Source of the DNA: Bdellovibrio sp. NC01
Lineage (GTDB): Bacteria > Bdellovibrionota > Bdellovibrionia > Bdellovibrionales > Bdellovibrionaceae
Assembly (NCBI RefSeq): GCF_006874625.1
Contig: NZ_CP030034.1
Span: 3,844,001-3,908,000, forward strand
DNA length: 64,000 nt
Direction: 5' to 3'
Position 1 is the stretch's first letter. Each line of letters opens with the position of its first letter. Made by a program: the position numbers and the translations under genes. The notes under the pieces were generated by a model. The model was not told the DNA's origin and made no database searches. It saw only the letters and a program-made list of their open reading frames with translations. Below are positions 1 through 64,000 of the stretch, in pieces.

Positions 1-1962
1 TTACAGCGAGGCCAGTTAGTTAATGCGCCTCTAGGAAAAAGAAAAGTAAAGGGCTTAGCTTTAGGCCCGACCGAGACACTTCCTGAATTTCAAATCAAAA
101 GTATTGATTCGATTGATGAAGAATATCGCCCCCTGCCCGAGCCATTTGTAAAATGGCTTGAGTGGCTGGCGTCGTATTATCTTCACCCCGTTGGTCAAGT
201 GGTGCAATCGGCGTTTCCTCCTTTGAAAAAGCAGGAAAAAACGCGTGCAAGCAAACGTGCGCCGGTTATTCCGCAACTTGAAGCCGACACGCAGTTAGAT
301 CTGACACCCGAACAACAAAAATGTTTTGAAGACATTTCGAAACACGAAGGCTTTTCTACGCATTTGCTTTTTGGTGTGACGGGCTCTGGTAAGACCGAAG
401 TTTATTTGCGCTTGCTGGATAAAGTTTTAAAAGAAGGCAAACGCGGATTAGTTCTAGTTCCCGAAATCTCTTTGACACCACAATTAGTGCAACGATTCGC
501 GCGTCGTTTTGGCGATAAAATCGCAGCCACTCACTCGCAATTGACAGATCGTGAACGCACGAATCAATGGTGGGACATTGTCGATGGCAAAAAATCTATT
601 TTGATTGGCGCACGTTCAGCTTTGTTCTGCCCGATTGAGGATTTAGGTTTAATCATCGTCGACGAAGAACACGAACCAAGTTTCAAGCAAGATGAAAAAT
701 TAAAATACAACGGCCGCGACGCCGCTGTGATGCTTGGTAAAATGATGAATTGTCCTGTCGTTCTTGGCTCTGCCACTCCGAGCTTAGAAACTTGGAAGAA
801 TGCACAAGAAGGAAAATATCACCTGCACACGTTGAAAAATCGTGTGGCTGGACGTGCATTGCCTACGATTGAAGTAATCGATTTACGTCAGCAAAAGGCC
901 GACGATGATAAGCAGAAAATGATGGTGCAAAAATATTCGCACCTGCCATTCTGGTTAAGTCCCGAGCTTTTTGAAAAAATGCATGAGGTGTTAGATCAAG
1001 GCGATCAAGCCGCTTTATTCTTGAATCGTCGTGGTGTTGCGCAGATGGTGGTGTGTCCTGCTTGTGGTCACACGCGCGAATGCCCGAACTGCGATATTTC
1101 ACTCACATTACATGCAGGTTCGCATTTAATCTGTCACTACTGTGACTATCACGAACAGTTCAAAACGAAATGTCCTGACTGCAAAGAAGGCGAAATGGAA
1201 GCGATCGGTTTAGGAACCGAGCTTCTTGAAAACGATCTGACTCGTCTTTTTCCAGGTAAAAAAATCGCACGTGCGGACCGCGATGAAATTCAAAGTCGCG
1301 CCGATCTTGAAGAACTGATCAGCAATATGGAAACAGGCGAGATTGATATTCTCGTTGGAACACAGATGATTGCGAAGGGTTTGGATTTTCCAAAACTCAA
1401 ACTTGTCGGTTTAGTTTTGGCTGATGTCGGCTTCAATCTCCCTGATTTCCGTGCAACCGAAAGAAGTTTCCAACTGATCACACAGATGAGTGGACGCAGT
1501 GGACGTCACGTAAAAGAAGGCGAAAGTCCGGGCTACGTCATCATTCAAACTTTCAATACGGAACATGAGAGTATCACTTTCGCACGCAATCATGACTATG
1601 AAGGATTCGCAAATAATGAACTCATGATCCGAGGAGCCCTCAACTATCCACCGGTAGGTAAACTTGTGGGTATGAGAATTCAAGGGACTCATCTTGGGAA
1701 AGTTGAAGAAACCGCACGACTTTTGGCAAGAAGAGCGCAGAGTTTGAAGGAAAAATTCCCGCAATATGCGTCTATGGAAGTCTTAGGACCTGCTGAGGCC
1801 CCTCTAGCGAAGTTGCGTGGCCAGTTTAGATATCATCTTTTGTTGAAGACAAATCAGAACAGTATTGTGAATCCATTTGCGAGGCAGCTCCTTGGAGATC
1901 AGGAGTGGGTTCCTTCGGGAGTAAAAATATTGGTCGACATTGATCCAATGAATTTGCTTTAA
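1..1962 (+). CDS. priA: Primosomal protein N' (replication restart helicase), 5' end cut by window edge
   Basis: PriA is the 3'-5' DNA helicase that rebuilds the replisome at stalled forks. The frame is open from base 1 and already encodes the N-terminal DNA-binding domain, so the true start lies left of the window; the GTG near base 199 is internal. Visible motifs are Walker A (GVTGSGKTEVY), the DEEH box (IIVDEEHEPSFKQD), and a zinc-binding insertion with eight cysteines (CPACG, CPNCD, CHYC, CPDC) between the helicase lobes. The C-terminal helicase lobe and the final PriA domain are complete. The arrangement is that of a normal, functional PriA. A CFI-box protein follows 38 bases downstream on the same strand. 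Confidence 0.96.
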   Translation, partial: LQRGQLVNAPLGKRKVKGLALGPTETLPEFQIKSIDSIDEEYRPLPEPFVKWLEWLASYYLHPVGQVVQSAFPPLKKQEKTRASKRAPVIPQLEADTQLDLTPEQQKCFEDISKHEGFSTHLLFGVTGSGKTEVYLRLLDKVLKEGKRGLVLVPEISLTPQLVQRFARRFGDKIAATHSQLTDRERTNQWWDIVDGKKSILIGARSALFCPIEDLGLIIVDEEHEPSFKQDEKLKYNGRDAAVMLGKMMNCPVVLGSATPSLETWKNAQEGKYHLHTLKNRVAGRALPTIEVIDLRQQKADDDKQKMMVQKYSHLPFWLSPELFEKMHEVLDQGDQAALFLNRRGVAQMVVCPACGHTRECPNCDISLTLHAGSHLICHYCDYHEQFKTKCPDCKEGEMEAIGLGTELLENDLTRLFPGKKIARADRDEIQSRADLEELISNMETGEIDILVGTQMIAKGLDFPKLKLVGLVLADVGFNLPDFRATERSFQLITQMSGRSGRHVKEGESPGYVIIQTFNTEHESITFARNHDYEGFANNELMIRGALNYPPVGKLVGMRIQGTHLGKVEETARLLARRAQSLKEKFPQYASMEVLGPAEAPLAKLRGQFRYHLLLKTNQNSIVNPFARQLLGDQEWVPSGVKILVDIDPMNLL

Positions 1963-2000
1963 CAACTAAGCCTCAGTTAGAATCTACTCTTGAGGTTTAA

Positions 2001-2834
2001 ATGATCCAATGCCCGCGCTGCGGAATACAAGTTACAGAACTGCACCCTCTTGATCCTGACTTGGTTTCAAAACTTCAGGCAGCAGGAGAAACAAATTTGC
2101 CACCGCAAGTTTGTGCGGGTTGTATTTCTGATTTGCGCAGAACCGTTGCCACAAGCAGCGGTGGTGTGTTGATGGCGCAAGAACGCGCACGTGAACAACA
2201 TCGTTTGCAACTTTGGAAAAGTCGCGTGCAGCTTATTAAAAAAGCGCGCATGTCGATGGGCTCTAAACTTTATTCCGATGCCGCAATTTCTTACGAAAAA
2301 TATCTGAAAATCTTGGATATCGTTTTTGAAGTGAAGAAGGGTGAAAAACTTCGTCCTGAAGCTTTCAAAGAATCAGCTCGTACCACAGAACTGACTGTGG
2401 TCGCCTCGGTTTACTGGGACTTGCTACGCATTTACGATACGAATGAAAAATATCAAGATCGTATGCTTAATGCTGCAAAACAATTGGCCATGTTCATTCA
2501 GTTCACGCCAATTTATCCAGACATCATTAAAAAAGCAGAGTCATTTGCGAAAACGGCAAGAAATCCAAATATCGTAAAACAATTCTTGAAGATGTCTGAC
2601 AAAGAAAGACCACGTTGTTTTATCGCAACGTCTGCTTTCGGTCCGCAGTCACTCGAAGTTCAAGAGTTGCGCGTATTCAGAGATTTCACTCTAAGAAACA
2701 CCTCTTGGGGACGTCGCTTTATCGCCCTTTATTATAAGCACTCCCCTGCGATTGCTTGCTTACTCGATAAGCAACCGTGGCTCAAACCCGCAGTGCGAGC
2801 GATTCTCCGTCTTATGATTAAATGCGTTAGCTAA
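2001..2834 (+). CDS. Zinc-ribbon, CFI-box protein of unknown function
   Basis: The 277-residue protein starts with a zinc-ribbon-like pattern (CPRC at residues 4-7, CAGC at 38-41). The middle is helical and TPR-like. The C-terminal 70 residues begin CFIATSAFG and resemble the CFI-box C-terminal domain, known from many bacterial proteins but without an assigned role. Its conserved core is followed by ELRVFRD and by hydrophobic helices that could sit at a membrane. The start ATG follows a GAGG Shine-Dalgarno. It probably shares a transcript with priA. No catalytic function can be assigned. Confidence 0.75.
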   Translation: MIQCPRCGIQVTELHPLDPDLVSKLQAAGETNLPPQVCAGCISDLRRTVATSSGGVLMAQERAREQHRLQLWKSRVQLIKKARMSMGSKLYSDAAISYEKYLKILDIVFEVKKGEKLRPEAFKESARTTELTVVASVYWDLLRIYDTNEKYQDRMLNAAKQLAMFIQFTPIYPDIIKKAESFAKTARNPNIVKQFLKMSDKERPRCFIATSAFGPQSLEVQELRVFRDFTLRNTSWGRRFIALYYKHSPAIACLLDKQPWLKPAVRAILRLMIKCVS

Positions 2835-2888
2835 GTTTTCCCATGTTTGAGGCTTGCAAAGACTCGACCTTTTCGGGATTGTATTTGC

Positions 2889-4049
2889 ATGGCTCAACAT
2901 ATCTACGACTATGCAATTATTGGAAGCGGACTTACAGGACTTAGCATTGCGGCGGCACTTAGCCGTGAAACAAGCAATATCGCTTTGCTTGACGGTGCTG
3001 ATTTCGCCGGCGGCGTGAATAAGCAAATCAATTTCCCAACCGGTCCTATCAACAACGGTCTTCGCTTCGTACCTGATTCTGTTCTTTCTGAAAAAGCGAT
3101 GAAATTCATGGAAAATCTCTTAGCGACGAAAATCGTTGCTGATGTTTCTGAAGAAGCACCTATCACTTACGAAGCAGGTGGCTTTAAAACTTTCTTGGGC
3201 TTTGGTGAAAATCCACCAGCGTTCTATGAAGAGTTGAACTACTTCACTTCTTCAAAACGTATCGACCTTGCGGTAGAGCCACACCAATGGATTCAAATGT
3301 TGATGCAAAAATTCACTGGCGACTTCTTGCCTCGTTCTTACGTAACGAAGTTTCATCAAGAAGGCGACAAAGTGACTTCGATCACAATCAATGGCTCTAA
3401 AACTCTTCACGCTCACAACTTCATCTTTGCGGGCACAGTGAAGGACCTTGCACTCCTTCTTCCTGAAGATGCTATTTCAGTTCGTGCGCGTTCGAAGCTT
3501 GGTAAAAATACTTACTGGACAGCTTTGTGTTTGGATATCTGTCACTCAAAAGCAGTGACTGAATCGACAGCGATGCACGTATTAAATGGCACAACTCAAG
3601 ACGAAATCGGTCCATGCGCTGGTCAATTTATGCCGGCTGTAGAAGTTGAAGGACAAACTCTTCAAGCTTCACAATGGATCACATTTATTGAGTCAGAAGT
3701 TATGGATGACAGCGAAGTTGTGGGTCTGACTTTGAAGAAAATCAAACGTCAAATCAAACGCGCTTATCCAGAAGCTTTGGATGATGTGAAGTTGGAACGT
3801 ATCTTCGTTTCACCAATCATCGCAGGCAATGGCGACATCAAATTGAGTGCTAACATGACTATCCCAAGCCTTGAAAACTTGTGGATCGCTTCATCAACTG
3901 TGAACGAGCAAAAAAACCTAGTGGGTGCTTTGCTTCAAGCAGAAATGACAGTGGCATCTTTAGGCTTCAAAGTCGAAGACGTTGAAATCCCAGAAACAGT
4001 TTCTGCAGAAGAAACTGCAGCTCCTTCATTCGAAGAAGCTTCTTTATAA
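2889..4049 (+). CDS. FAD/NAD(P)-binding oxidoreductase, flavin amine oxidase-like
   Basis: A 386-residue protein opens with a dinucleotide-binding Rossmann motif (YAIIGSGLTGLSIAAAL), followed by a short acidic strand end (IALLDGADFAGG), as in FAD-dependent oxidases and desaturase-like enzymes. The C-terminal part contains the usual second FAD contact region (LENLWIASSTVNEQ). Substrate and pathway cannot be deduced. The ATG at 2889 gives the Rossmann strand its usual distance from the N terminus; an upstream in-frame start at 2847 would add a poor 14-residue leader. No clear Shine-Dalgarno is present. The stop overlaps the convergent histidine kinase gene by six bases. Confidence 0.7.
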   Translation: MAQHIYDYAIIGSGLTGLSIAAALSRETSNIALLDGADFAGGVNKQINFPTGPINNGLRFVPDSVLSEKAMKFMENLLATKIVADVSEEAPITYEAGGFKTFLGFGENPPAFYEELNYFTSSKRIDLAVEPHQWIQMLMQKFTGDFLPRSYVTKFHQEGDKVTSITINGSKTLHAHNFIFAGTVKDLALLLPEDAISVRARSKLGKNTYWTALCLDICHSKAVTESTAMHVLNGTTQDEIGPCAGQFMPAVEVEGQTLQASQWITFIESEVMDDSEVVGLTLKKIKRQIKRAYPEALDDVKLERIFVSPIIAGNGDIKLSANMTIPSLENLWIASSTVNEQKNLVGALLQAEMTVASLGFKVEDVEIPETVSAEETAAPSFEEASL

Positions 4050-5381
4050 TTCATCAAGTTTAAGGGTGAAGGAAAACGTTGTTCCTTCGCCCTCTTTACT
4101 GTCGACAGCGATATTCCCGCCCATCAGCTCAATCAAGTTTTTCGAAATCACAAGACCCAAACCCGTGCCGCCATATTTGCGCGACGTTGATGCATGTTCT
4201 TGCGAAAATGATTTAAATAATTTCTTCTGATTTTCCGGAGCAATACCAATTCCGGTGTCAGTCACGCGCCATTTGTACGAACGCTCGTTATCCGCATCTT
4301 TTTCCACAGACACAGAGACACTTCCGCGTTCTGTAAACTTGATGGCATTGCCAACAAGATTCACCAAAATTTGTTTCAAACGATGTGAATCCCCCACCGC
4401 TTCGTTGGGCACGTTTTCGCCGACTTTGATTTGCAAAGCCAAACCTTTTTCGCGGCAGCTCATGTTGAACATATGATGGATGTCTTTGTGAAGTTGATGA
4501 ACATCGAATTTGTGACGATCGATTTGCAAAAGACCGTTTTCAATTTTTGAAAAATCCAAGATGTCATTGATCAGAACAAGCAAAGATTCAGAACAACGAT
4601 GAATGGTGGAAGCGAATTCGCGATGCTCGCCTTCAAGATTGGATTCGGAAAGTAAGTCTGCAAAACCGATGATGCTGTTTAAAGGCGTTCTGATTTCATG
4701 GCTCATGTTCGACAAGAAGTGCGATTTCATGACTGAGGCTCGTTGTGCTTCTTCTTTGGCAAGTATCAGATCGTGTTTCGATGAAGCCATTCCCCACAAC
4801 TCTTGGCGGATGCGAAAAATACCCATGCACAAGATGAAGTTTTCAAACAGCACCCAGCCGCCGTGCTCAAGCCAACGCCAGCCGTAAGCTCCCAACTGAC
4901 CATACACCGACAACGGGTAAAACTGCCCACGTAGCATGTGATCGATAATCACCAGCGTGCCCGCGTACCACAGAACTCCCATATCCATATAGAAAGCCAA
5001 AAAGGCCAGCGATACAAAAATATGAAAATGGGTTTCGATGCGACCGCCACTTAAATGAATCAATAAGACCGAAAACAGAACCTGCGAGGTCGCGATGATG
5101 TAACGAGTGACCCGCTCGCCGGGAGCTAAGAAAATCGCAGCAATGGACGGAACCGCGAACAATCCGCCCAACACAAACGACAATAATAAGGAGGAAATAC
5201 TAGAACCCGAACTTTCAATCCAAGTTCTGGGGCTCACCAACCAGGCCACAAGAATAGCGCCAAACCATTGAATTCCCATGAGAATTCCAAAGGCTCTATC
5301 TACTCTTCTGCCTATTTCCTGAGACAGCCGATCAAAGATCGCGCGAACCTCAGGCAGGACATCTGCCGAAACACGAAGCAT
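4044..5381 (-). CDS. Membrane-bound sensor histidine kinase
   Basis: The 445-residue kinase has about six predicted membrane helices in residues 30-195 and no extracytoplasmic domain. A HisKA dimerisation domain follows, with phospho-acceptor His228 in the H box (SNMSHEIRTPLNSIIGF). The HATPase_c domain has N box (VGNAIKFTERG), G1 (DTGIGIAP) and G2 (GTGLGLVISKNL) motifs. There is no receiver domain, and no response regulator is adjacent, so it is an orphan kinase here. The family phosphorylates a response regulator or a phosphorelay protein. The ATG is preceded by GGAAGGG. It diverges from the rpsB leader. Confidence 0.9.
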   Translation of the reverse strand: MLRVSADVLPEVRAIFDRLSQEIGRRVDRAFGILMGIQWFGAILVAWLVSPRTWIESSGSSISSLLLSFVLGGLFAVPSIAAIFLAPGERVTRYIIATSQVLFSVLLIHLSGGRIETHFHIFVSLAFLAFYMDMGVLWYAGTLVIIDHMLRGQFYPLSVYGQLGAYGWRWLEHGGWVLFENFILCMGIFRIRQELWGMASSKHDLILAKEEAQRASVMKSHFLSNMSHEIRTPLNSIIGFADLLSESNLEGEHREFASTIHRCSESLLVLINDILDFSKIENGLLQIDRHKFDVHQLHKDIHHMFNMSCREKGLALQIKVGENVPNEAVGDSHRLKQILVNLVGNAIKFTERGSVSVSVEKDADNERSYKWRVTDTGIGIAPENQKKLFKSFSQEHASTSRKYGGTGLGLVISKNLIELMGGNIAVDSKEGEGTTFSFTLKLDEL

Positions 5382-5686
5382 ATTTACCCTTCCGACTACG
5401 TCCCAAATAGAGGTAATTTTTGTTTATATGAACCAGTATCGTGCATGACGCGGAATATATAAACAATATTTAATATTATAGGGCCTGATGTAATGAAATC
5501 CAGTCAGGACGAGACGTTCCAAAGAGTTCTTGCTCTGCGGTGGGGGCTATGATATCCCGTGAGTCCAACAATAACACACTCTTGAGCACTAACTGGTCTC
5601 CCAAGTACTGAAAAAGGGAGTCTTCCGGCGAAAAAAAGAAGCTGGCTCTGCACAAGAGGAGGAATAACCAGAAAGGAAGTACTACC
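5382..5686. other. 305-base intergenic region: divergent promoters and long rpsB leader
   Basis: This gap separates the histidine kinase start from rpsB. The first 100 bases are AT-rich and contain a -10-like TATTAT near 5474 but no convincing -35. From about 5485 to 5660 the sequence is GC-richer and can fold into one long rod (see the ncRNA entry). The last 30 bases carry the rpsB Shine-Dalgarno. No open frame here looks coding. Confidence 0.6.
5485..5660 (+). ncRNA. Candidate structured RNA: 6S-like rod or rpsB-tsf leader
   Basis: Nested complementarity closes a long hairpin. The outer stem pairs CCAG (5500-5503) with CTGG (5642-5645), GGA (5507-5509) with TCC (5624-5626), AGAC (5512-5515) with GTCT (5620-5623), and TTC with GGG by wobble. 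An inner stem pairs AGTT (5525-5528) with AACT (5591-5594), and GCTC (5532-5535) with GAGC (5584-5587). Between them is an asymmetric bubble whose 3' side can form its own small hairpin (CTCCC/GGGAG). A rod with a large central bubble and size near 170 nt is the 6S RNA architecture. GCTCTGCGGTG recalls the conserved alphaproteobacterial 6S segment (from memory). The alternative is an autoregulatory leader for ribosomal protein S2. Ends are approximate. Confidence 0.38.
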
Positions 5687-6613
5687 ATGGCACAAGTTAC
5701 CATGAAAGAAATGCTAGACGCTGGCGTCCACTTCGGACATCAAACACAGCGTTGGAACCCAAAAATGAAACCTTACGTTTACACAGCTAGAGGCGGTATC
5801 CATATTATCGACCTTCAAAAGACTGTTGTTCGCGCTAACAAAGCTGCTGACTACGTAAAAGAAATCGCTGCTAACGGCGGCCGTATGATCTTCGTAGGTA
5901 CTAAAAAACAAGCTATCGAGCCTGTTCAAGAAGCTGCTGCAAAATGCGGTCAGTACTATGTTACTAAACGTTGGTTGGGTGGCATGATGACTAACTTCGA
6001 AACGATCAAATCATCTATCGATCGTCTTCGCAAAGTTGATCAAATGAAAGAAAAAGGCGAATTCAACTACCTTACTAAAAAAGAACGCGCAAAAATCGAA
6101 AAAGAATACCTTCGTTTGTCTGAGTTCTTGAACGGTATCCGCGACATGAAAGAAATGCCTTCTGTTATGTTCGTAGTAGACCTTCCAAAAGAACACATCG
6201 CAGTTGCTGAAGCAAAACGCTTGGGTATGACTGTTGTTGGTATCGCTGATACAAACTCTGATCCAGAGTCTATCGATTTCCCAATTCCAGGTAACGACGA
6301 TGCTATCCGTTCTATCAAATTGTTCGCTAACCTAGTTGCAGACGCTTACATTGAAGGCGCTAAAACTTGGGAACAAAAACTTCGCACAATGACTGATAAA
6401 CAATCAGACGTTGCTAAAGAAGCTAAAGGCGAAGAAAAAGAAGCTCCTAAACGTCGTGCTCCTGCAAAAGCTGGCGCGAAAGAAGCTCCTAAAAAATCTG
6501 CAGGCCCTGCAGTTGTTAAAGCCAACAAAGGTCGTAAACTTGTTGCTGCTGGTACAGCAGAAGAAGTTGAGATCCAAGCTGAGCTTGAAAACAAAGACGA
6601 ATCTGCTGAGTAG
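5687..6613 (+). CDS. rpsB: 30S ribosomal protein S2 with a charged C-terminal extension
   Basis: S2 joins the small-subunit body late in assembly. The N terminus (MKEMLDAGVHFGHQTQRWNP) and the motifs RWLGGMMTNF and DTNSDP are diagnostic. The core ends near residue 235; about 70 further residues are rich in Lys, Ala, Pro and Glu, making 308 residues against about 241 in Escherichia coli. The ATG at 5687 has an AAAGGAAG Shine-Dalgarno; a second in-frame ATG lies five codons on. It is the first gene of a long forward operon, with tsf next, the common bacterial arrangement. The leader upstream may be regulatory. Confidence 0.97.
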   Translation: MAQVTMKEMLDAGVHFGHQTQRWNPKMKPYVYTARGGIHIIDLQKTVVRANKAADYVKEIAANGGRMIFVGTKKQAIEPVQEAAAKCGQYYVTKRWLGGMMTNFETIKSSIDRLRKVDQMKEKGEFNYLTKKERAKIEKEYLRLSEFLNGIRDMKEMPSVMFVVDLPKEHIAVAEAKRLGMTVVGIADTNSDPESIDFPIPGNDDAIRSIKLFANLVADAYIEGAKTWEQKLRTMTDKQSDVAKEAKGEEKEAPKRRAPAKAGAKEAPKKSAGPAVVKANKGRKLVAAGTAEEVEIQAELENKDESAE

Positions 6614-6724
6614 TCTCAGTCAGATAAGTGAAGAAAGGGTGGCTTGACCACCCTTCTCTTTGTTTGCCCCTTCTGTTCTCGTTTTTCATTCTTTAAAAAA
6701 CCTATTTTTGAGGGAGACTTCCTA

Positions 6725-8369
<1,645 letters not shown>

Positions 8370-8383
8370 AACAGGAGTCATCT

Positions 8384-8950
8384 ATGGCAATCGCTGATGT
8401 GAAAAAGAATGCTCAAGCACAAATGGAAAAATCATTGGCTGCTTTGGGCGAAGAACTTAAAAAGATCCGTACGGGCCGTGCTCAAGTTTCTATGCTTGAT
8501 AACGTGCGCGTAAATTACTACGGCAATCCATCTCCACTTTCTCAAGTTGCATCTATCTCTACACCAGATGCTAAATCTTTCCTTATCGCGCCTTGGGAAG
8601 TTTCTATCCTTAAAGATATCGAACAAGCCATCATCAAGTCTGAATTGGGCATGGCTCCAATGAACGACGGTAAAGTGATTCGTTTGAAAGTTCCAGATTT
8701 GACTGAAGAACGTCGTAAAGACTTGGCAAAACAAGTTAAGAAGATCGCTGAAGAAGCTCGTGTTGCAGTTCGTATGGCTCGTCGTGATGCCAATGACGAA
8801 ATCAAAAAAATGAAGGCTGATAAAAAGACTCCATTAAGCGAAGACGAAGCTAAAAAAGCAGAAGCTGACATCCAAAAAGCGACAGACGATATGATCAAGA
8901 AAGTTGATCAAGTAGCTGACGAAAAAGAAAAGTCGATCTTAACGATCTAG
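8384..8950 (+). CDS. frr: Ribosome recycling factor
   Basis: RRF, with EF-G, splits the post-termination ribosome. The 188-residue protein has the family core: ALGEELKKIRTGRAQVSMLDNVRVNYYG near the N terminus, ISTPDAKSFLIAPWE, and the basic EERRKDLAKQVKKIAEEARVAVR helix. Length is typical (about 185). The start ATG has an ACAGGAG Shine-Dalgarno and lies 14 bases after pyrH. uppS follows 13 bases after the stop. Confidence 0.97.
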   Translation: MAIADVKKNAQAQMEKSLAALGEELKKIRTGRAQVSMLDNVRVNYYGNPSPLSQVASISTPDAKSFLIAPWEVSILKDIEQAIIKSELGMAPMNDGKVIRLKVPDLTEERRKDLAKQVKKIAEEARVAVRMARRDANDEIKKMKADKKTPLSEDEAKKAEADIQKATDDMIKKVDQVADEKEKSILTI

Positions 8951-8963
8951 GTCCTAGGAGCCC

Positions 8964-9695
8964 ATGACTCTACCTAAGCATATTGCAATCATTATGGATG
9001 GTAACGGTCGTTGGGCTCAGCTCAAGCGCAAACCGCGCACGTTTGGACATATCAAAGGAACACGCGTCGCTAAAAAAATCATTACGGCGTGTTCTCGCAA
9101 AGGCATTAAGAATCTGACTCTTTATGCTTTCTCTACTGAAAATTGGTTCCGTCCTCAGACTGAAGTTTCTTTCTTGATGAAACTTCTTCGTCGTTACTTG
9201 CGTCGTGAAACAGAAAATCTAGTAAAAGAAAATATTCGTTTTTCTGTGATCGGTGATTTGTCGCGCGTTCCATCTGACGTTCATTCAGCTATTCAATCGG
9301 CTGCCGAAGCTACATCTCAGTGCACAGGCCTGAACTTGGTCTTTGCTTTGAGCTATGGCTCTCGCCAAGAGATCACATTGGCCGTGCGTGAAATCGCTCA
9401 GCAAATTGCTGATGGTCATATTGCTCCTGACGATATCGATGAAGCCTTGATTAGCACATCGCTAAGCACTTACCCTACTCCTGATCCTGATTTGATTGTC
9501 AGAACAAGTGGCGAACAAAGATTGTCTAATTTCCTTCTTTGGCAGGCTGCTTATTCTGAGTTTTACTTTACTGAAACATTGTGGCCGAACTTCACAGAGG
9601 CTCACTTAGATGAAGCGCTCAACGCGTTTTCAGTAAGACAACGCCGTTATGGGAAGGTCGCGACGAATGACAACTTGGAAAAGCTTTCTAACTAG
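8964..9695 (+). CDS. uppS: Undecaprenyl diphosphate synthase (cis-prenyltransferase)
   Basis: UppS condenses isopentenyl diphosphate onto farnesyl diphosphate to make the C55 lipid carrier for peptidoglycan and other envelope glycans. The signature IAIIMDGNGRWA carries the catalytic Asp. TLYAFSTENWFRP, and near the C terminus DLIVRTSGEQRLSNFLLWQ, bind pyrophosphate and prenyl substrate. The 243-residue length is normal. The C-terminal end overlaps cdsA by 29 bases, so the two are probably translationally coupled. The Shine-Dalgarno is TAGGAG. Confidence 0.96.
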   Translation: MTLPKHIAIIMDGNGRWAQLKRKPRTFGHIKGTRVAKKIITACSRKGIKNLTLYAFSTENWFRPQTEVSFLMKLLRRYLRRETENLVKENIRFSVIGDLSRVPSDVHSAIQSAAEATSQCTGLNLVFALSYGSRQEITLAVREIAQQIADGHIAPDDIDEALISTSLSTYPTPDPDLIVRTSGEQRLSNFLLWQAAYSEFYFTETLWPNFTEAHLDEALNAFSVRQRRYGKVATNDNLEKLSN

Positions 9696-10500
9696 AGCGG
9701 TCTCTGCACTTCTAGCCTTGGCCATTATCGTTGGCCTGTACATGTACCTTGGAATCGATGGCGTTAAAATCATGATCGCGTTTGCGGTTGCTGTTGGTTC
9801 ATGGGAATTCGTTGGCATCGCATTTAAAAAAGAATCGTCATGGTTCTTGAAAATCTCGTACATGATCTTCACGTGGTTAACATTTGGTCTGACAAGTGTT
9901 GCGTTGAATATCGGTGTTCTTACTTTTGCTCTTTCCGTTGTTCTTCTTTGCATCTTTAGTTTGTTAGCGCTTCACAAAACGGGCGAACTTTCGCGCATCG
10001 CTGATTTTCAAGCGAAATCGGTTCTAGGTTTGGTCTATGTCGGTTTGATGCCGGCGTTTGCATTCAGACTTTTAGATTTGATGCAGGGCTTGTATTGGTT
10101 TGTTTTCCTTTTGGGTGTTGTGTTTGCCGGGGACACGTTGGCTTACGTATTTGGTGTGTTGATTGGCAAACATAAGGTGATGCCGAACGTATCGCCGAAG
10201 AAAACTTGGCAGGGTTCTGTTGGCGGTATCTTTGGTTCTTTGATCGCGGGCTTAATCTGCTGGAAGTTTTTATTGGGCGACTATAAGTTGAGTTTCATTT
10301 TAGGACTTTCGGCTGTCTCAGGATTTGTCGGCCAATTTGGAGACTTTTTTGAGTCCTTACTAAAGAGAGTCGCAGATGTTAAGGACTCCGGTAAAATCAT
10401 GCCTGGCCACGGCGGCGTATTAGATCGAATTGACGCCGTATTATTTGCAGCTCCGGTCGTTTTATTCGGTGTTGTGATCGTGTCTCACCTTTTGTCGTAA
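9667..10500 (+). CDS. cdsA: Phosphatidate cytidylyltransferase (CDP-diglyceride synthase)
   Basis: CdsA makes CDP-diacylglycerol from CTP and phosphatidic acid at the inner membrane, the entry to phospholipid synthesis. The protein is almost entirely membrane helices, and the C-terminal signature is clear: SLLKRVADVKDSGKIMPGHG followed by GVLDRIDA. I place the start at ATG 9667 (277 residues), because GGGAAGG lies at a good distance; an in-frame ATG at 9649 would add six residues. It overlaps uppS. In many bacteria dxr follows; here rseP follows instead. Confidence 0.94.
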   Translation: MTTWKSFLTRAVSALLALAIIVGLYMYLGIDGVKIMIAFAVAVGSWEFVGIAFKKESSWFLKISYMIFTWLTFGLTSVALNIGVLTFALSVVLLCIFSLLALHKTGELSRIADFQAKSVLGLVYVGLMPAFAFRLLDLMQGLYWFVFLLGVVFAGDTLAYVFGVLIGKHKVMPNVSPKKTWQGSVGGIFGSLIAGLICWKFLLGDYKLSFILGLSAVSGFVGQFGDFFESLLKRVADVKDSGKIMPGHGGVLDRIDAVLFAAPVVLFGVVIVSHLLS

Positions 10501-10564
10501 GAGAAAAGTCGAGCGCCCCTGCAATAAAATTGTAATTTCCTAGCTCACATCCGTTCCACACTAC

Positions 10565-10570
10565 TAGAAT
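10565..10570 (+). promoter_or_regulatory. Possible -10 element directly before rseP
   Basis: TAGAAT ends six bases before the rseP start ATG, and no good Shine-Dalgarno is present. An inverted repeat ATCCGTT (from about 10549) with AACGGAT (ending in the start codon) flanks it and could be an operator or an RNA hairpin. No clear -35 is seen. Confidence 0.3.
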
Positions 10571-10576
10571 GAACGG

Positions 10577-12253
10577 ATGGATATGATTCTAAATTTTCTA
10601 CATCAAGGCCTATCTGCAATCGTCCCGTTTGTTGTTCTACTCGGGGTTCTGATTTTTATCCACGAACTTGGTCACTTCATGGTTGCCAGATGGTGTGGTG
10701 TACGTGTCGAAGTGTTCAGTTTGGGCTTCGGTAAAAAAATTCTGAAATATAAAAAGGGCGATACAACTTACGCTCTTTCAATCATTCCTCTTGGTGGTTA
10801 CGTAAAAATGTTTGGTGAACAACCAGGCGACGTGATTGCCGAAGAAGACAAAAAAGTTTCATTCACTCACAAAAACGTGTGGCAAAGAATTGCTGTCGTT
10901 CTTGCGGGCCCATTGATGAACTTCTTCTTTGCGATCTTCATTTTCTTCGCTGTCGCGATGATGGGTGAAGATGCAAAAACTCCGGTGATTGGTGACGTAT
11001 CTGCACAGACAGCGGCTTACACAGCGGGCTTCCGTTCAGGGGACCGTTTAATCACTGTGAACGATAAAGCGATCAACACGTGGGAAGATTTCCAAAAAAT
11101 TCTTTCGCAAAAAGAAAATCGTGATTTGCACTTGGACGTCGTGGTTCAACATGAAGGTTCGCAAGAGCAATCTAAGATTTCCGTTAACGCAAAAGCAGAA
11201 CCAAATCCAAACGTTCTTAGCAGTTACGACTATGTTGCGACTGTTGAAGGTTTGACACCGATGTCTGCGGGCACAACTGTTGGTGTTAAAGCAGGTTCCC
11301 CGCTTTACGCAATGGGCTTGCGCACTGGCGACACATTGACTTCAATCAATGGTCAAAAAGTGACTTACTGGAGACAACTTGATTCTGCATTTGCAAAATT
11401 GAATGCCAAAGACACTTTGACTCTTGAAGTGATGGGCGTGCGTGAAGGTGATAAGGAAGAAAAACCAATCACGGTCACAATGGCTCCGATTGAATCGATC
11501 AAATCATATTCAATGCAAAGCTTGGGTCTTGAAAGTTCAGAACTTTACCTCAGCAAAGTAATGGAAGGCTCCCCTGCAGCTGCGGCTGGTTTGAAAGAGG
11601 GCGACCGTCTTGTTGCAATCAACAATGTGACTTTGGCGAAGTGGGAAGATGTTATCAATAACATCAAATCTTTCGACGGCAAAAATCCAGTGAGTGTTGC
11701 AGTTCTACGCGACAATCAAAATGTTGATTTGAAAATCACTCCGAAAATGACGACACAAATGAACTCTAGTGGTGCGGAAGAAAAACGCTACACAATCGGT
11801 ATCGCGCCAGTTGTGAACATGGCCGCTCCAGAGTTGATGACCGTGAAGTTCTCGAACCCAATCGAAGCCCTTGCTCGCGGTACTCAAAAAACTTGGGATG
11901 TTTCGGTCATGACGGTGATGAGCTTCGTGCGTTTGTTTGAAGCGAAGATTTCTCCGAAAAATATCGGTGGTGTTTTGTCTATCGGCCAAGCTGCTAGTGA
12001 AACATTTAAAATCGGTATGACTCAGTTCTTGCAAATGATGGCGATTATTTCTGTGAACTTGTTCATCTTGAACTTGCTTCCAGTGCCAGTGCTTGACGGT
12101 GGTCACTTGGTGTTCTATGTAATCGAACTCGTAAAGGGCGCACCTTTAAGCATGAAGAAAATGGAAGTCGCACAACAAGTGGGCTTGGCATTACTGATGA
12201 GCTTAATGATCTTCGCTCTGTTTAATGACTTCACTCGTTTATTAGGTCTATGA
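10577..12253 (+). CDS. rseP: RseP-type site-2 protease with three PDZ domains
   Basis: RseP proteins cut transmembrane segments of anti-sigma factors and remnant signal peptides. The zinc site HELGH lies at residues 29-33 in the first membrane helix (LIFIHELGHFMVARWCGV), and the third zinc ligand is in NLLPVPVLDGGHL near the C terminus. Between them are three PDZ-like repeats, each with the GDRL or GDTL core: FRSGDRLITVN, LRTGDTLTSIN and LKEGDRLVAIN. The Escherichia coli protein has two PDZ domains and about 450 residues; this one has 558, so the extra length is explained by the additional repeat. tsaB overlaps its stop by four bases. Confidence 0.93.
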   Translation: MDMILNFLHQGLSAIVPFVVLLGVLIFIHELGHFMVARWCGVRVEVFSLGFGKKILKYKKGDTTYALSIIPLGGYVKMFGEQPGDVIAEEDKKVSFTHKNVWQRIAVVLAGPLMNFFFAIFIFFAVAMMGEDAKTPVIGDVSAQTAAYTAGFRSGDRLITVNDKAINTWEDFQKILSQKENRDLHLDVVVQHEGSQEQSKISVNAKAEPNPNVLSSYDYVATVEGLTPMSAGTTVGVKAGSPLYAMGLRTGDTLTSINGQKVTYWRQLDSAFAKLNAKDTLTLEVMGVREGDKEEKPITVTMAPIESIKSYSMQSLGLESSELYLSKVMEGSPAAAAGLKEGDRLVAINNVTLAKWEDVINNIKSFDGKNPVSVAVLRDNQNVDLKITPKMTTQMNSSGAEEKRYTIGIAPVVNMAAPELMTVKFSNPIEALARGTQKTWDVSVMTVMSFVRLFEAKISPKNIGGVLSIGQAASETFKIGMTQFLQMMAIISVNLFILNLLPVPVLDGGHLVFYVIELVKGAPLSMKKMEVAQQVGLALLMSLMIFALFNDFTRLLGL

Positions 12254-12954
12254 AAATATTAGCAATGGAGACCAGCACCCATCTTGGCGGTGTCGCGGTC
12301 GTTATCGATGGAAAATTGGTGGCAGAGGAAAATTCTCTGCGCCAAAAAACTCATAGCGAAATCGTGTCTCCATTTGTTGAATCCTGTCTTTCAAAATCTG
12401 GAATTAAGCTTGAAGATATTGATGCCTTTGCCGTGGGCCAAGGCCCAGGTAGCTTCACAGGTATTCGTGTTGCTGCCAATGCTGGGAAAACGTTTGCTTA
12501 CTCGTTCAATAAACCTTTGATCACGATTGATTCATTGATGTTATTGGCTGAACAAGCGCGCGGATCACAGTATCCAGTTTTAGCAATCATCAATGCTTAC
12601 AAGAACATGGTGTACTTAGGCTTATTCGATATGTCTGGTGAAGAGCCGACTTATTTGAAAGGTCCTGACGCCATTCCCGTTCGTGAACTTTCTAAACACA
12701 TCGATCGCGACGTGACTGTTGTTGGCGATGGTTGGGAAACTTATCACGAGTATTTCCCCGAAGAATTGAAACTGAAAATGCATAGGGATCACGCTCTCCT
12801 GGACTTTCCTCACGCGAGAACCTTGGCTCTGATGGCGGAAAAACGCGCAATAAAAGGGCAGACCTTAGATTGGAAATCTTTCGTTCCTCTTTATATTCGC
12901 GCCTCTGAAGCCGAAGAGACAAAAAAAGGAATTTTAATTTCTCCACTCAAGTAG
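12250..12954 (+). CDS. tsaB: tRNA threonylcarbamoyladenosine synthesis protein TsaB
   Basis: TsaB is the non-catalytic partner of TsaD and TsaE in making t6A37 of ANN-decoding tRNAs. The ASKHA-fold start MKILAMETSTHLGGVAV and the motif VGQGPGSFTGIRVAAN are diagnostic. TsaB lacks the metal-binding histidines of TsaD, as here. The length of 234 residues is normal. ATGA overlap with rseP implies translational coupling. Confidence 0.93.
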   Translation: MKILAMETSTHLGGVAVVIDGKLVAEENSLRQKTHSEIVSPFVESCLSKSGIKLEDIDAFAVGQGPGSFTGIRVAANAGKTFAYSFNKPLITIDSLMLLAEQARGSQYPVLAIINAYKNMVYLGLFDMSGEEPTYLKGPDAIPVRELSKHIDRDVTVVGDGWETYHEYFPEELKLKMHRDHALLDFPHARTLALMAEKRAIKGQTLDWKSFVPLYIRASEAEETKKGILISPLK

Positions 12955-12971
12955 ATGATGAGGGCGGTCTT

Positions 12972-13937
12972 ATGGACTTTGAGAACGACAACTTAGAAAC
13001 ACTCGTGCCAAGAAAATCCGGCGATTCTTCTTCGCCAGCTAAAGTTTGGGTTGTAGCTTCTGGAAAAGGCGGCGTTGGAAAAACGTTTGTCTCTTCAAGT
13101 TTGGGAATTACTCTTTCTAAACTGGGTCATTCGGTTGTTGTTGTCGATCTTGATTTGAGTGGTGCAAACATCCACACAACTCTGGGTGTGAATCCTTCAC
13201 ACATGAACATTCGCCATTTCTTTGAAGGCGTCAAAACTCTGCAAGAAATTGTTATTCCAACTCAGTTTGCAAACTTGTCTTATGTGCAAGGCTTCTGGGA
13301 TTCGTGGACTCCGATTGATTTCAACTCTGTGCAAATTGCAAACTTGATTCCGGAAATGAAGTCACTTCGCGCTGATTATGTGATCGTTGATTTGGGTGCT
13401 GGTGCTTTGGAACCGCATCTTGATTTGTTCAAATCTGCTGATGAAAAATTCTTAGTTACTTCGCCGGAACCAACAAGCATCGAAAAAACATATCGCTTTA
13501 TCGAAGCTTATGTTTGTCATTCGTTAAAACAAAATGCGACACCAGATGCTTACGGACAAATGATTTCAACTTTAAGAAGTCACCGTCAAAGAACATTGGC
13601 GAAGCCTTTCTCGTTCCGTTCATACTTGAAAGAACAAGAAGGTTTTCAATACGACTTCTTTGAAACTATGTCATCTAACCCAGTTCGTTTGATTGTGAAC
13701 TCTGCTCGCAGCCAAACTAACATGGATCTAGGGCATTCGATCAAAAGTGTGTGCAATAAGTATTACGACCTTGGTCTAGATTACGTCGCTGGTATCGAGT
13801 TCGACAACGCTGTGTGGCAGTCCGTGAAAGGCCGCGAACACGTGCTTGTAGCGCAACCGTTTACAGCGCTGGCGGGACAATTCTTAGCGACGTGCAAACA
13901 ACTTATTGATCCTGAGGAACTTCGCGCCGTAGTATAA
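12972..13937 (+). CDS. MinD/ParA-family ATPase
   Basis: This 321-residue P-loop ATPase has the deviant Walker A of the MinD/ParA/FlhG group (ASGKGGVGKTFVSSSLG), switch I region DLDLSGANIHTTLG, and switch II DYVIVDLGAG. Residues about 165-225 form a long helical insertion unlike Escherichia coli MinD. No minC, minE or flagellar gene is adjacent. Instead it directly precedes a J-like/HTH protein, which may be its partner; such a role in positioning a complex is inference. The Shine-Dalgarno is GAGGGCGG before ATG 12972. Confidence 0.8.
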   Translation: MDFENDNLETLVPRKSGDSSSPAKVWVVASGKGGVGKTFVSSSLGITLSKLGHSVVVVDLDLSGANIHTTLGVNPSHMNIRHFFEGVKTLQEIVIPTQFANLSYVQGFWDSWTPIDFNSVQIANLIPEMKSLRADYVIVDLGAGALEPHLDLFKSADEKFLVTSPEPTSIEKTYRFIEAYVCHSLKQNATPDAYGQMISTLRSHRQRTLAKPFSFRSYLKEQEGFQYDFFETMSSNPVRLIVNSARSQTNMDLGHSIKSVCNKYYDLGLDYVAGIEFDNAVWQSVKGREHVLVAQPFTALAGQFLATCKQLIDPEELRAVV

Positions 13938-13938
13938 T
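13933..13938 (+). promoter_or_regulatory. Perfect -10 hexamer overlapping a stop codon
   Basis: TATAAT overlaps the stop codon of the MinD-like gene and ends seven bases before the ATG of the J/HTH gene, which has no Shine-Dalgarno. A good -35 at 17 bases is not visible (TCCTGA). It could drive a leaderless transcript. Confidence 0.3.
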
Positions 13939-13945
13939 ACCTACG

Positions 13946-14575
13946 ATGCAAGCAACAGCTCGATATAATTACTACGAAATCTTGGAACTACAAGCAGGCG
14001 CTCCTCAGCATGAGGTCAGCGCAGCTTACGAGCGTGCACGCAATACGTACTCTGGTGACAATCCTGCGATCTATACAATTTTCTCTGAACAAGAAGCTCG
14101 TGAACTTCTTGTGATGATCGAAGAAGCCTACCAGGTCCTTGGTAATAAAATCCTACGCAATATTTACGATCAAAGATTATTAAGCGGTCGCGCTTCATTG
14201 AACGACCTGACTTATGCATCGATCATTGAAGCCAGCAAACAAGTTTTCCCTGAACCAAAACCAGTGGAAAAGAAAGAAGCTGCTTACAAAAAAGATCCTG
14301 AATTCGAAAAAGAAATCGCAGCCCAAGAAAACTGGGATGGCGCTTTCCTTAAGAAAGTTCGTGAATACAAGCAAATCTCTGTCGAGCGCATGTCCGAAAT
14401 CACTAAGATCAATTCTTGGTACGTTACTGCTTTAGAGAAAATGGATGCAGCAAATCTTCCAGCTATCGTTTTCGTACGTGGTTACGTCGTACAAATCGCA
14501 AGAGCTCTGGTTCTTGACGATAAAAAAGTAGCTGATTCCTACATGAAGAACTTCAAACAGGTTCTAGGAAAATAA
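13946..14575 (+). CDS. Degenerate J-domain fused to a RodZ-type helix-turn-helix
   Basis: Residues 6-75 resemble a J domain (YYEILELQAGAP ... EEAYQVLGNKILRNIYDQRL), but the HPD tripeptide that stimulates DnaK is absent (the loop reads SGDNPA). Residues about 125-200 form a helix-turn-helix like the cytoplasmic part of RodZ (FLKKVREYKQISVERMSEIT ... VRGYVVQIARAL). There is no transmembrane segment or signal peptide. Together with the preceding MinD-like ATPase it may form a scaffold or positioning module; this is inference. Length is 209 residues. Confidence 0.7.
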   Translation: MQATARYNYYEILELQAGAPQHEVSAAYERARNTYSGDNPAIYTIFSEQEARELLVMIEEAYQVLGNKILRNIYDQRLLSGRASLNDLTYASIIEASKQVFPEPKPVEKKEAAYKKDPEFEKEIAAQENWDGAFLKKVREYKQISVERMSEITKINSWYVTALEKMDAANLPAIVFVRGYVVQIARALVLDDKKVADSYMKNFKQVLGK

Positions 14576-14579
14576 TCCC

Positions 14580-15572
14580 GTGAAAAATTTAAAAGTTACC
14601 GCCGACGAACAGATGGCAGGTCTTCGTCTTGATAAGGCGTTGGCTCTTATTCCCGAAATCGAAACGCGCTCGCGCGCAGCTCATCTGATTGATAACTCAG
14701 CTGTGATGGTGAACGGCAAGATCGAAAAAGCCTCTGCAAAAATTAAAGAGGGCGATTCCATCGAAATCACACTGCCCGATCCGACACCGACTGAACTTCA
14801 ACCTTACGATCTAAAATTAGATGTTCTGTTTGAAGATGAAGATGTCATCGTCATCAACAAACCCGCAGGTCTTGTTGTCCATCCCGCTGCAGGTCACGCA
14901 CACGATACTTTAGTCAATGCGCTGATTTCACATACCGATGATTTGTCTATGAAGTTCGGTGAAGAACGTCCCGGCATCGTTCATCGTTTAGACAAAGAAA
15001 CTAGTGGAATTATTGTCGTCGCTAAAAACGATAAGGCCCACGAATCTTTAACCGCACAGTTTAAAGAGCGCAGCACTCACCGAATTTATTTTGCGGTTTC
15101 TATTGGTACGGCTCGCACAATGTCAGGAACATTCCGCAGCTTCTTAGCTCGTCATCCGGTTGATCGCAAACGTTATGCTTCGATCATAGGTGATGATGGT
15201 TATCCTTTGAGCGATCAAGAAGATCCACCATTAAGTGGTAAGTGGGCCGTGACTCACTATGAAGTTTTGAATCGTAAAGCAGGTTTAAGTTATCTGAAGT
15301 TGAAACTTGAAACTGGCCGTACTCATCAAATCCGCGTGCACTTGTCAGAAAATTCTTTGCCAATTGCCGGGGATCTTCTTTACGGTGCTGACAGAAAGAT
15401 AAAATCTATTGAGCAAAAATCCATTCAGGAAGATCTTAAAAATCTGCCTCGCTTTCTGTTGCATGCGGCGGAATTAGGATTTACTCATCCACGCACAGGG
15501 GAACGCCTTTCCTTCAAAAAAGATTGGCCCGAGGACATTCTAGTTCTGCTAAAAAAATGGGGTCTTGTGTGA
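14580..15572 (+). CDS. rluD: RluD-family 23S rRNA pseudouridine synthase
   Basis: The protein (330 residues) has an N-terminal S4 RNA-binding domain (RLDKALALIPEIETRSRAAH) and an RluA/RluD catalytic domain with the active-site motif GIVHRLDKETSGIIVVAKN, where Asp is the nucleophile. The later motif ETGRTHQIRVH is also conserved. RluD-type enzymes modify uridines in helix 69 of 23S rRNA; exact positions cannot be told from sequence, so the symbol is at family level. A roughly 15-residue insertion follows the central RKRYASI segment. It starts at GTG 14580 after an AGGAAAA site and overlaps pgeF by four bases. Confidence 0.88.
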   Translation: MKNLKVTADEQMAGLRLDKALALIPEIETRSRAAHLIDNSAVMVNGKIEKASAKIKEGDSIEITLPDPTPTELQPYDLKLDVLFEDEDVIVINKPAGLVVHPAAGHAHDTLVNALISHTDDLSMKFGEERPGIVHRLDKETSGIIVVAKNDKAHESLTAQFKERSTHRIYFAVSIGTARTMSGTFRSFLARHPVDRKRYASIIGDDGYPLSDQEDPPLSGKWAVTHYEVLNRKAGLSYLKLKLETGRTHQIRVHLSENSLPIAGDLLYGADRKIKSIEQKSIQEDLKNLPRFLLHAAELGFTHPRTGERLSFKKDWPEDILVLLKKWGLV

Positions 15573-16267
15573 ACATAGAACAAACACCATTGGGATATGA
15601 AATTCGTACTCCCCACCTGATAATGTTATTCGGTGGTGTGAATGCGCAAATTCCTGCTTTAAAAGCAGCATATCCCGATATTGATTTTGTTCGTGTAAAA
15701 CAAATTCACAGCGACGCCGTTGTTGAATCAGAAAATAGTTCCACTGATTTACAAGTGATCGCCGACGCGCATATCACTAAAAATAAAAACGTCGGCATTT
15801 GCGTGATCACCGCCGACTGCGTTCCTTTGTTATTTTATCACCAAGGAACCGGCACCATCGCAGGCGTTCACGCCGGATGGAGAGGTGTCGCCAATCGCAT
15901 CACCATCAAAACCATTGAAAAGCTTATTGCTAGCGGCATTCCCGCAGAAGAACTTGATGTGATCATCGGACCCCACATTCAAAAAAAATCTTTCGAAGTG
16001 GGATTGGATGTGCGCGATCAAATTCTTGGCAGCCTTGGCACATTGACCGAAGCACAACGCACTTTATTCACAGAAAAGATTTCTGAAGACAAAGCTTTGG
16101 TCGATTTAAATCAAGTCGTTAAAGCACAACTTCAGTCTATGAACATTCAAGCCGACAGAGTTTTTGATCTGCATATTGATACGTTCACAAATCCCGATTT
16201 CCATTCCCACCGCAGAGACAAAGAAAAAGCCGGCAGACAGGTCAGCTTTATATGTCGGATCTCTTAA
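15569..16267 (+). CDS. pgeF: YfiH/PgeF multicopper-like peptidoglycan editing or purine nucleoside enzyme
   Basis: The DUF152 (laccase-domain) family includes PgeF, which corrects misincorporated residues in peptidoglycan precursors, and enzymes active on adenosine. The metal-binding residues are present: His in VKQIHSDAV, Cys in ITADCVPLLF and His in AGVHAGWRG, plus IGPHIQKKSFEVG. The GTG at 15569 overlaps the rluD stop; ATG 15557 is an in-frame alternative four codons upstream. With the first start the protein has 232 residues, normal for the family. It overlaps mpg by 16 bases. Confidence 0.85.
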   Translation: MNIEQTPLGYEIRTPHLIMLFGGVNAQIPALKAAYPDIDFVRVKQIHSDAVVESENSSTDLQVIADAHITKNKNVGICVITADCVPLLFYHQGTGTIAGVHAGWRGVANRITIKTIEKLIASGIPAEELDVIIGPHIQKKSFEVGLDVRDQILGSLGTLTEAQRTLFTEKISEDKALVDLNQVVKAQLQSMNIQADRVFDLHIDTFTNPDFHSHRRDKEKAGRQVSFICRIS

Positions 16268-16842
16268 TTCTTCCGCAAGAATTCTATATGGAAGACACCA
16301 CGCAGATCGCAAAAGATCTGTTGGGAAAAGTTCTACATATCAAAATTCAAAATGAAGAATTTCGCGCACGCATTGTTGAAACCGAAGCCTATCTTGGAAT
16401 CGATGATCCCGCAGCCCACTCGTATGGAGACAAAAATACTCCCCGTATACAATCTATGTATCAAGAAGGCGGCCATTCTTACGTCTATATGATTTATGGA
16501 ATGTATTTCTGTTTGAATTTTGTCACTCGAGAAAAAGGCAATCCGCAAGCAGTTCTTATTCGTGGTGTAGAACCGCTTCCTTCACAACATGGTGTGAAGA
16601 AAAAAGATCTGAAAACAAATGGTCCCGGAAAACTGTGTAAGTACTATGGCATTAATCGTTCACACGATGGGATTAAGCTGTGGAAAAAGCGTTCGGAACT
16701 TTACGTAAGTGATGATGGCTTTGAAGTTTTAAAAAAACAAATCGTCGCAAAACCCCGTGTGGGCGTGGATTACGCGGGCGAAGCTGCGTCGTGGCCTTTG
16801 CGTTTTTATCTAAAAGATAATCTTTATGTCTCTAAAAAATAG
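16252..16842 (+). CDS. mpg: DNA-3-methyladenine glycosylase, Aag/Mpg family
   Basis: This monofunctional glycosylase family removes alkylated purines such as 3-methyladenine and hypoxanthine from DNA. The 196-residue protein matches from end to end: LAKDLLGK-like start, catalytic-site region IVETEAYLGIDDPAAHSYG, the YVYMIYGMYFCLNFVT strand, VLIRGVEPL, and NGPGKLCK. It is the last gene of the forward cluster that begins with rpsB; the overlap with pgeF suggests coupling. No terminator with a clear T-run follows. Confidence 0.93.
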   Translation: MSDLLILPQEFYMEDTTQIAKDLLGKVLHIKIQNEEFRARIVETEAYLGIDDPAAHSYGDKNTPRIQSMYQEGGHSYVYMIYGMYFCLNFVTREKGNPQAVLIRGVEPLPSQHGVKKKDLKTNGPGKLCKYYGINRSHDGIKLWKKRSELYVSDDGFEVLKKQIVAKPRVGVDYAGEAASWPLRFYLKDNLYVSKK

Positions 16843-16986
16843 GCCATGAAAGTTCGTGGAACGCTCTGTGTTCCGCTTACTGATCGGTAACTTGTTTAAA
16901 ACTGTGTCGACGATGCAGGTTATGGCATCTCTTTGAGCTCAAGAGGAAAAAACCAATAACCCGGAAACATATCAGGAGTGATATCC

Positions 16987-17475
16987 ATGAAAGCATTGTT
17001 CTTGTCTTTACTTACTTTGATCGCTTGTTCGTCTGCATTTGCCACTGTGAACGCAAATTCTTCTTGGGAAGAAATCAACGCGACTCCATATCTAAATCCA
17101 AAAGCACCTACTGTATATATGGGTCGTTCAATTGATTACATGATGGTGTGCCGTAACGGTGATCGTCTTCAAACAACGAAACCAGTCGACATCACTGAAA
17201 CTCGCACTTACGGCGATCGCCAAGAAATCGTAGTTGTTGGCAGAGAAATTCTTTCGACGCCAATTCACTATAGCCTAGTGCAAGAAAACTGTTTTTCTCA
17301 AGGTGGACAAAACAGCCGCACAGTTTGCAAAAAACAACGCATTACTGGTTCTTACCCGATGACAGTTCAAGTTCCAGTGTATCAATTGCTAACTCCGAAA
17401 CGTACATACCAACAGTACCGTTTCACAAAGTCTTACACGATTCCTAACTGCGCAGGCGAACCAACTCCGCAATAA
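16987..17475 (+). CDS. Small exported protein, unknown function
   Basis: The 162-residue product begins with a signal peptide (MKALFLSLLTLIACSSAFA). Cleavage after AFA or lipidation at the cysteine in LIAC are both possible. The mature part is cysteine-containing (four Cys after the signal) with beta-rich character, and I recognise no domain. ATG 16987 follows AGGAG at a good distance, making it preferable to the in-frame GTG at 16978. It is monocistronic and ends at a strong bidirectional terminator. Confidence 0.75.
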   Translation: MKALFLSLLTLIACSSAFATVNANSSWEEINATPYLNPKAPTVYMGRSIDYMMVCRNGDRLQTTKPVDITETRTYGDRQEIVVVGREILSTPIHYSLVQENCFSQGGQNSRTVCKKQRITGSYPMTVQVPVYQLLTPKRTYQQYRFTKSYTIPNCAGEPTPQ

Positions 17476-17483
17476 TTGGAAAT

Positions 17484-17516
17484 AAAAAAGGCCCTCATCG
17501 AGGGCCTTTGCTTTTC
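17484..17516. terminator. Bidirectional rho-independent terminator
   Basis: GGCCCTC (17490-17496) pairs with GAGGGCC (17500-17506) around ATC. An A-run on the left and T-rich sequence on the right allow termination in both directions between two convergent genes. Confidence 0.88.
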
Positions 17517-17524
17517 TATTCGTT

Positions 17525-18058
17525 CTAGTTTTTGAAATTACATTCATCCGGCCCGTACTGCATCGGAATATCATAAGACATTCCTTCATACGTGAACGAG
17601 AATGTCACTTGATTGCTCTTGAATTTATATTCGTAAACTTTGGTATCGATCACACGAGTTGTGAAACCAAATCCCGTCACAGGAACGCCATTGATTTCAC
17701 TGTCGCTTCCTGATCCGCACGAGAACAATTCATCCCCGCTTTTCAAACAATTTACTTTTTTAAATTTCACTGTGAACGTGTTGCCAAGTTTTTTAATAAC
17801 TTCCAAACGCTGTTGCAGATAAGGGAAATCATGTCCCGTCACAACTCCTTGAAACACAGGAGCATTGTCGACGCCAAAGTGATGTTGCACTTTGAATTCA
17901 ACCAACTCATCACCATCTTCATTTTTGATCGGCTTTGAATAAAATGAAGTTGTTGGAAGTTCCGCCATACAAGTGAAGTCCGGCGTCACACCTTGCGATT
18001 GAGCCGCAAATACAAAAGACGGCACCAAAAAAGAAAGAAAAGAGATAGCGAGTTTCAT
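17525..18058 (-). CDS. Small exported protein, unknown function
   Basis: A 177-residue protein with an N-terminal signal peptide (MKLAISFLSFLVPSFVFA, cleavage before AQSQG). The mature protein contains four cysteines (CMAEL, NCLKSG, FSCGSG, DECNF), which may form disulfides in the periplasm or outside the cell. No domain is recognised. ATG 18058 has a strong AAGGAG site. It is convergent with the other small exported gene and shares the terminator. Confidence 0.75.
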   Translation of the reverse strand: MKLAISFLSFLVPSFVFAAQSQGVTPDFTCMAELPTTSFYSKPIKNEDGDELVEFKVQHHFGVDNAPVFQGVVTGHDFPYLQQRLEVIKKLGNTFTVKFKKVNCLKSGDELFSCGSGSDSEINGVPVTGFGFTTRVIDTKVYEYKFKSNQVTFSFTYEGMSYDIPMQYGPDECNFKN

Positions 18059-18130
18059 ACGGGATTCTCCTTATAGAAATATTCTGAGGAGCTTTCCGTA
18101 ATCTGGCCAACGTTTTAATAAGCATTAAAG

Positions 18131-18158
18131 AAAAAAACTACTTCGGCGAAGCCGAAGT
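18131..18158 (-). terminator. Rho-independent terminator of tRNA-Phe
   Basis: On the reverse strand ACTTCGGC, loop TTC and GCCGAAGT form an 8-bp stem followed by AG and seven T. It lies 57 bases beyond the 3' end of the tRNA-Phe gene. Confidence 0.88.
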
Positions 18159-18214
18159 GAATCAGATTTTTCAAACACAGGCGAAATATAATGAAGCAGG
18201 GATAGTGAGAAAAA

Positions 18215-18290
<76 letters not shown>

Positions 18291-18310
18291 ATTCGTTCAA
18301 AGAGACCAAA

Positions 18311-18339
18311 TGTTTATCTTTTGGCCTCTTTGATGTCAA
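18311..18339 (-). promoter_or_regulatory. Promoter of tRNA-Phe
   Basis: On the reverse strand TTGACA (18339-18334), a 17-base spacer and TAAACA (18316-18311) lie just before the tRNA. The -35 sits only four bases beyond the stop codon of the cystathionine gamma-lyase gene. The spacer takes part in a hairpin (CAAAGAGGCCAAA). Confidence 0.75.
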
Positions 18340-18342
18340 ACA

Positions 18343-19506
18343 CTAAGCCTTATCGAACGCGGATTTTAGGTCATTTAGTAGATCTTGTAGATCTTCCACA
18401 CCTACTGAAAGGCGGATAAGGGAATCATCAATGCCCAAAGCCTTACGATTTTCAGGAGGAACGGAGGCATGCGTCATAATTGCTGGGTGCTCGATCAAGC
18501 TTTCAACCCCACCTAAGCTCTCTGCCAAAGAAAAAACATTCACGTTTTCTAGGAATTTACGAGCCGATTCCATTCCACCTTTGATGTAGAACGTGATCAT
18601 ACCGCCGAAACCTGACATTTGGGCTTTCGCCAAAGCATGTTGCGGATGGCTTTCCAAACCTGGGTAAATAACTTTTTCAACTTTTGGATGAGACTCCAAG
18701 AATTTCGCAATCGCCATCGCGTTCTCTTGGTGAGCCTTCATACGAAGTGGCAACGTTTTCAAACTTCTTAGGCACAAGAACGCATCGAACGCCGCTTGGA
18801 TACCACCCATAGAGTTCGTTAAGAACTGGATTCTTTCAGCCAAATCTTCACGTGAAGTCACCGCGATACCGCCGACCACGTCACTATGACCACCGATATA
18901 CTTTGTTGCTGAGTGAACAACGATATCGGCACCTAAATCCAAAGGTTTTTGGAAGTAAGGGCTCATGAATGTGTTATCAACCGCTACCAAGATGCCTTTT
19001 GCTTTCGCGTGAGCAGCGATTTTTTTGATATCAACCAATTTCAAAGTAGGATTTGTCGGAGTTTCCAACCACACCATTTTAGTATTTGGTTTGATCGCCT
19101 TTTCGAAGTTTTCAAATTTGGTCAAATCTACGAATGAAAATTCCATTCCGTCATGCTTCAAAACTTTATCGAACAAACGGAAAGTGCCGCCGTACATATC
19201 GTCCATCGCGACAACGTGATCGCCACCTTTAAGAAGATGAAGAATCGTCGTTGTGGCCGCGCAACCAGAAGCAAATGCAAAACCGAATTTACCATTTTCC
19301 AAACTTGCCATGCAATTTTCATAAGCGCGACGAGTTGGATTGTGAGTACGAGAATACTCCCAACCTTTATGAACGCCCGGAGATTCTTGTACATAAGTCG
19401 AGGTCATGTACACCGGAGTCATGATCGCGCCTGTTGTTGGATCAGGAGATTGTCCTGCGTGAATAGCTCTTGTCGCAAAACCAAGATCTTGAGTTGTTTT
19501 TTTCAT
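18343..19506 (-). CDS. Cystathionine gamma-lyase/synthase (PLP, Cys/Met metabolism family)
   Basis: The 387-residue enzyme is a Cys/Met-metabolism PLP protein: YSRTHNPTRRAYENCMASLE, FASGCAATTTILHLL, DDMYGGTFRLF, VDNTFMSPYFQKPLDLGAD, and HSATKYIGGHSDVVGG with the PLP lysine. It could act as gamma-synthase (MetB) or gamma-lyase. Because a cystathionine beta-synthase-like gene lies ten bases upstream in the same operon, reverse transsulfuration from homocysteine to cysteine is the more likely job; this is inference. Length is typical. ATG 19506 has a TAGGTA site. Confidence 0.93.
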   Translation of the reverse strand: MKKTTQDLGFATRAIHAGQSPDPTTGAIMTPVYMTSTYVQESPGVHKGWEYSRTHNPTRRAYENCMASLENGKFGFAFASGCAATTTILHLLKGGDHVVAMDDMYGGTFRLFDKVLKHDGMEFSFVDLTKFENFEKAIKPNTKMVWLETPTNPTLKLVDIKKIAAHAKAKGILVAVDNTFMSPYFQKPLDLGADIVVHSATKYIGGHSDVVGGIAVTSREDLAERIQFLTNSMGGIQAAFDAFLCLRSLKTLPLRMKAHQENAMAIAKFLESHPKVEKVIYPGLESHPQHALAKAQMSGFGGMITFYIKGGMESARKFLENVNVFSLAESLGGVESLIEHPAIMTHASVPPENRKALGIDDSLIRLSVGVEDLQDLLNDLKSAFDKA

Positions 19507-19516
19507 CGTATACCTA

Positions 19517-20563
19517 CTATTTGTTATAAATTTTTAAAGCGTCTTCAGCAGAAATCACGCGGTTGAAAGCATCTTTGATTTGTTCTTCTTTCAACAAACC
19601 ATTATCCACCATCCAACGATCGTTGAAGGCTTTTGAAAGATACTGACGACCACTGTCTGGGAAAACCACAACGATATTCATCGGTTTTTCAACTTTTTCA
19701 GATGCTTTGATCGCGCCCACTAAAGCAGTTGCGCTTGAAGGACCGACCAGCAAACCCTCTTCAGACACCAGTCTGCGAGTCATATCGAATGCTTCTTGGT
19801 CATTAACGCGGATAAAACCATCATAAATATCCAAGTGCACATTGCCTGGAAGCATATCTTCGCCGATACCTTCAACTTTGTACGAACCTGGAGGATCAAC
19901 GATCTTTTTATGATAGTACAAATCGTAAAGAATCGAGCCCACTGGGTCGGCACAGATGATTTTGACGTCTTTTTTCTGCTCTTTCAGATATTTTGCACAA
20001 CCTGAAAGTGTTCCGCCGGTGCCAGCGCCACCGACAAGCATGTCGATCTTACCATCCGTTTGTTTCCAGATTTCTGGACCTGTCGTTTGATAATGTTTCG
20101 TTACGTTATCTGGGTTGAAGAACTGATTCGCCAAAAACGCGCCCGGGATTTGCGCTGCGATTCGTTTAGAGACATTGTAATGACTCATTGGATGATCTGG
20201 TTCAACCATCGGAGTGATGACAACCTGTGCACCGTAGGCGCGAAGAAGAGCTCTTTTTTCTTCACTCATCTTTTCAGGCATGATGATGATGCATTTGTAG
20301 CCCTTAACTGCGGCCGCCAAAGCCAAACCCACACCTGTATTTCCTGAAGTGGCCTCAACAATTGTACCACCCGGTTTTAAATCGCCACGTTTTTCGGCTT
20401 CTTCGATAATTGCAACCGCAACGCGGTCTTTAATGCTGCCGCCTGGGTTAAAATATTCGATTTTCGCGAAAAATTTGTGTTTTGAACCCTTCGTAACATT
20501 ATGAAGAGCCACCATTGGCGTATCGCCAACAGTTTCCAAGATGGAATCAAGGATATGTGACAT
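19517..20563 (-). CDS. Cystathionine beta-synthase-like PLP enzyme (no CBS regulatory domain)
   Basis: A fold-type II PLP enzyme of 348 residues. Lys45 in NPGGSIKDRVAVAII is the PLP lysine, EATSGNTGVGLALAA binds substrate, and GGAGTGGTLSGCAKYL binds the PLP phosphate. It is longer than O-acetylserine sulfhydrylase (about 310) and lacks the paired CBS regulatory domains of eukaryotic CBS. It resembles bacterial CBS enzymes in containing NQFFNPDNVTKHY and EGIGEDMLP. Paired with the gamma-lyase it would make cysteine from homocysteine and serine. A cysteine-synthase role remains possible. Confidence 0.88.
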   Translation of the reverse strand: MSHILDSILETVGDTPMVALHNVTKGSKHKFFAKIEYFNPGGSIKDRVAVAIIEEAEKRGDLKPGGTIVEATSGNTGVGLALAAAVKGYKCIIIMPEKMSEEKRALLRAYGAQVVITPMVEPDHPMSHYNVSKRIAAQIPGAFLANQFFNPDNVTKHYQTTGPEIWKQTDGKIDMLVGGAGTGGTLSGCAKYLKEQKKDVKIICADPVGSILYDLYYHKKIVDPPGSYKVEGIGEDMLPGNVHLDIYDGFIRVNDQEAFDMTRRLVSEEGLLVGPSSATALVGAIKASEKVEKPMNIVVVFPDSGRQYLSKAFNDRWMVDNGLLKEEQIKDAFNRVISAEDALKIYNK

Positions 20564-20569
20564 GAAAAA

Positions 20570-20779
20570 CTATCTTTCTAGATCATCTCTTCTGTTGGAA
20601 GGAAGATAGACCGAGTTCATCGACTGCAGAACTGTATTCATTTGAGTCAATGGATCGACTGAATAAGCCATGCCCAGCTCAGAAGTGAGCTTCTTGACTG
20701 TTTGACGATTCGGCTGATCTTTCATCAACTCATCGACCAACTTTTCCAGATTTTTTCTGGTCACAAGCTCTTTTGACAT
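20570..20779 (-). CDS. Small protein of 69 residues, unknown function
   Basis: The short frame lies between a TadC-like gene and the cystathionine beta-synthase gene, with only 6 bases to the latter. ATG 20779 is preceded by GGAGGATAAGCCC, a strong site, and is preferred to an in-frame start eight codons upstream. The protein is charged and helical (LVTRKNLEKLVDELMKD), with no signal peptide. It could be a small pilus or regulatory factor, but nothing shows this directly. Confidence 0.6.
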   Translation of the reverse strand: MSKELVTRKNLEKLVDELMKDQPNRQTVKKLTSELGMAYSVDPLTQMNTVLQSMNSVYLPSNRRDDLER

Positions 20780-20807
20780 GGGCTTATCCTCCAACACCGC
20801 CACTCTA

Positions 20808-21245
20808 TCATCCGCCCCCTAAAGAGTGAAAAAAATTTTGAAGAAGCGGGCCAAAAAGAAGCATCAAGAATGCTGGAAATTGAAATAACAACAGCGGAAC
20901 AAGCAAAATAAAGGGAAGGCGCGCCAATTTATTTGTCAGTTCTTCATGGCATGCCTCCATGATCTCTTCTTCCAGAGTCAGAAGCACATTGTAAATGGCC
21001 TCACCACGCATTCCGCGCTCCAAAAGCTGCAAAAGAACCTGCCGATGTTGTGATGAAATCCCGGAAATCAGCGTCTGCGTCTCTTTTCCTTGATGCAATA
21101 GCGCCATCCATTTTGAAACAGTGGTCGGAAATTCGCCTTCACATCGTTTTAAATAATTAAGAATGCCTTGTTTCGCGGTCTGACCCTTTTCTAAACTTCT
21201 TTTGACCGCTAAAAGAAGTTCAAGCGGCGGTGCTACACCTTCCAT
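20808..21245 (-). CDS. TadC-like inner-membrane protein (half-size T2SSF domain)
   Basis: The 145-residue protein looks like the C-terminal half of a type II secretion F domain, as in TadB and TadC of Flp/Tad pili: GMRGEAIYNVLLTLEEEIME followed by two strongly hydrophobic helices (LPFILLVPLLLFQFPAFLML). The N-terminal cytosolic part is short (about 110 residues). It overlaps the upstream TadB-like gene by 13 bases, so the two proteins probably work together as the pilus platform. No tadA ATPase or flp pilin is adjacent. Confidence 0.5.
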   Translation of the reverse strand: MEGVAPPLELLLAVKRSLEKGQTAKQGILNYLKRCEGEFPTTVSKWMALLHQGKETQTLISGISSQHRQVLLQLLERGMRGEAIYNVLLTLEEEIMEACHEELTNKLARLPFILLVPLLLFQFPAFLMLLFGPLLQNFFHSLGGG

Positions 21246-21973
21246 TTCATCTTTCTCCCCACATTAAAGATCCAAAAAAGCCCGATCATGAAAATAAAAA
21301 ATGATGCCAAGATTAAAAATCGATGCTGAAAGAACCCAAATTGCACAATTACAAAAGAAAGAAGCGCAGAAAAAAGCGCGGTGACAATTATCGCCTGCAT
21401 TTTTATTTGCTGGGTCACTTGTCCAGACCTACGTCGAAAATTTTCGCGTAGCTTAAGGTTCCTTCGCAACGCTTTCACTTGATCAATCGTGCGTGCATTC
21501 GAGCGATCAATTTCTGCAAGCTCTGCCTGCAAATCCTTGAGCAGAGCGGATTTCGCGGAGTGAACCGCATCTGATGTGATGATGAAATTATAAATTTCGC
21601 GCAGCTGATTTCTGCGCCAACCGTTTTGATTTTCGATCGCTGCATGAAGTGCGAAGCGGAAAGATTTTCCTGATTGAAGACCCAAAATCACGCTATCAAG
21701 TAACGGAATCAACGCGCTTGAAAGTGTTCTCATCATAAAAAAACGCAAAATACCCGGGAAAAACTTTAAAGTTATTAAAATAATGCCGATGAAAAGCCAG
21801 AGTGAGATTGGTGATGAGTGAAAGCTGATGGCAAGAAACGACACCAACACCGCATTTAAGATCATCAAAGACCTAAATGTGTGTTGAGAGATCGCAAATT
21901 CTTGAGAGATCCGCAAAAGAGTTCGATGTATGAGCGCTTGTCCGAGCATCGAAATCGAAAAAAGGATGATCAT
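21233..21973 (-). CDS. TadB-like inner-membrane protein
   Basis: A 246-residue protein with membrane helices at the N terminus (two or three) and at the C terminus (two), separated by a basic helical region (QVKALRRNLKLRENFRRRSG). This is the layout of TadB, the platform protein of Tad pili. ATG 21973 has a strong GGAGG site; the upstream in-frame start at 22015 has none. It heads a reverse-strand operon that continues to the transsulfuration genes. Identity with TadB is inferred from topology and the LRENFRRRSGQVTQQ-like stretch. Confidence 0.55.
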   Translation of the reverse strand: MIILFSISMLGQALIHRTLLRISQEFAISQHTFRSLMILNAVLVSFLAISFHSSPISLWLFIGIILITLKFFPGILRFFMMRTLSSALIPLLDSVILGLQSGKSFRFALHAAIENQNGWRRNQLREIYNFIITSDAVHSAKSALLKDLQAELAEIDRSNARTIDQVKALRRNLKLRENFRRRSGQVTQQIKMQAIIVTALFSALLSFVIVQFGFFQHRFLILASFFIFMIGLFWIFNVGRKMKWKV

Positions 21974-22121
21974 CACCCACCTCCACGGATCGCGATCTCC
22001 GCAAAAAATATGCAAGCAATTTTTTTGTTGACGTCGATGGTCGAATTAGGAAGACTTAGGGTAAGTAAGGTTTTTTACAAAGTAAGTAACAACAACAACG
22101 TTTGCATCCTAGGAGGAGCAC

Positions 22122-22232
22122 ATGGCAAAGAAAGCAGCAAAAAAAGCTACAAAAAAAGCAGCTAAAAAAACTACTAAAAAAGTAGCAAAAAAAGCGACTA
22201 AAAAAGCTACTAAAAAAGCAGCTAAGAAGTAA
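22122..22232 (+). CDS. Lysine/alanine-rich histone-H1-like peptide (36 residues)
   Basis: A complete small gene: an AGGAGG site, ATG 22122, 36 codons, TAA, and a strong terminator. The peptide is built almost only of Lys, Ala and Thr in AKKATKKAAKK-like units. This composition is that of histone-H1-like C-terminal tails, which bind DNA or RNA non-specifically. The same kind of repeat forms the tail of L21 in this window. It is distinct from the HMf-type histone described from Bdellovibrio bacteriovorus (Bd0055, from memory). The strong ribosome binding site suggests high expression. A TTGACG about 90 bases upstream may be part of its promoter. Confidence 0.8.
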   Translation: MAKKAAKKATKKAAKKTTKKVAKKATKKATKKAAKK

Positions 22233-22260
22233 TTTCTTAGTACTAGCTTAGTACTTAAAA

Positions 22261-22287
22261 CCCCAGAGGCAACTCTGGGGTTTTTTT
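22261..22287 (+). terminator. Rho-independent terminator
   Basis: CCCCAGAG, loop GCAA and CTCTGGGG, followed by seven T, lie 28 bases after the lysine-rich peptide gene. Confidence 0.92.
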
Positions 22288-22367
22288 ATGCCTGAAACAC
22301 TGATCCAGAGCGGATTTCCGGGCGATAGAGAAAAATAAAATTTAGATAACTCTGCAGTGTGAAGAGT

Positions 22368-22398
22368 AAAAAAAAGGGAGCAATGTGCTCCCTTTTTT
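22368..22398. terminator. Bidirectional terminator
   Basis: GGGAGC (22376-22381) pairs with GCTCCC (22387-22392), with eight A on the left and six T on the right. It ends the reverse-strand MCE/barrel operon and could also catch forward read-through. Confidence 0.85.
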
Positions 22399-22421
22399 CG
22401 TTTCGAATTTTGGTGAAGAAA

Positions 22422-23069
22422 TTAGAAGTAATAAAGAGTTCCAACAGTGCCCGATGGAATCAATTGCGAGCGCGTGATTTCATACATCGCAACGATCTCT
22501 GCATAAGCAGAGAAACCATAGAAAGTTCCCGACAACTGATTATATTGAATGCCAAACGAACCGTTCACGAAGTTCGTACCAAAACGGCCGGTCGCTTTTT
22601 CGTCACTTGTCAAAACTCGGTCTAGGATGTCTGAATCCTTCCACGCATCGCTATGTCCGCGTGAATTATACCAGCGCGAATAACCTGCCGTGAAATAAGG
22701 AGCAATATAATCGCCCTCAAACGCATGTTTCCATGCCAACGAGATCGAATTGTAGCCAGGACCGGTACCGAAACCCGCCATAACACTGTTTTCATCTTCA
22801 AAATTGAATTCAGCGTTGATACCCACCGAACCAAGTTGTCCACCAACGGAAATACCAGCACCCATGCGCAATTCTTCACGCATTTTAAGTGTTGAAGAGT
22901 AGCTCATTGTATTGGATTCAGTTTTCATATCTTGGCTATAGGCTTTTTCAATCGATAGAGCTTTAGAGCTGATCGTTTCAGAGTTGGCACTCAAAGCCGC
23001 TGCCTGTGCTGCGCTTACGCCCATAACAATAACTGCAAGAGCGGAAAAACGTGTGAATGAGTTAAGCAT
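22422..23069 (-). CDS. Outer-membrane beta-barrel protein, unknown role
   Basis: 215 residues with a signal peptide (cleavage near AQA-AALS). The mature region has alternating hydrophobic/polar strands with aromatic girdles (NSISLAWKHAF, APYFTAGYSRWYNS, GFSAYAEIVAMYE) and ends in Phe (LYYF), as outer-membrane barrels do. The start at 23069 is fixed by GGAGG five bases upstream. It begins 16 bases after the MCE gene, so it is probably part of the lipid-transport operon and may be its outer-membrane end; that link is inference. Confidence 0.7.
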   Translation of the reverse strand: MLNSFTRFSALAVIVMGVSAAQAAALSANSETISSKALSIEKAYSQDMKTESNTMSYSSTLKMREELRMGAGISVGGQLGSVGINAEFNFEDENSVMAGFGTGPGYNSISLAWKHAFEGDYIAPYFTAGYSRWYNSRGHSDAWKDSDILDRVLTSDEKATGRFGTNFVNGSFGIQYNQLSGTFYGFSAYAEIVAMYEITRSQLIPSGTVGTLYYF

Positions 23070-23084
23070 GAACACCTCCTGTTA

Positions 23085-23861
23085 TTAGAAAACTCTCGCG
23101 CGAACCCCTTCAGTTTGGAAAAACTTTTTCAGAGCCGGGCCGTCAACTGGTTCAAGTCGGAAAAGAAGTTTATGAACAAGGTCATAAGTTTCTTCGGCCT
23201 TCTTAGAACGCAAATTGCCTGTCAGATACGCCAAGTCATCGCTGATTTTGACTGCATTATCAAGCAATCTTGCCATTTCGCGATTCTTCGTCGTCTTATC
23301 CAAGAGCATTAGCGTTTTATTGAAGTTCGTAGTCAAATTATCCAGTTGTTTGATGACGTTTGTCACAGATCCCTGGTTCTTTTCCACAATTTCAATTAAT
23401 TTTCCCGCTAAGCCATAACCTTGTGAAATCAATTGATCGATACGTGGTGGATCTTCACCACGAACATAATCTCCGTTAGAAAATTCCCCGGCATCCATCG
23501 AACCTGCAGAGATCTCCAGAAACTTTTCCCCGATCACACCCGCAAGATTGATAAAAAATTTCGAGTCTTTACGGACGCTGGTCCAGGCTTTTTTGTCAAT
23601 TGTGATAGTCAGACGAAGCTTCGCTTCTTCGCCGTTCGCCATCTTAAAAGCAGGATCAAAAGTAATTGATTTAACTTTTCCCACTTTAATACCCATCACG
23701 CGAACTGGAGAACCCTCTTCGATTCCACCCGCATAGTTGTACATGACGTTGAGCTCTTTAGTATTTGAGAATGGCGAAACCAGTCCCATAAAGTAAGCGA
23801 ACAAAGCAATCAGTGCGAAACTGACCAGCGCTAAAAGACCTACTTTTGTTTCCACTTTCAT
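23085..23861 (-). CDS. MCE-domain lipid-binding protein (MlaD-like)
   Basis: The 258-residue protein has one N-terminal membrane anchor (residues 7-28) and an MCE domain (residues about 37-115: NYAGGIEEGSPVRVMGIKVG), followed by a helical C-terminal part. MCE proteins form periplasmic hexamers through which lipids pass between membranes. It is longer than Escherichia coli MlaD (183) because of the helical tail. ATG 23861 has a TAGGAG site. It is the only MCE protein for two permease and two ATPase genes. Confidence 0.9.
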   Translation of the reverse strand: MKVETKVGLLALVSFALIALFAYFMGLVSPFSNTKELNVMYNYAGGIEEGSPVRVMGIKVGKVKSITFDPAFKMANGEEAKLRLTITIDKKAWTSVRKDSKFFINLAGVIGEKFLEISAGSMDAGEFSNGDYVRGEDPPRIDQLISQGYGLAGKLIEIVEKNQGSVTNVIKQLDNLTTNFNKTLMLLDKTTKNREMARLLDNAVKISDDLAYLTGNLRSKKAEETYDLVHKLLFRLEPVDGPALKKFFQTEGVRARVF

Positions 23862-23869
23862 AAACGCTC

Positions 23870-24589
23870 CTAGTACATGTGGCTAAAAGTGTAAGATAAA
23901 ATAAAATCGATAACAATGATTCCGATCGAGGCTACGACCACCGTATTTGTCGTCGCTTTTCCAACTCCTTCAGCACCTTGCTGGCAGTTGAAACCGAAGT
24001 AACATGCGACGATAGGGATCACCGCACCAAAACACGCTCCTTTAATCATCGCAAAAATGATGTCGCGGAACTGGACAAAACGATGCATCGAGGACAAGAA
24101 CATCCCCGGCGTATAACTTAAATAAGATTGGCTGATCATCATTGCCGATAGCAAACACGTCATATTTGCGACCACCGTCAACATCATCGCACCCAAAATG
24201 CAGGCTAAAAAGCGTGGGACAACCAGATAATTAACTGGATCAATTCCCAACATCTTAAGTGCATCCACTTGTTCAGTGATCTGCATGCTTCCCACTTCAG
24301 ACGCATATCCCGCGCCCACGCGTGAAGCCAACAACAGCGCCATTACAACTGCTGCAAGTTCGCGTAAAATCAGAACGGCAGCGAAACCAGGAACCATCGA
24401 ATCGTTCTGAATCACCATCTTCATATGAAATGACGATTCAAGAATGGTCACGATCGCGGCGAAACAGACGCAGAAGACGATGATGATTAAACTGCGATTT
24501 GCCACAAAATGAAGTTGTTGCAGGAATTCTTTGCGACGGAATGGCGATACAAAAATACCAAAAAAGGTTTCAGCAAAGAGTGAAATCAT
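23870..24589 (-). CDS. MlaE-family ABC permease, second copy
   Basis: A 239-residue membrane protein with the MlaE signature (EVGSMQITEQVDALKMLGID) followed by PVNYLVVPRFLA, and about five helices. It is paralogous to the permease encoded just upstream. The start ATG 24589 overlaps the upstream stop (ATGA) and has an AGAGGT site; the longer frame to 24646 would overlap further without benefit. The two permeases may form a heterodimer. Confidence 0.9.
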   Translation of the reverse strand: MISLFAETFFGIFVSPFRRKEFLQQLHFVANRSLIIIVFCVCFAAIVTILESSFHMKMVIQNDSMVPGFAAVLILRELAAVVMALLLASRVGAGYASEVGSMQITEQVDALKMLGIDPVNYLVVPRFLACILGAMMLTVVANMTCLLSAMMISQSYLSYTPGMFLSSMHRFVQFRDIIFAMIKGACFGAVIPIVACYFGFNCQQGAEGVGKATTNTVVVASIGIIVIDFILSYTFSHMY

Positions 24590-25368
24590 GAGCGATAACC
24601 TCTGATCATTTGCAAAATGATCTCTCCGATAAAGCTTGTGAACCAATCCATCACGACGATTGCAACCATCGTGGTAACGGCCGTTGAAACGACAGATCTG
24701 CCGACGCCTTTTGCTCCGCCACTTGTGTAATAGCCTTTAAACGTACAAACCGTCGCTAAAACCACGGCAAATGTACCGCATTTTACCAGCCCACTAAGAA
24801 TCGAGATCGGATTAACAATTGTCGGAATATGACGTAGATATTCTTCGAAGTTCACACCGGCAAAAAGATTTCCCATCAACATGCCGCCCAGAACCGACAT
24901 GATCAAACCGCCGCCCAATAAGAAGAAGCTGGCAATGATGATACCCACGAATCGTGGTGCAATAATTTCCTGAATCGGATCTGCTCCCAAACAGCGAACA
25001 GCATCAATTTGTTCGGTCACGCGCATCGTACCCAGTTCCGCTGATGTATAAGCACCGACTTTTCCGCTAAGCATGAAGGCGATTAATAAGGGTCCCACTT
25101 CACGGAATGTCGCACTTGTTGATAGGCCACCCAAATATCCCAAAGCGCCAAATTCCTTCATCAACATCGCAAATTGCACACTCATAATTGCGCCGACGAA
25201 AAAGCCTGCCATCGCTGTTGTGAAAAAGCTGTCTGTCGTGACTTTCCAGATCTGATCGAAAACATCGCGCGATTTTGGAGTCTTCTTAAGTAGCGAAATC
25301 AGTAGTTCTTTAAAGAACAAAAGGTTGCCACCCACTTCGTCTAAAAGGTGAATGAAAAGACCCATCAT
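24586..25368 (-). CDS. MlaE-family ABC permease, first copy
   Basis: A 260-residue permease with the MlaE signature ELGTMRVTEQIDAVRCLGAD and PIQEIIAPRFVG, with an N-terminal amphipathic helix and about five membrane helices. It overlaps the ATPase gene upstream and the second permease downstream by four bases each, so all three are probably translated in a coupled way. The family moves phospholipids between inner membrane and periplasmic MCE proteins. Confidence 0.9.
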   Translation of the reverse strand: MMGLFIHLLDEVGGNLLFFKELLISLLKKTPKSRDVFDQIWKVTTDSFFTTAMAGFFVGAIMSVQFAMLMKEFGALGYLGGLSTSATFREVGPLLIAFMLSGKVGAYTSAELGTMRVTEQIDAVRCLGADPIQEIIAPRFVGIIIASFFLLGGGLIMSVLGGMLMGNLFAGVNFEEYLRHIPTIVNPISILSGLVKCGTFAVVLATVCTFKGYYTSGGAKGVGRSVVSTAVTTMVAIVVMDWFTSFIGEIILQMIRGYRS

Positions 25369-26096
25369 GCGTGAAGAACCTCTTCCAAGAAGTCCTTCAC
25401 CAATGGATGAGTAGAACGTTTCAATTCATCTGGCGTTCCTAGTGCGACAATTTGTCCTTTATCAAGAACCACGATGCGGTCCGCGATTGAAAGGGCGCAA
25501 TTCATGTCGTGACTGACAACGATGGATGTCGTTCTTAGTTTTTTTGAAAGATCTTGAATCAACTGATTCACGGCTGTCGTTGTGACGGGATCAAGACCCG
25601 TCGTGGGTTCATCAAAAAGCAGAATTTTTGGTTGTAAAGCAATTGTGCGCGCAAGACTGACACGCTTTTGCATGCCGTAAGAAATTTGTGCCGGTCTTTT
25701 TTCTTCGACACCTTGAATATGCACAAGATTAAGTGCTTTGCCCACGCGCGCTTTGATTTCGTCTTCACTCAATTGAAAATGACGACGTAAACCGAAAGCC
25801 ACATTTTCATAAATTGTTAATGAATCAAAAAGTGCGGGATGTTGAAAGACCATGCCGCATTTTTTGCGAATGGGAAAATACTGATCTTCAGTGAATTGCG
25901 AAACCTCTTCACCGTCGATCCAGATTTCGCCTTCATCAGGCTTTAAAAGTCCTACGATATTTTTTAATAAGACAGATTTACCAGTGCCAGATGTCCCCAG
26001 CACAAAAATGATTTCTCCCTCGCGGATTTCTAGATTTAATCCGTTGAGTACCGTGCGTGTACCAAATCGTTTTACGAGGTTCTTAAACTCAATCAC
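25365..26096 (-). CDS. MlaF-like ABC transporter ATPase, copy 1
   Basis: A 243-residue ATPase: Walker A GTSGTGKSVLLKN, Q loop VFQHPALFDSLT, signature ISYGMQKRVSLART, Walker B ILLFDEPTTGLDP, and switch His in VVSHDMNCAL. The signature reads SYGMQ rather than SGGMQ. The start is GTG 26096, five bases beyond a -10 hexamer (see promoter entry). The product would power the MCE lipid transporter. Confidence 0.93.
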   Translation of the reverse strand: MIEFKNLVKRFGTRTVLNGLNLEIREGEIIFVLGTSGTGKSVLLKNIVGLLKPDEGEIWIDGEEVSQFTEDQYFPIRKKCGMVFQHPALFDSLTIYENVAFGLRRHFQLSEDEIKARVGKALNLVHIQGVEEKRPAQISYGMQKRVSLARTIALQPKILLFDEPTTGLDPVTTTAVNQLIQDLSKKLRTTSIVVSHDMNCALSIADRIVVLDKGQIVALGTPDELKRSTHPLVKDFLEEVLHA

Positions 26097-26101
26097 AACT
26101 C

Positions 26102-26130
26102 ATCGTAGGTTCCGGACCTAAGTGGGTCAA
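26102..26130 (-). promoter_or_regulatory. Internal promoter before ATPase copy 1, leaderless geometry
   Basis: On the reverse strand TTGACC, a 17-base spacer and TACGAT lie in the 84-base gap between the two ATPase genes. TACGAT ends five bases before the GTG start, so the transcript would start at or next to it. Confidence 0.45.
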
Positions 26131-26180
26131 TGGATAAAGTACTATAGGACTAGTCGTCTCTCTCGCGTGAACAGCTCTTA

Positions 26181-26936
26181 CTACGCTTGTGCGGTCAGTG
26201 GTCCTTCGACCATTCCGCGAATGAATTGATGCACGCGTGGATCAGGATGATTTTTTGTTTGTTCCGGAGTGCCCGTGATAAGCAGCTCTTGATTCACAAC
26301 CATGCCGATGCGATCTGCAAGTTGATATGCGCGATTCATGTCGTTCGTGATCGCAACAACTGTCGAATTGTTTTTCTTCTTCAAGTCGATGATCAGCTCG
26401 ATGATTTTTTTCGACGTGATGGGATCAAGTCCCGCAGTGGGATCGTCGTAGAAAATGATTTCTGGATTTAGAGCCAGCGCTCTAGCGATTCCGAGTCGCT
26501 TTTGCATTCCGCCGCTGATCTCGTCGGGAAAAAGATCGCGCGCATGTGGAATGCCCACTGCATCGAGAAAATACTCAGCCTTGTTCAGTATTTCTGTCTC
26601 AGAAAGTTCCGTTGTTTCGCGCAAAGGAAAACAAATATTTTCCAGACAAGTCAGTGAATCGAACAGAGCATTTTTTTGAAACAGAATTCCCATTTTCTTA
26701 AGCAGCGGCAAACGCGCCTTGGGACTGAGTGTCAACCACTCCTGCTGTTCCACAAAAACTTTGCCATTCTGCGGAGTTATGAGTCCCGCCAAGGTTTTCA
26801 GCAAAACCGTTTTTCCCTGTCCACTTGGCCCCACAATGACAAAGGACTCCCCTGCTTTGATTTCCAAATTAATGGAGCTCAAAACAATCTGTGAATCAAA
26901 AGCCACAGTCACATCTTGCAGACGTATAATACTCAT
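26181..26936 (-). CDS. MlaF-like ABC transporter ATPase, copy 2
   Basis: 251 residues with Walker A GPSGQGKTVLLKT, Q loop LFQKNALFDSLT, signature ISGGMQKRLGIARALAL and Walker B IIFYDDPTAGLDPI, where the catalytic Glu of Walker B is replaced by Asp (YDDP). In the switch region VVAITNDMNRAY reads Asn where ABC ATPases normally have His. These two changes suggest reduced ATPase activity and a regulatory or heterodimer role with copy 1. ATG 26936 is favoured over the frame start at 26981. Distance to copy 1 is 84 bases. Confidence 0.9.
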   Translation of the reverse strand: MSIIRLQDVTVAFDSQIVLSSINLEIKAGESFVIVGPSGQGKTVLLKTLAGLITPQNGKVFVEQQEWLTLSPKARLPLLKKMGILFQKNALFDSLTCLENICFPLRETTELSETEILNKAEYFLDAVGIPHARDLFPDEISGGMQKRLGIARALALNPEIIFYDDPTAGLDPITSKKIIELIIDLKKKNNSTVVAITNDMNRAYQLADRIGMVVNQELLITGTPEQTKNHPDPRVHQFIRGMVEGPLTAQA

Positions 26937-27083
26937 GTTGATCCACCCTCGAAGAGTCGCAATTCGTGAGTCCTGCGCCAAGCAGTATCCCTTGTCTCTG
27001 TTTACGATTTGATATTGAATGGGTCATCGACGCAAGTTCAAAATTTTTTCATTCATTCTGATGCCTTAGAGGAGATTCATACC

Positions 27084-28028
27084 ATGGCTCATACAAGAAA
27101 AAAAATCGCCGTTATCGGTGCAGGTTTCGTAGGTTCAACAACTGCTCACTGGGCAGCACAAAAAGAACTAGGTGATGTTGTAGTTCTTGACGTTAACGAA
27201 GGCGCTGCAATCGGTAAGATGCTTGACCTTGCTCAAGCTTCAGCAATCGAAATGTTCGATACTCGCGTAAAAGGTACTAGCAAGTACGAAGATATCGCTG
27301 ACTCTGACGTTGTTATCATCACTGCAGGTATGCCACGTAAACCAGGCATGAGCCGCGATGAACTAGTTGGTATCAATGCAAAAATCGTTAAAGACGTTTG
27401 CGAAGGCGTTAAAAAATACGCTCCAAATTCATACGTTATCGTTGTTTGTAATCCAATGGACGTTATGGCTGTTTACGCGAAACAAATCTTGGGCTTCCCT
27501 CGTGAGCGCGTAATCGGTATGGGCGGTTGCTTGGATTCTGCTCGCTTCCGTACATTCATCGCTGAAGAATTGAATGTTTCTGTTAAAGACGTAAACGGTA
27601 TCGTTCTTGGTAACCACGGTGATGCGATGGTTCCAATGGTACGTCACGCTTCTGTATCAGGCATCCCTTTGACTGAGCTATTGCCTGCAGACAAAATCGC
27701 AGCAATCGTTGCTCGTACAAAACAAGCTGGCGCTGAAATCGGTGGTCACTTGAAAACGGGTTCTGCTTACTACGCTCCAGCACGTGGCGCAGTTGAAATG
27801 GCAGAGGCAATCTTGAAAGACCAAAAACGCGTTCTTCCAGTTGCAGTTGAATTGACTGGCGAGTTCGGTGTTAACGAAGGTTTGATGGTTGGTGTCCTTG
27901 CTACTATCGGTGGCAAAGGTGTAGAGAAAATTCACAAATTCGAAATGAACCCAGCTGAACAAGAAGAGTTCAAAAAATCAGTAGATGCAGTTCGCACTCT
28001 AGTATCAGCTCTTAAAACTGTTCAGTAG
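27084..28028 (+). CDS. mdh: Malate dehydrogenase
   Basis: The 314-residue enzyme is of the LDH-like malate dehydrogenase type. GAGFVGSTTAHWAA binds NAD, MPRKPGMSRDELVGIN carries the Arg that selects malate/oxaloacetate over lactate/pyruvate, and the active-site His lies in VLGNHGDAMVPM. ATG 27084 has a GAGGAG site; the open frame upstream (to 27009) is not coding-like. sucC starts 12 bases after its stop, giving a TCA-cycle operon mdh-sucC-sucD. Confidence 0.96.
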   Translation: MAHTRKKIAVIGAGFVGSTTAHWAAQKELGDVVVLDVNEGAAIGKMLDLAQASAIEMFDTRVKGTSKYEDIADSDVVIITAGMPRKPGMSRDELVGINAKIVKDVCEGVKKYAPNSYVIVVCNPMDVMAVYAKQILGFPRERVIGMGGCLDSARFRTFIAEELNVSVKDVNGIVLGNHGDAMVPMVRHASVSGIPLTELLPADKIAAIVARTKQAGAEIGGHLKTGSAYYAPARGAVEMAEAILKDQKRVLPVAVELTGEFGVNEGLMVGVLATIGGKGVEKIHKFEMNPAEQEEFKKSVDAVRTLVSALKTVQ

Positions 28029-28040
28029 TAAGGAATTAAA

Positions 28041-29204
28041 ATGAATATTCATGAGTATCAGGCCAAAGAAGTCTTGAGAAAGTTCGGAGTAGCAACGCTT
28101 AAAGGTAAGCTTGCTCACTCTCCAGAAGAAGCTGTAGCAGCTGCGAAAGAAATCGGTGGATCAGTTTGGGTTGTTAAAGCTCAGATCCACGCTGGTGGTC
28201 GCGGTAAAGGCGGCGGTGTTAAAGTTGCGAAGTCTTTGGACGAAGTTGCTGACTACACTAAAAAAATGATCGGCATGACTTTGGTAACTCACCAAACAGG
28301 CCCTGAAGGTAAAGTTGTTCAAAAAGTTTTCATCGAACAAGGTTGCAACATCGCGAAAGAATACTACGTTGCTTGCTTGATCGACCGTGCAACTGGAAGA
28401 GCTGCAATGATGGCTTCTTCTGAAGGTGGTATGGATATCGAGGAAGTTGCTGAACACAATCCAAACGCGATCAAAAAAGTAGACATCGATCCAACTGTTG
28501 GTTTGATGCCTTTCCAAGCTCGCGAATTGGCATTCCAAATCGGAATGGACCCAGCTCTTGTTGGTAAAGCGACTAAATTCTTCCAAGGTCTTTACAACGC
28601 CTTCATCGCAACTGATTGCTCTATCGCAGAAATCAATCCACTTGTTGTGACGAAAGAAAATGATGTATTCGCTCTTGATGCGAAAATGAACTTCGACTCA
28701 AACTCTTTGTTCAGACATCCAGATATCGTTGAAATGCGCGACCTTAACGAAGAAGAACCTTCTGAAATTGAAGCTTCTAAATTCGATCTAGCGTTCATCA
28801 AGTTGGACGGAAATATTGGTTGCTTGGTGAATGGTGCGGGTCTTGCGATGGCGACTTTGGACATCATCAAATTGCACGGCGCTGAGCCTGCAAACTTCTT
28901 GGACGTTGGCGGCGGCGCTAATAAAGAGAAAGTAACTGAAGCGTTCAAAATCATCCTTAAAGACAAAAACGTTAAAGGCATCCTGGTAAACATCTTCGGT
29001 GGTATCATGAAATGTGACATCATCGCAGAAGGCGTTATCGCTGCTTCTAAAGAGTTGGGTCTTAAAGTTCCATTGGTTGTACGTCTTGAAGGTACAAACG
29101 TAGAACTTGGTAAAAAAATGTTGAGAGAGTCTGGCTTGAACATTACTCCAGCAGACAATCTTACAGATGCAGCTAAAAAGATCGTTGCTGCGGTTAAAGG
29201 ATAA
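28041..29204 (+). CDS. sucC: Succinyl-CoA synthetase (ADP-forming), beta subunit
   Basis: 387 residues, full length. [18 protein letters not shown] at the N terminus, ATP-grasp region with [18 protein letters not shown], and C-terminal [17 protein letters not shown] are the family hallmarks. The beta subunit binds nucleotide and forms the complex with SucD for substrate-level phosphorylation from succinyl-CoA. The nucleotide specificity cannot be read with certainty. Confidence 0.97.
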
Positions 29205-29210
29205 TCGACG

Positions 29211-30083
29211 ATGGCAATTCTTATTAACAAAAACACAAAAGTTATCTGCCAAGGTTTCACAGGTGCTCAAGGGACATTCCACTCTGAGCAAGCATTGGCT
29301 TACGGTACAAAAATGGTTGGTGGCGTGACTCCAGGTAAAGGTGGCACAACACACATCGGTCTTCCAGTGTTCAACACTGTGAAAGAAGCTAAAGCAGCGA
29401 CTGGCTGTAACGCTTCTGTGATCTTCGTTCCACCTCCATTCGCAGCTGACTCTATCATGGAAGCTGTTGATGCTGATTTGGATCTAGTGATCTGTATCAC
29501 TGAAGGTATCCCTGTATTGGACATGGTTAAAGTTAAGAAGTACATGCAAGGCAAACGTACTCGCTTGATCGGTCCTAACTGCCCTGGCGTTATCACTCCA
29601 GGCGAATGCAAAATCGGTATCATGCCTGGTTCGATTCATAAACCAGGTCGCATCGGTGTTCTTTCTCGCTCTGGTACTTTGACTTATGAAGCTGTTGGAC
29701 AGTTGACGGCTTTGGGTCTTGGTCAATCAACAGCAGTTGGTATCGGTGGTGACCCAGTGAACGGTACAAACTTCATCGACGTTTTGAAATTGTTCAATGA
29801 AGATCCAGACACTGACGGCGTTATCATGATCGGTGAAATCGGTGGTTCTGCAGAAGAAGAAGCTGCTGAATACATCAAAAATCACTTCAAAAAACCTGTG
29901 ACTGCGTTCATCGCTGGTGCTGCGGCTCCTGCTGGTAAACGTATGGGTCACGCTGGTGCGATCATCAGCGGTGGTAAAGGTACTGCGGAAGCGAAATTCG
30001 CAGCACTAGAAGCAGCTGGTTGCAAAATCTCTCGCTCTCCTGCGGATATGGGCGTGACTATGCAATCAATGCTTAAAAAATAG
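29211..30083 (+). CDS. sucD: Succinyl-CoA synthetase, alpha subunit
   Basis: 290 residues with the CoA-binding domain ([20 protein letters not shown]) and the phosphohistidine site in [38 protein letters not shown] and [14 protein letters not shown] are also conserved. The start lies six bases after sucC. Two terminators follow, so this ends the mdh-sucCD operon. Confidence 0.97.
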
Positions 30084-30092
30084 CTGGTCTAC

Positions 30093-30118
30093 ACTCCTGC
30101 GTCGCAGGAGTAGTTTTT
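30093..30118 (+). terminator. First terminator after sucD
   Basis: ACTCCTGC, loop GTC and GCAGGAGT form a perfect 8-bp stem followed by AG and five T. Confidence 0.8.
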
Positions 30119-30139
30119 AAATTTATTTAGAAATTAGAG

Positions 30140-30171
30140 AGCGGATTTACGAAAGTAGATCCGCTTTTTTT
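30140..30171 (+). terminator. Second terminator after sucD
   Basis: AGCGGAT plus TTAC, GAAA tetraloop, GTAG plus ATCCGCT: an 11-bp stem with one T-G wobble, then seven T. It also shields the reverse-strand gene ending at 30181. Confidence 0.9.
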
Positions 30172-30180
30172 ATGTCCAAA

Positions 30181-31092
30181 TTAAAGATTATAATCGGGAT
30201 CGTTGCGGTAGCTTGCAAACGGATCGTACTCGCCAGCTTTCAGGCGCTTTTTCTTATTGTACTTTTCTAGGCGCTCACCAATTAAGTAGGGATTGATGAT
30301 CGTTTCTTTTGAAACAACTGTGTCGACGATGTCGTTGGTGATGGGTCCCTCAATTGTCGCACGCTTGAAGACGAAGATCGCCTTGCCGAATTCTTTTTGC
30401 TTCTTAAAATTAATTGCGGTGTCGCCGTGAAGGAATTCAAAATGCGCCTGCAAGATGGCATTCTTGCCTGAAGGATTCCATTTTTCTTTTCTAAATGGTT
30501 CCTTCAAACCTTTACGTAATGCGCGCATCGAATGCACCTTTAAAACTGAATCATCAGAAGAGATCTTCAGTCTGTGATCCACGAAACGCCCTTGAGCATC
30601 CACTTCAAATTCAACAAACACATTTCCGAAATGATTATACTGAGCAAGAATGGAATCAAAGACTAATTGGCTGTCGATTCGTTCGAAAACTTGGCGGTAG
30701 AATTCCCATTGATCGGTATCAGCAAGCATACTACCAGCGTCGAAAATATAATTTTGGCGATCGGTGAAGTCTGTTGTCGGAGCTGCTGCATCCCCCGATC
30801 CCGAACCGGTGTCAGCTTGATTAAAGCTATACTGCTGACCGAAAAGATCCGTTCCTTTTAAAGAAACTTTTTTGCCTTTGCCTGAGTTATTATTAGCAAC
30901 AGCAGTTTGCGCTGAAGACTTGCCCGTGCCGTGATTTTTATTTTGTTTGAATGACGCCGCCACGGGAGCCGATTGAATTTCGAACTCGACAACTTGTTGA
31001 GGCGTTGAATTTTTAAATTCAAAAAGAAAGACCGCGCCCAGTGCGAGTCCGTGAATAGCGATCGAAAGGCCCAACCATTGAGGTGTCTTCAT
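30181..31092 (-). CDS. TonB-like periplasmic-spanning protein
   Basis: A 303-residue protein with one N-terminal membrane anchor (residues 8-25), a Gly/Ser/Asn-rich flexible stretch (about 50-105), and a C-terminal domain like the TonB/TolA fold (VFVEFEVDAQGRFVDHRL ... MRALRKGL). TonB proteins pass proton-motive energy from ExbBD to outer-membrane transporters. No exbB, exbD or receptor gene is adjacent, and the usual Pro-rich spacer is missing, so assignment is by shape. It has no Shine-Dalgarno; a possible promoter sits directly before the start. Confidence 0.55.
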   Translation of the reverse strand: MKTPQWLGLSIAIHGLALGAVFLFEFKNSTPQQVVEFEIQSAPVAASFKQNKNHGTGKSSAQTAVANNNSGKGKKVSLKGTDLFGQQYSFNQADTGSGSGDAAAPTTDFTDRQNYIFDAGSMLADTDQWEFYRQVFERIDSQLVFDSILAQYNHFGNVFVEFEVDAQGRFVDHRLKISSDDSVLKVHSMRALRKGLKEPFRKEKWNPSGKNAILQAHFEFLHGDTAINFKKQKEFGKAIFVFKRATIEGPITNDIVDTVVSKETIINPYLIGERLEKYNKKKRLKAGEYDPFASYRNDPDYNL

Positions 31093-31098
31093 AAAAGA

Positions 31099-31127
31099 AG
31101 GCTATGGCCCGGGGATAGATGATTCAA
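31099..31127 (-). promoter_or_regulatory. Possible promoter of the TonB-like gene, leaderless geometry
   Basis: On the reverse strand TTGAAT, a 17-base spacer and TAGCCT end six bases before the ATG. The -10 is weak (three of six). Confidence 0.3.
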
Positions 31128-31162
31128 CCCTTATCGCAAAGAGTTGAACCTTAATTGCATTA

Positions 31163-31609
31163 TTACTGACCTACGCAAACAAGACCCGGCGTACGACCTT
31201 CGCTTCTAAAGTCATAGTATGCACGAGCATCAAGATCGTTTACGAATAATTGACCTGTGAATTTGCCGGTTGCCTGTCCATTCACAATCTCTGGGTAGAG
31301 TTGAAGATAAAGCGCCCCACCATCAAAACCTTGAGCATCGCCACGCATATCAACATCGTCATAAGACTTAATTGGCGACATACGCACATCTGAACGTTTA
31401 TAGCTTTGGCGTGAATTCACTACTTTCACTTCCAAGCTTGCGCCGAAATAGCCAAAACCTGTCCACGGTTGTGCCGGGTTCACAGATTTATCGAAAAGAA
31501 TTCTAACTGTTTCGCGACCTTCAATTGTTTTGCAATTTACTTGAGTGACTGACACGGCCATTACTGGAACAGCAAATGCCGACAACGCGAGGCTAAGAAT
31601 GAATTTCAT
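31163..31609 (-). CDS. Small exported protein, unknown function
   Basis: 148 residues with a signal peptide (MKFILSLALSAFAVPVMA, cleavage before VSVTQ). The mature part has two cysteines (VNCKTIEG near the start, LVCVGQ at the C-terminal end), which could close a disulfide, and looks beta-rich. ATG 31609 has a TAGGAGA site; the longer frame to 31645 lacks one. No domain recognised. Confidence 0.75.
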   Translation of the reverse strand: MKFILSLALSAFAVPVMAVSVTQVNCKTIEGRETVRILFDKSVNPAQPWTGFGYFGASLEVKVVNSRQSYKRSDVRMSPIKSYDDVDMRGDAQGFDGGALYLQLYPEIVNGQATGKFTGQLFVNDLDARAYYDFRSEGRTPGLVCVGQ

Positions 31610-31719
31610 AAAATCTCCTATACTTGCCGTAGTTATTCCCGGCAACGCCTTTAATCAAGCCTGTTACACGGGATTACGTAAAACAATAACTCAATGAGAA
31701 TCCTGTGTTCCACGAGCCT

Positions 31720-31748
31720 TTGACAAGTATTAATCCCCGGAATAAGTT
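31720..31748 (+). promoter_or_regulatory. Promoter with leaderless geometry
   Basis: TTGACA (31720-31725), a 17-base spacer and TAAGTT (31743-31748) end eight bases before the ATG at 31757. No Shine-Dalgarno exists in between. Confidence 0.55.
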
Positions 31749-31756
31749 AGCGGCCA

Positions 31757-32278
31757 ATGAATAACCCATCTTTCACGGCAAAATATCTGACGGACGTTTC
31801 TTTAACAGAAGAAGCGCAACGCTATTTAAAAGTGATTGATCAAAACTTCGATGACGATTTTTCTACACAAGGTCGCGGTTATTTCTCTGCTGAAGATCGC
31901 GAGTTGATTCAACAACGGGCATGCGCGCAAGCAAAAGAATTGTTTGCAAAAGCAACCGCTCCCATTGATGGCGAGAAACTTCGTCAAGTATGGGCCGAGA
32001 TCGTCACAGATTTTCATCGCAATAGTTTCTGGGGATTTCAACCACTGAAACACAAGCCAGTGCAACCTTTGACGGAAGAACAAAAAACTTACCGCGAACT
32101 GTGGCCCTATATTTGGGTTTTAATTCAGTCAGGTATCATTTTAAAAACTGTCGTCTATTTCTTTGGAATCCGTGCCTCTAATGATCCTTCTCCGGAAAAT
32201 ACTGTTTATCTTATTCTGGCACTGTTAACTTCGCTAGGCACCTTGGTGTTCTTCGCCTGGAGAAAGCATCGTAAGTGA
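31757..32278 (+). CDS. Small membrane protein, unknown function
   Basis: 173 residues. The first 110 are soluble and charged; the last 55 contain two membrane helices (LWPYIWVLIQSGIILKTVVY and TVYLILALLTSLGTLVFFAW). It overlaps the antiporter gene by four bases, which suggests the two proteins work together. The start has no Shine-Dalgarno but lies just after a promoter. No domain recognised. Confidence 0.65.
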   Translation: MNNPSFTAKYLTDVSLTEEAQRYLKVIDQNFDDDFSTQGRGYFSAEDRELIQQRACAQAKELFAKATAPIDGEKLRQVWAEIVTDFHRNSFWGFQPLKHKPVQPLTEEQKTYRELWPYIWVLIQSGIILKTVVYFFGIRASNDPSPENTVYLILALLTSLGTLVFFAWRKHRK

Positions 32279-33180
32279 AACTGTTTTTATTTTTGCTTAT
32301 TGGATTGCTTCTAGGACCGAGCGCACTGGGATGGCGCTTTCCCACAGAAGTTTCGAGCCTGGTTGCTGTTTGTTCCAATTTATTTTTATTTGTCGCCGGG
32401 CTTGAATTAAGTCTTAAAAAAACCCGCGAGCCGTTTTCAAAAGCAGTTAAACTCAGCTTCGGCGCATTTCTGCCGCCTTTTATTGTCGGTTTGTTAATGG
32501 CCTTCTTCCTTATCACTGACGGGAATGGGCAACCACTGGCAATGAATACCGCAATATTTATTGCTATCGCCTTATCAGTGTCAGCTCTGCCCGTCGCTAT
32601 TCAAATTTTAAAAGATCTGGGCTTATATGAAAGCGAGATGGGCAGGCTTATCGTTAGCGCCGCTACACTGTGTGACATCATTGCGTGGGTTGCTTTTGCT
32701 TTTTTATTACCGAGCGAAGGTATCGGTCCTTGGCTGCAAAGTCATATCTCGGTCATATTTTTCTTTTTAGGACTCATCGTTTCTGACACACGTTTTGGCC
32801 AACCCAGATTGCGCGGTTATTTAGTTCAAGCGTCTAAATGGGTTTTCGGACCGGTCTTTTTTATTAGCATCGGATGGAAGCTTAATCTGTGGCAAAACCT
32901 GCATCTGACACAAATCCTTATTGTGATGATTGTGGCGTGCACGACAAAATTTGTAGGATCATATTTCGCCGCAAAGAAGATCGGCTATTCTCATAAACGT
33001 AGCACACTCATTGGGCTTGCCTTAAATTCCCGTGGCGCCGTTGAAATCATTATTGCTTCACTCGCATTAAAACAGAATCTTATCGATCAAACTCTATTTG
33101 CAACGTTGGTCATCATGGCCGTTGTGACGTCTCTGCTGCCTGAGCCGTTGACTCATATCTGGAAACTTAAAGAAGAATAG
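32275..33180 (+). CDS. Short CPA2-family cation/proton antiporter
   Basis: 301 residues, nearly all membrane helices, matching the Na+/H+ exchanger domain of the CPA2 (Kef/GerN) family: LLLGPSALGW at the start, ALPVAIQILKDLGLYESEMGRLI, and LNSRGAVEIIIASLAL near the end. Usual members have 380 or more residues. Here the first helix before GPSALG is very short, and the middle and the TrkA-N domain are missing. The GTG start 32275 overlaps the upstream gene (GTGA), so a small partner may supply the lost part. Ion specificity cannot be assigned. Confidence 0.8.
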   Translation: MKLFLFLLIGLLLGPSALGWRFPTEVSSLVAVCSNLFLFVAGLELSLKKTREPFSKAVKLSFGAFLPPFIVGLLMAFFLITDGNGQPLAMNTAIFIAIALSVSALPVAIQILKDLGLYESEMGRLIVSAATLCDIIAWVAFAFLLPSEGIGPWLQSHISVIFFFLGLIVSDTRFGQPRLRGYLVQASKWVFGPVFFISIGWKLNLWQNLHLTQILIVMIVACTTKFVGSYFAAKKIGYSHKRSTLIGLALNSRGAVEIIIASLALKQNLIDQTLFATLVIMAVVTSLLPEPLTHIWKLKEE

Positions 33181-33185
33181 CCTCT

Positions 33186-33272
33186 TAGTCGTCTATAAGT
33201 AATTTATATTCTTTATTACGACTTTATAGATATTACCTATAACGACTATCGAAATCGAATATTGGATATACT
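33186..33272 (+). promoter_or_regulatory. Ankyrin-catalase promoter with OxyR-like palindrome
   Basis: ATAGATATTACCTAT (33226-33240) fits the OxyR half-site pattern ATAG-N-T-NNN-A-N-CTAT exactly. A larger imperfect inverted repeat surrounds it: TAGTCGTCTATAAGTAAT (33186-33203) against ATTACCTATAACGACTA (33232 on). A -10 TATACT lies at 33267-33272 with a poor -35, as expected for an activator-dependent promoter. The palindrome is centred near -46 of the likely start. Regulator identity is inference. Confidence 0.5.
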
Positions 33273-33313
33273 CACATAAATGACCGATCTTCTATGCATA
33301 AGGAGATACGGTT

Positions 33314-33802
33314 ATGCGTTCTTACACAGAGTATCTTAAAAGCAAAACTGAAGAACCCCTTCTACTTCAAGCGGCCCGCACAGGTGATTTGGGCACGATT
33401 GCCCGCGAAATCCTGGCAGGTGCCGATGTCGATCAGAAAAATCATCGAGGTTATTCGCCGTTGATGCTTGCTGCTTACAATGACCAATATGATGCTGCAT
33501 TACTTCTTATTGAAGCCGGTGCTGACGTTAATTCAGCAGACAAAGGCGGTAATACTGTCGTCATGGGTGCGGCCTTCAAGGGTCACACGGAAATCATGCA
33601 ACTTCTTTTAAGACAGGGCGCCCGCATTGATTCCAAAAATTTCGCGAATCAAACGGCACTGGATTTCGCAAGAACCTTTGGGCGCAGGGAAATCATTCCG
33701 TTGTTGGAACGACACGGGAAAACTCCGAACGTTTTCCAACGCCTTGGTCATCTTATCTCGTTTTTCGTAAATCAAATTAGCTATCGCCTTAAACACTCTT
33801 AG
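33314..33802 (+). CDS. Ankyrin-repeat protein linked to catalase
   Basis: 162 residues with about three ankyrin repeats ([60 protein letters not shown]) and a basic C-terminal helix. No signal peptide is visible. A small ankyrin gene beside a catalase gene is known from Pseudomonas (ankB-katB) and Campylobacter, where it supports catalase function, possibly heme trafficking. Here the catalase begins 11 bases downstream. ATG 33314 has an AAGGAG site. Confidence 0.85.
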
Positions 33803-33813
33803 GAGATTCAATC

Positions 33814-35253
33814 ATGTCGAACACTAAAACTATGACAACTGCTGCTGGTGCGCCGGTTCCTGAAAATCAACATTCCTTATCTGCGGGGCTGCGTGGTCCA
33901 TTGCTTCTGCAGGATGTGCACTTAATAGAAAAACTTGCGCATTTTGCTCGTGAAAGAATCCCTGAACGTGTTGTGCACGCCAAAGGCTCTGGCGCGTATG
34001 GCACACTGACTATTACAAATGACATTTCAAAATATTCGAAAGCAGATGTATTCAAAAAAGGAACACAGACAGAGTTATTCTTACGCTTTTCAACAGTCGC
34101 AGGCGAAAAAGGTTCTGCTGATACGGAACGCGATCCACGTGGTTTCGCAATTAAGTTTTATACGAAACAAGGAAATTGGGATTTGGTTGGTAACAACACG
34201 CCCGTGTTCTTTGAACGTGATCCTTTAAAATTCTCCGACTTCATTCACTCTCAAAAAAGAGACCCAAGAACAGGATATAAAAATGCAACGCGCATGTGGG
34301 ACTACTGGCAGTTCGCTCCAGAAGCTTTACACCAAATTACGATTTTATTCAGCGATCGCGGCACCCCTGATGGTTATCGCTTTATGAATGGCTATGGCAG
34401 CCATACTTATAGTCTGATTAATTCTAAAAACGAACGCTTCTGGGTAAAATTTCATTTCAAAACTTTGCAGGGAATTAAAAACCTAAGTGCACAAAAAGCC
34501 CAAGAACTTGCTGGCAGCGATCCAGATTATGCGGGTCGTGATCTGTTCGAGGCGATCGAACGCAAAGACTTCCCTCGCTGGGCCGTGAAAGTGCAAATCA
34601 TGCCAGAAACTGATGCGAACACTTACAAAGTTAATCCATTCGACCTTACTAAAATTTGGTCACACAAAGATTATCCGCTGATCGATGTGGGTGTGATGGA
34701 ATTAAATCGTAATCCCGAAAACTATTTTGCAGAAGTAGAACAAGCAGCTTTTTCACCAGGCAACGTTGTTCCGGGAATTGGTTTTTCTCCTGATAAAATG
34801 TTGCAGGCGCGTATTTTTAGTTATCCCGATGCCCAACGCTATCGCCTGGGAGTGAATTATCAATTTCTTCCAGTGAACCGCGCATTTTCAGAAGTGAATA
34901 CTTATCACCGCGACGGCGCGATGAGATTCGACACAAACTATGGACGTCAGGATAATTACGAGCCAAATGGTTTTGGCGGTCCAACACAGAAGGCAGAGTT
35001 CGCAGAGCCGCCTTTAAAAATCGACGGCGATGCAGATCGTTTTAATTCTCATTTAGGTAACGATGATTTCTCTCAAGCTGGTGATTTATATCGCCTTCTT
35101 AATACAGAGGAACGTGATCGTTTAACGACCAATCTAGCAAACGCCATGAAAGGTGTTCCCGCCGCAATCGTGCGTGCCAATCTTCAACATTTCCACAAAT
35201 GTGATCCGGAGTATGGCGAGTCTATCGCGCGTAAAGTTGGAGTTTCACTGTAA
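33814..35253 (+). CDS. katA: Monofunctional heme catalase (clade 3-type small subunit)
   Basis: The 479-residue enzyme dismutates hydrogen peroxide. The distal His lies in [18 protein letters not shown], the distal Asn in [15 protein letters not shown], and the heme-ligand Tyr in [14 protein letters not shown]. The small-subunit length and lack of a C-terminal flavodoxin-like domain fit the small-subunit catalases. No signal peptide, so it is probably cytoplasmic. ATG has an AGGAG site. It is the second gene of the putative OxyR-controlled pair and ends at its own terminator. Confidence 0.95.
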
Positions 35254-35259
35254 TTAACC

Positions 35260-35284
35260 AAGGGGAGGATGCTCCTCCCCTTTT
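35260..35284 (+). terminator. Catalase terminator
   Basis: GGGGAGGA, loop TGC and TCCTCCCC form a perfect 8-bp stem followed by four T. Confidence 0.75.
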
Positions 35285-35299
35285 CGAGTTGAGGGTCCT

Positions 35300-35509
35300 A
35301 TGAAAGCTGTTGTATACCAATCTGAAGGAGTGAGTTTTCCCGGCATGAAAATGTTGAAAGAAGTGAAAGCGACATTCAAAGAAAGCGGCTTTAAAGGCTT
35401 GCGCAAAAAGTACGGCTGGAAGATCTTCGCCGCTGTTGTGACCTATTACATCGTTCGTGATGTGACTCTTTATGTAGTCATCCCCTACTTGGTTATCGAT
35501 CATCTTTAG
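35300..35509 (+). CDS. Small membrane protein of 69 residues
   Basis: A basic, amphipathic N-terminal half (KMLKEVKATFKESGFKGLRK) is followed by one membrane helix (FAAVVTYYIVRDVTLYVVIP). The start has GAGGGT nearby; an internal ATG lies 15 codons on. It precedes the epimerase gene. No family recognised. Confidence 0.55.
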   Translation: MKAVVYQSEGVSFPGMKMLKEVKATFKESGFKGLRKKYGWKIFAAVVTYYIVRDVTLYVVIPYLVIDHL

Positions 35510-35556
35510 GACTGCTTGTTAGTCCTTGACCAATTCAAGCCAGAATTGAATTCTGG
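35507..35556 (+). repeat. Two short inverted repeats before the epimerase gene
   Basis: AGGACT pairs with AGTCCT (around 35507-35526), and CCAGAATT-G-AATTCTGG (35540-35556) is a perfect odd palindrome. The second ends four bases before ATG 35561. Confidence 0.5.
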
Positions 35557-35560
35557 GTTC

Positions 35561-36721
35561 ATGAATCCACAAGTACAAAAAAATATCGAAAAGATTAAGC
35601 AATGGCTTTCCCAAGACGTCTACCCTTTGTGGACTGAAAAAGGGATTGATACTAAAAATGGCGGCTTCGTTGAAAGTCTGACTTTCACGGGCGAACCAAT
35701 GGATGTTCCTCGTCGTGCGATGGTGCAATCCCGCCAAATGTATTCTTTCCTAACTGGCGCAAGACTTGGTGTGATTCCTCAAGACGTTGCAAACGAAGCT
35801 GTGATGAACGGCGCACGCTACTTGATGACTAAATTCTCTGATCCTTCTGGTGCATTCATTTATTCGATCAATCCTGATGGAACTCCAAAAAGTAAAAATC
35901 CAGATCTTTACACTCAGGCGTTTGCATTGTTCGGACTGGCGCAAGCTTATTCAGTCACTCCCGATCCAGAAATTAAAAAGCGCGCGAAAGAATTAGTGAA
36001 GTACTTGTACCGCGAGCGCAAAGTTAAAGGTGGCGGATTCACGGAGCTAGATGAAAAAGGTGGGGTTTCTTACAAATCAAATCCACACATGCACATGTTT
36101 GAATCCGCAATCGCGTGGATGCAAATCGATAAAGATGATGAATGGAAAGTTCTTGGTCACGATTTGATCACGCTGGCTTTGAACAAGTTCATTGATTCAA
36201 AAACGCACGTTCTAGGTGAATACTTTGATGAACACTGGAATCACATCATGGAAGACGGCGCGTTTGTTTATGAACCAGGCCATCAATACGAATGGGCATG
36301 GTTGATGTCATTGTATGAAGATCTAACTGGCAAAGATTTAAAAGCTGTTCGTCATAAATTGTATTTGTTGGCAGATAAATACGGCACTTCGTGCATTCGT
36401 AAAATTGCCTTCGATGAAATGTGGAGTAACTACACTCCGAAACTTCAATCATCACGCTTCTGGCCACAATGCGAACGTATTAAAGCAGCCGCACGTCTGG
36501 GCACTGAAGCGGCGAGCGATCAAAAACACATTTACGCCAAAGGTGCTGACGAAGCTCTTGAGACATTGTTCAAGTTTTTTGAGACACCGATGAAAGGCAT
36601 GTGGTTCGATCAACTATCTGCATCTGATACGTTTAGCGGAACATCTGCGAAAGCAAGTTCGCTTTATCATATTGTGAATGCGATGGAAGAATACCTCAAC
36701 TATCGTCCTAAGGTGAATTAA
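35561..36721 (+). CDS. N-acylglucosamine 2-epimerase/mannose isomerase family protein
   Basis: 386 residues of an alpha6/alpha6 barrel: DTKNGGFVESLTFTGEP, VQSRQMYSFLTGARLG, NPHMHMFESAIAWMQI, VYEPGHQYEWAWLM and the C-terminal HIVNAMEEYL. Catalytic histidines of AGE/cellobiose epimerases are in NPHMHMFE and EPGHQYEWAW. Substrate (GlcNAc, mannose or a disaccharide) cannot be decided. The start is uncertain: ATG 35561 has no Shine-Dalgarno but follows a palindrome; TTG 35516 has AGGA but lies within a small hairpin. Confidence 0.8.
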   Translation: MNPQVQKNIEKIKQWLSQDVYPLWTEKGIDTKNGGFVESLTFTGEPMDVPRRAMVQSRQMYSFLTGARLGVIPQDVANEAVMNGARYLMTKFSDPSGAFIYSINPDGTPKSKNPDLYTQAFALFGLAQAYSVTPDPEIKKRAKELVKYLYRERKVKGGGFTELDEKGGVSYKSNPHMHMFESAIAWMQIDKDDEWKVLGHDLITLALNKFIDSKTHVLGEYFDEHWNHIMEDGAFVYEPGHQYEWAWLMSLYEDLTGKDLKAVRHKLYLLADKYGTSCIRKIAFDEMWSNYTPKLQSSRFWPQCERIKAAARLGTEAASDQKHIYAKGADEALETLFKFFETPMKGMWFDQLSASDTFSGTSAKASSLYHIVNAMEEYLNYRPKVN

Positions 36722-36860
36722 CAGCTATTTTACATAAACGTCTCAGGGTGAGACTGTTCCGCGAGCTTGCGCTCATATACGGTACAAATCTCACTCTAAT
36801 ATGACGTGAATTCACGGCGATTTAACTACATTTTTACTAAGGTAGACCGATCAGTTATAT

Positions 36861-39152
36861 ATGAAAACTGAGCGTCTCCTGATTCTTTTCATAATCATGT
36901 TTGCGGCGTTACGCACTTTTGCGTCGCCCGCGGCGTTGACCTATCAGGGACGCATTCTTAAAACTGACGGCACCCCTCTTCAGTACGCAAACGTCAATTT
37001 TCTCTTTCAGATTTTAGATCCTTCAGGCACTTGCCTTATCTATCAAGAACAAGTTTCCGGCTATAACATGGTGAACTCTGGTGGTGTGTTTGACGTGCCC
37101 ATTGGTTCGGGCAGCGTACAATATCCAACGACAGGTTCGTTCACGATTCTTGATGCTTTTAATAATACAAAATCATTCACATGCGGAACGTGTTCTGCAA
37201 GTGGCGCCTCTTACTCATGCAGCAATGCTTCGGGCACTTATAATGGGTCTGCTGGAGATAACAGAAAATTGCGCGTGCAGTTCTTTGATGGCAGCGGCTG
37301 GCAAACCATTTCACCCGATTCCATCGTAAGATCCGTACCCTTTGCGGGTTTCGCAGATTCTGCACAAAAGCTTGGAACAAACACGGCAAGTGATTTCGTC
37401 CTTAAAGCCGAAGTCAACAGCAACACCACTTGCGATAGCGGAAGTTTCTTAACTTGGAATGCCACAACAAAACAATTTGGTTGTGCCGGTGTCAGTGGTG
37501 CTTCGGGTGGTACGGTTACCAATGTGTCTTCTGCAAATTCGTATTTAACGGTTGCAAATGGATCAGCCACTCCGTTGCTAACTTTGAATGTAGGCACGGG
37601 TGCAAATACAGTCGCTGCAGGAAATGATTCACGCTTTACAGATTCACGTGCACCCAATGGTTCTGCAGGTGGGGATTTATCAGGAACTTATCCAAATCCA
37701 ACAGTTGCAAAAATCAACGGTCAAGACGTTGATTCAACGGCACCAACAGCCGGTCAGGTTTTAAAATTTGCTTCTTCAAAATGGTCGCCAGCAACTTTAA
37801 CAACAAGTGATATCTCGGGTCTTTCAACGGCACTAAGTGGCCTTGTGACACAATCACAATTCCCTGCAAGCTGTGCCGCGAACCAGACACTGACATTTAT
37901 TTCGCCAAGTGGATCGTTCACTTGTTCTGCGATTGCGATTGGTGAATCAAACATTACTTACTCTTCCCATGCGCAAAATACTTTCCTAGCGGCGCCTACT
38001 TCTGGTTCAGGTACTCCGACTTTTAGAACAATCGCTTCGAGTGATTTACCTGCGGGAATCATGACTGGTACGGGAACAACAAATTATATTCCTTATTATA
38101 GTAGTGCTTCGACATTTGCGAATTCCCCTCTGTCAGTGAATTCTGGAAAAGTTGGCGTAAATACGACTTCGTCACCCGCAGCATTGACCGTAGTTCCTTC
38201 AAATAACGTCGCGACGGTACTTCTTGGTGATCCGACCAGCAACGGTGTGAATCAAACACAATCCCTTTCACAAGTTCCAGCATATACGACGGACACACCA
38301 TTTTCGTTAATCGGTGGTAACTCGTACTTGGATCGTGATGAAGTTCTTATTGGTGGGCAGAATGACGGTGGCAGTTTTGCGCAAGCTCAAGCTGCTGTTC
38401 AAAACATCATCTTCTTTACCACACCTACAAAGAACACGTTGCAAGGCACAGAAAGAATGCGCATCACTTCGCAGGGTAACGTCGGTATTGGCACGAACTC
38501 CCCTGCTTATAAATTGCAAATTAAAGGCGGTATTTTAGCAGTCAAAGGGGACGTCTTTTCAGCCAACGGACCTTCTGCAGAATCAGTTGCTTCTTTCGAT
38601 AAGGAAGGTGCTGGTGGTGTTGCAATTAATATGTTTGCTTCATCTACTAACAACGCTTCAATTTATTTTGGTGACACTGCACAAGCGCAACAAGGTTACA
38701 TCCGTTATAGAACGGACGATACGGTTGCAAATCAATATATGTCGATGCAAGTGAACTCTGCTGAAAGAATGCGTATTACCTCAACCGGTAATGTCGGCAT
38801 CGGCACAACGGCTCCTGCTGCGAAATTGACGGTTGCTGGTGCCATCGTCAGTACTCCGCCAGCACCATTCACTGGCGCAACGGTGGATGTGTCGACAAGT
38901 AACACGCAACTATTAACAAGCGTTGGTGGCTCTGCGATTACGCTTAATAATCTCGCCCACGGTGGTACTTATACTCTGGTGATTCAAGATACGACCTCTC
39001 GTGCGTATACATTCACGGGTTGCAATACCAGCAAGTATTCTCCGCCGAATCAAGCGACGACTGCGGGAACTCACTCCGTCTATGCGATCTTGTCCGTTTA
39101 CAACGGTACGAATTATGACTGCTACATCACGTGGTCGACAGGATTCCAATAA
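36861..39152 (+). CDS. Large exported tail-fibre-like surface protein
   Basis: 763 residues with a signal peptide (cleavage near TFA-SPA). The N-terminal domain (SPAALTYQGRILKTDGTPLQ) is common in surface proteins of Bdellovibrio-like bacteria. The middle is Ser/Thr/Gly/Asn-rich with phage-tail-like pieces (GGDLSGTYPNPTVAKINGQD). Near the C terminus ERMRITSQGNVGIGTNSPA and ERMRITSTGNVGIGTTAPA are two copies of the repeat found in tail fibres and adhesins. It is likely a trimeric or fibrous surface adhesin. The stop overlaps the next start (TAATG). Confidence 0.75.
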   Translation: MKTERLLILFIIMFAALRTFASPAALTYQGRILKTDGTPLQYANVNFLFQILDPSGTCLIYQEQVSGYNMVNSGGVFDVPIGSGSVQYPTTGSFTILDAFNNTKSFTCGTCSASGASYSCSNASGTYNGSAGDNRKLRVQFFDGSGWQTISPDSIVRSVPFAGFADSAQKLGTNTASDFVLKAEVNSNTTCDSGSFLTWNATTKQFGCAGVSGASGGTVTNVSSANSYLTVANGSATPLLTLNVGTGANTVAAGNDSRFTDSRAPNGSAGGDLSGTYPNPTVAKINGQDVDSTAPTAGQVLKFASSKWSPATLTTSDISGLSTALSGLVTQSQFPASCAANQTLTFISPSGSFTCSAIAIGESNITYSSHAQNTFLAAPTSGSGTPTFRTIASSDLPAGIMTGTGTTNYIPYYSSASTFANSPLSVNSGKVGVNTTSSPAALTVVPSNNVATVLLGDPTSNGVNQTQSLSQVPAYTTDTPFSLIGGNSYLDRDEVLIGGQNDGGSFAQAQAAVQNIIFFTTPTKNTLQGTERMRITSQGNVGIGTNSPAYKLQIKGGILAVKGDVFSANGPSAESVASFDKEGAGGVAINMFASSTNNASIYFGDTAQAQQGYIRYRTDDTVANQYMSMQVNSAERMRITSTGNVGIGTTAPAAKLTVAGAIVSTPPAPFTGATVDVSTSNTQLLTSVGGSAITLNNLAHGGTYTLVIQDTTSRAYTFTGCNTSKYSPPNQATTAGTHSVYAILSVYNGTNYDCYITWSTGFQ

Positions 39153-40036
39153 TGGAATTTGCTAAATTCGTTTTAGCATTTTTATTTCTGCCTTCTATTT
39201 CATTCGCTCAGAATTTATTTTTTCGCGGTCTTTTAGGCACTGATGTGACCGAGTGTCGCGTGCTTTACAATCCACAAACACCGGGCTTTGCAGCAAACTT
39301 AGTTGCGTACTGGAATATGGATGGCACGATTGGCACAGTCGGTAACGGATCGACGCTGGCGTCTGCGATTGCAGGTGGCCCTACCGCGACGGTAACGAAT
39401 GGTTCAAGCTCTCTTGCCTATGCAACAGGAATTTTAAATCAAGGCATCACTGCGAATGCGACTGCTGCGGATATCGTTAGTGCTGGAACGCCAGCCGTGC
39501 TCAATGATCTTTCGGCCGGCAGCTTCATGATGTGGATTAAAGCGACTACCGGAACTTCTAGAAAGTTATTTTATAAAAGTGATAACAACGGTTCTGCTGG
39601 ATATTTTTTCATAATGAAAGATGACCGCCGTTTTGTGTTTGTGAAAGTCGCACCGACAACGAACATGCAAAAATTCACGCCGACTCTAACGACCGCCTAT
39701 CTTTCAAATGCCTGGCATCAGGTCATCGTCACGTGGGATGGAAGCTTGAATGCTTCGGGCGTAAAAATATATGTGGATGGAACAGAGGTCGTTTATAACG
39801 TTGCTGATTCACGCATTGATACCTCCAGTGGTGACACCAGTTATTCGCAAAATGGTTCTGGAACGCCAGCCTCTGACGCTAGTTATCCCTTCTATTTGTT
39901 AGGCAACCCCGGTAGCACTTCCACGAACCCTGCCTCCAGTGCATTTTCAGGCACCATGGACGAGTTCGCGGTGTGGAACAGGGTGCTAACTCCGGCAGAA
40001 GTGGCCCGTGTTTACCGCCATCAAAAGTGCAATTAG
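39152..40036 (+). CDS. Exported LamG-like lectin/jellyroll protein
   Basis: 294 residues with a signal peptide (MEFAKFVLAFLFLPSISFA). The C-terminal 230 residues form a LamG/concanavalin-like jellyroll: FMMWIKATTGTS, WHQVIVTWDG, VKIYVDGTEVVY and MDEFAVWNRVLTPAEVARVY. Such domains bind carbohydrate or protein. Four Cys are few and one pair may close. It overlaps the fibre gene by one base, so the two form a secreted pair. ATG 39152 is coupled; the frame upstream is not coding. Confidence 0.8.
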   Translation: MEFAKFVLAFLFLPSISFAQNLFFRGLLGTDVTECRVLYNPQTPGFAANLVAYWNMDGTIGTVGNGSTLASAIAGGPTATVTNGSSSLAYATGILNQGITANATAADIVSAGTPAVLNDLSAGSFMMWIKATTGTSRKLFYKSDNNGSAGYFFIMKDDRRFVFVKVAPTTNMQKFTPTLTTAYLSNAWHQVIVTWDGSLNASGVKIYVDGTEVVYNVADSRIDTSSGDTSYSQNGSGTPASDASYPFYLLGNPGSTSTNPASSAFSGTMDEFAVWNRVLTPAEVARVYRHQKCN

Positions 40037-40160
40037 TTCGTTCCAAATCAGGCTTTTGTTAAACTTCCTATAAATTAAACAAAACTTTAAATGATCTAAT
40101 CTAAATTACGGTAATTACGTCGCTATTCATTGACAGGATGGCCCCATCGCCGCTATTCAA

Positions 40161-40179
40161 AGCTCCAAAACCAGGAGCT
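40161..40179 (+). promoter_or_regulatory. Hairpin hiding the Shine-Dalgarno
   Basis: AGCTCC (40161-40166) pairs with GGAGCT (40174-40179), which includes the only Shine-Dalgarno of the following gene. The ATG is five bases downstream. Confidence 0.45.
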
Positions 40180-40183
40180 AAAA

Positions 40184-40486
40184 ATGAAGAAATTGGTAGC
40201 GGCACTTTTGCTCGTTTCTGCGCCAGCATTTGCCGGCCGAATCAACGAAATCGTGATTATGACGACGGAAGATGTTGAGTTCGTTTTGAACCTCACTAAC
40301 GGCGATCAGTCTTACCAAATCACTTATCAGGACTTTGCGAAACCTGAGCAAGGTATGGATCTAGCGGTTGAAACCAAGCTTTCAGTCCGAAATGTTCATA
40401 CTGGAAGAACTCAAGAGTGGACATGCAACACTCAATTCGTTAAAACTCCTACGTTCTTCGAAATTTCTAAAACAGTTTGTAATTAA
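40184..40486 (+). CDS. Small exported protein of 100 residues
   Basis: A signal peptide ([17 protein letters not shown], cleavage before GRINEI) leads to an 83-residue mature part with two cysteines near its C-terminal end (WTCNTQF and KTVCN), likely a disulfide. The start codon lies behind a hairpin that can block the ribosome site. ndk follows 14 bases later. No family recognised. Confidence 0.7.
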
Positions 40487-40500
40487 CAAGGAGATTCCTC

Positions 40501-40926
40501 ATGGCAATCGAACAAACATTCTCTATCATTAAACCAAACGCGATGAAAAAAAATGCTATCGGCGATATCGTTAGCATGTTTGAAGCAAACGGTTTGAAAA
40601 TCGCTGCTGCAAAAATCACAGTTTTGACTGCTGATAAAGCTGGCGAATTCTACGCTGAACACAAAGCTCGTCCATTCTTCGGCGAACTTGTTTCTTTCAT
40701 GACTTCTGGCCCAGTTATGTTGATGTGCTTGCAAGGTGAAGGCGCAGTTTTGAAAAACCGCGAAATCATGGGTGCAACTGATCCTAAAAAAGCTAACGCT
40801 GGCACAATCCGTTCTAAATTCGGCGACAACGTAGGCGAAAACGCAGTTCACGGTTCTGACTCTGTTGAATCAGCTGCTCGCGAACTTGCTTTGTTCTTCG
40901 AAAAACACGAAATCTGCAACACATAG
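40501..40926 (+). CDS. ndk: Nucleoside diphosphate kinase
   Basis: Ndk equalises nucleoside triphosphate pools. The 141-residue protein has [20 protein letters not shown] and the active-site His in [12 protein letters not shown] (family pattern N-x-x-H-G-S-D). [18 protein letters not shown] is conserved too. Length is typical. The start has an AAGGAGA site. The methyltransferase gene begins three bases after the stop. Confidence 0.97.
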
Positions 40927-40929
40927 TTA

Positions 40930-42072
40930 ATGGTTTCCTCTTCTCAGATCAAAATTAAGATCGAGAAATTGGCCATCGGAGGCGCGGGCATCGCCCGCCA
41001 CGATGGCCTTGTTATTTTTGTACCTCAGGCCGCCCCTGAGGACGAACTTCTTGTTGAATTCACGAATAAAAAGAAAAACTTTGCGGAAGCAAAAATCGTC
41101 GAGATCCTGAAGCCAGGACCATCTCGTCGCACACCTCCGTGCCCTGTCGCGAATGTTTGCGGTGGTTGCAATTGGCAACACATCACCGAAGAAGAACAAC
41201 GTCGTCAGAAAGAATCTTTAGTTCTTGAAACGATCAAGAAATTCAATCCCACATTGGAATTTGAATACCTTCCGCTAAAAGAAAGCCCCCGCGTTTTCCG
41301 CTATCGCAATCGTATTCAACCAAAATATCACAATGGCAAATTTGGTTTCTTCGCGCGCAATTCCCATGACATCGTAGAGATCACGGATTGCCCGATCACC
41401 GAAGAAGTCCTGACTGCAAAATTCCCAGAAGCTCGCGCTTTCGCTGAAGCAAAGAAATCAAAAGATCTTCTACGCATGGAGATGTACATCTCTGACCAAG
41501 AAGAAGTTCGTTTCGGTTTGATTACAGACGAAGACGACGGCATCGGCTTTTCTCAAGTAAATCGTTTCCAAAATGAAGACCTGTTAAAGACGGCCTTAGA
41601 GTGGGCCGGTGATCATCAATACGAACACGTGTTTGATCTCTATGCAGGTTCCGGCAACTTTACGTTCCCATTGGCTGCGAAATACAAAAACTCGGGCATC
41701 ACCGCAGTTGAGTTAAATCCAAAGCTTGTGGAAAGAGGCCGAGCACAAAACAAGGATAAGCGTCTTCGCTATTTCTTGTCTGACGTTGAAAGCTATATGA
41801 AGCGCGCTTCCGTAGGAAAACAGGACCTTGTGCTACTAGACCCTCCCCGTGCCGGTGCAAGTGAGTACATCATGCGTGCATTAGCGGCGAGCCAAGCCAA
41901 AAAGATCATCTACATTAGCTGCCATCCGGTCTCTTTAGCTCGAGATTTGAAGTGGTTCTTTGAATGGTCACAAAAATTAGGTCACAAATACCAGCTGGCA
42001 AAGGTTCAAGCCTTCGAGATGTTCCCTCAGACAGACCATGTAGAGACTATTGCAGAGCTGAGGGTTGACTAA
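40930..42072 (+). CDS. RNA m5U methyltransferase, RlmD/TrmA family
   Basis: 380 residues: an N-terminal TRAM domain (KIEKLAIGGAGIARHDGLVI), iron-sulfur cysteines (CPVANVCGGCNWQHI), SAM motif (VFDLYAGSGNFTFPLA), and the catalytic region DPPRAGASEYIM with Cys in YISCHPVSLARDL. Such enzymes methylate C5 of uridine in 23S rRNA or tRNA. The two other RNA substrates of the family are not distinguishable here. The fourth cluster Cys lies in ITDCPIT. ndk is directly upstream without a ribosome site for this gene, so re-initiation is likely. Confidence 0.88.
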   Translation: MVSSSQIKIKIEKLAIGGAGIARHDGLVIFVPQAAPEDELLVEFTNKKKNFAEAKIVEILKPGPSRRTPPCPVANVCGGCNWQHITEEEQRRQKESLVLETIKKFNPTLEFEYLPLKESPRVFRYRNRIQPKYHNGKFGFFARNSHDIVEITDCPITEEVLTAKFPEARAFAEAKKSKDLLRMEMYISDQEEVRFGLITDEDDGIGFSQVNRFQNEDLLKTALEWAGDHQYEHVFDLYAGSGNFTFPLAAKYKNSGITAVELNPKLVERGRAQNKDKRLRYFLSDVESYMKRASVGKQDLVLLDPPRAGASEYIMRALAASQAKKIIYISCHPVSLARDLKWFFEWSQKLGHKYQLAKVQAFEMFPQTDHVETIAELRVD

Positions 42073-42092
42073 TCCTCTCTGAATGATACCTT
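42065..42092 (+). promoter_or_regulatory. Weak promoter before the TPR lipoprotein gene
   Basis: TTGACT, overlapping the previous stop, a 16-base spacer and TACCTT end six bases before ATG 42099. Confidence 0.25.
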
Positions 42093-42098
42093 TTTAGG

Positions 42099-42860
42099 AT
42101 GCGTAAATGGATTATCGCTTTATGCGCGCTTACGGTGAGTATCACCATGATGGGCTGCGCAACTAAACAGGAAAAAGAAAAGGCAGATCTTTATCTGCGT
42201 ATGGGAAGTTCACTGATCGAAGAAGGTAACTACCCAAGTGCTCTTTCTGCACTTTTGAAGGCTCAAGAACTTGATCCGCAAAATCCGCTTATCCTTAACA
42301 ACTTGGGACAAGTTTATTTCTTGCGCGAGAAATACGAGCTTGCAGAAAAACAATTCCGCAAAGCCATCGAATTACAAAAAGACTATACCGATGCTCGCAA
42401 CAATCTTTCTCGTGTTTTGATCGAGCAAGGAAAGTACGCTGAAGCAGAAAAAGAATTGAACATCGTACTTGCAGATTTGACTTACGGTGGAGCAGATCGT
42501 GCTTACATCAATTTGGGTCTTGCGAAATTCAATCAAAAACAATTCACGCAAGCCGAACAAGCTTTCGTGAAAGTTTTAAAACTTAAATCCGATGATTGCA
42601 TCGCAAGCGATTACTACGGCCGTTCGATCTTTGAACAAAAAGATTACAGTCGCGCCGCCGAAGCATTAGATCGCGCTATCGGCTTCTGCCAAAAAAATCT
42701 TTTTGATGAGCCACATTTCTACAGCGCCCTTGCCTACTATCGCTTGGGAGACAAAGAAAAGTCGATGGCACGTTTTGAAGAGCTGATTAAATTATATCCC
42801 GACGGAAAATATCGCCAAAAGGCGAAGGGCATGTTGGATCTGATTCGAAAGGGACACTAA
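42099..42860 (+). CDS. PilF/PilW-like TPR lipoprotein
   Basis: 253 residues with a lipoprotein signal (lipobox MMGC, lipid Cys near residue 20) and about five or six TPR repeats (NPLILNNLGQVYFLREKYEL). PilF/PilW helps PilQ secretin assembly in type IV pili, and a pilT gene lies elsewhere in this window. Its stop overlaps the RodZ-like gene start by one base, as in gammaproteobacterial pilF-rodZ-gcpE clusters; the association supports the name. Confidence 0.82.
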   Translation: MRKWIIALCALTVSITMMGCATKQEKEKADLYLRMGSSLIEEGNYPSALSALLKAQELDPQNPLILNNLGQVYFLREKYELAEKQFRKAIELQKDYTDARNNLSRVLIEQGKYAEAEKELNIVLADLTYGGADRAYINLGLAKFNQKQFTQAEQAFVKVLKLKSDDCIASDYYGRSIFEQKDYSRAAEALDRAIGFCQKNLFDEPHFYSALAYYRLGDKEKSMARFEELIKLYPDGKYRQKAKGMLDLIRKGH

Positions 42861-44002
42861 TGAAAAAAACTGGTGAAATTTTAAGAAAAGCCCGTGAAGA
42901 AAAAGGACTTTCCCTAAATGAAGTCAGTCTTGCTCTTAAGATCAGCAGCAAAGTTCTTAAAGCGATTGAAGAAGGCGACGAAAAAAATCTTCCTGCAAAA
43001 ACATTCCTTCGTGGTTTCGTAAAAAGCTACGCAAGTTACCTTCATTTAAACGCTGATAAAGTTCTTGAAACTTTTTATGAGGAAATGGGCTCTACTCGCC
43101 CGCAACCTTACATCCGTCCCACTGATACTCCGGTCAAAGAAGTTCCAGCGGAAGAAAAGCCCGTTGAAGCGACAAGCAAACCAGTTGTCGAACCTGAAGT
43201 AAAAGCCGAAGCTCCAGCTCCGGCACCAGCGCCGAAAAAAGAAACTCCAAAAGCAGTTCAACCAGAAGCAACTGTCACGCCGATTCGTCAACCAAGCAAT
43301 GCGCCAGCGAAAGCAGAACCGTACAGCCCGTTGAATGAAAAGAAAAATACGAAAACAATCGCGGTGATCGTAATTGGTGCGATTCTTGTTGGCTTAATCA
43401 TCTTCACGAAAAAGATGATCGACAAATATACAAAAGAGGCAGAAGTTCCGCCAACAGCTCAAGTTGAAAAAACGATGGAAGGCGCGACACCTGTTGCAAC
43501 GACGGCCCCGGTTGAATCGGCAAATCCTGAAGCTTCGCCGGCACCATCGCCACTTAGCAATTTAACTCACTCTTCGCCAACGCCAGTTCCTGCAACAATG
43601 GCGACGACTGAAGTGACTCCGGCACCAACGCCATCTGCGACCCCTGCAACGAAAGCTTCGCCAACACCAGCGGCGTCTCCTGCAGCATCGGCAACACCTG
43701 CTGCAACTCCGGTTGTAACAGCGTCACCGACACCAAGCCCATCTCCGTCACCTAAACCGGAAGATAAAAACAAACCGGTCGAGTTGATTGTTGAAGCTTT
43801 GGATTCTGTGGATATCGAATATTCTGCTCCAAACGGCAAACCACAAAAAATTCGTTTGTCTGCTGAACAAGTTCATACATTTAAAAGCCGCAGCGGTTTG
43901 AAAATCAGTTTTTCAAACGGTGGCGCAGTTAACTTGATCTTGAATGGTAAAGAAATCGGCATCCCGGGTGACCTAGGTAAGCCAATTAAATTGAGCTACT
44001 AG
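42860..44002 (+). CDS. rodZ: RodZ-like membrane protein
   Basis: 380 residues: N-terminal helix-turn-helix (ILRKAREEKGLSLNEVSLAL ... TFLRGFVKSYASYL, residues 1-65), a Pro/Ala/Glu linker, one membrane helix (165-183), a Pro/Ala/Thr-rich periplasmic linker (195-305), and a C-terminal DUF4115 beta domain. RodZ ties MreB to the elongasome and sets cell shape, which matters for a predator that grows as a filament. The long low-complexity linkers are unusual in length. It is in an operon with the TPR lipoprotein and GT39 genes. Confidence 0.88.
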   Translation: MKKTGEILRKAREEKGLSLNEVSLALKISSKVLKAIEEGDEKNLPAKTFLRGFVKSYASYLHLNADKVLETFYEEMGSTRPQPYIRPTDTPVKEVPAEEKPVEATSKPVVEPEVKAEAPAPAPAPKKETPKAVQPEATVTPIRQPSNAPAKAEPYSPLNEKKNTKTIAVIVIGAILVGLIIFTKKMIDKYTKEAEVPPTAQVEKTMEGATPVATTAPVESANPEASPAPSPLSNLTHSSPTPVPATMATTEVTPAPTPSATPATKASPTPAASPAASATPAATPVVTASPTPSPSPSPKPEDKNKPVELIVEALDSVDIEYSAPNGKPQKIRLSAEQVHTFKSRSGLKISFSNGGAVNLILNGKEIGIPGDLGKPIKLSY

Positions 44003-44004
44003 TC

Positions 44005-45321
44005 TTGAAAGATCTTAAGCGCATCTGGCTTATCAGCCTTATCGTTAAACTTGTCCTGTCGGCATTGATTCCACTTAGTGCCGACGAAGCCTATTACTGG
44101 GTTTGGTCTCACCGCTTACAACTTAGTTATTTCGATCACCCCCCGATGGTGGCGTGGTTATTCTATTTGGGTCACTTTCTTGAGCCGTTCATGAATGCTG
44201 TTCGTTGGCCCGCGGTTCTTTTAGGCCACTGCACACTAGCGCTTGGAATTTTATTTCTTAAAGATGTTTTTGATCTGAATAAAATCCGCTGGTGGATGTA
44301 TTTAATTTTGTTTTCGCCGCTATTGGGTTTTGGCTCAATGATCGTGACACCTGATTTGCCGGTCGTTTTCTTCTGGATGCTTTCGCTGTATTTGCTGAAA
44401 GAGGTTCTAGAAAAGAAATCCGCGCAAAGTTATTTGCTCTTAGGTGCTTCTTTAGGACTTGGTTTCTGCGCAAAATATCACATCGTGCTGTTTGTGCCGG
44501 CATTGATTCTCTATTTTCTGTTCGAAAAAAAATGGAAAGAGATTCAGTGGAAATATGTTCCGCTAACTATCCTCACGGGTCTAATTTTCTGTTTGCCTGT
44601 GATTTTGTGGAACTATCAAAACGAATGGGCTTCCTTTACATTCCAACTAAAACACGGCCTTGAGCGCGAGTCTTATCACTTCTCGTGGACAAGTTCTTAC
44701 GTGTTCGGGCAAATCGGGATTATTTTCCCATGGGTTTTGTGGGCTGCCTTGCGCGCGAAGGTTCCTGATAAAATTCGTTTCGTTTATTACTTTGCTTGGT
44801 TCCCTCTTGCGTTCTTCTTTTTGACTTCGTTCCGCGCATTGGTGGAAGCAAATTGGCCCATTATTGCTTTACCTGCGGTTTGTATCCTTGCAGCCGCTCA
44901 CCCAAAGATTCAAAAATGGTTGCGCTATTACGTTGGTTTTTGGGCTGTCATCATTATCTTCGTTTTAACGGCGTTATTTGTGCCTGCGATTCGCAATTCT
45001 AACGACAAGATTCGTGAACCGTTTGAACTTCAAGAGCTTAGTGAAATCGCACATGAATACTCGCCGCTTTATGCTGCCAGTTATCAAATGTCGGCGTCTC
45101 TTTGGTATTTTAGCAAAACACCGGTGTTTAAGCTGAAAGGTATTAGCCGTTTTGATTTCTTTGACACACTTCCGGAAGCTGTTCCTGCGGGAAATAAGTT
45201 TTATTTAGTGAAGCGCGAAAGAAATGGTGTACCTGAATGGCTTTCCGAACAACAATGGGTTCAACGGGAAGTTAAGAAAATCTCCCCTGATTTTGTGTTG
45301 TTGGAATTCACACACCCATGA
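44005..45321 (+). CDS. GT39-family (PMT/ArnT-like) membrane glycosyltransferase
   Basis: 438 residues with about nine to eleven membrane helices and the acidic motif LSADEAYYWVWSHRL in the first periplasmic loop, as in PMT_2/ArnT proteins that move a sugar from a lipid phosphate carrier to a protein, lipid A or glycan. The start is TTG 44005. Target is unknown. The four-base overlap with the following PHP-like gene suggests a functional pair. Confidence 0.85.
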   Translation: MKDLKRIWLISLIVKLVLSALIPLSADEAYYWVWSHRLQLSYFDHPPMVAWLFYLGHFLEPFMNAVRWPAVLLGHCTLALGILFLKDVFDLNKIRWWMYLILFSPLLGFGSMIVTPDLPVVFFWMLSLYLLKEVLEKKSAQSYLLLGASLGLGFCAKYHIVLFVPALILYFLFEKKWKEIQWKYVPLTILTGLIFCLPVILWNYQNEWASFTFQLKHGLERESYHFSWTSSYVFGQIGIIFPWVLWAALRAKVPDKIRFVYYFAWFPLAFFFLTSFRALVEANWPIIALPAVCILAAAHPKIQKWLRYYVGFWAVIIIFVLTALFVPAIRNSNDKIREPFELQELSEIAHEYSPLYAASYQMSASLWYFSKTPVFKLKGISRFDFFDTLPEAVPAGNKFYLVKRERNGVPEWLSEQQWVQREVKKISPDFVLLEFTHP

Positions 45322-46529
45322 AGTCTTTAGTCGTCATCGCCTTTTTAGCAGTTACTTATTTCTTGTACGGTTTTTACATTAACCAGTACGAGGTCAGCGT
45401 TATTCCAAAACAGCTGGCGATTGAACATGCTTCCAGCTATTACGACTACAAAGGTGCTTTGAACATCCACACCGATTTAAGTTCTGGTTCTGCCCCCGCA
45501 AGCTTTGTTATCACTTCTGCAAAACTAGCGAACCTTGATTTCATGATGTTCACTGACGTGAACATGTTTAACGTACCAACAACTTTTGAATCTTATCACG
45601 GCAACTTGTTAGTTTTTTCTGCCGGAAAATATTCTTACCTTGATGCGCGTTTGATTTATTATTCACTCACGCAAGAAAGCATCGGCAACACTTTGGGTGA
45701 AGCCCAAGTGAAGCTTGCCGATTTATTGTCGCAAAAAACGGGCGCCAGCAAAGACACTCTGACGATCTTGGCCCATCCCTACAAAGCTGGTTACAACTGG
45801 AACGGCGATATTCCTACAGGTCTTGATGGGTTCGAGTTATGGAATCAAAAGAGCTTATCGAATCGTGCTTGGGGTGAATCAAAACTTTCGGTTATCTGGA
45901 GCTTGCTGATTTATCCTTTCAATCCACGATTGTCTTTGTTGCGTCTTTACACGGAACCCACAGACGAAGTGGCCTTGTTTGATAAACTAAGTACACAACG
46001 TAAAATCGTTGCTTACGCAGGCACTGAAGCTTCTGCACGTGCCATTCCTCTTGCAAATTATCTTGTGCGTTTCCCAAGTTATAAAAGAACTTTCGAAGTG
46101 ATGAGCAATCACATCTTGTTGAAGTCTGAATTAACAGGAAGCTTTAACAGTGACCGCGTGAAAGTTTTCAATGCTTTGAAAAACGGAAACTCCTATTTAG
46201 CTTTGGACATGTTGGGTGATCCCAAAGGTTTCGTGGCAACGGTTGAAGATAAAGAGGGTCATTCGTTCTTGATGGGTAGCGAAGTGAAACTGACAAAAGG
46301 GATGCACTTGCGCGTGAAGCTTCCGGCCGAACCGAAAGATTTCTTTGAAATCGTGATTTATAGAAATGGCGAATCCGTTGCGCGAATTAATAAAACCGAA
46401 ACAACATTCCCAATTAGCGAAGCTGGGACTTATCGTGTGCAAGTGCGCGTAAGCCCCATGTTGCCGTTGCCTGACGCTAAAAAATGGATCACGTGGATTT
46501 ACACGAATCCGTTCTACATTAAGCCCTAA
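45318..46529 (+). CDS. Degenerate PHP-superfamily envelope protein
   Basis: 403 residues with an N-terminal membrane anchor (residues 4-20). The next region has the PHP phosphoesterase outline: GALNIHTDLSSGSA, LDFMMFTDVNM (where TDH is usual) and TILAHPYKAGYNW. One metal His pair is altered (DVN for DHN), so activity may be lost or changed. The C-terminal 120 residues look beta-sandwich-like (SEVKLTKGMHLRVKLPAEPK). The protein faces the periplasm and would act with the glycosyltransferase. Function is inference. Confidence 0.65.
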   Translation: MKSLVVIAFLAVTYFLYGFYINQYEVSVIPKQLAIEHASSYYDYKGALNIHTDLSSGSAPASFVITSAKLANLDFMMFTDVNMFNVPTTFESYHGNLLVFSAGKYSYLDARLIYYSLTQESIGNTLGEAQVKLADLLSQKTGASKDTLTILAHPYKAGYNWNGDIPTGLDGFELWNQKSLSNRAWGESKLSVIWSLLIYPFNPRLSLLRLYTEPTDEVALFDKLSTQRKIVAYAGTEASARAIPLANYLVRFPSYKRTFEVMSNHILLKSELTGSFNSDRVKVFNALKNGNSYLALDMLGDPKGFVATVEDKEGHSFLMGSEVKLTKGMHLRVKLPAEPKDFFEIVIYRNGESVARINKTETTFPISEAGTYRVQVRVSPMLPLPDAKKWITWIYTNPFYIKP

Positions 46530-46828
46530 TAGTTTTTTTCCAGCACCAGGCCTTCAATAGGCGGCATCTGACAGCACAGGCGTTCATCATCGCTGAAGCC
46601 TCGGTCAGTGGCGATTTCGGCTTCAATTTCATTGCGTTCAGGGAGTTTTTCCAGTCCCTCACGCACAAAAACTACGCATGTTCCGCACGTTCCATAGCCG
46701 CCGCACGTATGATTGATCTCTACGCCTGCGCGTAAAGCCGCATCCAAAACGCTCTCGTCTTTTTGACTCACCAAGACAAGTTCGTTTTCCGGCAAAAAGG
46801 TTATAGATTTTCCAGACTTAGACTTCAT
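46526..46828 (-). CDS. 2Fe-2S ferredoxin
   Basis: 100 residues. The cluster ligands are seen in HTCGGYGTCGTCVVFV (three Cys) plus RLCCQMPP, the plant-type/adrenodoxin-like spacing. The start ATG 46828 follows AAGGAG at a fair distance; longer frames to 46876 and 46954 would overlap the divergent exonuclease promoter. The electron partner is unknown. Confidence 0.88.
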   Translation of the reverse strand: MKSKSGKSITFLPENELVLVSQKDESVLDAALRAGVEINHTCGGYGTCGTCVVFVREGLEKLPERNEIEAEIATDRGFSDDERLCCQMPPIEGLVLEKNY

Positions 46829-46861
46829 GTCCGGGAACTCCTTCAAAAGGGCACTCTTTAG

Positions 46862-46890
46862 TTGAATCAGCCCCATCCATTTTGTATCAA
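46862..46890 (+). promoter_or_regulatory. Exonuclease promoter, leaderless geometry
   Basis: TTGAAT (46862-46867), 17-base spacer and TATCAA (46885-46890) end seven bases before ATG 46898. There is no Shine-Dalgarno. Confidence 0.5.
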
Positions 46891-46897
46891 TGAATTC

Positions 46898-47515
46898 ATG
46901 AGATTCATAGCTTTTGACTTCGAAACTACTGGTACGGTTCCTGGCGTTGACCAAATTATTGAAATCGGTGCTGTTCGCTTTGTAAATGGCGAGCCGGAAG
47001 CCGTTTATTCAACATTCGTAGATCCTCTTCGTCCGATCCCACCAGGTGCTTCGAACGTAAATAAAATCTATGACCACATGGTTAAAGGCCAACCAACAAT
47101 CGACACTCTTTTGGATTCTTTTGCAGAATTCTGTGGTGACGATTTGATGGTTGCGCACAACGCGCCTTTCGATTGCCAGTTCTTATCTGCTGATATCAAA
47201 AAGCATGAATCAAAAGCTCCACGTGGAGTGATTCTGGATTCATTGCCAATCGCAAGAAAAGTATTCCCAGGTCTTCCAAACTACAAATTGGGAACTTTGG
47301 TTCAGCACTTGAAAATTCCTACTGCTGAATTCCACAGAGCGGAAGCCGATGCGACTTACTTGGGTCACATGTTCTATCAAATGATCAAAAGAATTTCAGT
47401 TGGTGGAGCTGCTCCACAAGCTGCGAACTTGGTTGCTTTGACTGGTAAACCTGAATACCGCTTCCCACAAATCGTGCGCCAACCGAAACAAATGGATTTC
47501 TTCGGCGCTCTTTAA
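46898..47515 (+). CDS. DnaQ-like 3'-5' exonuclease (DEDDh)
   Basis: 205 residues: Exo I FIAFDFETTGTVPG, Exo II in HNAPFDCQFL, and Exo III FHRAEADATYLGHM with the DEDDh histidine. It resembles DNA polymerase III epsilon subunits but also stand-alone exonucleases; dnaE is not near. The start 46898 is six codons before the first acid residue and fits the promoter geometry. It ends 50 bases before a strong terminator. Confidence 0.9.
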   Translation: MRFIAFDFETTGTVPGVDQIIEIGAVRFVNGEPEAVYSTFVDPLRPIPPGASNVNKIYDHMVKGQPTIDTLLDSFAEFCGDDLMVAHNAPFDCQFLSADIKKHESKAPRGVILDSLPIARKVFPGLPNYKLGTLVQHLKIPTAEFHRAEADATYLGHMFYQMIKRISVGGAAPQAANLVALTGKPEYRFPQIVRQPKQMDFFGAL

Positions 47516-47567
47516 TTGGATCTTTCTTCGTAACGTCGAAGGAATTCTAACAACTTAGTTTTCAAAT

Positions 47568-47598
47568 AAAAAAGGCTGACAGATCGTCAGCCTTTTTT
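47568..47598. terminator. Bidirectional terminator
   Basis: GGCTGAC, loop AGATC and GTCAGCC, with six A before and six T after, between the convergent exonuclease and nadE genes. Confidence 0.92.
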
Positions 47599-47619
47599 CG
47601 TTTCAACTGTAAAATTGAA

Positions 47620-49242
47620 TTAGATTTCTTTCGCACGGTGAGCGATCGGATATCTGCGACCACGACCGAATGAGTGCGAAGACACTTTCAAGATCGGTGG
47701 CGCCTGCCAACGTTTGAATTCCGTGCGCATCAAAATCGGCAAAAGCCATTTATCTGTTTTTGTTTTCGCCGGTCCTTCTTTTTCCACAAGGTAAGACACA
47801 GACTTATCAAGCTCTGCATACGGCGGTAAAGAATCTTGGTCCTTTTGATTCGGACGAAGTTCCGCTGATGGAGCACGCTCGATAATATCCACAGGAATCA
47901 CTTCGCCCTCTTTGTTATAGTGACGAGCCAAAGCGTAAACTTGTTCCTTCGTCAAATCACCAATCGGAGCTAAGCCACCGCACATGTCACCATACATCGT
48001 CGAGTATCCAGTTGCGTATTCGCTCTTGTTACCCGTTGTAAGAAGCATGCTGTTTTCTTTATTTGAAAAGGCCATCAAGCTTAAACCACGAAGACGTGCT
48101 TGCAGGTTTTCATTCACAAGACTGAAGCCTTCAAGATTAATACCCTTTTCAAGACCCTTCACAACTTGATCATACATAGGGCCGATTTCGACAATCTTGA
48201 AATCGATACCTAAATTTTTGGCAAGCTCATGCGCCAAGGCCAAGCTTTCCGGTGCGTTGTAAGGACCCGGTAAGCCAACACCCGCGACATTCGCAGGCCC
48301 CAAGGCATCAACGGCCAAAGCCGCTACCACAGCCGAATCAATACCACCGCTTAAACCAAGATGAACCTTCTTCATTCCCGTTTTTTCACAGAAATCACGA
48401 AGACCCAAAACAAGCGCGCGACGAAGTTCTTCAATTTGTTCAATGCGTGGATTCTTATTCCAGACTTCTTTTGTATCAAGATCGAAAACGTTGATGTCTT
48501 CTTCGAATGGTAAGCACGTCATTAATTTTTTGCCGTTCTTATCCATGATGAAGCTTGCCCCGTCGAAAATAATTTCATCTTGAGCACCAACTAAATTTGC
48601 ATAAAGAATTGGAGCACCAAAATATTTCGCTGTTTGCTGAGTCACCCATTCACGTTGTTTCATCTTGCCAACGAAATATGGTGAAGCGCTCAAGTTCACA
48701 ACCATATCAATTTTTTGTTTCTTCACTTTCGCAAGTGGATTCACTTTATATGGTGATTTGCCTTTGGCATCTGGCCAGCCCCAAATATCTTCACAAATAG
48801 TTAGGAAGAATTTCTTACCCTTCCAAGTGAAGTAATTTTTCGAAAAATCACCCGGCTCGATAAAGCGAGCTTCATCGAATACGTCACCCGTCGGGAGAAG
48901 TTGTTTATTGAAGATTCGTGGCTTTTGTCCTTTAACCAAGAACGCTGCGGAATTGAAATAAGGACGGCCTTTCTTTTCAGGATTACGAGTAATCAAACCC
49001 ATAATCACGGCCATGCCTTTTGGAATTTTTTTGACGAGATCTTTGAATTCCGCTTCTTGTTTCTTCACCAGCTCTGCACGCTCAAGAAGATCGAACGGAT
49101 GATAACCAAAAAGAGTGCACTCGGGGAAAACCACAAGGTCGCACTTTCTTTGTTGAGCCTGGTGAATAAAATCCAGGATCTTTTCTTTGTTAAGTTTGAA
49201 ATCTGCTAAAGTTGGATTTACTTGTGCTAAGGCGATTCTCAT
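47620..49242 (-). CDS. nadE: Glutamine-dependent NAD+ synthetase
   Basis: 540 residues. The N-terminal nitrilase-like amidase has Glu in FPECTLFGYHP, Lys in KQLLPTGDVFDEARF, and nucleophile Cys in LTICEDIWGW; it releases ammonia from glutamine. The C-terminal synthetase has the PP-loop LGLSGGIDSAVVAALA and LTTGNKSEYATGYSTMYGD. It makes NAD+ from deamido-NAD+. Overlap with the DUF2203 gene by four bases indicates co-transcription. A TATAGT six bases before its ATG could be an internal promoter. Confidence 0.96.
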   Translation of the reverse strand: MRIALAQVNPTLADFKLNKEKILDFIHQAQQRKCDLVVFPECTLFGYHPFDLLERAELVKKQEAEFKDLVKKIPKGMAVIMGLITRNPEKKGRPYFNSAAFLVKGQKPRIFNKQLLPTGDVFDEARFIEPGDFSKNYFTWKGKKFFLTICEDIWGWPDAKGKSPYKVNPLAKVKKQKIDMVVNLSASPYFVGKMKQREWVTQQTAKYFGAPILYANLVGAQDEIIFDGASFIMDKNGKKLMTCLPFEEDINVFDLDTKEVWNKNPRIEQIEELRRALVLGLRDFCEKTGMKKVHLGLSGGIDSAVVAALAVDALGPANVAGVGLPGPYNAPESLALAHELAKNLGIDFKIVEIGPMYDQVVKGLEKGINLEGFSLVNENLQARLRGLSLMAFSNKENSMLLTTGNKSEYATGYSTMYGDMCGGLAPIGDLTKEQVYALARHYNKEGEVIPVDIIERAPSAELRPNQKDQDSLPPYAELDKSVSYLVEKEGPAKTKTDKWLLPILMRTEFKRWQAPPILKVSSHSFGRGRRYPIAHRAKEI

Positions 49243-49661
49243 TCCAGAACTATACGCCCAGAAAACCCATCTTGGTAGCCATGCCAGTGATTTATTTCAT
49301 TCTCTGGGTACTTCCAGCAATAATAGCCTTCGCCGTTGTCAAAATCGGCCATCCAAAGGCCTTTAGGCTCGCCGCCCAGCTTTTCGATCTTAGACTGCCA
49401 ACGCTCAATGACATCGTTGATTTGTTCTTCGATTTTAACTACGGCTGGATGAGTTTTATCCGAGAAAGCTTCAATGCGATTAACATGAGCTTTTACTTCA
49501 CGAGAGGACTCTTCTGTGAAACGGAAGATGATTGGCAAAAGATGACGTGCATCAGCCAATGTAAACGTTTTCTTGCGATTGATTTCAATCACAGTATCCA
49601 AATGTCCCCCCAACAATCTCGGTACGTCGACCTGTATGTATGAAAGGACGATGGGTTTCAA
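49239..49661 (-). CDS. DUF2203-family protein
   Basis: About 140 residues, with the DUF2203 hallmarks FTLADARHLLPII near the start, GGEPKGLWMADFDN, YYCWKYPENEINHWH, and GYQDGFSGR at the end. Role unknown. The start is unclear: TTG 49661 gives 140 residues, but an internal TTG (codon 21) has GGGGGG upstream and fits the family's shorter N terminus. It is in an operon with nadE. Confidence 0.72.
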   Translation of the reverse strand: MKPIVLSYIQVDVPRLLGGHLDTVIEINRKKTFTLADARHLLPIIFRFTEESSREVKAHVNRIEAFSDKTHPAVVKIEEQINDVIERWQSKIEKLGGEPKGLWMADFDNGEGYYCWKYPENEINHWHGYQDGFSGRIVLE

Positions 49662-49735
49662 GATAAAGCGACCGCTGTAAGAATAGTTAAGAAAATGTAT
49701 GGAAAAATTCTAAACGCGACGCAGTTAACAGAACG

Positions 49736-50635
49736 CTAACTTTCGGAACCTTTCGACATTGAAACGGCCTGGCCCCCAATGAAAATGACGAGCGCAATTA
49801 TCAATGCGGCAATAAATAAATAGCGTATAAAATTTCCAACGGTAAACGGCTCTTCTTCTTTTTCGACTTCCGCTTTTTTCTCTGGAGGTTTCACACCAAT
49901 TTTCTTAGGAGGTTTTTGAAAATCATCGCCAGCAATTGTTGTCGTTCTTCCTGTGTCGTTTTTCTTTTCAAGTTTTTTGCGCTCGGATTCTGTCCATCCG
50001 GCCATATTCACTTGTGTAGTTTTTTTACGATTACGAACGGCATAACTGCTGCCGCCACGACCGCCAAAGAAACTTCCCGAACCACCACCCTCAAGAGCAA
50101 TTTCAACGACTTTTCCACCGGAAGCATTGCCACCATCAATTCCCGCAGCCGCACGACGAGGCGAACGCATGTTCCTGCTACCGTTACGTGATGCCGAACC
50201 TGCATATGAACTATTGCTTCCGGAACTTCCCGAACTGGAATCACTGGATGAACTCGATGAAGACTTGCTGGAATCAGATGAATCACTATCACCTGATTTA
50301 GAACCACCGGAACTACTGCCTGACCCAGTTCCGAACTTTCCGTCGACTTTTTCAAACTCGGCAATTTCACAACCCATGTCTGCCGCGGTTGGAGTATCCG
50401 CATCACTTGCATCCCATGTTGGCAGTCCACCGGTTTCAAGCAAACACGCCGTGTACGAACCCATGTAATTATCCACAAATTTTTGGAAAGGCTTAAAGAC
50501 TTGATAAATAAGTGCCAACACCATCGATACAGAGATGATCAAAAGAAGAATATACTCAATCGCTGCTTGGCCGCGTTCATTGGCCCCGATGAGTAGTCCA
50601 GCTACATACTTAGATTTCTTCACTCGTGAAGGCAT
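49736..50635 (-). CDS. Flp-type prepilin chimera with serine-rich region and C-terminal membrane anchor
   Basis: 299 residues. Near the N terminus RGQAAIEYILLLI has the Flp prepilin cleavage pattern (G followed by four residues, then EY), and a hydrophobic helix follows. Next come about 60 residues of Ser/Gly/Asp repeats, then Gly/Lys-rich segments, and finally a second membrane helix (FIRYLFIAALIIALVIFIGG). Flp pilins are usually under 80 residues, so this is a pilin-like anchor with a long surface or periplasmic arm. The ATG 50635 shares a -10 with the divergent TPR gene. Confidence 0.7.
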   Translation of the reverse strand: MPSRVKKSKYVAGLLIGANERGQAAIEYILLLIISVSMVLALIYQVFKPFQKFVDNYMGSYTACLLETGGLPTWDASDADTPTAADMGCEIAEFEKVDGKFGTGSGSSSGGSKSGDSDSSDSSKSSSSSSSDSSSGSSGSNSSYAGSASRNGSRNMRSPRRAAAGIDGGNASGGKVVEIALEGGGSGSFFGGRGGSSYAVRNRKKTTQVNMAGWTESERKKLEKKNDTGRTTTIAGDDFQKPPKKIGVKPPEKKAEVEKEEEPFTVGNFIRYLFIAALIIALVIFIGGQAVSMSKGSES

Positions 50636-50647
50636 TTAAGTCATAAT
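50619..50647 (+). promoter_or_regulatory. Promoter of the TPR gene; shared -10 with the divergent prepilin gene
   Basis: Forward: TTCACT (50619-50624), 17-base spacer, CATAAT (50642-50647), seven bases, ATG 50655. Reverse: the overlapping ATAATA (50643-50648) reads TATTAT, with TTCAGT 17 bases upstream, and ends seven bases before ATG 50635. Only 19 bases lie between the starts. Confidence 0.5.
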
Positions 50648-50654
50648 ACAACAC

Positions 50655-51881
50655 ATGAATAACAGACTGAATTTCAATCGCTGCGTATTAACATTGATCT
50701 TGTCTTTTGTCTCAATTCAAGACATCGCCTTCGCACAGGCCCCGACTTCAGGTCAGGTCACGCCGAAAACTCCTCCGCCAATTCCAGCACCCGCAGGTTT
50801 TCCCGCGAAAGCCGCTCCAGCAGAGGCTAAGACAGCAGTTCCCGCCCCCGCAGTGACACCGGAAACACCTGCAACTGTGGCAGCGACTGTGACGACACCT
50901 GCGGATCCGTTGGATGCAAAGATTGAAGCGTTGAAAGTTGAAATCAAAAAGAACCCACGCAACATCAAACAAATTCAAGATCTCGCAGATCTTTTTTATC
51001 AAAAGAAAGATTATGAAAAGACGACTTTGTTGTTGTGGAAACAAATCGACAAATTAGATCGTAATGGAATTTTGTTGTTAGCACGCGCTCATGAACAACG
51101 TAAAGAACCCGGCGAAATGATTCGCGCGTTGAATATCTTGGTTGGTAAAGACGAAAAAGATTTCGAAGCCTTGACGTTGTTGGGTAATGCTTACGTTCTT
51201 CAGAAAAAAACCAAAGACGCTCTTGATGCCTACAAACGTGCGATCGAAGCTAACAGCAAATACGAACCTGCATACTTGGGCGTTGCAAGTCTTTATGAAA
51301 AACGCAATCCACCGAACTTGTATGAATTGCGTATCTTGTATCAAGATATGATCGATAACTTGGGCGCTAAAGGCGCTTACTTGCAAAAACTCTGTGAAGT
51401 GAATGCCAAAGACGATAACACGTTTGAAACAGCCATCGATACGTGCCGCCAGGCCACCGTTAAAGACCCGAAAACCGCCGACGCATGGGTGAACCTAGGT
51501 AACAGCCTGAAAACCGCTGGGAAGACCGATGAGGCGACTTCGACGCTAAAGAAAGCTGCCAACGAATTCCCGAAATCTGAATATGCACAGTATTCATACG
51601 GTAAAACTTTGGAAGAGGCTAAGAATTCAGTCGATGCCATGAAGTACTACAAAGCCGGTACAGAAGCAGACCCTGAATCAGCGCGCAGCTGGTTGGGTTT
51701 AGCGGCAACATCGTTCGACATGAAGAAGTATGAAATTTCGCTTATCGCTTACAAGAACGCTTGTAAGTACGATAAAAAAAATGCCGTGGCCTTTAGAAGA
51801 GCCACGACAGTTTTAAGAAATGCACGAGTGAACGACTGGATCGGAAAGTTTGAAACTGCTTCCGACAACTGTACGTTCTAG
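50655..51881 (+). CDS. Exported TPR-repeat protein
   Basis: 408 residues with a signal peptide (cleavage after IAFA), a Pro/Ala/Thr-rich stretch (residues 25-75), then about eight TPR repeats (for example DAWVNLGNSLKTAGKTDEAT). TPRs bind partner proteins. The divergent prepilin-like gene with shared promoter suggests that both belong to one surface structure. The stop shares bases with rimO on the other strand. Confidence 0.8.
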   Translation: MNNRLNFNRCVLTLILSFVSIQDIAFAQAPTSGQVTPKTPPPIPAPAGFPAKAAPAEAKTAVPAPAVTPETPATVAATVTTPADPLDAKIEALKVEIKKNPRNIKQIQDLADLFYQKKDYEKTTLLLWKQIDKLDRNGILLLARAHEQRKEPGEMIRALNILVGKDEKDFEALTLLGNAYVLQKKTKDALDAYKRAIEANSKYEPAYLGVASLYEKRNPPNLYELRILYQDMIDNLGAKGAYLQKLCEVNAKDDNTFETAIDTCRQATVKDPKTADAWVNLGNSLKTAGKTDEATSTLKKAANEFPKSEYAQYSYGKTLEEAKNSVDAMKYYKAGTEADPESARSWLGLAATSFDMKKYEISLIAYKNACKYDKKNAVAFRRATTVLRNARVNDWIGKFETASDNCTF

Positions 51882-53254
51882 TTTTCTGTTACGATCTCAC
51901 CAAGAAGGTCGTATTCCATGCTGTCGGTGATGTGTACTTTAACCATGTCACCGACTTTAGCTTCACCATCATTGATAAGAACAACGCCATCGATATCTGG
52001 AGCTTGACCCCAGAAACGACCTTGCAACAACAAATCAGTTTCTTCAGAGAAACCTTCAACAATCACGTCGATAGTTTTACCAACGAAGTCGCGGTGTTTT
52101 TCGCGAGAGATATTTTGCTGAACTTCCATCACAGCGTCATGACGGAATTGTTTTGTTTCTTCGTCAATTTGATTGTCCATACGACCACCTGGAGTGTTTT
52201 CTTCAGGAGAGTACTTGAAGCAACCAACGCGATCGAATTGTTGTTCAGCGATAAACGCCAACAACTCTTCGAATTGCTCTTGAGTTTCGCCAGGGAAACC
52301 AACGATGAACTGAGTTCTTACAACAGCTTCTGGAAGATGTTCGCGGATGTTCATCAACGCCGTTTCAATTTCATCACGAGTCATCTTGCGGTTCATTGAT
52401 TTAAGAACCTGATCGTTGATGTGTTGCAAAGGCATATCGAAGTATTTCACGATCTTTTTGCTGTTCTTGATAACTTGAACCATCTCTTGAGTGATTCCAT
52501 CTGGATACAAGTACATCAAACGAATCCATTGAAGGCCTTCAACTTGATCAAGGGCTTTCAATAATTCAACAGGGCTTTCTTTACGAGTTGGATCTTTGCG
52601 ACGGATATCGAAACCATAATCAGTGAAGTCATGGCTGATGATGATCAACTCTTTCACGCCGCCCGCTACCAACAATTTTGCTTCCGCAACGATGGCGTCG
52701 ATAGAACGAGATTGCAAGTTACCACGGATCAAAGGGATCGCGCAGAAAGCACAACGCTTCATGCAACCTTCAGAAATTTTCAAATAAGCACGGTGACCCG
52801 GTTGAGAGTTCACGCGTGGAGTTTCTTCTTCTTGCAAGTAAGTAGGAAGATTGAAGAACGTTTTTTGTTTTTCGCCTTCATCTGATTTTTTCAAGATTTT
52901 AGCGATGTTTTGGAACTCACCAGAGCCAACGAAAAGATCTGCCTCTGGCAAACCTTCAACTAGTTCATCTTTATAACGTTGAGTGAGGCAACCAGCGACA
53001 ACAACCTTTTTGATTTTGCCTTCTGCTTTAAGATCGCTCATGTCCAAAATACGTTGGATAGATTCTTTTTTCGAGTCTTCGATGAAACCGCAAGTATTGA
53101 CGATAACTGTATCAGCGTCTTCAGCTTCGCCAACAACTTGATAACCGTCCTTCATCAAAGTGCCGGCCATGATCTCACTGTCTACGAGGTTCTTAGGGCA
53201 ACCCAAGCTAATGAAATGAACTTTGTTTGAAGTTTGAGAAGTTTCTTGTTTCAT
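51878..53254 (-). CDS. rimO: Ribosomal protein S12 methylthiotransferase
   Basis: The 458-residue radical-SAM protein adds a methylthio group to Asp88 of S12. Seen are the UPF0004 start HFISLGCPKNLVDSEIMAG with its cluster Cys residues, the radical-SAM triad in SEGCMKRCAFCAIPLIRG, and the C-terminal TRAM domain. The closeness of FISLGCPKNLVDSE to RimO (rather than MiaB) supports the name. It overlaps the LolA-like gene by four bases. Confidence 0.94.
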   Translation of the reverse strand: MKQETSQTSNKVHFISLGCPKNLVDSEIMAGTLMKDGYQVVGEAEDADTVIVNTCGFIEDSKKESIQRILDMSDLKAEGKIKKVVVAGCLTQRYKDELVEGLPEADLFVGSGEFQNIAKILKKSDEGEKQKTFFNLPTYLQEEETPRVNSQPGHRAYLKISEGCMKRCAFCAIPLIRGNLQSRSIDAIVAEAKLLVAGGVKELIIISHDFTDYGFDIRRKDPTRKESPVELLKALDQVEGLQWIRLMYLYPDGITQEMVQVIKNSKKIVKYFDMPLQHINDQVLKSMNRKMTRDEIETALMNIREHLPEAVVRTQFIVGFPGETQEQFEELLAFIAEQQFDRVGCFKYSPEENTPGGRMDNQIDEETKQFRHDAVMEVQQNISREKHRDFVGKTIDVIVEGFSEETDLLLQGRFWGQAPDIDGVVLINDGEAKVGDMVKVHITDSMEYDLLGEIVTEN

Positions 53255-53901
53255 AGATCCGTCACCTGCGCACCTTTAGGCGGTTCGTATTTGAATTTCG
53301 TATTATCAGCTTTTTTCAAAAATTTGATGTTGGAGAATTTCATCGTCGTGAGATTTCCAAGATCGTCTTTGTAAGAGATCTCAGTCAGTTGAGATTTCTT
53401 AGTATCGACTGTCAGAGTCAGTGCTTTCACTTGCAGCTCACCAGTCTTAGGAGCGACTTCAATCTTTGAAGTACCGTTTTCTTTTTTCTCATCAACAACT
53501 TTGAAGTTCTTTTCTAAATTGCCACCAAGAAGTGTCGAGATAAGAATTTGTGATTTAGTTTTCTTATCAACTTTGCCGCGAGCCACTTGAGGTGCTCCGC
53601 CGAATTCTTTCGGAGGAATTTGCACACTCCAAATTGTTGAACCATCAAAGACCAACAATGTTTCTTCTGGAGTTGTGTTTTCCCAACGGAACTTTCCGTT
53701 CGCGAGATAAATCTTGCCGTCGTATTTTGTTTCACGACCTTGAAGCTCAAGCTTCACAGTCTTTTCCACATTCATTTCAACAAGCTTTGCTGCCAGATAA
53801 GTTTTGGAAAGTTTCTGAAGTGTCTCATTTGTTTTTTGTGCTGCTAAGCCCGAGATGGACAAAGTAAGGACAAAAATCAAGGTGCTGATATTTCTAATCA
53901 T
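53251..53901 (-). CDS. LolA-like lipoprotein carrier
   Basis: 216 residues with a signal peptide (MIRNISTLIFVLTLSISGLA) and the LolA/LolB unclosed beta-barrel pattern (GRETKYDGKIYLANGKFRW, LLVFDGSTIWSVQIP, LTLTVDTKKSQLTEISYKDD). LolA ferries lipoproteins across the periplasm. The start at 53901 fits a -10 hexamer six bases upstream; the longer frame to 54096 overlaps comF. lolCDE are not in this window. Confidence 0.78.
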   Translation of the reverse strand: MIRNISTLIFVLTLSISGLAAQKTNETLQKLSKTYLAAKLVEMNVEKTVKLELQGRETKYDGKIYLANGKFRWENTTPEETLLVFDGSTIWSVQIPPKEFGGAPQVARGKVDKKTKSQILISTLLGGNLEKNFKVVDEKKENGTSKIEVAPKTGELQVKALTLTVDTKKSQLTEISYKDDLGNLTTMKFSNIKFLKKADNTKFKYEPPKGAQVTDL

Positions 53902-53907
53902 TCGGGC

Positions 53908-53936
53908 GTTATAGCAGATACCTGGACGCTCCGCAA
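53908..53936 (-). promoter_or_regulatory. Promoter of the LolA-like gene, leaderless geometry
   Basis: On the reverse strand TTGCGG, 17-base spacer and TATAAC (five of six) end six bases before ATG 53901, and no Shine-Dalgarno is present. The element sits at the 3' end of comF. Confidence 0.55.
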
Positions 53937-54586
53937 GAGAGGCTCCGTCTTCCCAAGACCCAGACTTCAAAGTGAGTCGGACTCCCAAGGACTTCATAGG
54001 CGGCATGTGCTGTAGAGCCCGTAGTAAGAATATCATCCACGAAAACCCACAGCGTATCTGTCGAATCCTTGGACACCTCTGAATATTTTTCATCAAGCCC
54101 TAGGCGCAGTCTCTGCCTCTGCTGGCGGTTTCCTCCCCGCTGGCTCTTCTTTTTAAGTTTCTTTAAGCACGGAACGACCTCGCCGCTAAAGTGTTTGGCC
54201 AGGGCTTCGGCGTGGGCGAAGGCGTGATCTTTATGCCCGCTTGAAGAAGGCGCTGGGACAAAACGAATCTTTTTAGACGGAGTCATGTTAAGCGCCATGC
54301 GCTTTTGCGAAAATTTCTGCGCGTAATGGTTCCAAGCTTCCCGCCGCTGACCTTGCTTAAGTGCTAAGACGGTCGAACTTAAAAGATCACTCTGCCCGGG
54401 ATTCCATTCATACAGCGCAAAGATCGGATAAGGCGCTTCGTTGTAATGAAAAAGTCCCTGTTCATGTTCGTAATATTCCAATTGCCGTGCGCATCGTTCA
54501 CACAACAAAGCCTTCGTTCCTTGTAAGGATCCGCAATACAGACAGGGAAAGAAGTAAGCTTGCAAGAGTTGCCACATCATTTTCAT
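53909..54586 (-). CDS. ComF-family phosphoribosyltransferase-like protein
   Basis: 225 residues. The N-terminal double zinc-knuckle (CLYCG, CERCARQL) and the PRTase motif VFVDDILTTGSTAHAAYE are typical of ComF proteins, associated with DNA uptake or nucleotide salvage. ATG 54586 has an AAAGGG site. The start of the reading frame at 54616 adds ten residues without support. It sits upstream of the LolA-like gene. Confidence 0.88.
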   Translation of the reverse strand: MKMMWQLLQAYFFPCLYCGSLQGTKALLCERCARQLEYYEHEQGLFHYNEAPYPIFALYEWNPGQSDLLSSTVLALKQGQRREAWNHYAQKFSQKRMALNMTPSKKIRFVPAPSSSGHKDHAFAHAEALAKHFSGEVVPCLKKLKKKSQRGGNRQQRQRLRLGLDEKYSEVSKDSTDTLWVFVDDILTTGSTAHAAYEVLGSPTHFEVWVLGRRSLSCGASRYLL

Positions 54587-54685
54587 GTCGCAACCCTTTC
54601 GCAAAATCGTAACCACTTACCTTTTGTTGAGTTCTTTCTTTGACAAGCCAAAAACCCCGGCCTAGAACGAAATTAAGAGGGGTTT

Positions 54686-55471
54686 ATGAAAAGTATTGTA
54701 GGGGTTCTTTTCGCAATCAGTATCGCTCCAGCACTGTCTGTGGCAGCAGGTCTTTCAGCTCACCGTTACTCGGGCGAGTCTTACCGTGAGGCTTCACAAC
54801 GCAACCACGGCGATTCAATTTCTGATGCCGACAGCGTTGAGATTTCTAAAACGACTCCTGAGCGTATTAAAAAATCGATGGAAAAATTGAACGTTAAAGA
54901 ACTTCCTGACGCAGGTTCATTGCAAGCTTTGACGGCACAATTTAACTATGTTCGCGATACGCGCTTTTTGAAAACGGAAGATCCAAACTTTCCTCGCCGT
55001 TTAACATGGTTGTTCCCTGATGACGGTTGTTATGCGCGCGCTGAAATGGCGTCACAAAAATTGATTGCACAAAAATTCGTAGAGCCAAAAAAGATCTTCG
55101 TGTTCGGTGATCTTTCCGCAAAAACTGACAACGCTTCTAGCGGTTCGGTTCAGTGGTGGTACCACGTTGCTGTGATCTATCGCGTGGGCACAACTCCTTA
55201 CGTCGTCGATCCGGCTTTGAATCCTCAACAGCCCATGACTTTGACAGAGTGGAATACAGCCGTTGGCGGCGATCAAACGCACGTTGAATACGCGATCTGC
55301 TCACACGATACCTTCGATCCAGATGGCGACTGCACAAAAGGTCGTCCGATGAGTTTGGAACAAGCTGAAAACGAACAGCGCGGTTTCTTGCAAGACGAAT
55401 GGGATCGACTTGAAGAACTCCACCGCAATCCGCAAGAGGAACTTGGCGACAATCCTCCTTGGAAACACTAA
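54686..55471 (+). CDS. Exported protein-glutaminase-like enzyme
   Basis: 261 residues with a signal peptide (cleavage near SVAA-GLS). The core resembles the papain-fold protein-glutaminases: catalytic Cys in FPDDGCYARAEMAS, His in QWWYHVAVIYRV, and Asp in PYVVDPALNPQQ. These enzymes deamidate protein glutamines. In a predator it could act on prey proteins during invasion; this is inference. An acidic tail follows the domain. Monocistronic, with a GAGGGG site and a terminator. Confidence 0.7.
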   Translation: MKSIVGVLFAISIAPALSVAAGLSAHRYSGESYREASQRNHGDSISDADSVEISKTTPERIKKSMEKLNVKELPDAGSLQALTAQFNYVRDTRFLKTEDPNFPRRLTWLFPDDGCYARAEMASQKLIAQKFVEPKKIFVFGDLSAKTDNASSGSVQWWYHVAVIYRVGTTPYVVDPALNPQQPMTLTEWNTAVGGDQTHVEYAICSHDTFDPDGDCTKGRPMSLEQAENEQRGFLQDEWDRLEELHRNPQEELGDNPPWKH

Positions 55472-55477
55472 AAAACG

Positions 55478-55502
55478 AAGGCTCCACCAGGGAGCCTTTT
55501 TT
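55478..55502 (+). terminator. Terminator of the glutaminase-like gene
   Basis: AAGGCTCC, loop ACCAG and GGAGCCTT followed by T-rich sequence, between convergent genes. Confidence 0.88.
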
Positions 55503-55509
55503 AATTGTA

Positions 55510-55980
55510 CTAGATATTGTGATAGGGAATTTTCTTAATGATCGTAAAGGCACGATAGATCTGCTCAAGACTCATTGCTTGAGCCATTAAGTGATTCATC
55601 ACCATCGGCGACAAAGCCACCTTTAAATCCGCGCGTTTGCGCACATCTTCATTCACACCGAAAGCACCGCCGATAATAAAGATCGCGCGCTTCTTTGAAC
55701 TGCCTAAGATGTTTTCTACTTTTTTAGAAAATTGAATCGAATCCAACACCGAGCCACGTTCGTCGAATAAGATCACGTAGTCGTCGCTATTGATATTTTT
55801 CAGAATGAGTTCGGATTCTTCGTTGCGTTTGAAGTCTGCATCTTCACGCGCAGACTTCTTAGCTTTAAGTGACTGAATATCGAAGGGAATAAAGAACGAG
55901 ATCTTCTTCTTGTACAGCTCGCTGACCGCATCAGCCCAAGCCTCTTTAGCCGTGGCGAGATTGTACAAGATGAATTTCAT
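55510..55980 (-). CDS. rlmH: 23S rRNA (pseudouridine1915-N3)-methyltransferase
   Basis: 156 residues of the SPOUT family: YVILFDERGSVLDSIQFSKK and the knot motif FIIGGAFGVNEDVRKRAD are diagnostic, as is the C-terminal YHNI (YHH in many relatives). It methylates the helix-69 pseudouridine made by an RluD-type enzyme; such an enzyme is encoded at 14580. It follows the nadD-rsfS gene after three bases, a common arrangement. Confidence 0.93.
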   Translation of the reverse strand: MKFILYNLATAKEAWADAVSELYKKKISFFIPFDIQSLKAKKSAREDADFKRNEESELILKNINSDDYVILFDERGSVLDSIQFSKKVENILGSSKKRAIFIIGGAFGVNEDVRKRADLKVALSPMVMNHLMAQAMSLEQIYRAFTIIKKIPYHNI

Positions 55981-55983
55981 GAA

Positions 55984-57003
55984 TTACGCCTCTGGATGCG
56001 GATCTTTCAAACCAAGGTCTTTACCTTGCTTCCAAAGATTTTCCAGATTGTATTCCTGACGAACGAAATCATAGAACAAGTGGATGATCAATGAACCGTA
56101 GTCCACAACAACCCAACGACCTTCATCAATACCCTCAACGCTTTGCGGGTGAAGATTGAATTCTTCTTTCACAGCCATCACTACGTTTTCAGCCATCGCA
56201 GCCGCATGACGAGTTGATGTACCAGAAGCGATCAAAGTGTATTCGCTAGGCGCAGAAGCTTCAGTTAAATCGAAGCCACGAACCGCAATACCTTTTCTAG
56301 AGAACAAAACGTTCGCGCAGAATTCAGTAAACTTCTTGTAGTCACCGATGCGCTCGCCAAGGTTTCTGTAAAGCTTGTGTTCTTTAATGTAAGACTCAAC
56401 AGAAAGTGGCAAATACTTTTCGACTGGTTTACCAGTGCGAAGCCATTTACGAACTTCTGAAGATGAAATTTCAATATCACGCAAAGTGATGAATTGAATG
56501 TTACGACCTGTTGTTAATTCGATGAAGTTGAAATCGAAATCAGCAACCAAAGGTTTCAAGTAACCTGGCATCTCTTCCAAAGATTCTGGAACGTCATAAC
56601 CAGGACGAGTTGTAACAACCAAGTTCGTTTCAGAAAGAATCTTTTGGAAGTCTTTCCATTGCGCTAGCTCTTCAAATTTGTCAGCACCAACGATCAAATA
56701 CAAATCAGAAGCTTCGTATGTTTTGCGAAGATTCATCACTGTATCAACTGTGTAGCTTAAGCCGCCACGTTTGATTTCTTGATCGTCAACGAAGTACGTG
56801 TCGCCGTATTGAGCGAAAGCAAGTTTCGTCAATTCAACACGTTGTTCAGCTGTTGGACCCTCAACAGGAGTTTTTAGTGGGTTTTGAGCAGCGGGAACGA
56901 TGTGAACTTTGCCCAAGCCCATTTTTTTCGCCACTGTTTGAATGGCGTTGATGTGACCCATGTGCGGAGGATTAAAACTTCCACCAAAAATACCGATTTT
57001 CAT
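55984..57003 (-). CDS. nadD: NadD-RsfS fusion: nicotinate-nucleotide adenylyltransferase plus ribosomal silencing factor
   Basis: 339 residues. Residues 1-205 are NadD: nucleotide-binding FGGSFNPPHMGHINAIQTVA and ISSSEVRKWLRTGKPVEKYL, making deamido-NAD from nicotinate mononucleotide. Residues about 215-335 match RsfS (YbeB/Iojap): GIAVRGFDLTEASAPSEYTL, ASGTSTRHAAAMAENV, and WVVVDYGSLIIHLFYDFVRQ. In most bacteria these are separate neighbours. No frameshift or stop separates the halves, so the fusion is real in this reading. It follows obgE by a TAATG overlap. Confidence 0.92.
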   Translation of the reverse strand: MKIGIFGGSFNPPHMGHINAIQTVAKKMGLGKVHIVPAAQNPLKTPVEGPTAEQRVELTKLAFAQYGDTYFVDDQEIKRGGLSYTVDTVMNLRKTYEASDLYLIVGADKFEELAQWKDFQKILSETNLVVTTRPGYDVPESLEEMPGYLKPLVADFDFNFIELTTGRNIQFITLRDIEISSSEVRKWLRTGKPVEKYLPLSVESYIKEHKLYRNLGERIGDYKKFTEFCANVLFSRKGIAVRGFDLTEASAPSEYTLIASGTSTRHAAAMAENVVMAVKEEFNLHPQSVEGIDEGRWVVVDYGSLIIHLFYDFVRQEYNLENLWKQGKDLGLKDPHPEA

Positions 57004-58034
57004 TATGCTTCTTCCTCTTTAAGGATTTGACGACCCAACTCAATGACTAATTCATTGATGTTTTTGCCGGTCACCGCAGAAATGGCTAAAGGAGCATTGC
57101 CGGTAGCTTTCTTAAACGAGTTAATCAGCTTCTGAAGTTGATCAGCACTTAGAGTGTCTATTTTATTAAGAACAACGAACTGAGGACGCGTGGAAAGAGG
57201 GAAGAATCCTTCTTTGTCCTGATTTTTTTCGTCGTACATTTTAAGTTCATAGTTAATGTCTTCGAAATCTTGAAGAGGATCACGACCTGACATACCTGAT
57301 GCATCCACCAAATGGATAAAGATGCGAGTACGTTCAACGTGCTTCAAGAATTGAATACCAAGACCCACACCTTCGTGTGCGCCTTTCACCAGACCTGGAA
57401 TATCAGCAACAACGAAAGAACTATAATCACCCGCTTTAACCACACCCAAGTTTGGTGTCAGAGTTGTGAACGGATAATCTGCGATCTTAGGTTTCGCTGC
57501 AGAGATACGAGAGATCAAAGTTGATTTACCAGCATTCGGGAAACCGATGATACCGACGTCAGCGATAAGCTTTAGTTCAAGCTCCACTTCGATCTCTTCA
57601 CCTTCTTCACCTGGCTGTGCATGTTCTGGAGCTTGGTTCACGCTGGTTTTAAAGAATTCATTTCCTTTACCACCACGACCACCTTTAAGCAGAAGGTAGT
57701 TATCGATACCAGTCATATCGACGATGATTTCGCCTTCAAGATTACGAATGATTGTTCCTTCAGGAACGATCATCACAAGATCTTCACCGTCATGACCGGC
57801 TTTTTGACGGCCGAAGCCCATCTCACCATTCTGAGCGGCATATCTTTTATTTTGTCTTAGATCGACAAGGGAATTGATGTGACGAGAAGTGCGAATGTAG
57901 ACATCCCCACCTTTACCGCCGTCGCCGCCATCTGGGCCGCCACGAGGCATTCCGGATTCTCTGCGAAAACTTACGCAACCCTGGCCACCGCGACCAGATG
58001 CAATTGTGATTTTAACTTCGTCGATGAATTTCAT
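57003..58034 (-). CDS. obgE: GTPase ObgE/CgtA
   Basis: 343 residues: the glycine-rich Obg fold (GRGGQGCVSFRRESGMPRGG), G1 GFPNAGKSTLISRI, G3 DIPGLVKGAHEG and G4 NKID. It acts in late 50S assembly and stress signalling. Start ATG 58034 has only a weak ribosome site. The order rplU-rpmA-obgE-nadD is conserved; here a terminator separates rpmA from obgE. Confidence 0.96.
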   Translation of the reverse strand: MKFIDEVKITIASGRGGQGCVSFRRESGMPRGGPDGGDGGKGGDVYIRTSRHINSLVDLRQNKRYAAQNGEMGFGRQKAGHDGEDLVMIVPEGTIIRNLEGEIIVDMTGIDNYLLLKGGRGGKGNEFFKTSVNQAPEHAQPGEEGEEIEVELELKLIADVGIIGFPNAGKSTLISRISAAKPKIADYPFTTLTPNLGVVKAGDYSSFVVADIPGLVKGAHEGVGLGIQFLKHVERTRIFIHLVDASGMSGRDPLQDFEDINYELKMYDEKNQDKEGFFPLSTRPQFVVLNKIDTLSADQLQKLINSFKKATGNAPLAISAVTGKNINELVIELGRQILKEEEA

Positions 58035-58068
58035 TTTTTAGCACCGTTTATGCAGAGTGATATACAAC

Positions 58069-58097
58069 AAAAAAGGAGCCGTGGATGGCTCCTTTTT
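58069..58097 (-). terminator. Terminator between rpmA and obgE
   Basis: On the reverse strand GGAGCC, loop ATCCAC and GGCTCC are followed by six T. It divides the rplU-rpmA transcript from obgE, perhaps allowing partial read-through. Confidence 0.85.
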
Positions 58098-58148
58098 CTG
58101 TATTGAAAAAAACTCTTGGTGCTTATCGAGCGTAGAGAGTCTTAACGA

Positions 58149-58409
58149 CTAACCTGCTTTAGGATAAACACTAACTTTGAAACGCTCTTTAGAGAAACGT
58201 TCAAATTTAACAAGACCATCAATTACTGAATAGATCGTGTAGTCGCGACCCATTTTTACGTTGTTGCCCAAGTGGAATTTTGTACCACGTTGACGAACGA
58301 TGATTGTGCCTGGAAGAACTTGTTCACCACCGAAGCGTTTAACGCCCAAGCGTTTACTCTGTGAATCACGTCCGTTCTTTGTACTACCGCCGGCCTTCTT
58401 ACTTGCCAT
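58149..58409 (-). CDS. rpmA: 50S ribosomal protein L27
   Basis: 86 residues with [20 protein letters not shown] at the start and [20 protein letters not shown] in the middle. No N-terminal cleavage extension as in Firmicutes. The ATG has an AGAGAGG site. Confidence 0.97.
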
Positions 58410-58437
58410 GACTAACCTCTCTTAAAAAAATCTTTAA

Positions 58438-59007
58438 TTACGCTTTTTTAGAAGTTTTTTTAGCTGCTTTTTTCTTCGCGCCAGTTTTAGTCGCTTTTTT
58501 TGCAGTCTTTTTAACTGCTTTCTTAGCAACTTTCTTTTTCGCTACTTTTTTAGCCGCTGTTTTTACAACTTCTTCGCCTTTTGATTTGTTAGCAGCGCGT
58601 TCTTTGCGAGCAGCCATGCGAGCTGTTTTAGCATCCGCACGTTTAGCATCAACGTCTACTACATTTGGCGCAGCATCTGTTTTAGTTGTTTTACCGTCTG
58701 GTGAAGTGATTGCTTTCACGAAAAGTTCAGTGAACTCTTGTTTGTGAGTTGCAAACTTTCTGTAACCTTGACGACGTTTCTTTTTGAAAACGATTTCTTT
58801 TTTTGTACGTGCTTGTTTAGTAACTACAACAGTTACTTTCGCACCTTTAACAAGAGGTTGACCAACATGAGTGGACTCACCACCAACCATCAAGATTTCG
58901 TTGATATCAAACTCTGCTCCAAGCTTTTGTTCAACTTTATCAACTTGAACAACATCACCCGCTTGAACTTTATATTGCTTACCGCCAGTACGAATAATTG
59001 CGTACAT
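58438..59007 (-). CDS. rplU: 50S ribosomal protein L21 with long lysine/alanine-rich tail
   Basis: The core (residues 1-100) is standard L21: MYAIIRTGGKQYKVQAGDVV and KKRRQGYRKFATHKQEFTEL. About 85 more residues follow, ending in dense Lys/Ala/Thr repeats such as KKVAKKAVKKTAKKATKT. The tail mimics the free peptide encoded at 22122. ATG 59007 has a GGAGGT site; the longer frame to 59058 is unsupported. The tail may bind rRNA or help assembly. Confidence 0.95.
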   Translation of the reverse strand: MYAIIRTGGKQYKVQAGDVVQVDKVEQKLGAEFDINEILMVGGESTHVGQPLVKGAKVTVVVTKQARTKKEIVFKKKRRQGYRKFATHKQEFTELFVKAITSPDGKTTKTDAAPNVVDVDAKRADAKTARMAARKERAANKSKGEEVVKTAAKKVAKKKVAKKAVKKTAKKATKTGAKKKAAKKTSKKA

Positions 59008-59345
59008 CTTTGACCTCCAGCTACCCGAATTAAGCCAATGGTAAATGCCACCTCGCACTAGGCTTTGTCAACCTAATACATGCTATTTTTTTCAGCTTTT
59101 CAGGGAGAAGAAGAGGTTACGTGGCGAAGTGGGGCTTGGCAATAAAAAAGAAAGGTTTTTTAAGATTCTAGATGTTCTTTTAAAGCTGATAATTATCGAG
59201 TACTTAGCTTAAGGAACAGGCAGCTAAAATTCATTCTTTGGGAAAAATCGACGCTCATCAGAAAGAGCGTCATAAAAAGTGGCCGTGCATTGTTTATAGG
59301 AAGATTCGGATCGGGGCCAAAAACCCCAGATCGATTAAGGGCGAT
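59008..59345. other. 338-base gap upstream of rplU and downstream of the exported alanine-rich protein gene
   Basis: On the reverse strand a TTGACA (59071-59066) lies 60 bases before the rplU start but without a convincing -10; AT-rich sequence upstream of it may be a UP element. The left half contains the terminator of the alanine-rich protein and another hairpin. No coding frame looks real. Confidence 0.5.
59243..59271 (-). terminator. Terminator of the alanine-rich exported protein gene
   Basis: On the reverse strand GACGCTC, loop TTTCTGAT and GAGCGTC are followed by GA and five T. A second hairpin (GGGG...CCCC) lies just before it, next to the stop codon. Confidence 0.8.
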
Positions 59346-61199
59346 TTAGTTATTTTCGCCCGAAGTTGGCCAACCTCTTTTTTGCGCATACTCGCGGGCT
59401 TTTTTGGTGTCAGCGAATAAAGATTGGCGAATGTTGGTTTCGCGCTCACCGATCTTATCTATATCGATGTCGCCCCATTTGTCGGCGTACTTCTTACTAT
59501 AATAGCGCTCGGTCAATTCTAAACGCAGCTCTTTGGCGCGCCAGATTTTATAAGCGTTGAATTCAGCGTCTTGCGTTTTCACGTTTTCAAGACGTTTGAT
59601 CTCTTTAGATAAAGAACCAATCATCGACTTATAGTTCGAGTTCACGTCGGCCTTGTTCACAGCAAGGAATTTATCAAAGAGGTCGGCTGATTCTTTGGTG
59701 TTTAAACCAAACGTGTTCGCTTCCATGATGTCGCTTGCGCCACGATAGTCAGCGTGCAGTGATTGCGGCGTGATGCTCTTATAATATTGTTGGCCAGCCT
59801 TGAAACCATCTTGGACAACGTCTTTCGAACCTTTTTCTAAGCCCGCGATGATGCCCTTCTGGGCTTGTAAGCGTAAATACGGATTCGTGGCGGCCGATGA
59901 GCTTCCAAGAATGCCGTTTTCAATCAGATCACGTGATTCGCTGGCTGATAGAGTTTTCGGGCGGTCTTTCAATTTGTCTTTTAAATCAGCGACAGACAAT
60001 TCATCTGCCGAGCCATCTTTTTTTAAACGATATGATTTATCAGAGGCTTTGTTGTGAGCTTGTAAAACCCAGTCCTGTTCTTCTTTTGAAAGCGGACGCT
60101 TCAATGTATCTTCTGCCAAAGCCAGTCGAGCTTTACCACCGTCAGCAGCGTCGTTGATTTTGCCAACACTTGCTAAAACTTCTTCTTGGGAGGCACCGGC
60201 TTTCATTTTAGCTGTCGCTTCTGCTGCAAGTTTCGCATTGTCAGCGGCAGTACTTGCCACAGCACGAGTTGCAGTCGCTGCAGTTTCCGCAGTCTTCGCA
60301 GTGGCTGCGGCTTTTTCTGCATCCGCTGCAATACCTGCGATTTTGAAAATGTTTTTTGCTTTGGCCGCTTTCAAAGCTGCACCCGCAGGACCTGCCGCAA
60401 GGGACGCGACTTCAGCAACTGCTTCGCAAATCATCGCCGCACGTTCTTGAGCGTTATAACATTCAAGCTTCACGCCCATCTCGTTGATCTTTGCTTTCGC
60501 AAGTCCAATCAGGTCGATGTTGCTTTTTGAAATCTTAGAGGCGTTGAAGGCTTTTAGTTCTTCTTCATCTGCCGTCAGAGGTTTCTTGGCTAGAACTTTG
60601 CGCATCAGATTGTTGTTCGCTTCTTGTTCTTTTGTCAGCGCAATCATCTTCAGTGTGGCTTTAATATTGCCGCACTTCAAAGTTTTCAGCATTGCATCTG
60701 CAGGCACATCTGCTTGCAAAAGTTTTGGAACACTATCGTTATAAATTTTAAATAGGTTCTTTTTGATACTAAAGTCAGCGTCGCAAATATCGTTTTCTGC
60801 TTTCGCCGCTTTGGCATCAATGACGACTTGATTAACGGCGCTGCCTACGCCTTTAGCGGCATCCCACAGACTGACAACGGTGTCTTTAACAAAATTCCAG
60901 CCACCGATCGCACAACCCACGCGATAATCAAAATCATCTTCAAAGAAAGCAGTGATTGAACTACGGTCGTAACACTTCAGCGCTTTTTCCTCTGGTTTTT
61001 CCCCATTGGCGCGCATCTTGGCAAATAGATCCTGGCACTCTTTTGATTTTAAAGTGTCTTGGCAGGTTTGTTTTGAAAATGCAGCAAGGCCTTTTAGGCC
61101 GGAATCCGGTTTGGTCAAACAAGCTGGCGCATCCGCGTGAGCGAACTGCCCAAGCATCATGACGATATAAATAGATAGAGCCAAAACGAGTTGATTCAT
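59346..61199 (-). CDS. Large exported alanine-rich protein, unknown function
   Basis: 617 residues with a signal peptide (MNQLVLALSIYIVMMLGQFA, cleavage near AHA-DAP). The first 290 residues contain eleven cysteines, suggesting disulfides. Residues 255-350 are Ala-rich helix (coiled coil-like: AADAEKAAATAKTAETAATA). A motif ALAEDTLKRPLSKEEQDWVLQAHN-like stretch (LSKEEQDWVLQAHN) recurs, from memory, in other Bdellovibrio exported proteins. The C-terminal part is charged and helical. It could be a prey-directed toxin or scaffold; there is no visible catalytic motif. No Shine-Dalgarno; GAATAA lies six bases before ATG. Confidence 0.7.
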   Translation of the reverse strand: MNQLVLALSIYIVMMLGQFAHADAPACLTKPDSGLKGLAAFSKQTCQDTLKSKECQDLFAKMRANGEKPEEKALKCYDRSSITAFFEDDFDYRVGCAIGGWNFVKDTVVSLWDAAKGVGSAVNQVVIDAKAAKAENDICDADFSIKKNLFKIYNDSVPKLLQADVPADAMLKTLKCGNIKATLKMIALTKEQEANNNLMRKVLAKKPLTADEEELKAFNASKISKSNIDLIGLAKAKINEMGVKLECYNAQERAAMICEAVAEVASLAAGPAGAALKAAKAKNIFKIAGIAADAEKAAATAKTAETAATATRAVASTAADNAKLAAEATAKMKAGASQEEVLASVGKINDAADGGKARLALAEDTLKRPLSKEEQDWVLQAHNKASDKSYRLKKDGSADELSVADLKDKLKDRPKTLSASESRDLIENGILGSSSAATNPYLRLQAQKGIIAGLEKGSKDVVQDGFKAGQQYYKSITPQSLHADYRGASDIMEANTFGLNTKESADLFDKFLAVNKADVNSNYKSMIGSLSKEIKRLENVKTQDAEFNAYKIWRAKELRLELTERYYSKKYADKWGDIDIDKIGERETNIRQSLFADTKKAREYAQKRGWPTSGENN

Positions 61200-61239
61200 A
61201 TCTGTTTATTCGGAACGTAAGCTAGGCTACTGAACAGGC

Positions 61240-61269
61240 CCTTGGTCACGATATGAATCATGACCAAGG
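61240..61269. repeat. Perfect hairpin between RNase G and the alanine-rich protein gene
   Basis: CCTTGGTCA pairs with TGACCAAGG (nine pairs), with an inner GAT/ATC pairing in the loop. No T-run follows in either direction, so it is probably not an intrinsic terminator. It may be an RNase site, operator or stabiliser. Confidence 0.55.
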
Positions 61270-61289
61270 TATTTACTTATTAGAAACGG

Positions 61290-62810
61290 TTATACGAAGA
61301 AAATTTCGTATTGTTCGATATGGTAATTTGGTTCAATTTTAAACGCGACGGAACGACCGAGTTTCTTTTCGATGCCCTCTAGGCTTTCACCTTCCACTTC
61401 GTAGATCCAATCAACAACTTCGCTGTGACAGTGAACGACAACGTTGGTTTTTTTATTCGTCAGCATGTCGGCATCACGTTCAAGTTCGCGGAAGATCTCA
61501 TTCGCTACTGTTGATTTGCGTTTGATATAACCTTTACCATCGCAGTATGAACATGGTTCACACAAAGTTTTAATCAAACTTGGGCGAATACGTTTACGAG
61601 TCATTTCAACTAAGCCTAATTGTGACATCGACACGACGTTTGTGCGTGCGCGGTCACGACCCAATTCTTCAGCCAAAGTTTCCATGACTTTATCGCGGTG
61701 AGATTCTTTTTCCATATCGATGAAATCGATAATGATAATACCACCGCAGTTACGAATTCTAAGTTGATGGGCCGCCTCGCGAACCGCTTCCAGATTGGTT
61801 TTCAAGATTGTATCTTCAAGGTCTTTTTTACCTACGAATTTACCAGTGTTGACGTCAATCACCACCAAAGCTTCCGCTTCGTCGATCACGATGTAACCAC
61901 CCGACTTCAACCAAATCTTTCTTTCCATCGAACGTGAAATTTCGATGTCGATATCGTACAAATCGAAAAGAGGTTTTCTTTCTTCGTACAGCACGATGTT
62001 CTGCTTATACTTCGGCATGAATTGCGATACGAACTTCACAACTTTTTTGTGAATCTCGACATCGTCAACCCACACGCTTGTCACATCTTCAGACATCAAA
62101 TCGCGAAGCGCACGAAGTTCAACATCAAGCTCGGTGTGAAGTGCGCCTGGAGTTTTTTTCTTTTCGTAGTTTTTGAAAATCTCTTTGCTTAAACGATCCA
62201 AGTATTCGATGTCGGCTTTTAACATCTCTTCCGAAGCGCCGTCACCAGCAGTACGGACGATTACGCCGCCTGATGGATTGATTTTTTGTACAAGTTTGCG
62301 CAAACGTTCGCGTTCTTCTTCGTCTTCAATACGACGAGAAATCCCCAAGTGTCTTACCGTCGGCAAGAATACGACGAAGCGACCCGGCAACGAGATGTGC
62401 GTTGTTAAACGCGCGCCTTTTGTGCCCAGTGGATCTTTTGCCACTTGTACCAGGATCGATTGGCCTTCTTTAAGCAAATCTTGAATTGGAGTTTTGTTGT
62501 GATGACTTGGTGGTTTGTCATCATCGCCTTCCATTTCCAGTGGTTCGTCGCGATCGACGTTTGATAAGAAATTATCGTCAACGTCTTCGCGGATGTCGCC
62601 CACGTACAGGAACGCCGCTTTCTCTAGACCAATGTCTACGAACGCTGCTTGCATTCCCGGAAGAACACGGATCACCGTGCCACGATGAATGGACCCGACC
62701 AAAGTGGGTGAAGTTTTACGTTCAATTTTCAAATCTGATAAAACACCAGTGTCCACATAAGCGACTCGCGTTTCTTGAGGTCTTACATTGATGAGAATTT
62801 CAGCCGACAC
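61290..62810 (-). CDS. rng: Ribonuclease G/E family endoribonuclease
   Basis: 506 residues: S1 domain (LVGSIHRGTVIRVLPGMQAA), catalytic-site region with VVIDVNTGKFVGKKDLEDTI and IIIDFIDMEKESHR, and the zinc link CEPCSYCDGKGY. It lacks the long C-terminal scaffold of RNase E, so it is RNase G-like. An insertion of about 30 acidic residues interrupts the S1 domain (DGDDD-like region with DEPLEMEGDDDKPPS). GTG 62810 has a GGAGG site. Role: 16S rRNA 5' maturation and mRNA decay. Confidence 0.93.
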   Translation of the reverse strand: MSAEILINVRPQETRVAYVDTGVLSDLKIERKTSPTLVGSIHRGTVIRVLPGMQAAFVDIGLEKAAFLYVGDIREDVDDNFLSNVDRDEPLEMEGDDDKPPSHHNKTPIQDLLKEGQSILVQVAKDPLGTKGARLTTHISLPGRFVVFLPTVRHLGISRRIEDEEERERLRKLVQKINPSGGVIVRTAGDGASEEMLKADIEYLDRLSKEIFKNYEKKKTPGALHTELDVELRALRDLMSEDVTSVWVDDVEIHKKVVKFVSQFMPKYKQNIVLYEERKPLFDLYDIDIEISRSMERKIWLKSGGYIVIDEAEALVVIDVNTGKFVGKKDLEDTILKTNLEAVREAAHQLRIRNCGGIIIIDFIDMEKESHRDKVMETLAEELGRDRARTNVVSMSQLGLVEMTRKRIRPSLIKTLCEPCSYCDGKGYIKRKSTVANEIFRELERDADMLTNKKTNVVVHCHSEVVDWIYEVEGESLEGIEKKLGRSVAFKIEPNYHIEQYEIFFV

Positions 62811-62916
62811 GATAACCTCCGATGGTCCAGAAACAAGACTTCTAGCAAATAATATTCAATATTGAAACACAACTTGCCGAAAAGATCACTGAATTAGCAT
62901 CTTTATGGAGTGAATG

Positions 62917-64000
62917 ATGGCAACAATAGACGAACTGTTCAAACTCATGGTTGAGCAAGGAGCTTCCGACTTGCACGTGACAAGCGGTGCCGCACCGTAT
63001 TTGCGCCTCCATGGTAACATGGTTCCACTGAACTATCGCGAACTCACAAATCAAGACGTACAAGGTCTGATCTTCGAAATTCTTTCTGAAAAGCAAAAGA
63101 AAGCATTCGTGGAAAAATGGGAACTCGATTTCGCCTACACACTTGCAGGCATTGGTCGTTTCCGTTGCAACATCTTCATGCAACGCAAAGGCTTAGGCGC
63201 TGTGTTCCGTATTATCCCAGAGAAAATTAAAACAGCTCAAGAACTTGGTTTGCCTCCAGCAATCATGGACATGATCGATTGTGATCGTGGTTTGATTCTT
63301 GTGACAGGCCCAACAGGTTCCGGTAAATCAACAACGCTTGCGGCGATGATCCATCAAATCAACGCGACTCGCGAAGCACATATCATCACTGTTGAAGATC
63401 CGATCGAGTTCGTGCATCCAAATATTCGTTCTTTGGTGAATCAACGTGAAGTTGGTAGCCATACAAAAAGTTTCGGTAACGCCCTGAAAGCAGCTCTGCG
63501 TGAAGACCCAGATATCTTGCTTGTGGGTGAGTTGCGTGACTTAGAAACAATCTCTTTGGCATTAACAGCTGCAGAGACAGGTCATATCGTATTCGGTACT
63601 CTACATACGAATTCCGCTTCGAAAACAATCGATCGTATCATCGACGTTTTCCCTGCGGGTCAACAAGCACAAATCCGTACAATGCTTGCAGAAAGCTTGC
63701 GTGGAGTTGTGGCGCAAACGCTGTTCTCGCGCGCGGACGGTCAAGGCCGTGTTGCCGCTTACGAGATCATGAGAAACTCTAAAGCGATTGCCAATTTGAT
63801 TCGTGAAGGTAAAGTCCATCAAATCGCATCAGCAATGCAAACAGGTTCAAGCCAAGGTATGATTCTATTTGAAAAATACATTGAGGATCTTGTTAAAAAA
63901 GGAAAAGTCTCTGCATCTGATGCAAAGACTTTCTTGGGTCAAGCTGGTGGTGGCGATACTGTTGCAACAAGTGCAATGGGTGGCGCTGGTGGTATTCCGA
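62917..64000 (+). CDS. pilT: Twitching-motility retraction ATPase, cut by the right edge
   Basis: 361 codons are visible before the window ends; about 10-15 may be missing. PilT retracts type IV pili: Walker A LVTGPTGSGKSTTLAAMI, Asp box TVEDPIEFVHP, Walker B REDPDILLVGELRDLETI, His box GHIVFGTLHTNSASKTIDRI. AIRNLIRE-like motif appears as AIANLIREGK. ATG 62917 follows GGAG at six bases; a tandem ATG at 62914 is too close. In predators type IV pili are needed for prey entry (known for Bdellovibrio). It diverges from rng. Confidence 0.95.
   Translation, partial: MATIDELFKLMVEQGASDLHVTSGAAPYLRLHGNMVPLNYRELTNQDVQGLIFEILSEKQKKAFVEKWELDFAYTLAGIGRFRCNIFMQRKGLGAVFRIIPEKIKTAQELGLPPAIMDMIDCDRGLILVTGPTGSGKSTTLAAMIHQINATREAHIITVEDPIEFVHPNIRSLVNQREVGSHTKSFGNALKAALREDPDILLVGELRDLETISLALTAAETGHIVFGTLHTNSASKTIDRIIDVFPAGQQAQIRTMLAESLRGVVAQTLFSRADGQGRVAAYEIMRNSKAIANLIREGKVHQIASAMQTGSSQGMILFEKYIEDLVKKGKVSASDAKTFLGQAGGGDTVATSAMGGAGGIP

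Follow-up and report, generated by a model that had tools for sequence, protein, structure and literature searches.

Two divergently oriented genes are separated by a very short gap in the window, i.e., the whole 64,000-nucleotide stretch of Bdellovibrio sp. NC01 DNA that was analyzed (Table 1). The leftward gene encodes a prepilin-like protein with a GQAAIEY motif, an N-terminal hydrophobic helix, a Ser-rich middle, and a C-terminal hydrophobic segment; scans of Pfam and NCBIfam gave no match to this protein. The rightward gene encodes a TPR protein with a signal-peptide-like N-terminus, whose TPR domain matches were general. Orthologues of the TPR protein were found in all 24 species of the genus and in 48 of the 66 genomes of the family. 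Relatives of the prepilin-like protein were present in 126 of the 141 genomes of the order, often close to a divergent gene for a TPR or other exported protein.

Table 1. Coordinates of the two genes and of the putative control elements between and within them (window positions)
Feature	Position	Strand	Remarks
Prepilin-like gene, 299 aa	49736..50635	-	ATG at 50635
TPR protein gene, 408 aa	50655..51881	+	ATG at 50655
Intergenic gap TTAAGTCATAATACAACAC, 19 bp, between the start codons	50636..50654	.	Holds the entire shared -10 region and both discriminators
-10 element CATAAT, TPR gene	50642..50647	+	7 nt before ATG; CATACT in 7 species, AATAAT in 1
-10 element TATTAT, prepilin-like gene	50643..50648	-	7 nt before ATG; TAGTAT in 7 species
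-35-like hexamer TTCACT, TPR promoter	50619..50624	+	17-bp spacer; within prepilin-like codons 4-6; invariant in 24/24 species
-35-like hexamer TTCAGT, prepilin promoter	50666..50671	-	17-bp spacer; within TPR codons 4-6; columns 22-24/24 identical
GTCTCA-ATT-CAAGAC, probable site of a regulator and degenerate copy of GTCTCAnnnTGAGAC	50709..50723	.	Within the codons for the TPR signal peptide; 73 bp upstream of the prepilin start codon; GTCTCA columns 24/24

The original prediction placed the start codons at 50635 (reverse) and 50655 (forward) with 19 bases between them, which proved correct base for base, and its reading of CATAAT and TATTAT as two hexamers that share five positions, with 7 nt between the end of each and its ATG, likewise agrees with the sequence. 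Within the overlap, A(-11) and T(-7) of one hexamer coincide with T(-7) and A(-11) of the other, at 50643 and 50647. A mechanical sigma70 scan of positions 50400-50900 returned a single match, TTCACT-17-CATAAT at 50619-50647 on the plus strand, with 0.4 matches expected in shuffled sequences. Both -35-like hexamers are weak relative to TTGACA (4/6 and 3/6 matching bases on the plus and minus strands, respectively), both 17-bp spacers are conserved, and the position of TTCAGT is the exact mirror of that of TTCACT about 50645. The absence of a Shine-Dalgarno (SD) sequence, which had been claimed for both starts, also holds and extends across the genus: neither start is preceded by an SD-like tetramer (GGAG, GAGG, AGGA, or AAGG) in any of the 24 species, this genome among them (0/24 on each side, 48 starts). 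The gap additionally contains ATGACTTAA, a two-codon ORF on the minus strand (50644-50636) that directly precedes the prepilin ATG and is probably incidental to the -10 element and discriminator.

The 24 species compared, this genome included, carry TPR orthologues that are 49-71% identical, the window's own excepted. In each of them the prepilin-like gene is divergent, with a start-to-start gap of exactly 19 bp, and the 7-nt spacing on both sides and the reciprocal A-11/T-7 arrangement were also found in every species. The shared -10 occurs in three paired forms, CATAAT/TATTAT, CATACT/TAGTAT, and AATAAT/TATTAT (16, 7, and 1 species, respectively); 10 of the 19 gap columns are invariant and most of the others nearly so. 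An in-frame GTG at 50623, codon 5 of the prepilin-like gene and 12 nt downstream of its ATG, is invariant as well (24/24), and in the alignment it coincides with the GTG inferred as the start of this gene in the sister genus g17; codons 2-3 upstream of it are free to vary in amino acid. If translation began at this GTG, only the TPR mRNA would be leaderless, and the prepilin mRNA from the bidirectional promoter would carry a 12-nt leader lacking an SD. We regard this as quite improbable, given that the ATG at 50635 is just as invariant and that codons 2-3 of the TPR gene, the mirror position, vary likewise; the constancy of the GTG can be attributed to its overlap with the TTCACT hexamer.

In an ungapped alignment of 145 bp, conservation drops over the six bases past each start codon and climbs again at TTCACTCG on the left (50619-50626) and GACTGAATTTCAA on the right (50665-50677). 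The complementary strand of the right block contains TTCAGTC, so that TTCAnT lies 17 bp from the -10 element on both sides, mirrored about 50645. When the conservation profile was correlated with its mirror image, the maximum, 0.73, fell at axis 50645.0, the center of the shared -10, which was the best of 81 axes. A strongly conserved symmetric block with similar TTCAnTC half-sites on its two sides might instead be the operator of a dimeric regulator, with both genes transcribed from elsewhere. However, each half comprises a -10-like hexamer with promoter-like spacing both to the ATG and to a -35-like hexamer, and the mirror halves match poorly overall, with 12 of 28 bases complementary. Moreover, the genome contains TTCACTCGN13-17GTCATA at a single place and the right block in no other exact copy, which is unlike the operator of a regulon; we consider this explanation highly improbable.

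The conserved blocks constrain codon choice in both genes. Among species pairs with the same amino acid, the probability of the same codon was 0.92-0.96 over prepilin codons 1-10 and 0.86-0.93 over TPR codons 1-10, compared with gene-wide values of 0.43 and 0.48, respectively, with almost no change in the codons CGA-GTG-AAG of the prepilin-like gene and CTG-AAT-TTC of the TPR gene. This near-freezing of synonymous codons at both gene starts reflects selection at the nucleotide level on a control region extending into the two genes. Part of the frozen codons is due to the regulator site in Table 1 and not to the promoter. Further into the prepilin-like gene, AGTCYAG (window 50595-50601, codons 12-14) is nearly invariant in the genus, with GCT/TCT and GGA/AGA codons frozen.

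Regarding the candidate regulator site, the surrounding TTCTTGnCTTTTGTCTCA (TPR codons 15-20) is frozen: the same-codon probability of codons 16-20 was 0.96 against 0.48 for the gene, and TTG, GTC, and TCA were identical in 24/24 species. The full palindrome GTCTCAnnnTGAGAC is found at the same locus in other families, sometimes in non-coding DNA. It has 14 perfect places in the genome, compared with none for the reversed control, and it is present in 127 of the 140 genomes of the order. Several of the copies inspected are followed, at a distance of 64-129 bp, by a gene for an exported protein; the one at 36740-36754 precedes a mosaic adhesive trimer gene at 36861 (NCBIfam NF053851, E 1.6e-64), a type of gene used in prey recognition (PMC10769870). 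With the degenerate copy situated 73 bp upstream of the prepilin start, a regulator could plausibly act on transcription towards that gene. Our search of open-licence papers found no mention of the GTCTCA palindrome in Bdellovibrio, and GTCTCAnnnTGAGAC, as an undescribed candidate operator, may link the prepilin/TPR pair to mosaic adhesive trimer genes. We also considered that GTCT and AGAC in the TPR codons form an RNA hairpin. It can be seen here and in some relatives, but codon 23 varies and the genus as a whole does not preserve it; this reading was rejected, as palindromic copies in DNA elsewhere account better for the element. No Rfam match to an RNA element was obtained at the locus.

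Outside the genus, the divergent pair persists across the family, with a 19-bp gap in four other genera (L038, L043, L049, and L054) and an 18-bp gap in L057. The reciprocal -11/-7 spacings are 7/7 nt in L038 and L054, 8/6 nt in L043 and L049, and 7/6 nt in L057. Regarding the TPR side, 18 of the 22 orthologues from other genera have a -10-like hexamer whose distance to the ATG is 6-9 nt (mean 3.1 and maximum 9 in 2000 shuffles), and 2 of the 22 have an SD-like tetramer. An alignment of the intergenic pattern among relatives, the check proposed in the original prediction, therefore keeps the 19-bp gap and both 7-nt spacings in 24/24 species and a related form in five further genera, and this conservation supports its core reading of one symmetric shared -10 serving two putatively leaderless starts.

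The prepilin side is more variable outside the genus, often with other spacings or CCGATA. The sigma28/FliA attack-phase promoters of B. bacteriovorus have the form TTAAG-N16-CCGATA (PMC3627812), and likeness to them was seen in g17 (L180-L186), where CCGATA, sigma28-like and in place of TATTAT, stands exactly 9 nt before the inferred prepilin GTG start in all seven genomes. The genus of the window differs in this respect: its elements are of the CATAAT/TATTAT type and CCGATA is absent from the gap in all 24 species, which led us to reject a sigma28 promoter at the locus. An alternative is a directional promoter, in which the leaderless -10 is used by the TPR gene only and the prepilin-like gene is transcribed with a longer leader from a promoter inside the TPR gene. 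The family-wide retention of the leaderless -10 on the TPR side, the sole mechanical sigma70 match on that strand, and the position of the regulator site upstream of the prepilin-like gene would all fit such an arrangement. Nevertheless, the reverse -10 with its 7-nt spacing is equally fixed (24/24 species, with the 7 nt also kept in L038 and L054), the columns of the reverse -35 are conserved in 22-24 of 24 species, and the reverse start lacks an SD in every species. In g17, the prepilin-like gene again has a promoter-like element at its start, namely the CCGATA of all seven genomes, and we judge the directional alternative unlikely.

The layout of the locus goes beyond chance, and divergent starts as close as these are rare in the genome. 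The pattern CATN7ATAMTAN6ATG was found at 2 places in the 3.98-Mb genome, of which the second has AAGG before its ATG. Most of the other genome-wide statistics come from a sample of 1.6 Mb in which genes were called by a crude method. In this sample, 1 of 188 divergent pairs had a start-to-start gap of <20 bp, a count that is approximate because the caller put the TPR start too far downstream and listed the present locus at 58 bp. Among SD-less starts, 17 strong -10 elements lay at 6-7 nt, compared with about 2-3 per position elsewhere, and this small excess indicates a minor class of leaderless genes. In L134, a further divergent pair was observed, its gap being 49 bp (starts near 1423 and 1473, genome 2841423 and 2841473); CATAAT stands 6 nt ahead of the ATG of the minus-strand gene, a start that lacks an SD.

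On the basis of these sequence comparisons, we think it probable that the locus carries a pseudo-symmetric sigma70-type bidirectional promoter that yields two leaderless mRNAs, is occupied by one polymerase at a time, and is likely biased by a regulator. One ATAATA core would serve as the -10 in both orientations, A-11 of one strand being T-7 of the other, and the TTCAnT hexamers, mirror-placed in the first codons of the opposite gene, would act as -35 elements. RNA polymerase would bind in one orientation or the other and start at, or within 1-2 bases of, each ATG, and both mRNAs would be leaderless and translated without an SD. A probable dimeric regulator at 50709-50723 would then bias the promoter. 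In bacteria, bidirectional promoters exploit a near-symmetric -10, with overlapping -10 elements and reciprocal -7 and -11 positions (PMC10268837). Their divergent transcription start sites (TSSs) are most often 18 bp apart because these positions are reciprocal, and distances of 10 or 23 bp are also common (PMC10268837). Applied to 50643 and 50647, this rule predicts TSSs at 50636 and 50654, 18 bp apart, and the distance would be 20 bp if both lay at the A of the ATG; the predicted leaders are 0-2 nt under either TSS spacing.

At promoters of this kind, polymerase holds one orientation at once, so that the two directions are independent at low activity and repress each other when one side is activated (PMC12825309). 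With room for only one polymerase, the output of the two genes here would likewise be independent at low activity and competitive once one side is activated. The original prediction had expected expression of the two putative surface proteins to be tightly tied. This part was unsupported: such promoters fit one polymerase at a time (PMC12825309), and since polymerases could not occupy both orientations together, tight coupling is not expected.

Compared with the pseudo-symmetric bidirectional promoters described by Warman, Grainger and colleagues (PMC10268837, PMC12825309), the locus has in common the shared -10 with reciprocal A-11/T-7, the T at -18 of the forward TSS, the weak -35, and the geometry of the commonest class (TSSs about 18 bp apart, predicted as 18-20 bp here; PMC10268837). 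It differs in that both RNAs would be leaderless, the whole promoter fits into a gap of 19 bp, its -35 regions falling within the coding sequence of the opposite gene, and the genus shows no variation in the exact spacing; the published cases are TSS-mapped, whereas the present locus is known by comparison alone. Leaderless bacterial genes have a -10 directly before the start codon and no SD. The locus resembles them in the -10 placed 7 nt before the ATG, the lack of an SD, the AUG start, and the predicted TSS at or next to the A of AUG, but it differs in being a divergent pair on one shared -10, in a genome where the leaderless class looks minor. Each part is already known, and the locus is a variant in its compact form, with two putatively leaderless genes and a promoter embedded in coding sequence.

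Bacterial bidirectional promoters are reported to be common, yet they have been called hardly studied, and our search of open-licence papers gave nothing on point for a double-leaderless bidirectional promoter. The locus is a naturally fixed case in which promoter elements freeze synonymous codons of two genes. As neither side would have a 5' UTR effect, the choice of polymerase orientation and leaderless translation could be studied here without other variables. A broader reading, which we hold to be evenly balanced, is that this is a fixed minimal promoter: the 19-bp gap would give two leaderless mRNAs, the first codons of each gene would be the -35 region of the other, and the geometry, two start codons, and two N-termini would be locked together across the genus, while a sister lineage keeps the locus with a sigma28-like CCGATA beside the prepilin start codon. 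The promoter type may accordingly have been swapped in evolution with the start-codon-proximal layout retained. In family f5 (L189, L190, L191, and L214), inverted CCGATA pairs flank the same divergent gap, e.g., CTTCCGATAAG...CTTATCGGAAG in L190, which suggests a symmetric promoter of another sigma type.
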